NCBI GenBank assembly: GCA_040752895.1
Contig: JBFMHN010000007.1
Coordinates: forward strand, 1-38,226
Source of the DNA: Pseudomonadota bacterium
GTDB lineage: Bacteria > Pseudomonadota > Alphaproteobacteria > GCA-2746255
DNA length: 38,226 nucleotides
Reading direction: 5' to 3'
Shown here one piece after another: positions 1 through 38,226 of the stretch; within the stretch, counting starts at the first letter, position 1; each line of letters starts with the position of its first letter. The position numbers and the translations under genes are program-made. The notes under the pieces were generated by a model, which was not told the origin of the DNA, made no database searches, and saw only the letters and a program-made list of their open reading frames with translations.

Positions 1-127
1 CTTGGCGACGCTCGATCTCGGCTGGGATGCCTATACGGCGATGGACGGCACTACCATCGCCGCCGATCCCAACGGCCTGATCGATGGCCTCAGCGTCGAT
101 ACGGTCGGGTTCCAGACGCTCGAAGGC
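1..127. repeat. Direct terminal repeat, left copy (circularity mark)
   Basis: These 127 bases are identical to 38100-38226. Both copies lie inside one reading frame, and joining them restores an uninterrupted 165-residue protein. The simplest reading is a circular or circularly permuted genome cut by the assembler, not a biological terminal repeat. 127 is a common largest k-mer size, which supports the assembly explanation. Confidence 0.95.
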
Positions 128-268
128 GCGATTGCCGCCAATCTGCTGACCGGCGGCACGTATGTGTTCGAATCCAAAAGCGGAGTAGTGATCCGCGCCA
201 CCAGCCAGGACACGGCGATCGCCGACGGTGACAATCTCGTCGGCTATCTCGTGTACGTGGTCGACTGA
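1..268 (+). CDS. Presumed head decoration/completion protein, C-terminal part (gene crosses the contig end)
   Basis: This is the last part of a gene that starts at 37870 and is interrupted by the contig ends. Codons are in frame from base 2, and the stop is TGA at 266-268. The joined protein is 165 residues. It follows the major capsid gene directly, so a head decoration, stabilising or head-tail joining role is inferred from position only. The sequence is rich in beta-forming and small residues (for example the GGTYVFESKSG stretch) and has no signal peptide or membrane segment. I recognise no named family. A hairpin follows at 275-300. Confidence 0.75.
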   Translation, partial: LATLDLGWDAYTAMDGTTIAADPNGLIDGLSVDTVGFQTLEGAIAANLLTGGTYVFESKSGVVIRATSQDTAIADGDNLVGYLVYVVD

Positions 269-274
269 TCTGAC

Positions 275-300
275 GGGAGGGCGGGGCAACCCGCCCTCTC
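275..300 (+). terminator. GC-rich hairpin after the presumed head protein gene
   Basis: A perfect 9-bp stem, GAGGGCGGG at 277-285 and CCCGCCCTC at 290-298, closes a GCAA tetraloop. It lies between the stop at 268 and the next start at 318. No T-run follows, so it may be a weak terminator or an mRNA processing/stabilising hairpin that adjusts the ratio of capsid to tail transcripts. Confidence 0.5.
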
Positions 301-317
301 TCGGAAGGGAGGGTCAC

Positions 318-524
318 ATGGCCGACAAGGTGGCGTCTCTCGGTACTCCGATCAATGTCCGCTGGGCCGACAACGGCGACGGCACGGTCTCGATCAGCGT
401 GAGCGATGCCGAGACCAGAAGCCGGCTGGCGGCGATTGAGGCCCAGTTGGCCACCATCGATAGCACTCTGGACTCGATCCTGACCAAGCTCGGCGACTTC
501 GTCAATGTCAAGGTGATCCCGTGA
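318..524 (+). CDS. Small protein between head and tail genes
   Basis: This is a 68-residue protein. The ATG at 318 is chosen because a strong GGAAGGGAGGG ribosome site sits just upstream; an earlier in-frame start at 228 would overlap the previous gene and lacks such a site. The first half (residues 1-33) looks beta-rich with an NGDGTVSISV stretch. The second half is a predicted amphipathic helix (RLAAIEAQLATIDSTLDSILTKL). The stop overlaps the next start by 4 bases (GTGA), so it is translationally coupled to tail tubular protein A. The family is not recognised. Confidence 0.75.
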   Translation: MADKVASLGTPINVRWADNGDGTVSISVSDAETRSRLAAIEAQLATIDSTLDSILTKLGDFVNVKVIP

Positions 525-1093
525 GCAGCAGCGAGATCGAGATTTGCAATCTCGCCCTGACCCGCCTCGGGCACAGCGCGATCACCGCGTTCTCAGAGGC
601 GAGCGTCGGGGCGTCGCTGGCCAAGCTGCACTATGCCAACACCCGCGACGCGGTGCTCCGCGCGCACCCGTGGAACTTCGCGATCCGGCGCGTGATGCTG
701 GCCCAGGAGACGACGACGCCGGCCTTCGAGTACACCTACCAGTACGCGCTCCCCGCCGACTTCCTGAAGATCGTACGCACCGACCTCGACGCCCAAGGCT
801 ACAGCGTCGACTACCGGATCGAGGGCCGCAAGTTGCTGACCGACGAAGGCACGATCGGGATCGAGTACATCGCCCGGATTGAGGACGTGGCCCAGTTCGA
901 TCCGATGTTCGTCGACTGCCTCGCCGCCCGGCTGGCGGCGGAGATCGGGACCAAGCTGACCGACAATGCGCAGATGATCCGCACCGCCTGGGAAATCTAC
1001 GGCGAGAAAATCAGGGAGGCGCGATCGGTCGACGCCCAGGAAGGCACCCCGCGCGACATCATCGCCGACGAATGGTTGCTCTCCCGTGCCTAA
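521..1093 (+). CDS. Tail tubular protein A (T7 gp11-like)
   Basis: This 190-residue protein starts with GTG at 521, overlapping the previous stop. The N-terminus carries the hallmark ICNLALTRLGH stretch (residues 7-17), followed by YANTRDAVLRAHPWNFAIRR, which is characteristic of T7 gp11-like gatekeeper proteins joining portal to tail nozzle. The usual family length is about 190-200 residues. It is followed at once by tail tubular protein B, the same order as in T7-like phages. The C-terminus overlaps the next gene by 8 bases. Confidence 0.9.
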   Translation: MSSSEIEICNLALTRLGHSAITAFSEASVGASLAKLHYANTRDAVLRAHPWNFAIRRVMLAQETTTPAFEYTYQYALPADFLKIVRTDLDAQGYSVDYRIEGRKLLTDEGTIGIEYIARIEDVAQFDPMFVDCLAARLAAEIGTKLTDNAQMIRTAWEIYGEKIREARSVDAQEGTPRDIIADEWLLSRA

Positions 1094-3857
1094 AGCCAAC
1101 GCGATCCAGACCAACTTCACAGCCGGCGAGATCACCCCGCGGCTGGACGCGCGGATCGACATTCAGAAGTACAAGAACGGCGCCGCGACGGTTCAGAACT
1201 TCATCGTCAAGCCACATGGCGGGGCCTGGAAACGGCCCGGCACGATCTACGTCGGCGAGGCGATCGACCCCGACGCGACCGGCCGCCTGGTGCCGTTCCA
1301 ATTCAACACCGAGCAGGCCTACACACTGCTGTTCCAGGCCAACAAGGTTTGGGTCTACAAGGACGGCGGCATCGTCATCGCGTCGACCAAGACGATCACC
1401 GGCATCACCCAGGCCAATCCGGCGGTGGTGACCAGCGTCGGCCACGGGCTCGCCAACGGCGACCGGGTGATCCTCGACGACGTGGTCGGCATGACCGAGG
1501 TCAACGATCGGTATTTTACGGTCGCCAACGTCAGCGCCGACACGTTCCAGCTCGAGGGGCTGGATGCGAGCGCCTACACGGCGTATGCCTCGGGCGGCAC
1601 CGCCTACGTGCCGGTGACGGTGGCGACCGACTACACCGCCGCCGAATTGGACGATCTCGCGTTCGCCCAGTCGGCGGATACGCTCTACATCGCTCATCCG
1701 CTGCACCCATTGGCCAAGCTCACCCGGTCCAGCCACACCGCGTGGACGATCTCCGACATCGAGATCACCGACGGCCCGTTCCGGCCTATCAACGATGACA
1801 ACGCTGCGGTGATGCGAATCACCATGACCGGCTTGTGGGCGGTGTCGGGGATCACCAAGGCCAGCCCCGGCGTCGTCACGACGACCGCCCCCCATGACCT
1901 TGTCGAAGGAGAATGGGTGTTTCTGAGCGGACTGCTCGGGGGCCAGACCGGCATGGGGTTCCTGAACAGCAAGCGGTTCCAGGTCGGCAACCCGACCGAA
2001 ACCACCTTCGAGCTGTGGGATTCGATGGGCAATGCCGAGTCAACCGCCAGTCTCAACGCCTATTCTGGCGGCGGCATCGTGGCGCGCTCGATCTCCGTGT
2101 TCGGGACCGCCGCGCCGGGAACGCGGGTCGTCGTCACCTGCGATAAGGACGCATTCGAGGTCGGGCATGCCGGGGCGCTGCTCCGGCTGTGGGAAAGTGG
2201 CCAGTCGGCGCGCGTTTCCTCGCCCGTTACAGGGTCCAGGATCAAGGTCCCGAAATCGATCACCAACGCCGGCAAGGTGTACGGGATCGACAACCTCTCC
2301 GGCCCGGTGGCGACGCTGGAGAACTACCAATTCTTCGAGGAGTGGCAATCGGACTGGCTGCTTCCGACGCACTCGCGCGGCCAGGTCAAGATTTCGGACG
2401 GTGCCGGCTACGGCGTAACCGGCAGCAACAGCGTCGACTGCCTCTATCTGCACTCGCTCTATGGCGTCGTGCGGATCGAGGAAATCGTCAGCGCGACCCA
2501 GGCGATTGCGGTCGTGGTCCTCAACCATATCCCGAAATCCGCCGTCGACGGGACATCGTTCTGGGAGCACGGCGCCTGGAGCGAGCAGTACGGCTACCCG
2601 CGCACGCTCGCCTTCTACGAGCAGCGCTTGTGGGCGGCCGGTTCGGTGCAGGACCCGCAGACGGTGTGGAGCTCGAAAACGGCCGCCTTCGAGAATTGGG
2701 CCGACGGCGACGAGGACGATGCGGGTCTTGTGTACGCCATCGCCTCGGAGCGGGTCGACGTGATCCGATGGATGGTCGCCGGAAGGTCTCTCACCATCGG
2801 CACCGCGTCGGGCGAGTACACGGTCACCAGCGGCAACCAGGACCAGGCGCTGACGCCGAAGAACTTGCGCGTCACCCGCCAGACCGCGTTCGGCGCCGGT
2901 CAGGCCAATGCGATCGCGGTCGGATCGACGCTCTTGTTTGCCCAGCGTCACAGCGCCGTGTCGGGGCCTGCGAAGAAGGTGCGCGAGTTCATCTACTCAT
3001 TCGATCGCGATGCCTACGTGGCGCCCGACCTCACCATTCTCGCCGAGCACATCACCGGCGAGGGCATCACCGAATTGGCCTACCAGTCGGCGCCGGATTC
3101 GATCCTGTGGGCGCGGCGCAGCGACGGCGTGCTGGTCGGCATGACCTACGAGCGCGAGCAGGAGGTCGTCGGCTGGCACAAGCATCCACTGGCGGCAACG
3201 GGTCAAGTCAAGAGCCTGTGCGTCATCCCCGGCACCTACGGCGACGATCTGTGGATGCTGGTGGCGCGCACCATCGACGGGTCGACGCGGCACTACGTCG
3301 AGACGCTGAGCGCCGGTCTGACCGACGAGACCGAGAAGGAGGATGCGGTCTACCTCGATTGCGCGGCGACCTACGCGGGCGCGTCGACGAGCACGATCTC
3401 CGGGCTCTGGCACCTCGAGGGCGAGACGGTCGACGTTTTGAACGACGGCGCGCATGAGGCCGGCAAGACGGTGACGCTCGGGCGGATCACCCTGGACCGG
3501 GCGACGACCAAGGCGCACATCGGTCTCAAGTACACGAGCGTCCTGCAGTCGCTCGACATCGAGGCGGGAGCCGCTGCCGGCACCGCGCAAGCCCGCGCCA
3601 AGCGGATCAGTCAGGCGTTCGTCAAGGTCCACCGCTCGCTCGGCGGGCGCTGCGGGAGCACGAGCGCCAACGCCAAGGCGATCCTCTATCGTGTGCCAGA
3701 GGATGTGATGGATTCGAGCCCGCCGCTCTTTTCCGGCTATCTCGACATCGAAGTCGACAGCGGATGGGAGCGCGCCCAGCAACTCTATGTCGACCACGAC
3801 GAGCCGTTCCCGTTCCATGTGCTCGCCGCCGTGGTCGAGATCAACACCAGCGGGTGA
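1086..3857 (+). CDS. Tail tubular protein B / nozzle (T7 gp12-like)
   Basis: This 923-residue protein starts with GTG at 1086. The N-terminus NAIQTNFTAGEITPRLDARIDIQ, with GAATVQNFIVKPHGGAWKRPGT following, is diagnostic of phage nozzle proteins. Two inserted beta modules near residues 103-168 and 258-325 each have an 'ITxAxPxVVTxxxxHxLxxGxxVxL' pattern, as in the FCCH-like modules often seen in this family. The centre (PRTLAFYEQRLWAAGS, around residue 510) is also typical. It is longer than T7 gp12 (about 800 residues), which the inserted modules explain. It forms the distal tail tube to which fibres attach. Confidence 0.9.
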   Translation: MPKANAIQTNFTAGEITPRLDARIDIQKYKNGAATVQNFIVKPHGGAWKRPGTIYVGEAIDPDATGRLVPFQFNTEQAYTLLFQANKVWVYKDGGIVIASTKTITGITQANPAVVTSVGHGLANGDRVILDDVVGMTEVNDRYFTVANVSADTFQLEGLDASAYTAYASGGTAYVPVTVATDYTAAELDDLAFAQSADTLYIAHPLHPLAKLTRSSHTAWTISDIEITDGPFRPINDDNAAVMRITMTGLWAVSGITKASPGVVTTTAPHDLVEGEWVFLSGLLGGQTGMGFLNSKRFQVGNPTETTFELWDSMGNAESTASLNAYSGGGIVARSISVFGTAAPGTRVVVTCDKDAFEVGHAGALLRLWESGQSARVSSPVTGSRIKVPKSITNAGKVYGIDNLSGPVATLENYQFFEEWQSDWLLPTHSRGQVKISDGAGYGVTGSNSVDCLYLHSLYGVVRIEEIVSATQAIAVVVLNHIPKSAVDGTSFWEHGAWSEQYGYPRTLAFYEQRLWAAGSVQDPQTVWSSKTAAFENWADGDEDDAGLVYAIASERVDVIRWMVAGRSLTIGTASGEYTVTSGNQDQALTPKNLRVTRQTAFGAGQANAIAVGSTLLFAQRHSAVSGPAKKVREFIYSFDRDAYVAPDLTILAEHITGEGITELAYQSAPDSILWARRSDGVLVGMTYEREQEVVGWHKHPLAATGQVKSLCVIPGTYGDDLWMLVARTIDGSTRHYVETLSAGLTDETEKEDAVYLDCAATYAGASTSTISGLWHLEGETVDVLNDGAHEAGKTVTLGRITLDRATTKAHIGLKYTSVLQSLDIEAGAAAGTAQARAKRISQAFVKVHRSLGGRCGSTSANAKAILYRVPEDVMDSSPPLFSGYLDIEVDSGWERAQQLYVDHDEPFPFHVLAAVVEINTSG

Positions 3858-3863
3858 CCTGAT

Positions 3864-4385
3864 ATGTGCGGACCTGCCCTCGGTGCCGTATCCTCGCTCG
3901 CTGGCGTCGGCATGAGCGCCGTGTCGATGAAAATGCAGATGGACGCCCAGAAGCGCCAGGACCAGGCGACGCTGCTGACCGCGATCGGTCAGGGCAACCA
4001 GATGCAGTATAACGCCGACGTGGCGCTGGCCAATGCCGAAACCGCGCGCCGCGAGGGTCAGCGCGAGCAGGAGCGCATGGTCGAGGGCTCGCGGCAGCTT
4101 CAATCGACGATCACCGCTCAGGCCGCAAAGGCTGGCGTCAACCCGAATACGGGAAGCGCCGCGCTGGTGGCGAGCGCGGCGCATTCCAACGCCTGGCTCG
4201 ATTGGATGACGGCCTTGTGGAACAAGGAAACAGAGGCGGTCGCCAGTGAGAACAAGGCTACCGATCTCAGGTATCAGGCCGACTACACGGTGAGGAGCGC
4301 GGAGGCGGCGACCGGGCTCAGCGCCGGCTCGAGCTTCGTCAGTGACCTCTACGCGCCGCTGCGCTCCTACAAGGAGCCGCGCTAG
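3864..4385 (+). CDS. Internal virion protein (T7 gp14-like)
   Basis: This 173-residue protein begins MCGPALGAVSSLAGVG, a small-residue hydrophobic N-terminus followed by a long helix rich in Gln, Ala and Arg (residues 25-130), as in T7 gp14-type core proteins that are ejected into the envelope. The GVNPNTGSAALV stretch at about residue 92 is a common element of such proteins in alphaproteobacterial podoviruses. It lies between the nozzle and the larger internal proteins, matching T7 gene order. It ends at 4385, directly adjoining the next start. Confidence 0.8.
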   Translation: MCGPALGAVSSLAGVGMSAVSMKMQMDAQKRQDQATLLTAIGQGNQMQYNADVALANAETARREGQREQERMVEGSRQLQSTITAQAAKAGVNPNTGSAALVASAAHSNAWLDWMTALWNKETEAVASENKATDLRYQADYTVRSAEAATGLSAGSSFVSDLYAPLRSYKEPR

Positions 4386-6602
4386 ATGGTCAAAATCCCG
4401 ACCTACGAGCGCCAGGTCAGGCCCAACGCGACGCCGATCCCGATGAGCACCGGCGAGGGCTACGAGGCCCCCGGACGCGCTCTCGCCTATCAGGCGAAGC
4501 GGATGATGGACGACGCCCAGCACGTCAAGCAGATCGGCGGCATGGTGCAGAGCGTGCTCGGCGCACTCGGATCGCTTGCGGGCAAAGCGGAAGCCGATCG
4601 CAACGCGCTCGATATGTACCAGACCAAGGTCGCGCTGGCGGATTTCCAGGGCCAGCAGGACATGGCCCAGATCGACTACGACGCCCAGATCAGCGGCGAC
4701 GGGCGCGACCACGCGGCGGGACGGCTGCAGAGCTATGACGCGGCGGCCAACGACCTGATGGGCAGGCTGCCGGCCAACGACAAGGCGCGCATACTGGCGA
4801 GCGAGCGCGTCGCCGGGCTCCGCTCGCACTACGGCGAGAAGAGCTACATTCAGCAGCAGAAGCACCTTCAGGGCTACTACGACGCCGAGACGACGCGGCT
4901 CGTGCAGGAGCGGGTGTTGCCGAACATCACCAGCGACCTCACCAGCGTCGAGGGCGGGCTGAAGGGGATCGACAACATTCTCGCCGACATGCCGGGCGCG
5001 ACCGAGAAGACGCGGTCGCGGATCAGGGACCAGGCGCTCGATATCGTCTACCGCCATTGGACCGACAAGGCGGGCGCCAACGCGGCGGCGATTGGCGCCA
5101 AGATCGTCGAGGAGTTCAGAAGTCGGCCCGAGGCGCCCAAGTCGGCGACGGTGGCCGACGCGCGCGCTCTCTCGGCGCTGGTGCCGATCCACAAAGGCCT
5201 GACACGCGGCGACCCTGATCGCAACATCGACGGCCTGACGAAGCCGATGGTGTCGAGCCTCGCCAAGATGCTTAACGACATGCCGCCGGAGATCAGGAAG
5301 CACCTTGAGATCAACGAGGCGCATCGCTCGACGGCCTATCAGGCCCGCTTGCGGGAGGCTTACGAGAGTGGCCGCGGCGGGCTGGCGGCGCCGGCCGGGC
5401 GCTCGCGGCACAACTTCGGCGAGGCGGTCGATTTCTCGCCGCCCGGCGGCTACGGCTCGAATTACGACCGCAAGGGCTACAATCAGGCGCTCGCCTGGAT
5501 GTACGCCAACAGCGAGAAATACGGGCTCGTCAACCCCGAGAGCATCCGCGGGCGCGACCCGCATCATTTCCAGCTCGCGCCGGGGGTGAAGGACGGCGGC
5601 CCGGTCGAGGTCGCGGCGCGCGGGCTCACCACCTACGCCGGCAACCGGACGCTCTATGACGAGTTCAAGGGCCGCATCGTCGAGAACTATCCGGCGCTGG
5701 AGAAGTTCTCGCTCGGGCGCGAGCGGGCGGAGCGCGCCGCCGAGGCCGCGGCGCTGAAAGCCCAGCACCAGGCGATCGAAGGCCAAGCGCTCGATCTATG
5801 GAACAAGCAGGAGTTGACAAAGGACTGGGTCGAGAGGAACGGCAGCCTGATGGACCCGAAAGCTTACGGGCGCTGGCTCAGGATGTTCGACAACGTGCCG
5901 CGGGTCACCGATCCGCAGGTCTATTCCGGGCTCGCCGAGAAGGCCCACGCCGACCCCGAGCAGGCGGTCAAGGACGCGGCGGACGCTTACGCAAATCGGC
6001 AATTGGATGCCGACGGTTACAGAAGCGTGCTGAAGAAAGCACAGCGCGCGCTCGAGCCGACGACGCGGATGCCGCAATGGGCGCGCGAGACGCGCAACGC
6101 GGTCAGCAAGATGTTGAAGCCTGACGGCAAGGCCGGCGACGGCGAGCATGCCGCCTACAAGGACGCCCTGGAGAAGTTCGACGCCTACGTCGAGGAGCAG
6201 GGCGAGGCGCTGGACCGCAAGGGCCTGACTGGCTTCGCCGACGATCTGGTCAAGGGGCACAAGATGGACGGCGCGCGGGAAAGCCGGAAGGGCCTGCCGA
6301 TGCCGCGCTTCGGATCGGTCGGGCGCGACGTGATGAGCCTGGAGGCGCTGGAAATCGCCAAGCAGCGCACGGTGGAAGCGTTCAAGGCCGGCAAGATCGA
6401 CAAAGAGACATTGAGCCGCGAAGCCGGGTTGCTGAAGAAATGGCAAGGGGCACTCGAAGCCCAGGCGGCGGCGGAAGGCAAGCCGGTCAAGCCGAGCGCC
6501 CCCGCGGCCCAAGGGGCGAAGCCGGCCGGCGAGGCCGGCAAGCAGACCCGGCCGGCGCTCAAAATCGAGATGAACCCGCAGCAAGAGCAGGCGACGCCCT
6601 GA
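4386..6602 (+). CDS. Internal virion protein with embedded M15 D,D-/L,D-peptidase domain
   Basis: This 738-residue protein occupies the T7 gp15/gp16 region. Residues 1-280 and 430-738 are helical and Ala/Lys/Glu-rich. Between them, about 285-400 form a VanY/M15-type zinc peptidase: SRHNFGEAVDF at 340-350 (the SxHxxGxAxD signature, ligands H342 and D349) and RDPHHF at 390-395 (H394 or H393 as third ligand, D391 as likely catalytic acid). The inferred role is local peptide cross-link cutting in peptidoglycan during DNA ejection, replacing the lytic transglycosylase used by T7. The start ATG abuts the previous stop, and the stop overlaps the next start (TGATG). Confidence 0.85.
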   Translation: MVKIPTYERQVRPNATPIPMSTGEGYEAPGRALAYQAKRMMDDAQHVKQIGGMVQSVLGALGSLAGKAEADRNALDMYQTKVALADFQGQQDMAQIDYDAQISGDGRDHAAGRLQSYDAAANDLMGRLPANDKARILASERVAGLRSHYGEKSYIQQQKHLQGYYDAETTRLVQERVLPNITSDLTSVEGGLKGIDNILADMPGATEKTRSRIRDQALDIVYRHWTDKAGANAAAIGAKIVEEFRSRPEAPKSATVADARALSALVPIHKGLTRGDPDRNIDGLTKPMVSSLAKMLNDMPPEIRKHLEINEAHRSTAYQARLREAYESGRGGLAAPAGRSRHNFGEAVDFSPPGGYGSNYDRKGYNQALAWMYANSEKYGLVNPESIRGRDPHHFQLAPGVKDGGPVEVAARGLTTYAGNRTLYDEFKGRIVENYPALEKFSLGRERAERAAEAAALKAQHQAIEGQALDLWNKQELTKDWVERNGSLMDPKAYGRWLRMFDNVPRVTDPQVYSGLAEKAHADPEQAVKDAADAYANRQLDADGYRSVLKKAQRALEPTTRMPQWARETRNAVSKMLKPDGKAGDGEHAAYKDALEKFDAYVEEQGEALDRKGLTGFADDLVKGHKMDGARESRKGLPMPRFGSVGRDVMSLEALEIAKQRTVEAFKAGKIDKETLSREAGLLKKWQGALEAQAAAEGKPVKPSAPAAQGAKPAGEAGKQTRPALKIEMNPQQEQATP

Positions 6603-9600
6603 TGGTGGACATTCCGCAAGATTCGCAGACAGCCGGAGCCAACATCATGCCCGACGATGCCGGCGCCGATCTCTTGGCCGAGATGGAAAGCAAGCCGCCG
6701 ACCTCGCTCGACGACGACTATCGCGCCGTGCTCGAGGAGCGCAACTCCGACGACAACCTCAAATGGCTCGAGGATCAGGTCGGACCTCTGGTCGACGAGC
6801 AGCCGGTCGAGCCCGAGGGCGCCGGCATCATGGCCACCGCCGGCAAGGTCGCGAAGGACATCGGCGGCGGCCTGATCGAAGGACCGAAGCAGGCCGTCGG
6901 TGGCGCGATCGGCGCGGTCAACGAGGCCTGGGATTTGATCGACCAGGCCGCGACGTGGCTCAACCGGAACGTCGCTGACACCCGGCTCGGCACGCTCATG
7001 GGCGAGCAGATGACCCCGCCACAGGCGGGACAGGTCGGAGAGCTTCCAAACGTCGGCGCGCCGGAGACGGTGACGGGCGGGTTCGTGCGGAGCATCAGCC
7101 AGTTTCTCACCGGCTTCGCGGGCGCCGGCAAAGTGACCGGCATCAAGAATTCGCTGCCCGGCGTGTTCGGCAAATCGATGATTAGCGACTTCGCCGCCTT
7201 CGATGGCCAGGAGGCCAATCTCGCCAACGTCATTCAGCAGTTCCCGACCCTGCAAAACCCCGTGACGGAGTTCCTGGCGACCGACCAGGAGACGCCGGAG
7301 ATGATCGGGCGGATCAAGAACGCCCTGACCGGCCTCGGCGCGGGCGCGGCGCTGGAGCCGTTTGTGCAGGTGCTCCGCGCGTTCCGCGCCGCGCGCAAGG
7401 CCAAGGAATTGACCGGCGAAGCCGACTACGCCAGCGCGGCCAAGCGGCTTGCCGAGGCCGGCCCCGATGATCCGACCTTGGGCGCAAACCCGCAGACCGG
7501 CGAGCGGATCAGGCAGGCGCTCGGCGACCCCGATGCGCCGCTGGTGCAAGTGCAGGAAGAGATATTCCCGACCGGGGATGCCTATGCGGCCAAGGCGCTG
7601 GATAAGACCACGGATGCGGGGGCTGCTGCGGGGGCTCCGCCCCCAAGCCCACCGCGCTCGATCAGCCGCGATCCGCTGCGCCAGACGCTTGCCGATGTCG
7701 ACCTGGAGTACAAGAACAGCTTCAGCAAGGCTGTGGAGACGCAGGACTGGTCGACCCTCGAGCCGGTCAAGGCCAAGGAACGAGCGGCGAGACGGCAGGT
7801 GGCCGCGGCAGTCGAGCGCCGCGCGCAAGCGGTGCGCGCCACCTTGGACGAGGGTGAGGAGGTCGTCTACCACGGAACCGAAACCGACTTCGACGCGTTT
7901 GACGCCGGTGCCGCCCGATCGGGCGATGGCGCCTCGGCCCGCGTCGGCTCCGACGTCGTGTTCGTCACCCCGAAATACGAGTTTGCCGATTCGTTCGCCG
8001 GCCCCAAGGGCGAGGTCAAGGAATTGGTGCTTGGCCGCGGCAAGTTCTTCAGCGCCGAGAACGAGGCCGACATGGCGGCGCTGGAGCCGTTCATAGCGAG
8101 CCGGCCGGATGCCGATGCGTTGCGCGCGAAGATCATGGCCGGAGAGAGTGGCCCGCTCAAGGATTCGTGGGGCGTGCTCGAGAGCCCGGAGCTTGTCGCC
8201 GAGATGAAGCGGCTCGGTTACGACGGCGTCAGGATGATCGAGAATTTCGACGATCACGCCGGCCGCAAGCGCACCGCACCGACGCTGGCGGTGTGGAACG
8301 CCGACAAGCTGCGCTATGCCTCGGGGCACCGCTTCTGGGGTGGCGATCTGCCGGACCTGCCGCCGCGGCCGACCATCGCGGCGGAGCCGCCCCCGCAAGG
8401 CGTTGTCCCGCCAGCCGCTGCCGACGGCGGCGCAATGCAACCGCCTGCCGCCCCTCCTGGCGCAGCGGGCAGCGGAGCCACGCCCCCGCAAGGCCCGCCC
8501 CCCGGCGGCGCCCGGCTCGACTTTGGCCCGCGTCAAGTCTACGTCAACCTCGCCCGCATCAACTCGACCGACGACGTGAAGGCCGTCATTACCCAAATGG
8601 CCGACGCCTTCGGAGACGACATCGCCAAGGCACAGCGTGGCGTCCGGTCCAATGCCACCACGATCGCTGCCGCTGGCGACGAGAATGCGTGGCAACTCTT
8701 GGAGGGCAAGCGCAAGGCCGACGCGCCGAAGGTCGCGACCGCAGAGGAGCAGCTTGTGCTGCGCAATCTGTGGGCGCAATCCGCCGAGACCCTGAAGGGA
8801 CTCGCCAAGGCCGCCGCCGACGGCGGGCCGGAGGACCTGGTCGCCTTCCGCCGCGCCGTCGAAACGCACCGCATGATCCAGAATACCGTCGTCGGCATCC
8901 GCACCGAGACCGCCCGTGCCTTGCAGCAATGGCGCATTCCGGCGGGCGGCTCGAAGGAGATGGAGCGCCAGCTCGCCGACATGCTGGCCAGCACCGGCGG
9001 GGAAGCTGTCAGCCGTGACATGGCCGCCAAGGTGGCGTCGCTCGCCGACCACCCGAACGGCGGCCCGTCGCTGGAAAGCTTCGTCGACCGGCTCGGGCGC
9101 GGTGCGCAACTGACCGTCGACGTGGTGCGCGAATACTGGATCAACTCCATCCTCAGCGGCCCCAAAACTCACGCCGTCAACATGACGAGCAACGCGGCGG
9201 TGTTCTTTCAATCGCTCGGCGAGCGCGCACTCGCCGGGCAGATGGGCGACCTCGTCAACCCCGTCTACGGCGTCAAGCCGGGCGAGGCGAGCGCGATGCT
9301 GTACGGGGCCCTCGAAGCGCAGAAGGACGCATGGCGGGCGGCTGCGCACGCACTCAAGACCGGCGAGACCGGCATGGGGCGAACAAAAACGCTGGAGAGC
9401 GCGCGCCGCCGCGCGATCAGCTCGGAATCGTTCGGGCTGCCGTCTGATTCGATGCTCGGGCGCGGGCTCGACTACGCCGGCGGCTTCGTCAATATCCCCG
9501 GCCGGATGCTGACCGCGGCCGACGACTACTTCAAGATGGTCAACTATCGCGCGCAAATCCATGCCCTCGCGCTGCGTGAGGCGAGCACCGAGATCGAGCG

Positions 9601-11017
9601 CGGCATCCTGCCGAGAGAGGGCCTGAAGGCCCGCATCGCCGAATTGGTCGACGACCCGCCCGAGCGTTTCCGGCTGATGGCCAACGACTATGCCGCTTAC
9701 AACACCTTCACCAACGAAGCCGGCCCGGTCGCCAAGGCGGCGATGAAGGTCCGCGACACGGTGCCCGGCGGCTGGCTGGCGATGCCGTTCATCAACACGC
9801 CGGCCAATCTGTTCACGTTCGCGTTCGAGCGCAGCCCCGCGGCTCTGATGATGAAAAACCGCTTCTGGGCCGAGGTCCAGGCCGGCGGCGCGCGGCGCGA
9901 CATGGCGCTCGCCAAGATGGGCCTCGGCACGATGGCCTTCACAGCGGCGTTCGATCTGGCGGTGAACGGTCATGTGACCGGCGGCGGCCCGTCGGGCGAC
10001 AAGGCAGCGGGCGAGCGCCAAGCCCGCGCCCGTGTCGGCTGGCAGCCCTACTCGATCCGGGTCCAGACCGGCACCGAACCCGACGGCAGCCCGACCTATC
10101 GGTATTTCGCCTACAACCGCTTCGATCCGGTCGGCACCCTGTTCGCGAATGCCGCTGATCTTGGCGAATACTTCCTCAATACAGAAGACGGCCGGATCGA
10201 CACCCGAGACGCCGCAGAACTGGCGGCCATGATGGTGTTCGGCACCGCCGAGAACCTGAAGGACAAGGCATTTTTCCGCGGCTTCGCCGACGCGGTGGCG
10301 GCGATCAACAACCCCGAGCGCTACGGTGAGCGCTGGCTGCAGAACGCCGCCGGCGGGTTCGTGCCGACCATCGTCAAGGATGCCGCCCGCGCAATGGACC
10401 CTGTTTCACGGGAAACAACGGACCTCGTGTCGGCGCTCAAAAACCGCACGCCTGGCCTCTCCGCCGACCTGCCGCCACGACTCGATTTCTGGGGCAGGCC
10501 GCTGCAATTCCAGAGCGGCCTCGGCACCGCCTATGACATTCTGTCGCCCGTCTACTCGCGCTCGACCGGCGGGAAGATGGACCCTGCGGAGAAGGCATTC
10601 TTCGAGCTCAAGTATTTCCCGACCCACCCGTCGTCGATCCAGATCGGCGGGCAGTACGTCTCTCTGCGCAACATGCCCGAGATCGAAAACCGGCTGGTCG
10701 AGCTGACCAACGCCAAGGCGTCCGACCTCGTGGCCGAGAACACTGATGCGCTGATGGAGCAGAGGGGCGGCGGGCGCGCGGCACTCCGCCGGCTCGAGGA
10801 CCGCGGCGACATGACCTTGCGCGAGGCGCTGAATGTGACCGTTTCCTCGCCCGAGTTCGCAGAGGCCGACCCCGAGGAACGTCAGGACATGATGTCCGAC
10901 GTACTCTCCGACTACCGCCGCGCCGCCAAGCTGCAAGTGCTGCGTGAGTTCCCGCGTCTCAAGGAAATCCGCGAATCGATCCCGCCGCGCGGGACCGGGG
11001 CTCAACTCCCCTACTAG
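6602..11017 (+). CDS. Giant internal virion protein with ADP-ribosyltransferase-like domain (polyvalent-type, gp16-like)
   Basis: This 1,471-residue protein is translationally coupled to the previous gene (TGATG at 6600-6604); the reading frame is open further upstream but only as a shadow of that gene. Residues 420-577 resemble the ADP-ribosyltransferase fold of phage polyvalent proteins: VVYHGTETDFDAFD at 421-434, VFVTPKYEFADSFAG near 453, GYDGVRMIEN near 539, and a closing LAVWNADKLRYAS. Proline-rich linkers flank it (about 340-360 and 590-640). The C-terminal half has WINSILSGPKTHAVNMTSNA (about 846-865) and GGFVNIPGRMLTAADDYFKMVNYRAQ, typical of large virion proteins in such phages. It is probably ejected with the DNA; the ART activity is inferred. 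Confidence 0.8.
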   Translation: MVDIPQDSQTAGANIMPDDAGADLLAEMESKPPTSLDDDYRAVLEERNSDDNLKWLEDQVGPLVDEQPVEPEGAGIMATAGKVAKDIGGGLIEGPKQAVGGAIGAVNEAWDLIDQAATWLNRNVADTRLGTLMGEQMTPPQAGQVGELPNVGAPETVTGGFVRSISQFLTGFAGAGKVTGIKNSLPGVFGKSMISDFAAFDGQEANLANVIQQFPTLQNPVTEFLATDQETPEMIGRIKNALTGLGAGAALEPFVQVLRAFRAARKAKELTGEADYASAAKRLAEAGPDDPTLGANPQTGERIRQALGDPDAPLVQVQEEIFPTGDAYAAKALDKTTDAGAAAGAPPPSPPRSISRDPLRQTLADVDLEYKNSFSKAVETQDWSTLEPVKAKERAARRQVAAAVERRAQAVRATLDEGEEVVYHGTETDFDAFDAGAARSGDGASARVGSDVVFVTPKYEFADSFAGPKGEVKELVLGRGKFFSAENEADMAALEPFIASRPDADALRAKIMAGESGPLKDSWGVLESPELVAEMKRLGYDGVRMIENFDDHAGRKRTAPTLAVWNADKLRYASGHRFWGGDLPDLPPRPTIAAEPPPQGVVPPAAADGGAMQPPAAPPGAAGSGATPPQGPPPGGARLDFGPRQVYVNLARINSTDDVKAVITQMADAFGDDIAKAQRGVRSNATTIAAAGDENAWQLLEGKRKADAPKVATAEEQLVLRNLWAQSAETLKGLAKAAADGGPEDLVAFRRAVETHRMIQNTVVGIRTETARALQQWRIPAGGSKEMERQLADMLASTGGEAVSRDMAAKVASLADHPNGGPSLESFVDRLGRGAQLTVDVVREYWINSILSGPKTHAVNMTSNAAVFFQSLGERALAGQMGDLVNPVYGVKPGEASAMLYGALEAQKDAWRAAAHALKTGETGMGRTKTLESARRRAISSESFGLPSDSMLGRGLDYAGGFVNIPGRMLTAADDYFKMVNYRAQIHALALREASTEIERGILPREGLKARIAELVDDPPERFRLMANDYAAYNTFTNEAGPVAKAAMKVRDTVPGGWLAMPFINTPANLFTFAFERSPAALMMKNRFWAEVQAGGARRDMALAKMGLGTMAFTAAFDLAVNGHVTGGGPSGDKAAGERQARARVGWQPYSIRVQTGTEPDGSPTYRYFAYNRFDPVGTLFANAADLGEYFLNTEDGRIDTRDAAELAAMMVFGTAENLKDKAFFRGFADAVAAINNPERYGERWLQNAAGGFVPTIVKDAARAMDPVSRETTDLVSALKNRTPGLSADLPPRLDFWGRPLQFQSGLGTAYDILSPVYSRSTGGKMDPAEKAFFELKYFPTHPSSIQIGGQYVSLRNMPEIENRLVELTNAKASDLVAENTDALMEQRGGGRAALRRLEDRGDMTLREALNVTVSSPEFAEADPEERQDMMSDVLSDYRRAAKLQVLREFPRLKEIRESIPPRGTGAQLPY

Positions 11018-11029
11018 GGACACCCACAC

Positions 11030-13534
11030 ATGGCCGTTTCCACCGCCTACACCCCGTTGAGCTTCAATGGGAACGGGAGCACGACCGCGTTCGCGGTGTC
11101 GTGGCCGTTCTTCTCCGGCAGCCTCCTCGTCACGCTCGTTTCCTCGACCGGCGTCGAGACGGTCAAGACGATTTCCACCCACTACACGGTTTCCGGCGGC
11201 AGCGATGCCGACGGGCTGCCGGCGACCGGCACCGTGACTATGCTGACCGCCCCGGCCTCGGGCGAGGTCCTGAAGATCGAGCGCGTCACCCCGCGCACCC
11301 AGCCGACCGCGTTCACCAACGGCGGCGCGTTCCCGGCCAAGACCATCGAGGCCGCGTTCGACAAGGCGCTGCTCGTCACCCAGGAGGCGCTGGCCGACAG
11401 CGACGCCGGGATGCAGCTCATCAGCGCCGGGGCGACGGACTATTGGGACGCGGAAAGCGCGATCATCCGCAACGTCGCCGACGGCACCGCCGCCAACGAC
11501 GCCGTCAACCTGGCCCAGCTTCAGGCCGCGCAACTCGGGATCGCCGCGTTCGAAAACCAGGACCAGGGCGCGCTGGTCTACTTCGACGGCACTACCTGGC
11601 TCGGCCTCGCCCCCGGCACCAGCGGCAAGTTTCTGAAGACGCAGGGTGCCGGTGCCAATCCGATCTGGGAAACGATCCCAGGTGGTGGCGACATGCTGGC
11701 GGCGAACAACCTCTCAGACGTGGCCAATGCGGCGACGGCCAGAACCAATCTCGGGCTGGCGATCGGGACCAATGTTCAGGCCTACGACGCTGAGCTGGCC
11801 GCCATTGCCGGGCTCGTCAGCGCCGCCGACAAGGTCGCCTACTTCACCGGCTCGGGGACCGCCGCGCTCGCCGATCTGCCCGCCTTCGGAAGGACCCTGA
11901 TCGCCAACGCCTCGGCAGCGGACGCCCGCACCGATCTCGGGCTGGTGATCGGGACCGACGTGCAAGCCTATGACGCTGAGCTTGCGGCGCTCGCCGGGCT
12001 GACCTCGGCGGCCGACAAGGTGGCGTATTTCACCGGGGCCGGCACGGCGGCACTCGCCGATCTGCCGTCGTTCGGGCGAACGCTGATCGCCAATACGACC
12101 GCCGCCGACGCCCGCACCGACCTCGGCGTCATCATCGGCAGCGACGTTCAGGCCTATGACGCGACGCTGGCCTCGATCGCCGCGCTCGGCACCGCCGCCG
12201 ACAAGATGCTCTACACGACCGCGCTCGACACCTGGTCGGAGACCGACATCACCACGTTCGCGCGGTCGATCCTCGATGATGCCGACGAGGCGACCTTCAA
12301 GGCGACCGTCAACTTGGAGATCGGTACCGATGTGCAGGCCTATGACGCCGACCTCAGCGCGATCGCAGGGCTGTCTTCGGCCGGGTTTGTGGTGCGCACC
12401 GGCGCCGGCACCGCAGCGGCACGCACCATCGCCGCCGGCTCGGCGATCGCGCTGACCAACGGCGACGGCGTGTCCGGTAATGCCTCCGTCGCGCTCGATA
12501 TAACGGGCCTTGCCGACCGGCCGGCGTTCGGGTCGGGCGACAAGCTCGTCATCAACCGCTCCGGCTCGTACTACAAGATCGATTACGACGATCTGCCGGG
12601 TGCCGGCGCCGGCATCTCCGCCGCCTACGCCAATGTGACCGACGGCACCACGACCGCGGCGGCGAGCGGGTCGGACACCTTCAAGCTCCGCGTCGGCACC
12701 GGGATGACGGTCGCGGTCACCAACAACGACGCCACCCACGGCGACAACGCGCTGTTCTCGCTCGACGCCGAGTTGACCGCGCTCGCCGGGCTGACCTCGG
12801 CGGCCGACGCGCTGCCCTACTTCACCGGCTCGGGTACGGCGTCGACCACGACCTTGACCGCCTATGCCCGCTCGCTGCTCGATGACGCAGACGAAGCGAC
12901 GTTCAAGGCGACGGTGAATTTGGAAACCGGCGTCGACGTGCAGGCCTGGGATACGCTGCTCGACAGCCTAGCGGCGCTTTCGGACCCGAACGCCGACCGC
13001 GGCGTGTTCTGGGACGATTCGGCCGGCGCGCTGGCGTGGCTAACCTATGGTGACGGGCTCGGCGTCTCCGGCACGACGCTGGCGGCGAAGTTCGTGCAGG
13101 AAGTTTCTACCAGCTACGCGACTTATTCGAGCACGACTACGCAAATGCCTGCCGACAATACGATCCCGCAAAATACCGAGGGCGCGGAGATCATGTCGGT
13201 TGCGATCACGCCAAAAAGCACGACCAACAAGCTCAGGATAGACGTCACCGTGAATTGCACGTCGTCTGGCATCATCGCTGGCGTGATTGGGCTATTTCAG
13301 GACTCTACGGCTAATGCCATTGCTGCGGCGTTTGTGTCGCCAACCAACGCGGCCTATGGAATGTGTATCCACCTTAGCCATGTGATGGACGCCGGAACGA
13401 CGGCAAGCACAACGTTCAAGGTGCGTGCAGGCCCTGGTTCTGCGGGAACGCTGTATATCAACGGCTATTCAGGAGGAGGTCTATTTGGCGGCGTAATGAA
13501 GTGCACGATGACGATCACGGAGTACACGCCATGA
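11030..13534 (+). CDS. Tail fibre protein with 62-residue tandem repeats
   Basis: This 834-residue protein starts AYTPLSFNGNGSTTAFAVSWPFF, typical of T7-type fibre N-terminal domains that dock on the tail. Residues 241-490 hold tandem repeats of about 62 residues with the core GTDVQAYDAELAAIAGL...ADKVAYFTGSGTAALADL. The first three copies are spaced exactly 186 bp (from 11750, 11936 and 12122), a more diverged copy begins at 12314, and a partial copy recurs around residues 585-650. The last 150 residues (from about 685) form a distinct beta-rich tip ending MKCTMTITEYTP, the likely receptor-binding end. The stop overlaps the next start (ATGA). Confidence 0.88.
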   Translation: MAVSTAYTPLSFNGNGSTTAFAVSWPFFSGSLLVTLVSSTGVETVKTISTHYTVSGGSDADGLPATGTVTMLTAPASGEVLKIERVTPRTQPTAFTNGGAFPAKTIEAAFDKALLVTQEALADSDAGMQLISAGATDYWDAESAIIRNVADGTAANDAVNLAQLQAAQLGIAAFENQDQGALVYFDGTTWLGLAPGTSGKFLKTQGAGANPIWETIPGGGDMLAANNLSDVANAATARTNLGLAIGTNVQAYDAELAAIAGLVSAADKVAYFTGSGTAALADLPAFGRTLIANASAADARTDLGLVIGTDVQAYDAELAALAGLTSAADKVAYFTGAGTAALADLPSFGRTLIANTTAADARTDLGVIIGSDVQAYDATLASIAALGTAADKMLYTTALDTWSETDITTFARSILDDADEATFKATVNLEIGTDVQAYDADLSAIAGLSSAGFVVRTGAGTAAARTIAAGSAIALTNGDGVSGNASVALDITGLADRPAFGSGDKLVINRSGSYYKIDYDDLPGAGAGISAAYANVTDGTTTAAASGSDTFKLRVGTGMTVAVTNNDATHGDNALFSLDAELTALAGLTSAADALPYFTGSGTASTTTLTAYARSLLDDADEATFKATVNLETGVDVQAWDTLLDSLAALSDPNADRGVFWDDSAGALAWLTYGDGLGVSGTTLAAKFVQEVSTSYATYSSTTTQMPADNTIPQNTEGAEIMSVAITPKSTTNKLRIDVTVNCTSSGIIAGVIGLFQDSTANAIAAAFVSPTNAAYGMCIHLSHVMDAGTTASTTFKVRAGPGSAGTLYINGYSGGGLFGGVMKCTMTITEYTP
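11750..12499 (+). repeat. 186-bp tandem repeat array inside the tail fibre gene
   Basis: Copies begin at 11750, 11936, 12122 and about 12314 (the last is diverged and shifted by two codons). Each encodes LG-x-x-IG-T-x-VQAYDA followed by an AADKVAYFTG module. The period is a multiple of three, so copy-number change would alter shaft length without breaking the frame. Confidence 0.8.
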
Positions 13535-14040
13535 TCATGAACGCGCTCGCAAATATGGGCGTATCCGCATTCTGTACCGGCGCCGAGCCGGTAACCGAGC
13601 AGGATTACCTGGCCCGCGTTCGCGTGTCCGGCGCCCGCCCGCCGTGGTCCGATGTGCAGGCGGTCGCGTTTGGACTCCGCCGGGAGCGGACGTGGGTGGC
13701 GATCCAATCTGCGGCGCGGGCGCGGCGCGCCGAGATCGACCCCAATGCCGATGTCAACGCGCTCAAGGGGGCGCTCGCGCTCAACGCCAACGACGATACC
13801 CGCCCCGCTGAGCGCGACGAGGCGCGCCGGCTGCTCGACTCCTACGCTGCCTCCCGGGGCGAAAGCGGCTGGGCCGAGACGGCGGCCAAGATTATCGCCG
13901 CCCGCAACGCTTGGGCAAACCGGATCATCGGCATTGCAATGCTCGAAGACGCCTCGTGGCGGGCTCTCGAGCAGGCAACGACCGCCGACCAGGTCGCCGA
14001 GATCGAGCGCCAGATCACCGAGGCGATCAGGGGAGTGTGA
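13531..14040 (+). CDS. Unidentified protein coupled to the tail fibre gene
   Basis: This 169-residue protein starts at ATG 13531, overlapping the fibre stop (ATGA), which favours this start over one 30 bases upstream. Residues 15-40 read SAFCTGAEPVTEQDYLARVRVSGARPPWSDV; the rest is helical and Ala/Arg-rich. No catalytic motif, signal peptide or membrane segment is visible. Its position between fibre and endolysin suggests a fibre chaperone or accessory protein, but that is only context. It is followed one base later by the endolysin gene. Confidence 0.7.
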   Translation: MIMNALANMGVSAFCTGAEPVTEQDYLARVRVSGARPPWSDVQAVAFGLRRERTWVAIQSAARARRAEIDPNADVNALKGALALNANDDTRPAERDEARRLLDSYAASRGESGWAETAAKIIAARNAWANRIIGIAMLEDASWRALEQATTADQVAEIERQITEAIRGV

Positions 14041-14041
14041 C

Positions 14042-14665
14042 ATGCTCAACGAACGGTCGCTCCGCAACCTCGAGGGCGTGCATCCCGACCTCGTTCGCGT
14101 CGTGCACCGCGCCGCCGAGACGGAATCCTTCATCGTCACCGAGGGGCTTCGCAATCTCGAGCGCCAGCGCATCCTGAAGACGGCCGGCAAGAGCTGGACG
14201 CTCAACAGCCGCCACCTGACCGGCCACGCCGTTGACGTGGTCGATCCTGATGGCCGCTACGACATCCCCGACCTTGATCGGATCGCGATCGCCATGAAGG
14301 CCGCGGCGAAGGAGTTGAACGTCCAGATCGTGTGGGGCGGGGATTGGAAGTCGAGAGATACCCCACACTTCGAGCTCGACCGCAAGGCGTATCCGGCCGA
14401 CGGCATCAGCACCGGGCAGAAGGTCGCCGAGAAGGCGGTCGATGCCGTGACATCGAAGCCCGGCCTCATTGTTGCCGGAGGCGGCGCCGCGACGACGCTC
14501 CCCGCTCCGCCCGATCTGACCCCGTATCTCGGCTGGCAGGCGTTCGGTGAGACCGTCGTCAACCTCGGATCGTGGGCGGTGTCAAAGCCGCTGATGACGG
14601 GGGCGCTGGTGTTGTTCATGGGGTTGCTGGCGTTCGCGCCACAGCTCCGGAGGTTCCTGCCATGA
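14042..14665 (+). CDS. Endolysin: M15-family peptidase with C-terminal membrane segment
   Basis: This 207-residue protein carries the L-alanyl-D-glutamate (or D,D-) peptidase zinc site: SRHLTGHAVDV at 56-66 (H58, D65) and WGGDWKSRDTPHFEL at 98-112 (D106 as probable acid, H109). GLRNLERQR at about 35-43 matches the conserved substrate-side helix of phage M15 endolysins. Unusually, residues 181-200 form a hydrophobic segment (PLMTGALVLFMGLLAFAP) followed by QLRRFLP, a predicted C-terminal anchor. It is longer than the roughly 130-140-residue soluble T5-type enzyme because of this tail. Start ATG 14042 follows a GGGGAGTG ribosome site. Its stop overlaps the Rz start (ATGA). Confidence 0.9.
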   Translation: MLNERSLRNLEGVHPDLVRVVHRAAETESFIVTEGLRNLERQRILKTAGKSWTLNSRHLTGHAVDVVDPDGRYDIPDLDRIAIAMKAAAKELNVQIVWGGDWKSRDTPHFELDRKAYPADGISTGQKVAEKAVDAVTSKPGLIVAGGGAATTLPAPPDLTPYLGWQAFGETVVNLGSWAVSKPLMTGALVLFMGLLAFAPQLRRFLP

Positions 14666-14892
14666 ACGATTTTTTTCTGTCCCCAATTGTGCGCATACTG
14701 TCCGGGTTGTTCGCCGTTGGGTTGTTTCTGACCGCGTTCGCGTTGCGTGACCAAGCAATCGAACGGCGGGGAGCCGACAAGGCCGTCGCCAAAATCGAGA
14801 AGGCGACCCATGAAACCGTTTCCAAGGCTCATCGCGCTGGCAAGCGTTCTCAGTCTGGCGACGGGGTGCTCAACCCCTATTACCGCGACTGA
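14662..14892 (+). CDS. Rz-like inner-membrane spanin (i-spanin)
   Basis: This 76-residue protein starts at ATG 14662, overlapping the endolysin stop. Residues 6-26 form an N-terminal membrane anchor (SPIVRILSGLFAVGLFLTAFA), followed by a charged helical periplasmic part. The Rz1-like lipoprotein gene starts inside it in another frame, the classical nested Rz/Rz1 arrangement. It would link to the o-spanin and fuse inner and outer membranes in the last step of lysis. Confidence 0.82.
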   Translation: MNDFFLSPIVRILSGLFAVGLFLTAFALRDQAIERRGADKAVAKIEKATHETVSKAHRAGKRSQSGDGVLNPYYRD

Positions 14893-15070
14893 CGCCGGCA
14901 AGGTCGCTGTTGCGATCGGCCACGTCCCGCCATCGAGGCGCGACACCTGCGAGACGCAGAAGGCGCTCGCCGCCCAATCCTCCCGTATCGATACCATCGT
15001 TGAGGGCAAGGAAGTCGTCTACAAGGCCCCGCCCTGCGATACCGGCAAGCCGCCCCCGAAGACGAGCTAG
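14810..15070 (+). CDS. Rz1-like outer-membrane spanin lipoprotein (o-spanin)
   Basis: This 86-residue protein starts at ATG 14810 within the Rz-like gene, in a different frame. It has a lipoprotein signal peptide, MKPFPRLIALASVLS, then lipobox LATGC with lipid-accepting Cys20. The mature part is short and ends in a proline/lysine-rich tail (TGKPPPKTS), as in Rz1 proteins. Cys at about 48 and 77 could form a disulphide. The start is fixed by the signal peptide; the frame is open 21 codons upstream but without one. Confidence 0.85.
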   Translation: MKPFPRLIALASVLSLATGCSTPITATDAGKVAVAIGHVPPSRRDTCETQKALAAQSSRIDTIVEGKEVVYKAPPCDTGKPPPKTS

Positions 15071-15080
15071 GCAATGATCG

Positions 15081-15335
15081 ATGACCTCAAACTGGCCGCC
15101 CTGGCTGGCGCAGTCGCTTTGGAGCTGGACCACCCACGCCGAGGGAAGGATCAAGGTTCTGGAAGCCGACAACGTGACCGCGAAGCACGAACGCCGAGCC
15201 CTTGCCCGCAGGCTCAAATGGATGGAACGGGGGCTCCAAGCTGTCGCAACTATCGGCCTTACGGTTCTGGCGACGCTTGCGCCTACCAAGGCCGATCAGA
15301 TCGCGTCATTGATCTTGCGCCTTCTGCGACCATGA
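15081..15335 (+). CDS. Holin-like or lysis-regulating single-membrane-span protein
   Basis: This 84-residue protein has an amphipathic charged helix at about 20-50 (GRIKVLEADNVTAKHERRALARRLKWMER), one hydrophobic segment at 51-68 (GLQAVATIGLTVLATLAP) and a short C-terminal helix. The XhlA-like layout (coiled coil, then one span) and its place after endolysin and spanins suggest a holin or holin partner. The ribosome site is weak. The overlapping ORF from 15074 is out of frame here and is a shadow except for its last 29 codons, listed as the next gene. The stop overlaps that gene (ATGA). Confidence 0.7.
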   Translation: MTSNWPPWLAQSLWSWTTHAEGRIKVLEADNVTAKHERRALARRLKWMERGLQAVATIGLTVLATLAPTKADQIASLILRLLRP

Positions 15336-15421
15336 AACGCCGCTGGCGGCTAATCTCATACTATGCCCTGGCTGTGGTCGCATGGGCGGTAACGTTGGTG
15401 CTGATCGAGTTGCTTAAGTAG
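15332..15421 (+). CDS. Tiny single-span membrane peptide (29 residues)
   Basis: This 29-residue peptide starts at ATG 15332, coupled to the preceding stop (ATGA). It has a basic start (MKRRWRLI) and then one hydrophobic span (SYYALAVVAWAVTLVLIELL), consistent with an inner-membrane topology. It may be a second holin-like peptide or an antiholin. Its last 8 bases overlap the tail of the convergent gene at 15414-15758. Confidence 0.55.
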   Translation: MKRRWRLISYYALAVVAWAVTLVLIELLK

Positions 15422-15758
15422 GCGGCGCGCCGCTTGGTCGGTCATGTTGATTGGCCTCATCTTGAAAGGTTGAGCCGCCGCCGTAGCCGCCGCCGTAGCC
15501 GGAGCCATCGCCGTAGCCGTCGCCGTAGCCGGAGCCGTCGCCGTAGCCGGAGCCGTAGCCGGAGCCGTAGCCGTCGCCGTAGCCGTAGCCGGCGCCGTAG
15601 CCGGAGCCGTAGCCGCCGCCGTAGCCGCCGCCGTAGCCGGAGCCATCGCCGTAGCCGTCGCCGTAGCCGTCGGCGTCGCCGTAGCCGTCGGCGTCGCCGG
15701 AGCCGGAGCCGTAGCCGTAGCCGTCGCCGGAGCCGGAGCCGGAGCCCTTATCCGACAT
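15414..15758 (-). CDS. Gly/Tyr/Asp/Ser low-complexity repeat protein
   Basis: This 114-residue protein is composed over residues 5-95 almost only of Gly, Tyr, Asp and Ser in GYG, GSG and GDG units, then ends in a normal tail (STFQDEANQHDRPSGAPPT). ATG 15758 has a good GGGAGG site inside the upstream gene and overlaps it by 11 bases, so the frame looks genuine. The antisense Ser/Arg-rich ORF is a shadow. Such sequences are flexible and can self-associate; the function is unknown. It sits at the distal end of a leftward three-gene unit. Confidence 0.72.
   Translation of the reverse strand: MSDKGSGSGSGDGYGYGSGSGDADGYGDADGYGDGYGDGSGYGGGYGGGYGSGYGAGYGYGDGYGSGYGSGYGDGSGYGDGYGDGSGYGGGYGGGSTFQDEANQHDRPSGAPPT
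15476..15748. repeat. Degenerate trinucleotide/hexanucleotide repeat (GCCGTA/GCCGGA on + strand)
   Basis: About 270 bases consist of near-perfect in-frame repeats of gccgta, gccgga and gccgtc. They encode the Gly/Tyr/Asp/Ser tract on the minus strand. The period of 3 or 6 makes the array prone to slippage that keeps the reading frame. Confidence 0.85.
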
Positions 15759-16026
15759 GGACAGCCTCCCGCTCCCATGCAGCGACCGCTTCGGCCGTCA
15801 TCTCGACAACCGCAGTCACTTTGCGCAACTCGATCTGATGGACCTTGGCGCCGATGCGCGAGCCATCCGCCGGACCACGGGATGCCAATCCCATGAAGCC
15901 GCCCGTCTTAGCGCTCCAATAGATGCAGTTGCGTGCGTTCTTGATGACAATGGTATCGCCAGTGGTGTCCTCCGCGTAGCCGTAAAACACACCGCGATAT
16001 TCGGTCGTGACGAGAACAGGTCGCAT
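15748..16026 (-). CDS. DUF6948-like small phage protein
   Basis: This 92-residue protein begins MRPVLVTTEYRGVFYGYAED and contains NARNCIYWSAKTGGFMGLASRGP. From memory, this beta-rich pattern matches phage DUF6948-type proteins, whose function is not established. ATG 16026 is chosen because GGAGG lies 5 bases upstream; the longer frame starts with TTG inside the ribosome site. It is followed by the Gly/Tyr repeat gene, overlapping by 11 bases, in the same leftward unit. Confidence 0.72.
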   Translation of the reverse strand: MRPVLVTTEYRGVFYGYAEDTTGDTIVIKNARNCIYWSAKTGGFMGLASRGPADGSRIGAKVHQIELRKVTAVVEMTAEAVAAWEREAVHVG

Positions 16027-16095
16027 GTTTGCCTCCAAAGTTGCAATCCAGTGTCGGACGGGGCTCGCGGCTGATCGGGATGTGCCGCCTTGCCA

Positions 16096-16117
16096 AGGCG
16101 GGGCCGGAGCCCCGCCT
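16096..16117 (-). terminator. Hairpin between two leftward genes
   Basis: AGGCGGGGC and GCCCCGCCT form a perfect 9-bp stem around a CGGA tetraloop (TCCG on the minus-strand RNA, a UUCG-like loop). It lies just past the stop of the gene at 16128-16391. There is no T-run, so it may attenuate or protect mRNA and is unlikely to be a full terminator. Confidence 0.45.
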
Positions 16118-16127
16118 CAGTTGGTCA

Positions 16128-16391
16128 TCACAGCTGCTCAGCCAGGTATTCCTCGAGGTCGTCGATCTGCTTGACCTCGTATGTCGCCCGGCTGCTCTCG
16201 TCGTGCGCGAGGTAGTACGGGCCGCTGTCGTAGCGATCGAGGTATTTATCGGCGGCCTCGGCGCTGACGAAGCGCTTGGGGTACCCGTTAGGCCCACAGA
16301 GCAGACTGACGCGCTCCTCCGGTCCGTACCAGTACGTCGTGACTACGATCACATGGTCCTTGGCGACCGAGCGATTGTCGTGATTGGTCAT
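16128..16391 (-). CDS. Small acidic protein, first gene of the leftward unit
   Basis: This is an 87-residue protein. Start ATG 16391 is preferred over ATG 16397 because GGAG lies 8 bases before it and only 2 before the earlier one. It contains HVIVVTTYWYGPEERVSLLCGPNGYPKRFVSAEAADKYLDRYD and an acidic C-terminus (IDDLEEYLAEQL). No family is recognised. It is driven by a good sigma70-type promoter (16453-16481) in a divergent region shared with the recombinase-like gene. Confidence 0.65.
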   Translation of the reverse strand: MTNHDNRSVAKDHVIVVTTYWYGPEERVSLLCGPNGYPKRFVSAEAADKYLDRYDSGPYYLAHDESSRATYEVKQIDDLEEYLAEQL

Positions 16392-16430
16392 CGTCATATC
16401 TCCGTCCCTGATTTGCCCCGAGGCGCGGGC

Positions 16431-16447
16431 TGTGGATCGCGTCCACA
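16431..16447. promoter_or_regulatory. Operator-like inverted repeat, leftward side
   Basis: TGTGGA-TCGCG-TCCACA is a perfect 6-bp-arm inverted repeat over the predicted start of leftward transcription. A second TGTGG...CCACA repeat lies at 16484-16502 over the rightward promoter, so the two sites flank the divergent promoters symmetrically. Confidence 0.55.
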
Positions 16448-16452
16448 ATCTC

Positions 16453-16481
16453 AATGTAATCCCGCTTGCGCTCATTGTCAA
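16453..16481 (-). promoter_or_regulatory. Leftward sigma70-type promoter
   Basis: On the minus strand, TTGACA (16481-16476, a perfect -35) and TACATT (16458-16453) are separated by 17 bases. The start site would fall near 16446, inside the inverted repeat at 16431-16447. It leaves a leader of about 55 nt before the ATG at 16391. Confidence 0.65.
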
Positions 16482-16495
16482 GCTGTGGTAATTAT
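16466..16495 (+). promoter_or_regulatory. Rightward promoter with predicted leaderless start
   Basis: TTGCGC (16466-16471), 18 bases, then AATTAT (16490-16495). The -10 ends 6 bases before ATG 16502, and no Shine-Dalgarno is present between them. The match is weaker than at the two similar sites (23293-23321 and 28209-28237), but the spacing to ATG is identical. Confidence 0.45.
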
Positions 16496-16502
16496 TTCCA
16501 CA
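16484..16502. promoter_or_regulatory. Operator-like inverted repeat, rightward side
   Basis: TGTGG-TAATTATTT-CCACA overlaps the predicted -10 and the first base of the ATG at 16502. It shares its half-site with 16431-16447. Binding here would block the rightward gene, so autoregulation by a locally encoded DNA-binding protein is plausible (inference). Confidence 0.55.
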
Positions 16503-17080
16503 TGCCGCATCGAGAATCGCCAGCCAAGCACCGCGCACGAGGCTACATCCGTGTCACTCGCCGCCACGGCGAGAAGATGCAGCAGGCCGCCTTGTCGGAC
16601 ATCTGCGGAGCCATCTACCGCGCCGACGATCCGTCCGGGCTCGACGATCTGCTGCGCTCGCTCCGGTCGGGTGATGCGGTGATGGTCACGACGCTCGGCC
16701 GGCTCGCGTCGCGCTTCGACGATCTCGGCACGATCCTCGGCGAAATCCACAAGCGCAAGGCAGTCCTGATCGAGACCGGCACCGGCCGGCGCTCGGACGT
16801 GGCGTCAGACGTTGTATCGATGATGGTCGATGCGCGAAGCGAACTGCTCGGCGAGGCGCGGGCTTTCAACACGCGGACGGCCAAAAAGGCCGCGCGAAAT
16901 CGGTGGGCGAAGCACGGCCCTGAGCGGATGCCAGAGGAAGACGCGCGCCGCATCTGGCATGATCGGCGTATCGCGACCATGACCGAGGCATTGTCTCAGA
17001 TGTCCGGTTGGTCAATGACGACGGCGTACCGCCGTCTAGGGAAGCGGCATGCCCCAGCCGGGCGGCCGAGGACGATCTGA
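16502..17080 (+). CDS. Serine-recombinase-like protein lacking the catalytic serine; probable DNA-binding regulator
   Basis: This 192-residue protein resembles the resolvase N-terminal fold: RGYIRVTRRHG at 13-23 (the family has YxRVS; Thr19 sits where the nucleophilic Ser is expected), then SGDAVMVTTLGRLASRFDDLGTILGEI with the conserved arginines R68 and R71. Residues 160-192 look like a resolvase HTH (SGWSMTTAYRRLGKRHAPAGRPRTI). It is the first rightward gene opposite 16391, under two operator-like repeats. It could be a recombinase with Thr/altered chemistry or a pure DNA-binding regulator. No Shine-Dalgarno precedes ATG 16502. Confidence 0.7.
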   Translation: MPHRESPAKHRARGYIRVTRRHGEKMQQAALSDICGAIYRADDPSGLDDLLRSLRSGDAVMVTTLGRLASRFDDLGTILGEIHKRKAVLIETGTGRRSDVASDVVSMMVDARSELLGEARAFNTRTAKKAARNRWAKHGPERMPEEDARRIWHDRRIATMTEALSQMSGWSMTTAYRRLGKRHAPAGRPRTI

Positions 17081-17093
17081 GGGAGTCATCAGC

Positions 17094-17318
17094 ATGACGG
17101 AAGCGGAGAAACGGGCGACATTGGAGCGGATTGCCACTGATGCGCGTCGATCTGGCGCGCTGCTCGGCCTCAACATCGCGGTCTGTGTCGTTGAGGTCGA
17201 TCACGAGCATGCACGAGCCTATACCTCACCGTTCGCCGCGGAGAGTCTGGATGGCATCGCCGTAGCGCAGCAATTGCGTGCTCAATCGAGAGAGTTGTGG
17301 CGGATAGGGACAAGCTGA
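17094..17318 (+). CDS. Small hypothetical protein
   Basis: This 74-residue protein starts at ATG 17094 after GAGGGAG. It has a charged N-terminal helix (MTEAEKRATLERIATDARR), a short hydrophobic strand (NIAVCVVEVDH) and a C-terminal helix. It lies 13 bases after the recombinase-like gene and 10 before the methyltransferase, in the same rightward operon. No family is recognised. Confidence 0.65.
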   Translation: MTEAEKRATLERIATDARRSGALLGLNIAVCVVEVDHEHARAYTSPFAAESLDGIAVAQQLRAQSRELWRIGTS

Positions 17319-17328
17319 GGAGGCACCA

Positions 17329-18519
17329 TTGCGCGCGGCGGTCCTATTCTCTGGCATCGGTGGCTGGGAGATCGCCTGCGAGATGAACGGCGTCGAAGTC
17401 GCGTGGGCATGCGAGTGGGACGAGTGGAAGCGCGCCCGCTACCTGGAGCGGTGGCCCGATGCGGTGCTGATGGGGGACGTGGGAAAGATCGATGGCCGAC
17501 AGATGCTCAGAGACCATGGACCTATTGACCTCCTGCTCGGAAGCCCGCCCTGCACCGACATCAGCGCAGCCAACGTCAACGGCTGCGGCATCGACGGAGC
17601 AGAGAGCCGCTACTACCTCGAGGCCATCCGACTTGCACGGGAGACCGGCGCTCGTTGGGTTGGATTTGAGAACTCACCTCGGCTCCGCACTCGCGGAGCT
17701 GACCGGGTGCTCGACCTCCTGGGAGATGCAGGCTACGCCCGCTGGCCATGCGTGGTGGAAGCTGAGGATGCCGGCGCCCCGCACGAGAGGGGACGCTCCT
17801 TTGTTCTCGGATGCCGACGAGACGCGATTGGGTGCCAAACTGATCGGGACACCGCTAGCGTCGGAGCGGTGCGGCAGCAAACAGCAGCGACTTGGCACGC
17901 GGATGCCGGACCCATCGATGCTTGGTCTCGCGATGAGAGTACCGACACCATCGGCAGTGGACTACGGCAGCAACCGGGGCGGGGCGGCGGGACGCACGGG
18001 GCTGGAGCGACCGAGCCTCAAGCGCATGCTGACGACGACCTCGACCGACAACCTGACCGCGCCGAGCATGGCCAAGTGGGCGGGAGCACGGGAATTGATG
18101 GCGCTGCTGGCGAGTGCGGCGGAGAAGCTGCCGACGTGCACCGCGAGCAACGGCGGCATCGAGCCGGACGGGACAACGGGACGCAAGCTCTCGACAGTGT
18201 TGGGCCGACGCCTTGCCACTCCGCCAATCGCGCGCGGTCGGAGTGGCAAGGCGTCGGAGGAAACGCTCTCGAAAAACTCTCGCCCGCTCAACGAGCAGCT
18301 TTGTGCCCTTGGGATCACGGAGGCGACGGCCTTGCTAGCTATCTATCTATGGCTGATGGCCTGGCCTCTCGACTACGCGGACACGGCCTATCCGAGCGCG
18401 CCGTCAAAGCCGAACTCGCGCGGTGGCGGTCGGCGCTCGGCGACGCGCTCGTGATCCCGGTGGTGTGGGCGGTGGTTCGGGCGATCGTTAGGACGGATCA
18501 ACAGATGGGAAAACAATAG
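17329..18519 (+). CDS. DNA (cytosine-5) methyltransferase
   Basis: This 396-residue protein starts with TTG at 17329 after a strong GAGGAGG site. C5-methyltransferase motifs: FSGIGG at 7-12 (AdoMet binding), GSPPC at 71-75 with catalytic Cys75 (followed by Thr, where PCQ is usual), FENSPR at 113-118 (ENV motif) and HERGRSFVLG at 152-161 (QxRxR motif). The C-terminus has ADGLASRLRGHG and ALGDALVIPVVW at 369-380 (motif X). The stretch from about 162 to 320 is low in family likeness in this frame, while the +1 frame over the same bases shows typical methyltransferase recognition-region motifs (see 17768-18454). It probably protects phage DNA from restriction or alters host regulation. Confidence 0.85.
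   Translation: MRAAVLFSGIGGWEIACEMNGVEVAWACEWDEWKRARYLERWPDAVLMGDVGKIDGRQMLRDHGPIDLLLGSPPCTDISAANVNGCGIDGAESRYYLEAIRLARETGARWVGFENSPRLRTRGADRVLDLLGDAGYARWPCVVEAEDAGAPHERGRSFVLGCRRDAIGCQTDRDTASVGAVRQQTAATWHADAGPIDAWSRDESTDTIGSGLRQQPGRGGGTHGAGATEPQAHADDDLDRQPDRAEHGQVGGSTGIDGAAGECGGEAADVHREQRRHRAGRDNGTQALDSVGPTPCHSANRARSEWQGVGGNALEKLSPAQRAALCPWDHGGDGLASYLSMADGLASRLRGHGLSERAVKAELARWRSALGDALVIPVVWAVVRAIVRTDQQMGKQ
17768..18454 (+). CDS. Overlapping +1-frame ORF with methyltransferase-family motifs
   Basis: In the +1 frame inside the methyltransferase gene, ATG 17768 (GGTGGAAG lies 6 bases upstream) opens 228 codons. The frame shows family-like sequence known from variable regions of phage C5 methyltransferases: VPTPSAVDYGSNRGGAAGR, LPTCTASNGG, RLATPPIARGRSGKASEETL with SKNSRPLNEQ after it, and LWLMAWPLDY. 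By eye, third-position G/C is higher here than in frame 1 over 17,900-18,300. Either this is a true overlapping gene, or the methyltransferase is read frame 1, then 2, then 1 after two compensating indels. The frame stays open upstream to ATG 17492. Confidence 0.5.
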   Translation: MPAPRTRGDAPLFSDADETRLGAKLIGTPLASERCGSKQQRLGTRMPDPSMLGLAMRVPTPSAVDYGSNRGGAAGRTGLERPSLKRMLTTTSTDNLTAPSMAKWAGARELMALLASAAEKLPTCTASNGGIEPDGTTGRKLSTVLGRRLATPPIARGRSGKASEETLSKNSRPLNEQLCALGITEATALLAIYLWLMAWPLDYADTAYPSAPSKPNSRGGGRRSATRS

Positions 18520-18530
18520 GAGCGGCGGCC

Positions 18531-18713
18531 ATGCCTGACGCCTGCGAGATGTGTGACGGCCTGATGGAGATCGACGCGTCTGTGATCGAGAGATTGGGCC
18601 ACGTCGGCTGTCCTCTGTGTATTGCACGCGAGAAGGACCAGCGCATTGCCGATCTCATAGCCGAGATCGCATTGCTCCGCAGCGCGCTGTCGCGAACCGA
18701 GCCAAAGGAATAG
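18531..18713 (+). CDS. Small zinc-ribbon/coiled-coil protein
   Basis: This 60-residue protein starts at ATG 18531 after ATAGGAGCGG. Two Cys pairs, CEMC (5-8) and CPLC (27-30), could hold one zinc ion. A short leucine-rich helix follows (IADLIAEIALLRSALSR). It ends 8 bases before the next gene. The function is unknown; zinc-ribbon peptides of this size often bind nucleic acid or host proteins (inference). Confidence 0.7.
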   Translation: MPDACEMCDGLMEIDASVIERLGHVGCPLCIAREKDQRIADLIAEIALLRSALSRTEPKE

Positions 18714-18721
18714 GAAGTGCG

Positions 18722-19312
18722 ATGCAGGTCGGTGACCGTGTATGCAAAGTTTCAGGATATCGTTGGCCTGGAGTCGTTGTTGCGATTTTTCAGACCACGG
18801 CGGGGAAGACGCGTGTTGTCGTCGAGTGCACGGTCCCTGAGGTGGCAGGTGCGTTGCACATCTACGCGCCGGAGCAACTGGTGAGATCGATAGAGGAGCG
18901 AGGCGACCCCGATGACTGCCTATCAGATGATCCTGAGGAGAGCTTACACAAGCTGCCCGGTGTGGCGGAAGAAGCGGAAGAACTGAAGGAGCGGTCCATG
19001 GGTGCAAACTACAGATGCCTCGCGTGTGACGCGCATTGGTACGCCAGTGGCCCACCCAACGGCGACTGCCCCGACTGCGGCAGCGGAGAAATTGACATCT
19101 ACGTGCCGCCTAGCGAGCCGGACGCACGCATGTTGCAGATGATGGCGCTTGTCGAGGCCGCGGGGAAAATCAGCGATGCCGATGATCGCCTGCACGAGTT
19201 CTTCGACGATCGCGGCGGCGGTTTCGACACGTACAATCTCTGCATCCAGCTTGGCCTCGTCCGCGAGACGACAGACGACTTGCTGGAGTGCGGTGCGGTG
19301 GAAAAAGCATAG
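18722..19312 (+). CDS. Two-part protein: SH3-like N-terminus and zinc ribbon
   Basis: This is a 196-residue protein starting at ATG 18722; the frame is open upstream but only as a shadow of the previous gene. Residues 1-55 look like a small beta-barrel (VGDRVCKVSGYRWPGVVVAIF, then TRVVVECTVPEV). Residues 95-125 form a zinc ribbon with CLAC and CPDC pairs, followed by a helical, acidic C-terminus. The internal SMGANYRCLACDAHW, with GGAGCGGTCC just before its Met, suggests that two once-separate genes have fused or that an internal start exists near 18999. Confidence 0.65.
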   Translation: MQVGDRVCKVSGYRWPGVVVAIFQTTAGKTRVVVECTVPEVAGALHIYAPEQLVRSIEERGDPDDCLSDDPEESLHKLPGVAEEAEELKERSMGANYRCLACDAHWYASGPPNGDCPDCGSGEIDIYVPPSEPDARMLQMMALVEAAGKISDADDRLHEFFDDRGGGFDTYNLCIQLGLVRETTDDLLECGAVEKA

Positions 19313-19321
19313 GAGCCAGCT

Positions 19322-19480
19322 ATGGACCACATGACGGACGATGAGATCAATACCGAGTGGGACAAGCTCATCGAAGCTGGTGAGAGCCGATCGGATCGTG
19401 CCCTTGCTCTAGAGGGTGAGATGCGGAACCGCTATCTCGTGCTCGAGCTGGCGGCGGCGGTGCTGGATAGCCGATCGTGA
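19322..19480 (+). CDS. 52-residue acidic peptide, last gene of the rightward unit
   Basis: ATG 19322 follows an ATAGGAGCC ribosome site and opens 52 codons to TGA at 19480 (MDHMTDDEINTEWDKLIEAG and on). The product is acidic and helical. Spacing (9 bases after the previous stop) and codon use fit the operon. No family is recognised. It faces the convergent HNH gene, 31 bases away. Confidence 0.55.
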   Translation: MDHMTDDEINTEWDKLIEAGESRSDRALALEGEMRNRYLVLELAAAVLDSRS

Positions 19481-19511
19481 GGCGGGCTCAGCCAGGGGCG
19501 GACCCGTGGGG

Positions 19512-19868
19512 CTACTTTCTTTCGTAGCGACCTGTCGCCCAATTGTACTTGCCCTCCGGTCGTCGAAACCCGCGCGGACGCTTGATGCCGGCATGCCGCT
19601 CGGCGACGCGCTTGCCCTTGGCATTTTCTCTCACGTCGTCGCGGGTCTTGGCCTTGTGGCATTTGGTATGCGCCGGCATGACGTTGCTCGGGTCATCAGC
19701 GCCGCCGACACTCCGGCGAACGACGTGCTCGGCCTCCCAGCTATCCTTGCCTGACCAGATCGGCCCCTGGCAGATGTGGCAGATCAGATAGGCGCGCCCA
19801 TGTGCGTCGTAACGCACATGGGCATAGTAGCAGTCGTGCCGTACCTTGTACGATGACGGGCGGCTCAC
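19512..19868 (-). CDS. HNH endonuclease
   Basis: This 118-residue protein has an HNH fold: CHIC at 30-33, WEAEHVVRRSVGGADDPSNVM at 44-64 (H48 as general base, N62) and PAHTKCHKAK at 65-74 (H67, C70, H71). The compact size fits phage HNH proteins. Here it lies distal in a leftward early operon rather than beside terminase, so it may be a stand-alone nuclease or homing-type element. Its start overlaps the RTX gene stop by 4 bases. Confidence 0.85.
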   Translation of the reverse strand: MSRPSSYKVRHDCYYAHVRYDAHGRAYLICHICQGPIWSGKDSWEAEHVVRRSVGGADDPSNVMPAHTKCHKAKTRDDVRENAKGKRVAERHAGIKRPRGFRRPEGKYNWATGRYERK

Positions 19869-20482
19869 AGAATGAAATCCTCACTCGTCAGTGTGTAGGC
19901 CCCGGCCAGCACGATCGACCCGGCCGGCGTCTCGACCGTGGTCCAGTCGCCGGCCGAGGTTATATTGAGCTGATCGAACGTGAAGCCGTGGCCGGTGAAC
20001 GACAGCCTGTCGGCCCCCTGCTCGAAATCAGCGATCAGATCGCCATCGACATACGAAAAGTGGAACGTGTCGGCTCCAATTCCGCCGATCAGGTAGTCTG
20101 CGCCCCAGCCGCCATCCAAGTAGTCGTTGTCGCTGTCGCCCATCATGATGTCGTCACCGCCCTGGCCGAGCAGGGTATCATTGCCCGTATTGCCTCGCAG
20201 GAAGTCGCCACGGGTGCCACCGTCCGGCGTCGCCGCGTCGCCCGGCCCGCCGTCGATGTAGTCGTGGCCATCGCCGCCAGCGAGGTAATCGACGCCATGT
20301 TGTCCGAAGATGCGGTCGTTGCCGGCATTGCCGCGCACAGCGTCCTCACCAGCACCGGCTCGGATCGTGTCATTACCGAACCCACCACGCAGGTAGTCGT
20401 CACCACTGCTCCCAATGATTGTATCGTTTCCAGGCGTCCCAACAATCAGATCACCCTTCTTTTTTGCTCGCAAGATTGCCAT
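19865..20482 (-). CDS. RTX-type calcium-binding repeat protein
   Basis: This 205-residue protein contains about ten glycine-rich nonapeptides of the GGxGxDxU type (GTPGNDTIIGSSGDDYLRGG, then GNAGNDRIFG, GDGHDYIDG, GNTGNDTLLG and so on) over residues 12-138. A capping module follows, ADTFHFSYVDGDLIADFEQGADRLSF, as in RTX/serralysin C-termini. The repeats would fold as a calcium-loaded parallel beta-roll. RTX proteins are normally secreted by type I systems; the C-terminal ~60 residues could act as such a signal or as a structural cap. It is unusual inside a replication operon and may be acquired from a host. Confidence 0.85.
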   Translation of the reverse strand: MAILRAKKKGDLIVGTPGNDTIIGSSGDDYLRGGFGNDTIRAGAGEDAVRGNAGNDRIFGQHGVDYLAGGDGHDYIDGGPGDAATPDGGTRGDFLRGNTGNDTLLGQGGDDIMMGDSDNDYLDGGWGADYLIGGIGADTFHFSYVDGDLIADFEQGADRLSFTGHGFTFDQLNITSAGDWTTVETPAGSIVLAGAYTLTSEDFIL

Positions 20483-20674
20483 CTAGTCCTCCATCCATCC
20501 GCCGCGCTCGCGCCATGCGATGCGCTTGCGATATTCCGCCCTGATCGACGGCGTGATCCAGTCGTGAAGCTTTCCGCACCGGATGCAGCGGATCGGGCTC
20601 GAGCAGATCGCGTGCTCATCGATCAGGATCAGGCGCCGGCACATGCCGAGCTTGCACAACAGCCAGTCGAGCAT
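20483..20674 (-). CDS. Small Cys-rich protein
   Basis: This 63-residue protein starts at ATG 20674, overlapping the previous stop (TGATG); a GTG one codon earlier is an alternative. It has five cysteines, with CIRCG after ICSSPI forming a possible zinc-binding knuckle, then a Trp/Arg-rich basic tail (IRAEYRKRIAWRERGGWMED). The stop abuts the RTX gene start. The function is unknown. Confidence 0.65.
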   Translation of the reverse strand: MLDWLLCKLGMCRRLILIDEHAICSSPIRCIRCGKLHDWITPSIRAEYRKRIAWRERGGWMED

Positions 20675-21078
20675 CACGCACTCTCCTTCAGCAGCTCGTC
20701 AGCTTCGAGCTTGGCTTCGCGCCGCAGCACATCTTCGACATCGTCGAACACCTTGCATGCTTCGGCGTGGCTCAGCTTGTCGAACGCGATCGACTCCGGC
20801 ACGCACACCGCGATTGCGTCCTCCAATGGCCAGGCCCAACTGTACTTCTGCAGCATCATGAGCGTAATCGCCGGGATCAGCGGCGCGACGGCACCCGCGT
20901 CGCCTGCGAACGAGAACTTGTGTATCCGCCGGTGCTTGGCCTTGACCAGCAACCACGCGCGAAGGTGTTCCTCCCCGTCCGGCTGGAATTTCTGCCACTC
21001 CGGCCATTGGTCATAAGCGGCGCGGATCAGCCCGAACAGGCGGCGATGCTGGTCAACGCTGCGGGGCTTGTCGGTCAT
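20674..21078 (-). CDS. DUF1367-like phage recombination-region protein
   Basis: This 134-residue protein starts RSVDQHRRLFGLIRAAYDQWPEWQKFQPDGEEHLRAWLLVKAKHR (residues 6-50). That pattern is common in phage proteins encoded near ERF or RecT annealing genes and is often annotated DUF1367-like (from memory). Start ATG 21078 has GGGAGGC upstream. The role is unknown; the neighbourhood suggests recombination or replication. Confidence 0.7.
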   Translation of the reverse strand: MTDKPRSVDQHRRLFGLIRAAYDQWPEWQKFQPDGEEHLRAWLLVKAKHRRIHKFSFAGDAGAVAPLIPAITLMMLQKYSWAWPLEDAIAVCVPESIAFDKLSHAEACKVFDDVEDVLRREAKLEADELLKESA

Positions 21079-21337
21079 CTTTCAGCCTCCCGAACGCCCC
21101 GAGTTCCGTGTCGAGCACCCGCAGCGCCTCGACGAAGACCTCCTTTGCCCGCTCCTCCGCGTGCTGGGCCTTGGCCAGCTCGCATTCGAGTTGCACCACC
21201 CGCGATCGACAGTGCCGAATATCGGAGATCAGCTCATCGATCGACACCGGCTTAGGAGGCGGCGTGATCTCCGCCGTCACGGTCGGCGGGTCGCCGAGCG
21301 GTTTCAGGTTTCGGTTTCGCCACGGCAGCACGGACAC
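21053..21337 (-). CDS. Coiled-coil hypothetical protein
   Basis: This 94-residue protein starts with GTG 21337 behind a strong GGAGGGG site that lies inside the previous gene; it overlaps that gene by 86 bases in another frame. After a proline-rich N-terminus, residues 30-75 are a heptad-like helix (IDELISDIRHCRSRVVQLECELAKAQHAEERAKEVF, listed here with breaks in mind as one helix). It ends 26 bases inside the next gene. The family is unknown. Confidence 0.6.
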   Translation of the reverse strand: MSVLPWRNRNLKPLGDPPTVTAEITPPPKPVSIDELISDIRHCRSRVVQLECELAKAQHAEERAKEVFVEALRVLDTELGAFGRLKDDRQAPQR

Positions 21338-21617
21338 GGGCCCCCTCCGTCTCTCTGATGTGTTCGATCACGTCGCTGATCTCGACGCCGAGCATCAAGG
21401 CTATGTCTCGCAGCGGCATGCGCTGTTGCCGCCAGTACGAGATGTATGTGCGCTCGAATAGCGTCAGATCGCTGAGCGAGAGCCCGTGATGTGCGGCGAT
21501 TTCCATCACCTTGATCTTCGCGATCCGCTTCTCATCGATCTTGCGGTCATGGATCGCTTGCGCAATGCGCGTGTTGAGGTCGCCGAGTTCCTTCAAAGTC
21601 ATCTTGTGCAGGTTCAT
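21252..21617 (-). CDS. H-NS-like N-terminal domain joined to an HTH-like segment
   Basis: This is a 121-residue protein. Residues 1-50 (MTLKELGDLNTRIAQAIHDR, then KIDEKRIAKIKVMEIAAHHG with LSLSDL) resemble the oligomerisation region of alphaproteobacterial H-NS/HvrA proteins. The usual C-terminal AWHN-type DNA-binding loop is absent. Instead, residues 52-88 look like a sigma-region-4 type HTH (FERTYISYWRQQRMPLRDIAL, then MLGVEISDVIEHI). It could displace or mix with host H-NS (inference). It overlaps the upstream gene by 4 bases. Confidence 0.6.
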   Translation of the reverse strand: MNLHKMTLKELGDLNTRIAQAIHDRKIDEKRIAKIKVMEIAAHHGLSLSDLTLFERTYISYWRQQRMPLRDIALMLGVEISDVIEHIRETEGARVRAAVAKPKPETARRPADRDGGDHAAS

Positions 21618-21865
21618 GCTAACGCTTTCCTCAATCGATCCTTCACGCCGGCAATCTGCTGGCGCTGCCCTTCCGATAGGTTCCGCGTGTTGACAACCCG
21701 CAACGCGGCCAGCGCGTCGGCGAGCAGCAGGGTCGCATCATAGCGGCCGAGCTCGGCCTGCAGCTTCTCGGCTCGCTCCTCCTCATCCCTGATCCGCGCG
21801 TCGATGTCGTCGCGCATGCGCTGAAGTCGGTCGATGATGTCGTGCGTCCGCGCGGCGTGGGTCAT
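21614..21865 (-). CDS. Small coiled-coil protein downstream of ERF
   Basis: This 83-residue protein starts at ATG 21865, overlapping the ERF stop (ATGA). Residues 8-45 form a charged coiled coil (DRLQRMRDDIDARIRDEEERAEKL is its core, broken at the usual heptads), and the C-terminus is helical and basic. The stop overlaps the next start by 4 bases, so it is tightly coupled in the operon. The function is unknown. Confidence 0.65.
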   Translation of the reverse strand: MTHAARTHDIIDRLQRMRDDIDARIRDEEERAEKLQAELGRYDATLLLADALAALRVVNTRNLSEGQRQQIAGVKDRLRKALA

Positions 21866-22662
21866 GACCGCAACGCTTCCATACGATCCTCGTACTCGTG
21901 CTCGTAGATTTCGACCCATGCGCGCGGCAACGTGCCGATCTCATCGGCGTACAGGTCGGGAATTTGCGACAGCACGTCGGCATTCGGTGCGTCGGCGATC
22001 GCCTTCCTGATCTCCGCGAACTTCTCCGCCGTGCCGTCTTTCTTCGCGGCAGAAGAACTCTTGCGCTTGATGCCTTGGCCGGTAAGGGCGAGCTGCCCTT
22101 CCTCCGTCTCAGCTTGCGGCATGGCATCAAGGTCCATGTCTCCGGTCGGCAGCTTGAACAGCGAGCGAAGGAACTGCTTTTGACAATAGCTCTCGGCGGC
22201 GTTGAATGTCTGAGGCCCGAGAAGTTGGATGAAGATCGAACGCGATGACCGCTCGTCGAACCACGTTGCCTCAGCGGTAGCCAGAACGAATCCGAAGTGA
22301 AACTCGCCCCATTGAGACACCTTTATCTCGCCCGACTTCGGGTCTTTCTTCTCAACACGCTTGACCGTGGGTGGCGACATCTCGAGCGGCAGGATCATCA
22401 GCCCGACCTCGCCCATTTTCAGCGCCAGCGCTGCATAGATGTCGTCGGTGCTGGCGAAGTTGTAACCGCCCTGAAGGTTCCGTTGCGTTTTCTTGACCGC
22501 CTCGATTGTCGCCTGCACCTTGCACATAGCCTTGACGATCGAGGCCGGGATGGGCGTCACGCCAGCCACACGAAGAACATCACCAGTGCCGGAATGATGT
22601 TCACCGCTGCCGCTAGGAGAATTGCGTGGATCAATCTGCTGTCCATTGTCGTCTTTTTCCAT
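21862..22662 (-). CDS. ERF-family single-strand annealing protein
   Basis: This 266-residue protein starts at ATG 22662; the frame extends 45 codons upstream but across another small gene. The ERF core covers about residues 43-190: VQATIEAVKKTQRNLQGGYN at 48-67, then FASTDDIYAALALKMGEVGL, a beta-rich middle (WGEFHFGFVLATAEATW) and ESYCQKQFLRSLFKLPTGD, the family's conserved end. The C-terminal tail binds partners in relatives. It anneals complementary strands in recombination-dependent replication and genome circularisation. The GAGGCGGA ribosome site lies upstream. Confidence 0.88.
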   Translation of the reverse strand: MEKDDNGQQIDPRNSPSGSGEHHSGTGDVLRVAGVTPIPASIVKAMCKVQATIEAVKKTQRNLQGGYNFASTDDIYAALALKMGEVGLMILPLEMSPPTVKRVEKKDPKSGEIKVSQWGEFHFGFVLATAEATWFDERSSRSIFIQLLGPQTFNAAESYCQKQFLRSLFKLPTGDMDLDAMPQAETEEGQLALTGQGIKRKSSSAAKKDGTAEKFAEIRKAIADAPNADVLSQIPDLYADEIGTLPRAWVEIYEHEYEDRMEALRS

Positions 22663-22676
22663 GATCGGTTCCGCCT

Positions 22677-22751
22677 CTATCCGAACACCAGGAACAACGC
22701 CGCCAGCGCCACACACCACAACAGCCATTCGAACCACGCGCTCTCTGTCAT
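22677..22751 (-). CDS. 24-residue membrane peptide upstream of ERF
   Basis: ATG 22751 overlaps the preceding stop (ATGA) and opens 24 codons: MTESAWFEWLLWCVALAALF then LVFG. It is a single hydrophobic segment with an acidic start. It ends 14 bases before the ERF start, the space being filled by the ERF ribosome site. The coupling suggests it is translated. The function is unknown. Confidence 0.45.
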   Translation of the reverse strand: MTESAWFEWLLWCVALAALFLVFG

Positions 22752-23014
22752 AGCAGGTCACTCTTGCCGAGCTTGTTGTCCTTGACGTACTCGTCATACT
22801 CGCGCGCCGCTTCCTCGCGCGCCTGCTTGTCGGCGTCGTAAATATCGCCGATCAGATTGTCGATCTCCATCAGCAGCGCTTTGAGCTTGTCCGCGTTATC
22901 GGGCGAGATCGTCATGCGCAGGTGGGCGTACTTGACGGGCTCCGTCATCTCGTTGCCGAGGTCGAGCAGCCGCTCGCCGACATCGACGCAGGCTCGGGCG
23001 TGGTTGTATTGCAT
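22748..23014 (-). CDS. First gene of the leftward early operon, helical hypothetical protein
   Basis: This is an 88-residue protein. ATG 23014 is chosen because AGAGGA lies about 8 bases upstream; ATG 23023 lies within that site. It is mostly helical with an acidic, Lys-rich C-terminal half (ADKQAREEAAREYDEYVKDN). The family is not recognised. It follows a leader of about 190-200 nt and overlaps a membrane peptide gene by 4 bases. Confidence 0.65.
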   Translation of the reverse strand: MQYNHARACVDVGERLLDLGNEMTEPVKYAHLRMTISPDNADKLKALLMEIDNLIGDIYDADKQAREEAAREYDEYVKDNKLGKSDLL

Positions 23015-23133
23015 GGTCCGCATCCTCTCTTGATCGACGGCGGGCGGTCCCCGCTGGCCCCTCATGATCTACCGCCCGCCGTCTCCCCCGCTGGCCTGGG
23101 TGGCTATCGCCGCTGCCAGCAAGTCGAATCTCG

Positions 23134-23207
23134 TATCGGCGGGGCAGGCCCGTGGGAGGGAACGGGTGGATCAGGATTGGGGTACCGCATCCGTCGCCCC
23201 GCCGATA
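23134..23207 (-). ncRNA. Structured 5' leader of the leftward early operon
   Basis: TATCGGCGGGGC (23134-23145) and GCCCCGCCGATA (23196-23207) are perfect 12-bp complements enclosing 50 bases, with an inner CCCGT...ACGGG stem at 23149-23166. With the leftward -10 near 23213-23218, transcription would begin close to 23207, so the strong stem would form at the extreme 5' end of the mRNA. It could stabilise the RNA or act in antitermination (inference). Confidence 0.5.
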
Positions 23208-23212
23208 ACCAA

Positions 23213-23242
23213 ACCTTAGTTTGTTTCGAGCCAACCCGTCAA
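23213..23242 (-). promoter_or_regulatory. Leftward early promoter
   Basis: On the minus strand, TTGACG (23242-23237), 18 bases, then TAAGGT (23218-23213). The -35 is good and the -10 weak, as expected of a regulated promoter. CAAAC-CTTA-GTTTG at 23210-23223 overlaps the -10 and is a candidate operator. Confidence 0.5.
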
Positions 23243-23292
23243 GCGCAAATCTGCACCATCTGTGGAAAAAGTTTGTTGGGCTACATCCGGGG

Positions 23293-23321
23293 TTGTCGCG
23301 GGGCCACCAAGCCGCTATGAT
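23293..23321 (+). promoter_or_regulatory. Rightward promoter with predicted leaderless start
   Basis: TTGTCG (23293-23298), 17 bases, TATGAT (23316-23321). The -10 ends 6 bases before ATG 23328, so transcription should start at or within a base of the start codon. No Shine-Dalgarno is present. This resembles the leaderless cI transcript of lambda. Confidence 0.65.
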
Positions 23322-23327
23322 CCGCCC

Positions 23328-23549
23328 ATGAGCACCAAAGAGAAGTTCCTCGCAGAGATCGAGAGGTTCCTTCGCCGCTCGGGCATGAGCGCGAAGGAGT
23401 TCGGCGACAAGGTCATGAACGACGTGTCCTATGTCTACCGGCTCCGCAAGGGCCGGGTGTCGTCGGCGGACACGATGGACCGCGTCAAGGCCTGGATTGC
23501 CGAGCACAAGGCGGGTGGGAAGTCGCGCCCTAGCCAGCGGGCGGCCTAG
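23328..23549 (+). CDS. Small HTH regulator (Xre-like)
   Basis: This 73-residue protein is a single HTH domain: FLAEIERFLRRSGMSAKEFG at 7-26, then DKVMNDVSYVYRLRKGRVSS and ADTMDRVKAWIAEH. The layout matches short phage Xre/Cro-like regulators, with the recognition helix around VSYVYRLRKG. It stands alone at the head of the rightward 23.3-27.6 kb unit, opposite the ERF operon, a natural position for a repressor or Cro-like switch. The mRNA appears leaderless. Confidence 0.78.
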   Translation: MSTKEKFLAEIERFLRRSGMSAKEFGDKVMNDVSYVYRLRKGRVSSADTMDRVKAWIAEHKAGGKSRPSQRAA

Positions 23550-23664
23550 ACACCGCCCGCAAATCACTGCACGCTGGGCGGGGGTTCAGCATTCGAGTCG
23601 TGTTGTATGGGCGTGCGGGTAATCGGTCCCGGCGGCGGGATGCTCGTGCGCGAAAGGGGGCGGC

Positions 23665-24060
23665 ATGTTGAGCAGAAGAAGAGCTTTGAAGGCGCTAGCA
23701 GTCGCGCCGGCTGCGGTTCCGGTCGTCGCCAAGGATGCGGCGGTCAAGATGGGGCTTGGAGATGTGGCGATGAGTGCTGGCATTCCAGCACGTTACAATG
23801 CGCCAATTGTGGCAACAGACGAAGCATCACACATTCGCGCGCAACTGAAGTCCTTGCTCGGCGGCGAAGGGCGCTCCAGAGCCATCGAAAGCGCCCGCGG
23901 CGCCCTCTCCCGCATGGATAGCGATCTTGCGTCTCTGCGCTCCGTCTCCCCGGCTTGGGTCTTAACCGTACAGGCCGAGAGAACCGCTGATCGATATTTG
24001 GCGGCGGAACGCAGATGGCTACAGGAGCGCCTATCGACGCTGACAGGAGGGCTGCTGTGA
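23665..24060 (+). CDS. Small protein with twin-arginine signal
   Basis: This 131-residue protein begins MLSRRRALKALAVAPAAVPV. S3-R4-R5-R6-A7-L8-K9 fits the Tat signal pattern (S/T-R-R-x-F-L-K) with Ala in place of Phe, followed by a weakly hydrophobic stretch and an AxA-like site near 21. The mature part is helical and Arg-rich. ATG 23665 follows AAAGGGGGC. Export of a folded protein by the host Tat pathway is inferred. The stop overlaps the GcrA-like start (TGATG). Confidence 0.65.
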   Translation: MLSRRRALKALAVAPAAVPVVAKDAAVKMGLGDVAMSAGIPARYNAPIVATDEASHIRAQLKSLLGGEGRSRAIESARGALSRMDSDLASLRSVSPAWVLTVQAERTADRYLAAERRWLQERLSTLTGGLL

Positions 24061-24644
24061 TGACATGGGATCGAGCGGCATTCTGGCGTCAGCCGGAGGT
24101 CGAGGCGCTGATGCGCGAGCACTTCGCCAAGGGCACGCGGGCGGCCGAGGTCGCGAAGCTGCTCAACAAGCACCACAACCCGCCCGGCAACGGCCAAACG
24201 CGCAACAGCGTGATCGGCCGTTGGCACCGGATGGGCCTCACCCGCGGGCTCAGCAAGTCGCAAGCGGCAAAGCTGTCGCGGGGTGGCCGCCCGCCCAAGC
24301 GCTCGAGCGGCCCCGCCTACATGGAGCGCCGGGTGCTCGGCGACGTGGTGCGCGGGCTGCCGTCCAACGCCGGGCCGATGGTGCGGGTCAAGGACCATCC
24401 CGAGGACATCGCCCGCGTCGCCAGCATCCTCGATCTCGAGGACCATCACTGTCGGTTTCCGGTCAGGAAGGATGGTTTCTGCGGGGATCAGAAGGTTTCC
24501 GGGCTGCCCTACTGCGAGGCCCACGTCCGGCGCTGCTACCGGGTGCCGGAGAAAACAGCTAAACGCACGAAGCGCTTGAATAAAGTTCTGGAAGTGCTGG
24601 GGTCGGAAACCACCCGGAAACCGTTGGAAACCGTTGGAAACTGA
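24060..24644 (+). CDS. GcrA-family transcription regulator
   Basis: This 194-residue protein shows the GcrA layout: an N-terminal HTH with W3 (MTWDRAAFW), GTRAAEVAKLLN and TRNSVIGRWHRMGL at 47-60 (host GcrA: TRNAVIGKVHRLGL), then a linker and a C-terminal Cys-rich part, HHCRFPVRKDGFCGDQKV at 129-146 and GLPYCEAHVRRCYR at 148-161. An 11-residue insert (about 37-47) is unlike the host protein. GcrA proteins bind RNA polymerase sigma70 and act at methylated GANTC promoters in Alphaproteobacteria. A phage copy could redirect host polymerase (inference). A basic C-terminal tail is extra. Confidence 0.82.
   Translation: MTWDRAAFWRQPEVEALMREHFAKGTRAAEVAKLLNKHHNPPGNGQTRNSVIGRWHRMGLTRGLSKSQAAKLSRGGRPPKRSSGPAYMERRVLGDVVRGLPSNAGPMVRVKDHPEDIARVASILDLEDHHCRFPVRKDGFCGDQKVSGLPYCEAHVRRCYRVPEKTAKRTKRLNKVLEVLGSETTRKPLETVGN
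24605..24642 (+). repeat. Short tandem GGAAACCGTT repeat
   Basis: GGAAAC recurs at 24605, 24616, 24626 and 24636 with a 10-11 base period at the end of the GcrA-like gene. It ends 4 bases before ATG 24646. It may serve as ribosome-site-like sequence for the next gene or be simple slippage. Confidence 0.6.
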
Positions 24645-24645
24645 G

Positions 24646-24984
24646 ATGCACCCGTCGAAGAAACTGCCGTTGCGGCGTGAGGTTCTGAGGCTGCATCAGG
24701 ATGGCCTCAGCGAATCCGGAATCGCCATCATCCTCGGGCTGACGCGCCAGCGCATCAATCAAATATGCAAAGAGCTGAACATCAATGGGCTGACGGACGC
24801 CGGACGCGCGGCCATCCGTGCTGCGGGGCAGCGAAAGCGTCGGCATGTCGAGAGGGATCGGCAAATCCGCGCGCTCATCGAATCCGGGTACAGCCTCAGG
24901 AAGGCAGCCGCGCATCTCAACGTGACGGTCGGGGTCGTAGCGGGCGCGGTGCAGCGTGATTTGAAACGAATGGCGCCCCGCTGA
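24646..24984 (+). CDS. Double-HTH DNA-binding protein
   Basis: This 112-residue protein has two HTH-like segments: about 16-40 (DGLSESGIAIILGLTRQRIN then QICKEL) and about 80-105 (ESGYSLRKAAAHLNVTVGVV then AGAVQRDL). ATG 24646 is preferred over a TTG four codons upstream. Basic residues dominate (KRRHVERDRQIR). It follows the GcrA-like gene by 1 base and ends in a strong hairpin. It is probably a transcription factor or replication accessory protein. Confidence 0.7.
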   Translation: MHPSKKLPLRREVLRLHQDGLSESGIAIILGLTRQRINQICKELNINGLTDAGRAAIRAAGQRKRRHVERDRQIRALIESGYSLRKAAAHLNVTVGVVAGAVQRDLKRMAPR

Positions 24985-25003
24985 GGGCGGCTCAGCGGGG
25001 CGC
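24973..25003 (+). terminator. Perfect 13-bp hairpin at the end of the double-HTH gene
   Basis: GCGCCCCGCTGAG (24973-24985), loop GGCGG, CTCAGCGGGGCGC (24991-25003). The stem includes the TGA stop. No T-run follows, so it may be a Rho-assisted or partial terminator separating regulator genes from the replication genes. Confidence 0.55.
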
Positions 25004-25058
25004 TCGGCGGGATGCGGTCCCAATCAGAACTCGAACACCTACCAGGGAACTTGGCGTC

Positions 25059-25121
25059 ATGACGATAGGCAACCTAGAAGTGTTCGGTGGCGATAGCAAG
25101 GCGGGGGCGGCACATGGCTGA
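25059..25121 (+). CDS. Possible 20-residue leader peptide
   Basis: ATG 25059 opens 20 codons (MTIGNLEVFGGDSKAGAAHG) and its stop overlaps ATG 25114 of the next gene by 8 bases. AGGGAAC lies upstream. It may be a coupling leader peptide or chance. Confidence 0.3.
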   Translation: MTIGNLEVFGGDSKAGAAHG

Positions 25122-25377
25122 CTACAGTCCACAGATCACGGCCTGCAGACTGTACAAAAAAACCAGCTCCAAGGGGACCGAATATTTTGTCGGCCGGTGG
25201 GGCATGATGAAGATCGCCCTGCTGAAATCGCGCGAGGTCGCTGACGACGGGGCCGAAATCTGGAACATGATCCTGTCTGAGGCACCACAGAAGCCGCGCG
25301 AGCAGGCGCCGCGGGCCGACTACGCCAAGCCGGCCGGCGACGAGCCGCCCCCGCTCAAAGATGAAATGCCATTCTGA
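25114..25377 (+). CDS. Small conserved phage protein preceding the initiator
   Basis: This 87-residue protein starts at ATG 25114 after GCGGGGGCGG. Its ADYSPQITACRLYKKTSSKGTEYFVGRWG start (residues 2-30) is a pattern I know from small proteins beside DUF1376 genes in alphaproteobacterial phages. The C-terminus is proline-rich and acidic (PPPLKDEMPF), similar to the partner-binding tails of single-strand binding proteins. An SSB-like role is a guess. Confidence 0.65.
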   Translation: MADYSPQITACRLYKKTSSKGTEYFVGRWGMMKIALLKSREVADDGAEIWNMILSEAPQKPREQAPRADYAKPAGDEPPPLKDEMPF

Positions 25378-25387
25378 GGGGGCTCCG

Positions 25388-26185
25388 ATGGTCGCTTACG
25401 TGCGCTTCTACCCGACCGACTGGCGCTCCGGATGCTTGGGGCTGAGCCTGGAGCAGGAGGGGCTCTATATCCGTGTCTGTGCCTACGTCTATGAAACCGG
25501 CCTGCGTCTTCCCATCGACGACCGGCAAGCAGCAAAGTTCATGGGGGTGCATACGAATGCCTACCGGAAAGTCCGCGATCAGCTCGTCACGCTCGGAAAG
25601 GTTGTGCAAACAGCAACAGGGTACACCGTGCCGCGAGCCGAGCGAGAGCTTGGTGCTGCCGCCGACGCGCACGCCGGACAAACGACGCGAGCGGTTGATC
25701 CGCACAAAGAGCGGAGCCCCGTGCCGGGTACCATAGGGCACACCCCCCTAGATACCCCCCTAGATACCCCCCTAGATACCCGTGGGGTGTTTTCGAAAAA
25801 ACCCAATGAAAACTACGCGCGAAGTGGAACCAAGAACCAGAACCAGAAAGTGAAGAGTAGTGTTGCGCGTCGCGGTTCGCGACTCGCCGCCGACTGGTCT
25901 CTCCCCGATGACTGGCGCTCTTGGGCAAGAGTGACATTCCCCCACGCAACCGACGCGATGGTGGCGGACCAAGCCGACCGCTTCCGCGACTACTGGCATG
26001 CCAAGGCCGGGCAGGCGGCGTGCAAGCTCGACTGGCAGGCGACGTGGCGGAACTGGTGCCGGACGGGGTTGGCCACGGCTCCGGTGCGGGCGGCGACCAA
26101 CGTCGCGCCGTGGGAAGCCGAGAAGCAGCGCAAGCAGCGTGAGTGGATGGACCTCGTCAACGCCTTGCCAGGAGGAGCCGCATGA
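25388..26185 (+). CDS. DUF1376-family replication initiator-like protein
   Basis: This 265-residue protein starts at ATG 25388 after GAGGGGG. Residues 3-90 are a DUF1376 domain (YVRFYPTDWRSGCLGLSLEQ, then EGLYIRVCAYVYETGLRLPI and so on). A low-complexity linker at about 115-160 contains three TPLD repeats from a 12-bp repeat. Residues 180-255 resemble primosomal DnaT/DnaD-like endings (FRDYWHAKAGQAACKLDWQA, TWRNWCRTG). It probably opens the origin and loads the helicase with the next protein (inference). Confidence 0.78.
   Translation: MVAYVRFYPTDWRSGCLGLSLEQEGLYIRVCAYVYETGLRLPIDDRQAAKFMGVHTNAYRKVRDQLVTLGKVVQTATGYTVPRAERELGAAADAHAGQTTRAVDPHKERSPVPGTIGHTPLDTPLDTPLDTRGVFSKKPNENYARSGTKNQNQKVKSSVARRGSRLAADWSLPDDWRSWARVTFPHATDAMVADQADRFRDYWHAKAGQAACKLDWQATWRNWCRTGLATAPVRAATNVAPWEAEKQRKQREWMDLVNALPGGAA
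25741..25782 (+). repeat. 12-bp tandem repeat in the initiator linker
   Basis: ACCCCCCTAGAT is repeated three times in a row, with flanking partial units, encoding TPLD repeats. The unit is a multiple of three. The neighbouring 40 bases are unusually A-rich, so this stretch could also be part of a replication origin with iterons, as in lambdoid O genes (inference). Confidence 0.7.
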
Positions 26186-26715
26186 ACCTGATTTCGCGCC
26201 TTTCGAATGTCTACGGCCCTCCCGATTGCGCCAATCCGGCGGCCTATCTCGAGGAGGTCGCGCGTTTGGTGCGCGGGTTCTCGACGGCAGAACAGGACAA
26301 GGCTGGCGATGTGCTGCTGCGCGGCCACCGCGGCCGGCAGTTTCCGACCCCGCACGAAATCGTCGCCGCCTGCGAAGAGGCGCGCAAGGCCGGCGCCCCG
26401 GTCGGAGTGATACGGTCGGCGCCATTCCAGCACCCCGGCTGGGCGCATGAGGACATTGCAATAGCGGATCGACTGATCGTTTCCGAGATCGGCCGCGAGG
26501 CAGCGGATAACGGCTGGTCGCTCGGACTGCACGACTTTTGCCGCTACAACCACCGCCTGCCAAACGTGCACGAGAAGGCGCGCATCATCCGCGAGGCACG
26601 AGAGTTCGATGAAGCTTATGCCGCCTGCTGCAGCGGGCGCGGTGGGGCGCTGGGTGAAGCGCTTCGCAAGCTCGGAGAATCGATGCTCTCAAGCGGCAGA
26701 AGTAAGCCGATATGA
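26182..26715 (+). CDS. Putative helicase loader-like replication protein
   Basis: This 177-residue protein starts at ATG 26182, overlapping the initiator stop (ATGA). Residues 1-55 (LISRLSNVYGPPDCANPAAY, LEEVARLVRGFSTAEQDKAG) and FPTPHEIVAACEEA at about 56-69 resemble small phage replication proteins that follow the initiator, the position of lambda P. No ATPase motif is present. Naming it a loader rests on gene order and this weak likeness. Confidence 0.6.
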   Translation: MNLISRLSNVYGPPDCANPAAYLEEVARLVRGFSTAEQDKAGDVLLRGHRGRQFPTPHEIVAACEEARKAGAPVGVIRSAPFQHPGWAHEDIAIADRLIVSEIGREAADNGWSLGLHDFCRYNHRLPNVHEKARIIREAREFDEAYAACCSGRGGALGEALRKLGESMLSSGRSKPI

Positions 26716-26728
26716 CCCACGGTGTTGC

Positions 26729-26959
26729 ATGACCCGAGACGAGCACAAAGCCCTGATCGCCCGGGTGATCGAACGTGCCGCGGAAACCGATCTCTGCGAC
26801 GTAGCGGTGATCGGCATCCGCCCGGACGGCGGCGGGTTCTATCTCGACTGGTCGGGTTCGACCGTGACGAGCCTGATCCTGCACCTCGCGGCAGCCCATC
26901 ACAAGGCGGTGCAGGCGTTTGTGGATGGCGTCGAAGGCAAGCTCTTGGAAGACTTATGA
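26729..26959 (+). CDS. Small hypothetical protein
   Basis: This 76-residue protein starts at ATG 26729 (MTRDEHKALIARVIERAAET); the frame is open upstream only as a shadow of the previous gene. It has an N-terminal helix, a beta pair (VAVIGIRPDGGGFYLDWSG) and a C-terminal helix. There is no clear ribosome site, although coupling with the preceding gene 13 bases away is possible. The family is unknown. Confidence 0.6.
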   Translation: MTRDEHKALIARVIERAAETDLCDVAVIGIRPDGGGFYLDWSGSTVTSLILHLAAAHHKAVQAFVDGVEGKLLEDL

Positions 26960-27043
26960 AAGGAAAACCGCCGATCGTTTGATAGCCGCCTGAGTTGCTA
27001 AAGGTTTTTGTGTCAGTGCGCGTCTCACCCCATCGGAGAGACC

Positions 27044-27592
27044 ATGACCGAAGTTTACCACCCGACCCTCGAGCGCCTGCGTCACGCCCGCGAGCGGCAC
27101 ATGCCGCCCTCGCAGTCCCAAACCGAGGCCCGCCCCTATCATCGGGTGCTTTCCGGCTGGGACCTGATGCAAATCGCCAGAGGCGGACGGGAGGCGATCC
27201 TGTCGCCCGAGCAGGCGATGGCCGGGCGCACACTCACGACCTACTGGGGCGCCGTCTATGAGGGACGCAGCGCCGTTTGCGGCTACGGCGAGAGCCGGCA
27301 TAACGGCACGCCGGCCAGCCAGGTCCAGGCCCATCTACTCGGCCCGGAGTGGATCGAGACCTGCCGGCGCAAGCTGGTGCAATCCGAGCTCGCCGTCGAA
27401 GACCCCGCCGACTGGAAAGCCCTGATCGCGGTGGTCTCCCGTGACGGCATCGCCCAGGACGCCGGCCGGGCACTCGGCTACGTCTCCCGCCGGCATCAGA
27501 TGGCCAAGGGCGCGGCGAGCCTCCGGCGATCGCTGACGGCGCTGGCGCGGCTGTACGGATACCTGCACTGGCCCGGCCGAGGACCAGTGTGA
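27044..27592 (+). CDS. Hypothetical protein ending the rightward replication unit
   Basis: This 182-residue protein starts at ATG 27044 after GGAGAG. The middle region contains SGWDLMQIARGGREAILSPE and TYWGAVYEGRSAVCGYGESR; the C-terminal 60 residues are helical, basic and HTH-like (GRALGYVSRRHQMAKGAASL, RRSLTALARLYGYLH). It may bind DNA, perhaps as a late regulator of the antiterminator type, given that it is the last gene before a terminator. That is inference. Confidence 0.6.
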   Translation: MTEVYHPTLERLRHARERHMPPSQSQTEARPYHRVLSGWDLMQIARGGREAILSPEQAMAGRTLTTYWGAVYEGRSAVCGYGESRHNGTPASQVQAHLLGPEWIETCRRKLVQSELAVEDPADWKALIAVVSRDGIAQDAGRALGYVSRRHQMAKGAASLRRSLTALARLYGYLHWPGRGPV

Positions 27593-27694
27593 CGCGTAGG
27601 GCGGCGCGAGCGTGGTGCCCCGCCGGTGCTAGGGGCAAAAAGGCCAGACTGCGCTCGAATAGGGCACCGGCCCCGCCGACCTCACCAAACGAGA

Positions 27695-27727
27695 AAGGCC
27701 CCCACAGATTGCTCCGTGGGGGCCTTT
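27695..27727. terminator. Bidirectional intrinsic terminator
   Basis: AAAGGCCCCCAC and GTGGGGGCCTTT form a 12-bp stem around AGATTGCTCC. An A-run on the left and T-run on the right make it a terminator on both strands, placed between the convergent genes at 27592 and 27744. Confidence 0.88.
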
Positions 27728-27743
27728 TGGTCGCCGAATTCGG

Positions 27744-28067
27744 CTAGTGCAACGTGATCGCGACTTCCTTGCCGATCTTGGTCCGGCTGACCATGCCGGC
27801 GGCGACCGCCTTGGACACCCGCTTCGATGCCTCGCCCTTGGTCACCTTCATCAACCGCGCCACCTGCTTGTTGGACAGGGGGCCGAGCCGGCGGAGAAGT
27901 TGGCGGAGCTCGTCCAACTCGGCATCGGTAACGGTCGGCGGGATCACCAGGTCGGCCGCTCGCTGCTCGGTAACCGGTGACCGGGAAGACTGCTCGGTAA
28001 CCGGCTTGGAAAACCAGCCCGAGAACAGCGCGAGCAGGTTGACGTCTGTCGGGTCGTATGCAACCAT
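27744..28067 (-). CDS. Winged-helix DNA-binding protein
   Basis: This 107-residue protein has a C-terminal winged helix: DELRQLLRRLGPLSNKQVAR at about 52-71, LMKVTKGEASKRVSKAVAAG (recognition helix) and a wing, MVSRTKIGKEVAITLH. The N-terminal half is a flexible arm with two PVTEQ copies from a 15-bp direct repeat. ATG 28067 has AAAGGA about 9 bases upstream. It faces the ribbon-helix-helix gene across a divergent control region, so the pair may form a switch. Confidence 0.72.
   Translation of the reverse strand: MVAYDPTDVNLLALFSGWFSKPVTEQSSRSPVTEQRAADLVIPPTVTDAELDELRQLLRRLGPLSNKQVARLMKVTKGEASKRVSKAVAAGMVSRTKIGKEVAITLH
27963..28004. repeat. 15-bp direct repeat in the winged-helix gene
   Basis: CTGCTCGGTAACCGG occurs at 27963-27977 and again at 27990-28004, 27 bases apart. 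It encodes PVTEQ twice. It could be a duplication or a pair of binding sites. Confidence 0.65.
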
Positions 28068-28145
28068 AGCTTTGGTCCTTTCTAGGATTTGGCCCGTTCC
28101 CGATTGCCCTCGGGGCGGGCCGCTTCGTTTGTACTCAACAAGCTA

Positions 28146-28174
28146 AAAATAGCACTGGTGGCTTCTATCGTCAA
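28146..28174 (-). promoter_or_regulatory. Leftward promoter for the winged-helix gene
   Basis: On the minus strand, TTGACG (28174-28169), 17 bases, TATTTT (28151-28146). Both boxes are good. The leader is about 70 nt, with an AAAGGA ribosome site before ATG 28067. Confidence 0.68.
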
Positions 28175-28213
28175 CACAAAATATACACGATCACGAAAAG
28201 TTGATGTATTGAC
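28170..28213. promoter_or_regulatory. Candidate operator pair spanning both -35 boxes
   Basis: GTCAACACA (28170-28178) and TGTATTGAC (28205-28213) are inverted copies matching at 8 of 9 positions. They lie over the two divergent -35 boxes. A dimeric or tetrameric ribbon-helix-helix protein could bind both and control both directions (inference). Confidence 0.45.
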
Positions 28214-28237
28214 CTTGCGCTAATGTGGGCGCATTAT
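28209..28237 (+). promoter_or_regulatory. Rightward promoter with predicted leaderless start
   Basis: TTGACC (28209-28214), 17 bases, CATTAT (28232-28237). The -10 ends 6 bases before ATG 28244, and no Shine-Dalgarno is present. The transcript probably starts at the ATG. Confidence 0.65.
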
Positions 28238-28243
28238 GCATTT

Positions 28244-28432
28244 ATGACACAAGACACCATCCTTCACATGCGGATCGCGCACGAGTTCAGGGACATGCTG
28301 GACGCGCTGCGCAAGGCTGAGCGTGATCTCCCGTCACGGTCGGAGATGGTGCGCCGTCTGATTGAGAGAGCGAACGAACGCAAAAATCTATGTCATGAGG
28401 GCAATCGACGGGACGTTGAAGCTGGGTCATAG
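28244..28432 (+). CDS. Ribbon-helix-helix (Arc/CopG-like) regulator
   Basis: This 62-residue protein has an N-terminal strand (TILHMRIAHEF), helix 1 (FRDMLDALRKAERD) and helix 2 (SRSEMVRRLIERANER), the Arc/CopG pattern. ATG 28244 is preferred over ATG 28223 because the latter lies inside the predicted promoter spacer. It is the first gene of the rightward unit leading into the virion genes, so it may repress its own and the opposite promoter. Confidence 0.75.
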   Translation: MTQDTILHMRIAHEFRDMLDALRKAERDLPSRSEMVRRLIERANERKNLCHEGNRRDVEAGS

Positions 28433-28474
28433 CCGCGCCAGGCTTACCCCGCACGTCAGTCTGAGGGAGACGAC

Positions 28475-28852
28475 ATGACCGACATCGTTGAAAGGCTGGA
28501 ACGCCACGCCGATCTGCATGGGGCTCCTGATGGGGCACTGATGCGCGAGGCTGCCGCCGAGATCGTGCGCCTGCGGTTCTGCGTCCTCGGCGAGCGAGAG
28601 GAGGTCGAGCGGCTACGTGCAGGCGGTTGCGCTCGCGATCAGCGTCTGACGCAGTATTGCGCGGAGCTACGTGCCGCCGTCGTCGCCGAGCGTGAGGCGT
28701 GTGCGAGGATCGCTGATGATCTTCATGGCGTCGTGTCGCTCGACACCTACGCCGTCGATCAGCCTCTTTCCAGCACGGGCGAGCGTTTCGCATGTCGCGA
28801 GATCGCCGCTGCCATCCGCGCCCGCACTGTGGCCGAAAAGCCATTGACGTAG
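28475..28852 (+). CDS. Small helical protein (Lar/ea-type leader gene)
   Basis: This 125-residue protein starts at ATG 28475 after GAGGGAG. The pattern MTDIVERLERHADLHG...LMREAAAEIVRLR at the start and EREACARIADD near residue 75 is very common in small phage proteins of unknown role. It is almost entirely helical with a coiled-coil middle. It precedes the late region. Confidence 0.65.
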   Translation: MTDIVERLERHADLHGAPDGALMREAAAEIVRLRFCVLGEREEVERLRAGGCARDQRLTQYCAELRAAVVAEREACARIADDLHGVVSLDTYAVDQPLSSTGERFACREIAAAIRARTVAEKPLT

Positions 28853-29050
28853 GTGCACCAAATCGCTTACGCAATTATAAATTGCCCTACGTGGGCAAAT
28901 GGGTAACGGAGGCCGATGACGCCTCGCGCCGGCCTCCGTCCCGAGCTGCTACGCAGAACCCGATACGCCACTCACGAGTATCACCCTACCTCAGTCTGTG
29001 TGAACCGGCCGTGAACGCCGGCGGTGCGCGTCGATTCCAGGGACGCCCCC
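28853..29050. other. Intergenic region before the late genes
   Basis: This 198-base gap holds an AT-rich island (28858-28884) unlike its surroundings, a small stem TTGCCC-TACGT-GGGCAA (about 28883-28899), and a larger inverted repeat ACGGAGGCC...GGCCTCCGT (about 28906-28939) without a T-run. I see no gene and no convincing sigma70 promoter. It may carry the late control site or a terminator. Confidence 0.4.
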
Positions 29051-30076
29051 ATGCGACAGACATTCAAGCAGATGTTCGGCACTCTCACCCCGTGGGGCCG
29101 CTTCTGGCTCTATCTCGGGCTCGGCTCGCTCATCGCCGCCACCCTGATGAGCTTCGATTTCGGCTGGTCGGTCAGCGTCAAGCACGCGCTGTTCCTTGCC
29201 TGCCTCAGCATCGTGACGGCCTTCGCCCCGGAAGCCGCGTATACGCAGTGGGAGCGTGGCCGCAAGGGTGTCGCCCTGACACTCGCCATGCTGTGCGTGC
29301 CGCTGTTCGCGATCGAGTTCTTTTCGCACGCCGGCTATACGGCCGGGCTTCGCGGCGTCAACGTTACCGAGGCCAAGGTCCAGAACGCCCGCTACGACGG
29401 CGCCCAGGACATCATGGCCGACGAGCGCACCAACCTGAAGATGTGGCGCGAGCAGCTTGCGATCCTCAAAGAGCAGAACGCATGGGTCGCGACGGTCTCC
29501 GCCGACGGCATGCGCGCCAATCTCACCGCCGCCGACGAGGCGATCAAGCAGGAAACCAAGCGCGGCGGCTGCGGGCCGAAGTGCCTCGCCCTGATGAAGA
29601 GCAAGGCCACGCTCGAGGAACGGATTGCGCTTGCCGAGCAGCGCGACGATCTGACCAAGCGCATAGAGGCGACGCAGCGCATCCTCGACAGCAAGACCGT
29701 CACCGCGGCCAAGGTCGAGCACAAAACCTCGTCCGTCGCTGAGCAGAACGCCTTCATCGTCAAGGCGGCGGCGATGGCGATCGAGGGCGAGCTCAAGGCC
29801 AGCGACTTCCTCGCCGAGGGTGCTCAGCAGACCGTGAACCTCGGCATGGCGCTCGCCGGCACCGGCCTGCCCGCCCTCGCCCTGTTCATTGCCGGCCTCT
29901 ACCGGCGCGAGGAGGAGTCTCAGCCCTATTCGCACACTGCGGCGCCGCCCAAGCCCTCGCGCCCGGTGAACCCCACGGGAGTTGCCCCGTTCGCTCCCGT
30001 GGGGTTTCTCAACAGCGTGGTGAGTGCGGCCCGTGACGCCGCGTCCCGCCCGTCTGCCGTGTGGAGCCACGGATGA
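29051..30076 (+). CDS. Four-span membrane protein with coiled-coil domain
   Basis: This 341-residue protein has predicted membrane segments near 16-36, 43-62, 73-92 and 262-286. Between the third and fourth, residues 110-235 form a charged coiled coil with one Cys pair (GGCGPKC, about 173-179). The C-terminus is proline-rich and cytoplasmic. ATG 29051 is the start following GGGACGCC. A perfect 13-bp hairpin lies within codons 307-319. No family is recognised; candidates are superinfection exclusion or a membrane-associated assembly factor. Confidence 0.65.
   Translation: MRQTFKQMFGTLTPWGRFWLYLGLGSLIAATLMSFDFGWSVSVKHALFLACLSIVTAFAPEAAYTQWERGRKGVALTLAMLCVPLFAIEFFSHAGYTAGLRGVNVTEAKVQNARYDGAQDIMADERTNLKMWREQLAILKEQNAWVATVSADGMRANLTAADEAIKQETKRGGCGPKCLALMKSKATLEERIALAEQRDDLTKRIEATQRILDSKTVTAAKVEHKTSSVAEQNAFIVKAAAMAIEGELKASDFLAEGAQQTVNLGMALAGTGLPALALFIAGLYRREEESQPYSHTAAPPKPSRPVNPTGVAPFAPVGFLNSVVSAARDAASRPSAVWSHG
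29969..30006 (+). terminator. Terminator-like hairpin inside the membrane protein gene
   Basis: AACCCCACGGGAG (29969-29981), loop of 12, CTCCCGTGGGGTT (29994-30006) then TCTC. This is a perfect 13-bp stem with A residues before and T residues after, lying wholly within coding sequence. Confidence 0.65.
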
Positions 30077-30213
30077 CCCATGCCCAGGCGCTCTCGATTG
30101 CCATCCTCCTGATGTGGGCCGGCTGTGCCTGTCTCATTATCGGACTGGCTCTTGGGAGCCCTGGTGCTCATTCTGGCACTGGCAGCAGCGTGGTCGGGAA
30201 GGAAGGCGCTTAG
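30073..30213 (+). CDS. 46-residue membrane peptide
   Basis: ATG 30073 overlaps the previous stop (ATGA) and opens 46 codons. Residues 6-27 are one membrane span (ALSIAILLMWAGCACLIIGL), followed by a Gly/Ser tail. The stop TAG is directly followed by the next ATG. The function is unknown; its place among membrane genes before the terminase suggests a holin-like or envelope role. Confidence 0.5.
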   Translation: MTHAQALSIAILLMWAGCACLIIGLALGSPGAHSGTGSSVVGKEGA

Positions 30214-30384
30214 ATGCAACTCGACCAACTCCTGACCCCGATCCGACAGGCGCTCGGCTACATCGGACTAGCCCTTGCAGTCGTCGCGCTGGCCAAGTTC
30301 TTTGGCGTCGGCATTCAGGCGTTCGGACGGGGAGACACGGCGACAACGGCTATGGTGGCGATTGCGTGCCTGTTGTCGCGGTAA
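30214..30384 (+). CDS. 56-residue two-span membrane protein
   Basis: ATG 30214 abuts the previous stop. The hydrophobic segments are about 15-34 (LGYIGLALAVVALAKFFGVG) and 43-56 (ATTAMVAIACLLSR). GGGAAGGAAGG lies within the upstream gene as its ribosome site. The layout fits a class II holin, or a VirB2-like hydrophobic peptide; neither can be decided here. The end overlaps the zincin gene by 19 bases. Confidence 0.5.
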   Translation: MQLDQLLTPIRQALGYIGLALAVVALAKFFGVGIQAFGRGDTATTAMVAIACLLSR

Positions 30385-30656
30385 AAGGCTGGCGCCGGCG
30401 TATCCTCGACGCCTTCGGCTTCGACGCTATGGTGGTGCCGTCGGGCCGCATCTGGATCAAGCCCGAGTGCCAAGATGACATCGGCCTGTTGGTCCACGAG
30501 CACGTCCACCTTGACCAATGGGCAAGGGACGGGACAGTAAGGTTCTGGTGGCGCACCGTCTGGTACTACGTGACGGGTCGCTACAACACGAGCCCATACG
30601 AGATCGAGGCCAGAGAGGCGCAAAGACAGGTAGATGCAACCCGCTGCCAGCAGTGA
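30366..30656 (+). CDS. Small HExxH zinc metallopeptidase-like protein
   Basis: This 96-residue protein, from GTG 30366 (alternative ATG 30429), contains HEHVH at 44-48 (zincin HExxH, with His also at position 46) and a downstream helix ending SPYEIEAREAQRQ, where E82 or E84 could be the third ligand as in gluzincins. A WRTVWYYVTGRY amphipathic segment lies between them. Similar small zincins are frequent in phages near packaging or lysis genes. The substrate is unknown. It overlaps the terminase small subunit gene by 23 bases. Confidence 0.65.
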   Translation: MPVVAVKGWRRRILDAFGFDAMVVPSGRIWIKPECQDDIGLLVHEHVHLDQWARDGTVRFWWRTVWYYVTGRYNTSPYEIEAREAQRQVDATRCQQ

Positions 30657-31014
30657 GAAAACAGTTAGCAAGCGCACTGGGAACCTGGCCAATCTGACCC
30701 CGTGGGCAAAGGGTGTCAGTGGAAACCCATCAGGGCGAAAGAAAATCCCGACCGACGTTCGCGACCTCGCGGTCAAGAACACGCCACGCGCCTTCGCCCG
30801 CATCGTCGAATTGATCGAGAGCAAGGATGAGAGGGTCGCCTTGATGGCGGCCAAGGAGATCATCGATCGCGCCTACGGCAAGCCGGCCGCGGCGGACGAC
30901 GATCGCAAGGACGCCTCGGTAACGATCAACATCGTGAGATATGCCGATAGAGATCACGCTTCCCCACAACTGGAGACCAAGGTCCTATCAGCAACGGCTG
31001 TGGAACTTCCTTGA
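30634..31014 (+). CDS. Terminase small subunit-like protein
   Basis: This 126-residue protein has LTPWAKGVSGNPSGRKKIPT at 21-40, the 'KGxSGNPxGR' pattern common in small proteins upstream of terminase large subunits (DUF5681-like), followed by helices ALMAAKEIIDRAYGKP. The last 25 codons overlap the large subunit gene in another frame. The role in DNA recognition for packaging is inferred from position. Confidence 0.72.
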   Translation: MQPAASSEKTVSKRTGNLANLTPWAKGVSGNPSGRKKIPTDVRDLAVKNTPRAFARIVELIESKDERVALMAAKEIIDRAYGKPAAADDDRKDASVTINIVRYADRDHASPQLETKVLSATAVELP

Positions 31015-32353
31015 GCTCGGCGGCAAGCGCGGGCTGGCGGTCTGTCATCGCCGCTGGGGAAAGGATGATCTGGCTCTGCATTGGACCGCGGTCGCCGCAC
31101 ACCAGCGCGTCGCCTCCTATTGGCACATGCTGCCCGAGTACGAGCAGGCGCGCAAGGCGATCTGGACCGCGGTCAACCCGCACACCGGATTGCGCCGGAT
31201 CGACGAGGCGTTCCCGCCCGAGATCAGGGCCAGCACCAACGAGCAAGGCATGTTCATCCGCTTCCGCAACGGAAGCACCTGGCAGGTGGTCGGCTCCGAC
31301 AACTACAACTCGCTGGTCGGTGCTCCGCCGGCCGGTCTGGTCGTCTCGGAATGGGCCTTGGCGGACCCGACGGCCTGGGCCTACCTGTCGCCGATCCTGG
31401 CCGAAAACGATGGCTGGGCGCTGTTTCTGTACACCAGCCGCGGCAAGAACCACGGCTACAACCTGTACCGCTCGGCGATCCAGCGGCCGGAGTGGCACGT
31501 CGAGCGGCAGACGGTAGAGGATACCGGCGTGTTCAGCCGCGCCAGCCTGGAGGAAGCGAAGGCCGACCTAATCGCCCTCTATGGTGACGATGACGGCGAA
31601 GCGGTGTTCGACCAGGAGTATTTCTGCTCGTTCGACGCGGCGGTCATCGGCTCGTACTACGGCCGCTTGATCGCCCAGCTCGACAAGGACAAGCGGATCA
31701 CCAGCGTCCCGCATGATCCGAGCCTGCCGGTCTATACGGGCTGGGACCTCGGCATCGACGATAGTACGGCGGTATGGTTTGTTCAGCTTGCCGGGCGTGA
31801 GGTCAGGGTGATCGATTACCTCGAGGCGCGCAACCGGGCACTGACCGACATCGCCAGAGACGTGATGGCCAAGCGTTACGCCTACGTCGAGCACTACCTG
31901 CCGCACGATGTTGACACGCGGGAGATGACGAGCGCCAAGACGCGGAAGCAGACGCTGGAAGAGCTGAAGCTCGCTCCGATCCGGGCCGGGTCTAGGCTGC
32001 CGGTGCAGGATGGGATCAACGCGGTCCGCAACATGCTGCCAAAGTGCGTGTTCGACGAGCAGAAGTGCGCCAAGGGCCTCGACGCCCTGCGTCAGTATCG
32101 TACCGAGTGGGACACCAAGGCCAAGACCCCGCGCAAGAACCCGCTGCACGACTGGAGTTCGCATGGCGCCGACGCTTTCCGTGAACTTGCGGTGCAACTG
32201 TTCGACGTGAAAGAGCGCCTGAACGAACGGCAGTTCCTCTCGTCCGGCGCCTACGACCCGTTCGCGATCGATCAGCCCGACTACCGGCGCGAGATCGAGC
32301 GCGAGGAGATGCGTCGACAGGAGACATCGGGGCTCGAATGGACCCCGTATTGA
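30941..32353 (+). CDS. Terminase large subunit
   Basis: This 470-residue protein has an ATPase: CHRRWGKDD at 35-43 (Walker A variant), GLVVSEWAL at 132-140 (Walker B with E137) and LYTSRG at 163-168 (coupling motif). The RNase H-like nuclease has GWDLGIDD at 267-274 (D269), HD at 322-323 and LHDWSSHGADAF at 402-413 (D404, D411). ATG 30941 leaves the ATPase N-terminus intact and overlaps the small subunit by 74 bases. It translocates DNA through the portal and cuts concatemers. Confidence 0.93.
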   Translation: MPIEITLPHNWRPRSYQQRLWNFLELGGKRGLAVCHRRWGKDDLALHWTAVAAHQRVASYWHMLPEYEQARKAIWTAVNPHTGLRRIDEAFPPEIRASTNEQGMFIRFRNGSTWQVVGSDNYNSLVGAPPAGLVVSEWALADPTAWAYLSPILAENDGWALFLYTSRGKNHGYNLYRSAIQRPEWHVERQTVEDTGVFSRASLEEAKADLIALYGDDDGEAVFDQEYFCSFDAAVIGSYYGRLIAQLDKDKRITSVPHDPSLPVYTGWDLGIDDSTAVWFVQLAGREVRVIDYLEARNRALTDIARDVMAKRYAYVEHYLPHDVDTREMTSAKTRKQTLEELKLAPIRAGSRLPVQDGINAVRNMLPKCVFDEQKCAKGLDALRQYRTEWDTKAKTPRKNPLHDWSSHGADAFRELAVQLFDVKERLNERQFLSSGAYDPFAIDQPDYRREIEREEMRRQETSGLEWTPY

Positions 32354-32964
32354 CCGACATCGACCTCGTTAGCCTCGAGTACGTCTGTCTCAACATGCGG
32401 CCGATCGATGCTGTGGAAATCTACGGCGTGCGCGACCATGACAGCCCGATCCGGCTGGCCTGGGAAGCCTACCACATGATCCGCAACCGCGGGCGCGGGC
32501 GCATCGCCTGGCACAACGGCCGGCCGGCGGCGGTCATCGCGCTGACCGAGGATCGGCCGGGCGTGTGGCAAATTTGGATGTTCGGGACGGGCGACTTCAA
32601 GGCGGTGGCCTACGCCTGCATGCGATGGGCCCGCGAGACCGTCGCCGACCTGATCGAGAACCACGGCGGCAAGCGGCTGCACTGCGAGAGCCACGAGGCC
32701 CATACCGAGGCGCATCGGTTCCTGCGGGCGCTCGGAGCGATCGCCGAAGGGCCGCCGATGCGTCACTTCGGCAAGGACGGCGCGAGCTATCAGCGGTTCG
32801 TGTGGATCGCTGGCGAGAACGACCACAGACTGAGGAGCGATCATCATGTGCGGAGGCAGCGGGGGCGGCTACACGGCGCCGCCCAAGCCGGAGGTCAAGA
32901 CGGTGACCGTCAACACGTCCAAGAACGACCCCACGTTCCAAAGCTGGCGCTTGTCGCGAAATGA
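32338..32964 (+). CDS. T7 gp13-like / GNAT-fold virion-associated protein
   Basis: This 208-residue frame starts at ATG 32338, overlapping the terminase end by 16 bases. Residues 1-162 (LEYVCLNMRPIDAVEIYGVR, then GRIAWHNGRPAAVIALTEDR and HEAHTEAHRFLRALGA) match the DUF2833/gp13 acyltransferase-like family. The last ~45 residues (HHVRRQRGRLHGAAQAG and on) are merely the second-frame reading of the next gene, so the natural end may be near 32836, where TGA occurs in the neighbouring frame. Confidence 0.75.
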   Translation: MDPVLTDIDLVSLEYVCLNMRPIDAVEIYGVRDHDSPIRLAWEAYHMIRNRGRGRIAWHNGRPAAVIALTEDRPGVWQIWMFGTGDFKAVAYACMRWARETVADLIENHGGKRLHCESHEAHTEAHRFLRALGAIAEGPPMRHFGKDGASYQRFVWIAGENDHRLRSDHHVRRQRGRLHGAAQAGGQDGDRQHVQERPHVPKLALVAK

Positions 32965-33097
32965 GGCGTTCCGGCGCGACGACCCGAACCTGTTCACCGA
33001 CCCCGGCAGCGCGGTGACGGTGCTCGGATCGACCGAGGTCAACCGCGCGCTTGGCCATTCCAAGCAGACCACCCGCTCATTGCTCGGAGGATCGTGA
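32846..33097 (+). CDS. Small MCGGS protein 1
   Basis: This 83-residue protein begins MCGGSGGGYTAPPKPEVKTV and ends KQTTRSLLGGS. It is the first of three consecutive genes with the same N-terminal (MCGGS) and C-terminal (S-L-L-G) signatures but different middles. GAGGAGCG lies upstream. Such MCGG...LLG proteins recur beside portal genes of podoviruses; their role is unknown. It may be a head or portal accessory peptide. Confidence 0.7.
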   Translation: MCGGSGGGYTAPPKPEVKTVTVNTSKNDPTFQSWRLSRNEAFRRDDPNLFTDPGSAVTVLGSTEVNRALGHSKQTTRSLLGGS

Positions 33098-33099
33098 CC

Positions 33100-33315
33100 A
33101 TGTGCGGAGGATCAGGGTCCAGCACCCCGCCCCCGGCGCCGCCGCCGGTGCTCAAGGTCGAGACCAAGCAGAACCCCGGTTATGAGGCATGGAAGGGCGA
33201 GCGCTCCGAGGAGCGCCAGCGCCGCATCGCCCAGCTCAATGACGCCGGGCTGATGCCCAATCCCCTGCAATCTACGCAGGACGACATGCAACGCAGATCG
33301 CTACTCGGGAGCTGA
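33100..33315 (+). CDS. Small MCGGS protein 2
   Basis: This 71-residue protein, ATG 33100 after TCGGAGGATC, begins MCGGSGSSTPPPAPPPVLKV and ends DMQRRSLLGS. A proline-rich arm is followed by a charged helix (WKGERSEERQRRIAQLNDAG). It starts 2 bases after protein 1 ends. The two-codon earlier GTG is less likely because the MCGGS start is shared by all three. Confidence 0.7.
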   Translation: MCGGSGSSTPPPAPPPVLKVETKQNPGYEAWKGERSEERQRRIAQLNDAGLMPNPLQSTQDDMQRRSLLGS

Positions 33316-33318
33316 AGA

Positions 33319-33543
33319 ATGTGTGGAGGATCACGACCCGCGCCGCCGGCACCGACTCCGCCGCCGGTGCAGCAGCCGCCTGCCGCCCCGCCCTCGCAGC
33401 GTGACGCCGAGGTCGAAGGGCTGGCCGAGCGCCAGCGCCGCGCCGCGGCGGCGTCTGCCGGCGGCTATGACGCGACGATCCTGACCGGCCCGCTTGGCGC
33501 GGCAGGCCCGGCGCCGACCAAGAAGACGAGCCTCGGCGCGTGA
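33319..33543 (+). CDS. Small MCGGS protein 3
   Basis: This 74-residue protein begins MCGGSRPAPPAPTPPPVQQP and ends DATILTGPLGAAGPAPTKKT then SLGA. The 'ATILTGxLG...KKTxLGA' ending is a widespread phage pattern next to portal genes. It has a proline-rich arm, a short Arg/Ala-rich helix and a Gly-rich tail. The stop overlaps the portal start (TGATG). Confidence 0.75.
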   Translation: MCGGSRPAPPAPTPPPVQQPPAAPPSQRDAEVEGLAERQRRAAAASAGGYDATILTGPLGAAGPAPTKKTSLGA

Positions 33544-35276
33544 TGGACAACACGCCCGAGCCGCGCGTCGAGTTCTACAAACGCCGCTACGAAGCGCTGA
33601 AGGGCGGGACCGAGCGCGCGAACTGGGAGAGCCATTGCGAAGAGATCGCGACCGTCATCCAGCCGCGCAAGATGGGCTTCGTCGGGCTTCGCACGCCCGG
33701 CGAGAAGAAGATGAGCCAGGTCTACGACCCGACCGGCATCCATGCGTGCGAACTGCTCGCCGCCGGCCTGCACGGCATGGCGACCAATCCGTCCAGCCGG
33801 TGGTTCTCGCTCCGCCTCGCCGACGATGAGCTCAATGAGCAGGAGGCGGTGCGGGGTTATCTGTCCGATGTCGAGAAGCTGATCTGGGCTCGGCTCTACG
33901 CGCCGGGCGCCAATTTCACGACCACGCTGCACGAGACCTACATGGACCTCGGCGCGTTCGGGACCGCGTGCATCTACATCGGCACCCGCAAGGATTCTGG
34001 CGGGCTGTTGTTTCAAAGCCGGCCGATGGCGTCGATCGTCATCGACGAAAACAGCGAGGGCCGCGTCGACACCGTCTACCGCTATCATGAGTACACCGTC
34101 CGGCAGATGGTCGAGATGTGGCCGGGCAAGGTCTCTAAGGCGGTGCAAGAAAAGCACGACGCTCAGCGCTATGACGAGCGCGTCGCGGTGATCCATGTCG
34201 TCGCCCCGAACCGCGAGCGGCTGTACGGCTCCAAGGCACCGAAGGACATGGCCTATCACTCGTGCTACTTCGAGCAGCAGGAGAGCCACAAGCTGGAGGA
34301 GGGCGGCTATCCGGAGTTCCCCTACCTCGTGCCGCGATGGGCCAAGCTCAACGGCGAGATGTACGGCAGAAGCCCCGGCATGACCGCGCTGCCGGATGTG
34401 AAGATGCTGCAGGCGGCCTCGCTGACCACGATCAAGACGCTGCAGAAGAACGCCGACCCGCCGCTGTTTCTGCCCGATGACGGGTTCGTCGGGCCGGTTC
34501 GCACGGTGCCGGGCGGGCTCAACTTCTACCGCGGCCAGCGCGAGATCGTGCCCATGCCGACCTCGATCCAGGGGCTGCAGGTCGCGCTCGAGTGGATGGA
34601 GTCGATCCGCAACCGTATCCGCACGGTGTTCTTCGCCGACATCCTGCAGATCGTGACTGAGACCGAGATGACCGCGACCGAGGTCATGCAGCGCACGACC
34701 GAGCGCATGCGCATCCTCGGCCCGATCATCGGCCGGCTCGAGGCGGAGCTGCTTGGCCCGCTGATCGAGCGCGTGTTCGGCATCCTCAACCGGCAGGGCC
34801 TGCTGCCGCTCCCGCCCGAGGAAATCCAGGGCAGCGACATGAATGTGGAGTACGTGAGTCCGATCGCGTCGGCGCAGAAGCAAACCCAGGCGCAGGGGCT
34901 GGTGCAGGTGTTCCAGCACTTGGGCGTGCTCGGCCCCGAGATCGCGGCCCAGGTCGCCATGCAGCGGATGAGCCCGACGCGGACCTTCGACTGGCTGTGG
35001 GATTTGTTCAACAACGATCCCGATCTCCTCAAGACCGACGATGAGATGGCGGCGGACGCTCGCCAACAGCAGATCGCCCAGGGCATGGCGGTTGCTCAGC
35101 CGGCGGTCGAGATGGTCAACCAGGGCTCGCAGGCCTTGAAGAACGTCGCCGACGCGCACGCCAACGGCGGCATCGATCTGAATGAGATCAGCGCGTTGAT
35201 GGGCGCCAACATGCCGAAGAACGGCATTCCGGCGGCGAACCGGCTGCGCAATCAATTGAACGGGGCTGGACAGTGA
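33543..35276 (+). CDS. Portal (head-tail connector) protein, podovirus type
   Basis: This 577-residue protein has the length and order of T7/BPP-1-like portals. Characteristic stretches are YEALKGGTERANWESHCEEI, FVGLRTPGEKKMSQVYDPTG, AAGLHGMATNPSSRWFSLRL and, near 375, VTETEMTATEVMQRTTERMR. A Gln/Ala-rich C-terminal region forms the barrel or scaffold-binding tail. ATG 33543 is preferred over GTG 33540 because it is coupled to the previous stop. It forms the dodecameric DNA gate. Confidence 0.93.
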   Translation: MDNTPEPRVEFYKRRYEALKGGTERANWESHCEEIATVIQPRKMGFVGLRTPGEKKMSQVYDPTGIHACELLAAGLHGMATNPSSRWFSLRLADDELNEQEAVRGYLSDVEKLIWARLYAPGANFTTTLHETYMDLGAFGTACIYIGTRKDSGGLLFQSRPMASIVIDENSEGRVDTVYRYHEYTVRQMVEMWPGKVSKAVQEKHDAQRYDERVAVIHVVAPNRERLYGSKAPKDMAYHSCYFEQQESHKLEEGGYPEFPYLVPRWAKLNGEMYGRSPGMTALPDVKMLQAASLTTIKTLQKNADPPLFLPDDGFVGPVRTVPGGLNFYRGQREIVPMPTSIQGLQVALEWMESIRNRIRTVFFADILQIVTETEMTATEVMQRTTERMRILGPIIGRLEAELLGPLIERVFGILNRQGLLPLPPEEIQGSDMNVEYVSPIASAQKQTQAQGLVQVFQHLGVLGPEIAAQVAMQRMSPTRTFDWLWDLFNNDPDLLKTDDEMAADARQQQIAQGMAVAQPAVEMVNQGSQALKNVADAHANGGIDLNEISALMGANMPKNGIPAANRLRNQLNGAGQ

Positions 35277-35560
35277 GCCGACGCAAGACGCCGATGGCGC
35301 AGATCGCCCAGGACTATCGTGACGTGTTCTCGACGCCCGAGGGCGAGCGCGTGCTCGCCGACCTGATGACCTGGTGTCACGCCTGGTCGCCGATCGAGGA
35401 AACCGACCCGATCCGCCTCGCAATGGCGACGGGTGAGCAGAATGTCGCCAAGCGTATCGCTGGCTTGTTGGCCTACCGGCCGGAGGACTACCCGGCCACG
35501 GCCAAGCGTCAAACCGACCTCATCAACCATCTGATGGAAGATCATGGACCCAGCAACTAG
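35273..35560 (+). CDS. Bbp19-like small head protein
   Basis: This 95-residue protein, GTG 35273, overlaps the portal stop (GTGA). YRDVFSTPEGERVLADLMTW with the later ATGEQNVAKRIAGLL matches the Bbp19 family first described from Bordetella phage BPP-1, found between portal and scaffold. The role is unknown. It overlaps the scaffold gene by 17 bases. Confidence 0.78.
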   Translation: MSRRKTPMAQIAQDYRDVFSTPEGERVLADLMTWCHAWSPIEETDPIRLAMATGEQNVAKRIAGLLAYRPEDYPATAKRQTDLINHLMEDHGPSN

Positions 35561-36416
35561 CGGATCGCTGCTCACCGGCGGCGGCACTCCCACGACCCCG
35601 CCGGCTCAGCATGTGCAGCCCTCGGCGACGACCGAGCTGCCGAGCCTGTTCCTCGACATGGATGACGACCTGAAGGGCCTGACGTCGATCCAGAAGTTCG
35701 CCCGCGACGGCAAGCTGGACGCCCGCGCTCTGGCGCGCGGCTATGCCAACGCCGAATCGCTGATTGGCCGCGACAAGGTGCCGATCCCCAAGACCGACGA
35801 GGACTGGGATCGCTGGTACGCGGCGGCGGGGCGGCCGGAGGCGCCGGACAAGTACGAGTTCAAGCGCCCCGACAAGCTGCCCGACGGCATGACCTACGAC
35901 GAGGAGAAGGAGAAGTCGTTCCGGGTGTGGGCCCACATGCACGGCCTCAACGCCAAGCAGGCCAACGGCATCTATGAGGCGTTCGTCAGGACCGAGACCG
36001 AGCGTCACGGCGCCTGGTACGCGAGCCAGGCCCAGGCGCGCCAGACCGCCGAGGAGGCGCTGAAGCGCGAATGGGGCCAGGCCTATGACGGCAAGCTCGC
36101 TCTCGCCAGGGGCGCGCTCAAGGAATTCGCCGACCCCGACTTCGTCGCCCATCTGGAAAGCACCGGGCTCGGCAACGACCCGCGCATGGTCCGCTGGCTG
36201 GCCAAGGTCGGCGAGCGGGCGATGGGCGAGACGGCACTCAAGGGCGATGCCAAGAGCGGCCAGATGACGCCGCGCGACATCGAGGGCAAGCTCGCCGAGA
36301 TGCGCGAGAAGAACTGGGACGCGCTCTCCGACAAGGGCCACCCGGATCACCGCCGGCTCAACCAGGAGTACACGCGCTATTTCGAGATGCTGTATCCGAG
36401 CGAGGAGAAGCGCTGA
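35544..36416 (+). CDS. Head scaffolding protein
   Basis: This 290-residue protein is acidic and helical with a flexible Pro/Thr-rich start. It contains SIQKFARDGKLDARALARGYANAESLIGRDKVPIP in sequence at about 48-82 (several motifs rather than one), AWHxx-like VWAHMHGLNAKQANGIYEAF and a basic C-terminal helix ending RYFEMLYPSEEKR that would bind capsid. It lies directly before the capsid genes. This composition and order are typical of podovirus scaffold proteins. Confidence 0.85.
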   Translation: MDPATSGSLLTGGGTPTTPPAQHVQPSATTELPSLFLDMDDDLKGLTSIQKFARDGKLDARALARGYANAESLIGRDKVPIPKTDEDWDRWYAAAGRPEAPDKYEFKRPDKLPDGMTYDEEKEKSFRVWAHMHGLNAKQANGIYEAFVRTETERHGAWYASQAQARQTAEEALKREWGQAYDGKLALARGALKEFADPDFVAHLESTGLGNDPRMVRWLAKVGERAMGETALKGDAKSGQMTPRDIEGKLAEMREKNWDALSDKGHPDHRRLNQEYTRYFEMLYPSEEKR

Positions 36417-36628
36417 TGGGCAAGGTCTACACGGTGCGGATCAGCGAGCCGCACATGACCCAGATCATCCGCAAGCTGGCCGAGATGGCCTATCGCGACG
36501 CGGCGCCGATCATCGGTGAGCTGTCGCGGCAGATCAATGCCCAGAACGCGGCGGCGTCCGCGTTGACGGACGAGGAGGCGCGCGCGGAAATCCTCGACGC
36601 CGAGGCGGCCGAGGAGAGCGCCAATTGA
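36416..36628 (+). CDS. Small helical protein between scaffold and capsid
   Basis: This 70-residue protein, ATG 36416, overlaps the scaffold stop (TGATG). It is helical with an acidic C-terminus (TDEEARAEILDAEAAEESAN). No family is recognised. Its tight coupling with scaffold, and with the next gene through TTGA, suggests a head assembly role. Confidence 0.65.
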   Translation: MGKVYTVRISEPHMTQIIRKLAEMAYRDAAPIIGELSRQINAQNAAASALTDEEARAEILDAEAAEESAN

Positions 36629-36843
36629 CGCGGCCTGAACTTCGCCTTGAGCTATTGAAGCTCATCATGGGCAAGGCCCCGCAGAACCCCGACCTGACCC
36701 GCATCATGGGTCAGGTCGAAGCCCTCGAAGCGTTTTTGCTGGAAGGACAACCGGGCACCCCGGCCCTTCCGGTCAAGCGCGGACCGGGGCGACCGCGTAA
36801 AGAGAGTGAGGCCTCGACGGACACGCCTTCCGGCCCCGTCTGA
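36625..36843 (+). CDS. Small protein with AT-hook-like tail
   Basis: This 72-residue protein starts with TTG at 36625, overlapping the previous stop. A leucine-rich helix (LRLELLKLIMGKA) and a second helix lead to KRGPGRPRKE at 51-60, an AT-hook core (R/K-G-R-P) that binds the minor groove of AT-rich DNA. The remainder is Ser/Thr-rich. Its function beside capsid genes is unknown. Confidence 0.62.
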   Translation: MTRPELRLELLKLIMGKAPQNPDLTRIMGQVEALEAFLLEGQPGTPALPVKRGPGRPRKESEASTDTPSGPV

Positions 36844-36942
36844 CCCTCGCGCCGACCGGGCGTAAACCGGAGCTGAGGCCCGCATCAGCGGACACCCGAC
36901 GCGAACGCCAATCCCAACATCAACCCGAAAGGAGATGAGTCC

Positions 36943-37854
36943 ATGTCGACTCAGATCACAACGGCGTTCGTTCAGCAGTACAACGCGAACGTCTACCACC
37001 TGCTGCAGCAGAAGGGCTCGAAGCTGCGTGCCTACGTTCGGCAGGAGACGATCACCGGCAAGAGCGCGTTCTTCGATCAGATCGGCTCGGTCGCGGCGCA
37101 GCTTCGCACCTCGCGCCACGCCGATACGCCACGGATGGACACGCCCCACTCGCGTAGGCGGGTCACCACGGGGACCTACGAGTGGGCCGACCTGATCGAC
37201 AAGGCCGATAATATCAGGATGCTCATCAACCCGTCGAGCGAGTACGCTCAGGCGGCGGCGTGGGCGCTCGGGCGCTCGATCGACGACGTGCTGATCACCG
37301 CCGTCACCGCGACCGCCTACACCGGCGAGACCGGCGCGACATCGACCAGCTACGATGCCAACATGACCGTCGACGTGCAGACGGTATGGCCCGGCGTCTC
37401 GGCGGCCGATACCGGCCTCAACCTCGCCAAGCTGATCGAGGCGAGGAAGAAGCTCGGCGCCAACAACGTCGACCCGGACGAGGAGGTCTATGTCGCCGTC
37501 AACGCGCGGCAGATTTCCTCGCTCTTGAAGGACGAGCGGGTCATCAGCGGCGACTACAACGCCGCGCTGCCGCTGGTCAACGGCAAGATCAGCCGCGTCG
37601 GCGGGTGCACGCTGATCCCGTGCGAGCGCATCACCACGGACGCCAATTCGGATGACATCATCCCGTATTGGACCCGCGGCGGGCTGTTGCTCGCGATGGG
37701 CGAGGATATCACCACCGAGATCACCGTGCGCGCCGACAAGTCGTACTCGACACAGGTTTACGCGCGCGCCGACTTCGGGGCGACCCGAATGGAGGAGGGC
37801 CGCGTCGGCTACATCGAGTGCGATCCGGGCGCGTCTCCGACCACTGACGCCTGA
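36943..37854 (+). CDS. Major capsid protein
   Basis: This 303-residue protein starts at ATG 36943 after AAAGGAGATG, the strongest ribosome site in the window. The N-terminus QITTAFVQQYNANVYHLLQQKGSKLR, with TPHSRRRVTTGTYEWADLID and a domain ending QVYARADFGATRMEEGRVGYIECD, matches the phage capsid family of BPP-1-like podoviruses (HK97 fold). A roughly 100-base non-coding leader precedes it, which allows independent high expression. Confidence 0.9.
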   Translation: MSTQITTAFVQQYNANVYHLLQQKGSKLRAYVRQETITGKSAFFDQIGSVAAQLRTSRHADTPRMDTPHSRRRVTTGTYEWADLIDKADNIRMLINPSSEYAQAAAWALGRSIDDVLITAVTATAYTGETGATSTSYDANMTVDVQTVWPGVSAADTGLNLAKLIEARKKLGANNVDPDEEVYVAVNARQISSLLKDERVISGDYNAALPLVNGKISRVGGCTLIPCERITTDANSDDIIPYWTRGGLLLAMGEDITTEITVRADKSYSTQVYARADFGATRMEEGRVGYIECDPGASPTTDA

Positions 37855-37869
37855 TAGGAGGGCCGAGCA

Positions 37870-38226
37870 ATGGCTGTCACCACCCAGTATTCGACCGAGT
37901 ACGATTACGCGTTCATCGACGACCCGCAGACCACGCTCAAGACCACCGAGCAGCATGGTCGCCTGCGGATCGCGTTCTTCACCTGCACCCAGTCGGGCGC
38001 GGGTGACGCAACGAGCTCCGTCGCGTTGTGCAAGCTGCCGGCGGGGCGCGTGCGTCTCTTGGGCTCGCTGTCCAGGGCCTACGTCAACTGGACCACGGCC
38101 TTGGCGACGCTCGATCTCGGCTGGGATGCCTATACGGCGATGGACGGCACTACCATCGCCGCCGATCCCAACGGCCTGATCGATGGCCTCAGCGTCGATA
38201 CGGTCGGGTTCCAGACGCTCGAAGGC
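37870..38226 (+). CDS. Presumed head decoration/completion protein, N-terminal part (continues at base 128)
   Basis: ATG 37870, after TAGGAGGGCC, starts a protein MAVTTQYSTEYDYAFIDDPQ that runs off the end and continues at 128-268; the total is 165 residues. It is 15 bases after the capsid stop. The middle (LCKLPAGRVRLLGSLSRAYV) looks like a beta-sandwich. The position immediately after the capsid gene suggests a decoration or head completion protein. Confidence 0.75.
   Translation, partial: MAVTTQYSTEYDYAFIDDPQTTLKTTEQHGRLRIAFFTCTQSGAGDATSSVALCKLPAGRVRLLGSLSRAYVNWTTALATLDLGWDAYTAMDGTTIAADPNGLIDGLSVDTVGFQTLEG
38100..38226. repeat. Direct terminal repeat, right copy
   Basis: These bases are identical to 1-127. 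Removing one copy gives a circular unit of 38,099 bp. Confidence 0.95.

Follow-up and report, generated by a model that had tools for sequence, protein, structure and literature searches.

A probable two-gene C5 DNA methyltransferase with a nested +1-frame subunit in a podovirus-like phage genome

Analysis of a 38,226-base contig (the window, meaning the whole stretch of DNA analysed) revealed a cytosine methyltransferase locus where two genes share the same bases in different frames. Each gene is genuine and subject to selection, and the constraint switches from the frame-1 gene (alpha) to the +1-frame gene (beta) and back to alpha. The locus probably represents a nested two-gene C5 DNA methyltransferase, whose alpha and beta products would assemble into an active enzyme with one or several target sites, and whose beta would be translated from an internal start. 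It is best read, from its motifs and homologies, as a split methyltransferase of the M.EcoHK31I kind whose beta would bear an array of shuffled 'PTPxAxD' recognition cassettes. Judging from the homologous loci recovered, a great many other phages have the double-coding layout, for the most part without annotation.

Phage genome and layout of the locus

The contig carries a 127-base exact direct terminal repeat (1-127 and 38100-38226), and its gene content includes tail, portal, capsid and internal virion genes, together with a weak terminase match; it is a complete circularised podovirus-like phage genome that sits among the contigs of a 2.29 Mb bacterial assembly. A minus-strand ORF (19865-20482) encodes nonapeptide repeats of the RTX-like GGxGNDxx type, which small podoviruses do not usually have. 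The stretch 15414-15758 is likely repetitive non-coding or fast-evolving, because tandem-repeat ORFs occur there in several frames (GYGSGYGDGSGYGDG on the minus strand, RRRSRSR on the plus strand). Since antisense ORFs of 900-1278 aa are present in the same GC-rich window, the openness of a frame is weak evidence by itself, and it was therefore tested statistically. The features of the locus are as follows:

17329..18519, plus strand: alpha, C5-cytosine DNA methyltransferase large domain (PF00145, phrog_363; TTG start, 396 aa)
17347..17364, plus strand: alpha motif I, FSGIGG (translation)
17478..17491, plus strand: weak, putative Shine-Dalgarno-like stretch (gtgggaaagatcg) ahead of the beta ATG (sequence)
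17492..18454, plus strand: beta, nested +1-frame gene, predicted TRD/motif IX half (ORF of 320 aa; profile score; proposed ATG 17492)
17539..17553, plus strand: alpha motif IV, GSPPC, with the catalytic Cys (translation)
17645..17799, plus strand: predicted beta N-terminal folded segment (helix and hairpin), overprinting alpha motifs VI-VIII (AlphaFold2; profile)
17668..17676, plus strand: alpha motif VI, ENS (translation)
17782..17799, plus strand: alpha motif VIII, HERGRS (translation)
17798..18345, plus strand: predicted beta recognition cassette region (VPTPSAVDYGSNRGGAAGR..., LPTCTASNGG..., LATPPIARGRSGKASEE...) (profile; profile-profile match; cassette analysis)
18346..18380, plus strand: beta YLWLMAWPLDYAD element, a divergent version of the family WMMGYPPGWL (alignment)
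18430..18492, plus strand: alpha motif X, SALGDALVIPVVWAVVRAIVR (family form FGDAVVPQIPEAIGRAI) (translations; wobble at alpha position 3 in relatives)

Alpha consists of motifs I-VIII, followed by a low-complexity passenger stretch and then motif X. It was matched by PF00145 over residues 4-166 (Pfam, E=3.9e-25) and by phrog_363 over residues 1-393. Motifs I, IV (PPC), VI (ENV/ENS) and VIII of C5 methyltransferases, plus a C-terminal motif X, are all found in alpha, whereas the TRD and motif IX, expected between VIII and X, were not found in it and are predicted, by homology, in beta. GDALVIP in the alpha frame corresponds to motif X, divergent from GDAVVPQ; the alpha tail scored 24.6 bits against the alpha profile, a score reached by 4 of 1000 beta-silent recodings. 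The frame-1 motifs named in the sequence-only reading, GDALVIP included, and its frame-2 strings (VPTPSAVDYGSNRGGAAGR, RSGKASEETL, NSRPLNEQ and LWLMAWPLDY) are present in two open frames. That reading placed the +1-frame motifs at about 17,800-18,400, where they do occur, but the conserved portion starts further upstream, at about 17645, within an ORF open from 17471. Since the window copy departs from the family consensus at WLMAWPLDY and GDALVIP, it may be altered or inactive.

Beta as the probable recognition half

In mycobacteriophages Alma, LoneWolf and Eaglepride, alpha ends directly past motif VIII, and the +1 gene carries PTP cassettes, WMMGxPxGW and GNGV (motif X), while other mycobacteriophages have all methyltransferase parts in one chain. 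Because mycobacteriophages thus either fuse the halves or truncate alpha past motif VIII, the two genes complement each other. A single chain, L111, was matched by PF00145 over 1-347, and its fold resembles M.HhaI over the whole enzyme (E=3.2e-15). With hhalign, the window-type beta aligned to the recognition half of single-chain methyltransferases (probability 97.2, E=3.6e-11) and, profile to profile, to the ctgrD-type beta (probability 98.8, E=4e-17). On the strength of the split and single mycobacteriophage chains and of the alignment to the recognition half, beta is predicted to be the small-domain half and alpha (motifs I-VIII and X) the large domain. The cut between them falls where C5 methyltransferases are known to divide into their two domains (described in PMC3404938).

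By a simple pattern that set the boundaries, 130 betas were divided into 409 cassette units with a median length of about 34 residues, starting with PTPxAxD-like sequence. Cassette families were taken from strict clustering (single-linkage clustering merged families), and 30 of the 32 families with at least three members occur beside differing neighbours, which therefore indicates module shuffling. Several interchangeable tandem units are thus found in the recognition region, as in a multispecific TRD array. Overall, sequence comparison indicates that beta shares ancestry with the recognition half of single-chain enzymes, and that its cassettes shuffle. If the comparison with Bacillus phage enzymes, which have recognition domains in tandem (PMC8936443), holds, each cassette may read one target.

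In a set of mycobacteriophage single-chain methyltransferases (L103, L105, L107-L109, L112-L131 and L138), the first cassettes lie in the +1 frame, which stops about where the 0-frame PTP cassettes begin. Single-base indels seem to shift mycobacteriophage cassettes between frames (L106 versus L109).

Structure prediction with AlphaFold2 gave a poor overall model of the window beta (pTM 0.36, cassettes with pLDDT <50), in which the overprinted N-terminal 50 residues, mostly at pLDDT 82-95, form a helix and hairpin; two rows from database records were omitted from the alignment used for this fold. In the alignment of the window 1-2 composite, beta fragments were apparently placed on the catalytic domain. 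A search of solved structures with the beta profile returned no methyltransferase and one probable low-complexity chance match, and the window beta alone had no Pfam match. The lack of a Pfam family for beta would suit a genuine overprinted gene with some other role, such as binding host restriction enzymes or regulating alpha. Such a role is unlikely, given that the recognition region and W-x-M-G element of beta have their homologues in the C-terminal half of single-chain C5 methyltransferases, and that alpha is truncated past motif VIII where beta also bears motif X.

Start of beta and selection on both frames

In the diverse set of homologous loci described below, only 5 beta-frame stops occur within the 100 codons ahead of the end of motif VIII, against 138 expected, and more than 120 codons upstream of it their number agrees with expectation (128 against 105). 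In the Rhizobium group, beta-frame stops are found up to alpha codon 44 and none beyond, with an ATG at codons 46-48. The first ATG past the last stop lies at a median alpha codon of 45 and 48 in two unrelated groups, and is preceded by a Shine-Dalgarno-like sequence in 50 and 42% of cases, compared with 5 and 10% at other ATGs. Over codons 101-152, beta shows an identity of.669 (synonymous null.374), and over codons 3-44, ahead of the start, one of.418 (null.379). Owing to this stop-avoidance boundary and the conserved ATG in relatives, ATG 17492 is the likely start of the window beta; the Shine-Dalgarno-like stretch ahead of it (17478..17491) contains no AGGA, GGAG or GAGG. ATG 17768, proposed earlier, is probably wrong, as it would remove the conserved N-terminal part.

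Programmed frameshifting, also put forward in the sequence-only reading, would involve a +1 shift past motif VIII, perhaps with a return ahead of motif X, yielding a 1-2 or 1-2-1 single chain with the tails as by-products. The composite does show the canonical motif order, some mycobacteriophages hold the same parts in one frame, and the window contains a strong hairpin (18205-18257). Nevertheless, this explanation is improbable: beta is stop-free and conserved about 100 codons ahead of any useful shift point, so that constraint on the second frame is not confined to the region downstream of a shift site, and the recurrent ATG at alpha codon 45-48, with its Shine-Dalgarno enrichment, favours an independent nested gene. 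In addition, alpha stays stop-free across the recognition region (0 and 4 stops against 277 and 282 expected in the two sets of loci), which would be needless if ribosomes shifted, and no slippery site was recognised.

The hairpin, a perfect 19-bp inverted repeat with a 15-nt loop and a folding z-score of -8.06, is the strongest in the window and sits inside the recognition overlap. No similar hairpin was found in the 130 other homologous loci scanned, and its candidacy as a frameshift stimulator was rejected for want of any relative carrying it.

The closest annotated relatives are Rhizobium phages RHph_X2_25 and RHph_N2 (alpha identity 45-48%, about 45% in the catalytic part), whose +1 frame is likewise open and carries LPTPTATSYGSNRGGAAGRVGPVRPSL ... 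WMMGYPPGWL. An IMG/VR scan with the Rhizobium-type catalytic domain yielded 77 loci, and in about 71 of the 73 usable Rhizobium-phage-type loci neither frame is interrupted; the beta stop precedes that of alpha by a few to tens of codons, and about 10-20 stops are usual in the third frame. A scan with the podovirus ctgrD200 beta matched at least 600 stretches, of which 589 were confirmed and 80 kept, and every one of the 80 has the catalytic domain immediately ahead of a beta in the +1 frame. The same layout, with a stop-rich third frame, is seen in AT-richer elements, namely Paenibacillus phage Lily, a Leptospira plasmid and an Acinetobacter phage. Peptide-pattern scans found no viral relative with the window alpha and only two with the window beta; a genome-contig scan with the window alpha gave one weak match, and a beta-profile search of 289 host-class genomes three weak, partial matches. 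As to annotation, alpha alone is recorded in the Rhizobium phages and ctgrD200, and beta alone in Salmonella phage W5_chr3. In the latter (L227:1213-2142), the annotated gene ('Mte8-like') is beta, and the co-located catalytic alpha frame is unannotated. In L059 and L064, the exceptions among the usable IMG/VR loci, alpha and beta exchange frames mid-gene through one indel, a swap that may reflect sequencing error or decay.

Selection was assessed in 131 distinct homologous loci, 64 of the Rhizobium-phage type and 67 further, more diverse ones (41-69% GC). Shuffling of alpha-synonymous codons predicts 202 beta stops in the former and 121 in the latter (323 in all), and none was observed; the reciprocal, beta-synonymous shuffling accounts for the alpha expectations given above (about 560). 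The third frame of the 67 further loci has 535 stops. These nulls ignore shared ancestry, an effect that the upstream control region indicates to be small. In the window itself, frame 2 was broken in 99.7% of trials in which frame 1 was shuffled synonymously, and frame 1 in 99.3% of those in which frame 2 was. Against a beta profile built from relatives only, without the window sequence, the window frame 2 scored 88.7 bits, compared with a maximum of 44.2 bits for 1000 synonymous recodings of frame 1. Both parts of beta exceed their controls, namely the segment over motifs VI-VIII (55.4 bits; maximum 39.3 in 1000 recodings) and the rest, the cassette region (42.4 bits; maximum 24.4).

Substitution patterns trace the constraint along the locus. 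In the Rhizobium-type set, the mismatch rates at alpha codon positions 1/2/3 are.168/.126/.473 for the N-terminal portion,.198/.109/.271 across motif VIII,.419/.211/.147 for the recognition region and, past the beta stop,.300/.161/.584. The fast position thus moves from the alpha third to the beta third (the alpha first) over the recognition region and back to the alpha third, and the same alpha-beta-alpha switch was repeated in the independent, more diverse set. Since the alpha first position is the most variable even in alpha-guided alignments (.252/.131/.115 in the cassette region of the Rhizobium-type set), what alpha encodes over the cassettes is best regarded as a linker that is tolerated.

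The true overprinting suggested at the outset is thereby borne out, both frames being conserved and stop-free in the 131 loci. Homologues aligning in frame 1 alone, with frame-2 residues unconserved, were looked for, and the opposite was found. A pair of compensating indels, the second possibility raised earlier, or an assembly error, either of which would put the recognition region out of frame, is hardly credible: single-base frame swaps do exist in a few relatives (L059, L064), but unrelated phages of 41-69% GC share the +1 arrangement, which recurs in 80/80 loci recovered with an unrelated beta query as well as in the Rhizobium-phage-type loci, and both frames are under selection. Equally negligible is frame 2 as a passive by-product of the alpha amino-acid sequence and GC-rich codon usage, since, even if long spurious ORFs are common in the window and parts of beta (tail SATPSSRKS) mirror the conserved motif X, 0/1000 synonymous alpha recodings reproduce frame 2, the layout holds at 41% GC and in the AT-richer Leptospira, Paenibacillus and Acinetobacter elements, and the wobble position moves to that of beta.

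Proposed enzyme and its relation to known systems

The two genes of the M.EcoHK31I system overlap, the small one being read in a different frame from the large. The larger subunit of this enzyme (YGGCCR) has motifs I-VIII and X, and the smaller polypeptide motif IX (PMC3404938), the same distribution as proposed here for alpha and, by homology to single-chain enzymes, for beta. In contrast to the window, M.EcoHK31I belongs to one bacterial restriction-modification system and its predicted TRD was assigned to the large subunit, whereas here the small subunit would bear a variable cassette array, and the enzymes are orphan phage enzymes found in hundreds of viral contigs. In M.AquI, a C5 methyltransferase with alpha and beta subunits, the split lies within the variable region (PMC3404938), an arrangement that the mycobacteriophage pairs Alma 83/82 and LoneWolf 85/84 resemble; unlike M.AquI, where motifs IX and X are in beta, the window and its relatives read motif X in the alpha frame and have beta nested inside. 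The C5 methyltransferases of Bacillus phages SPR, phi3T, rho11 and H2 have tandem, modular, swappable recognition domains (PMC8936443), but they are single chains in one frame, while the cassettes described here lie in a second, +1 gene.

The two halves are known separately as families: phrog_363 matches the window alpha and phrog_1008 the beta of relatives (L151, 8.7e-28), both named 'DNA methyltransferase' and listed apart, with no statement of two frames at one locus. The only explicit nested annotation found in GenBank is LILY_63 of Paenibacillus phage Lily, recorded as 'g62 internal gene' and lying in +1 relative to LILY_62, the cytosine methyltransferase; it has the same layout, and the record claims no function or generality. 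No description of the nested layout in phages was found in the open-licence papers searched.

In the proposed nested two-gene enzyme, alpha would supply the large domain for AdoMet binding and catalysis (motifs I-VIII), and its passenger stretch, a silent reading of beta, would form a stop-free linker ahead of motif X. Beta, presumably translated from its own start inside alpha (ATG 17492 in the window), would supply the small DNA-recognition domain, comprising the N-terminal helix and hairpin, then the string of PTPxAxD cassettes, with the W-x-M-G-x-P-x-G-W element predicted to adjoin motif IX. The resulting alpha-beta heterodimer would methylate cytosines at one or several target sites, one cassette perhaps corresponding to one specificity, and methylation presumably protects the phage DNA against host restriction. 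The wider generalisation, that this is a very common phage C5 methyltransferase family whose specificity is a shuffled cassette array in a +1 overprinted gene, forming a two-subunit multispecific enzyme in which each exchange satisfies both frames, appears to us evenly balanced between true and false.

If the nested reading is correct, an overlap of about 160-330 codons, maintained in phages whose hosts differ widely, encodes two domains of one enzyme. It would then rank among the dual-coding genes that are most widespread in phages; as a rule, only one of its frames is annotated. It would also explain the apparent absence of a recognition domain in such methyltransferases and show where their specificities lie, and it would provide a natural system for the evolution of swappable modules in two frames simultaneously.
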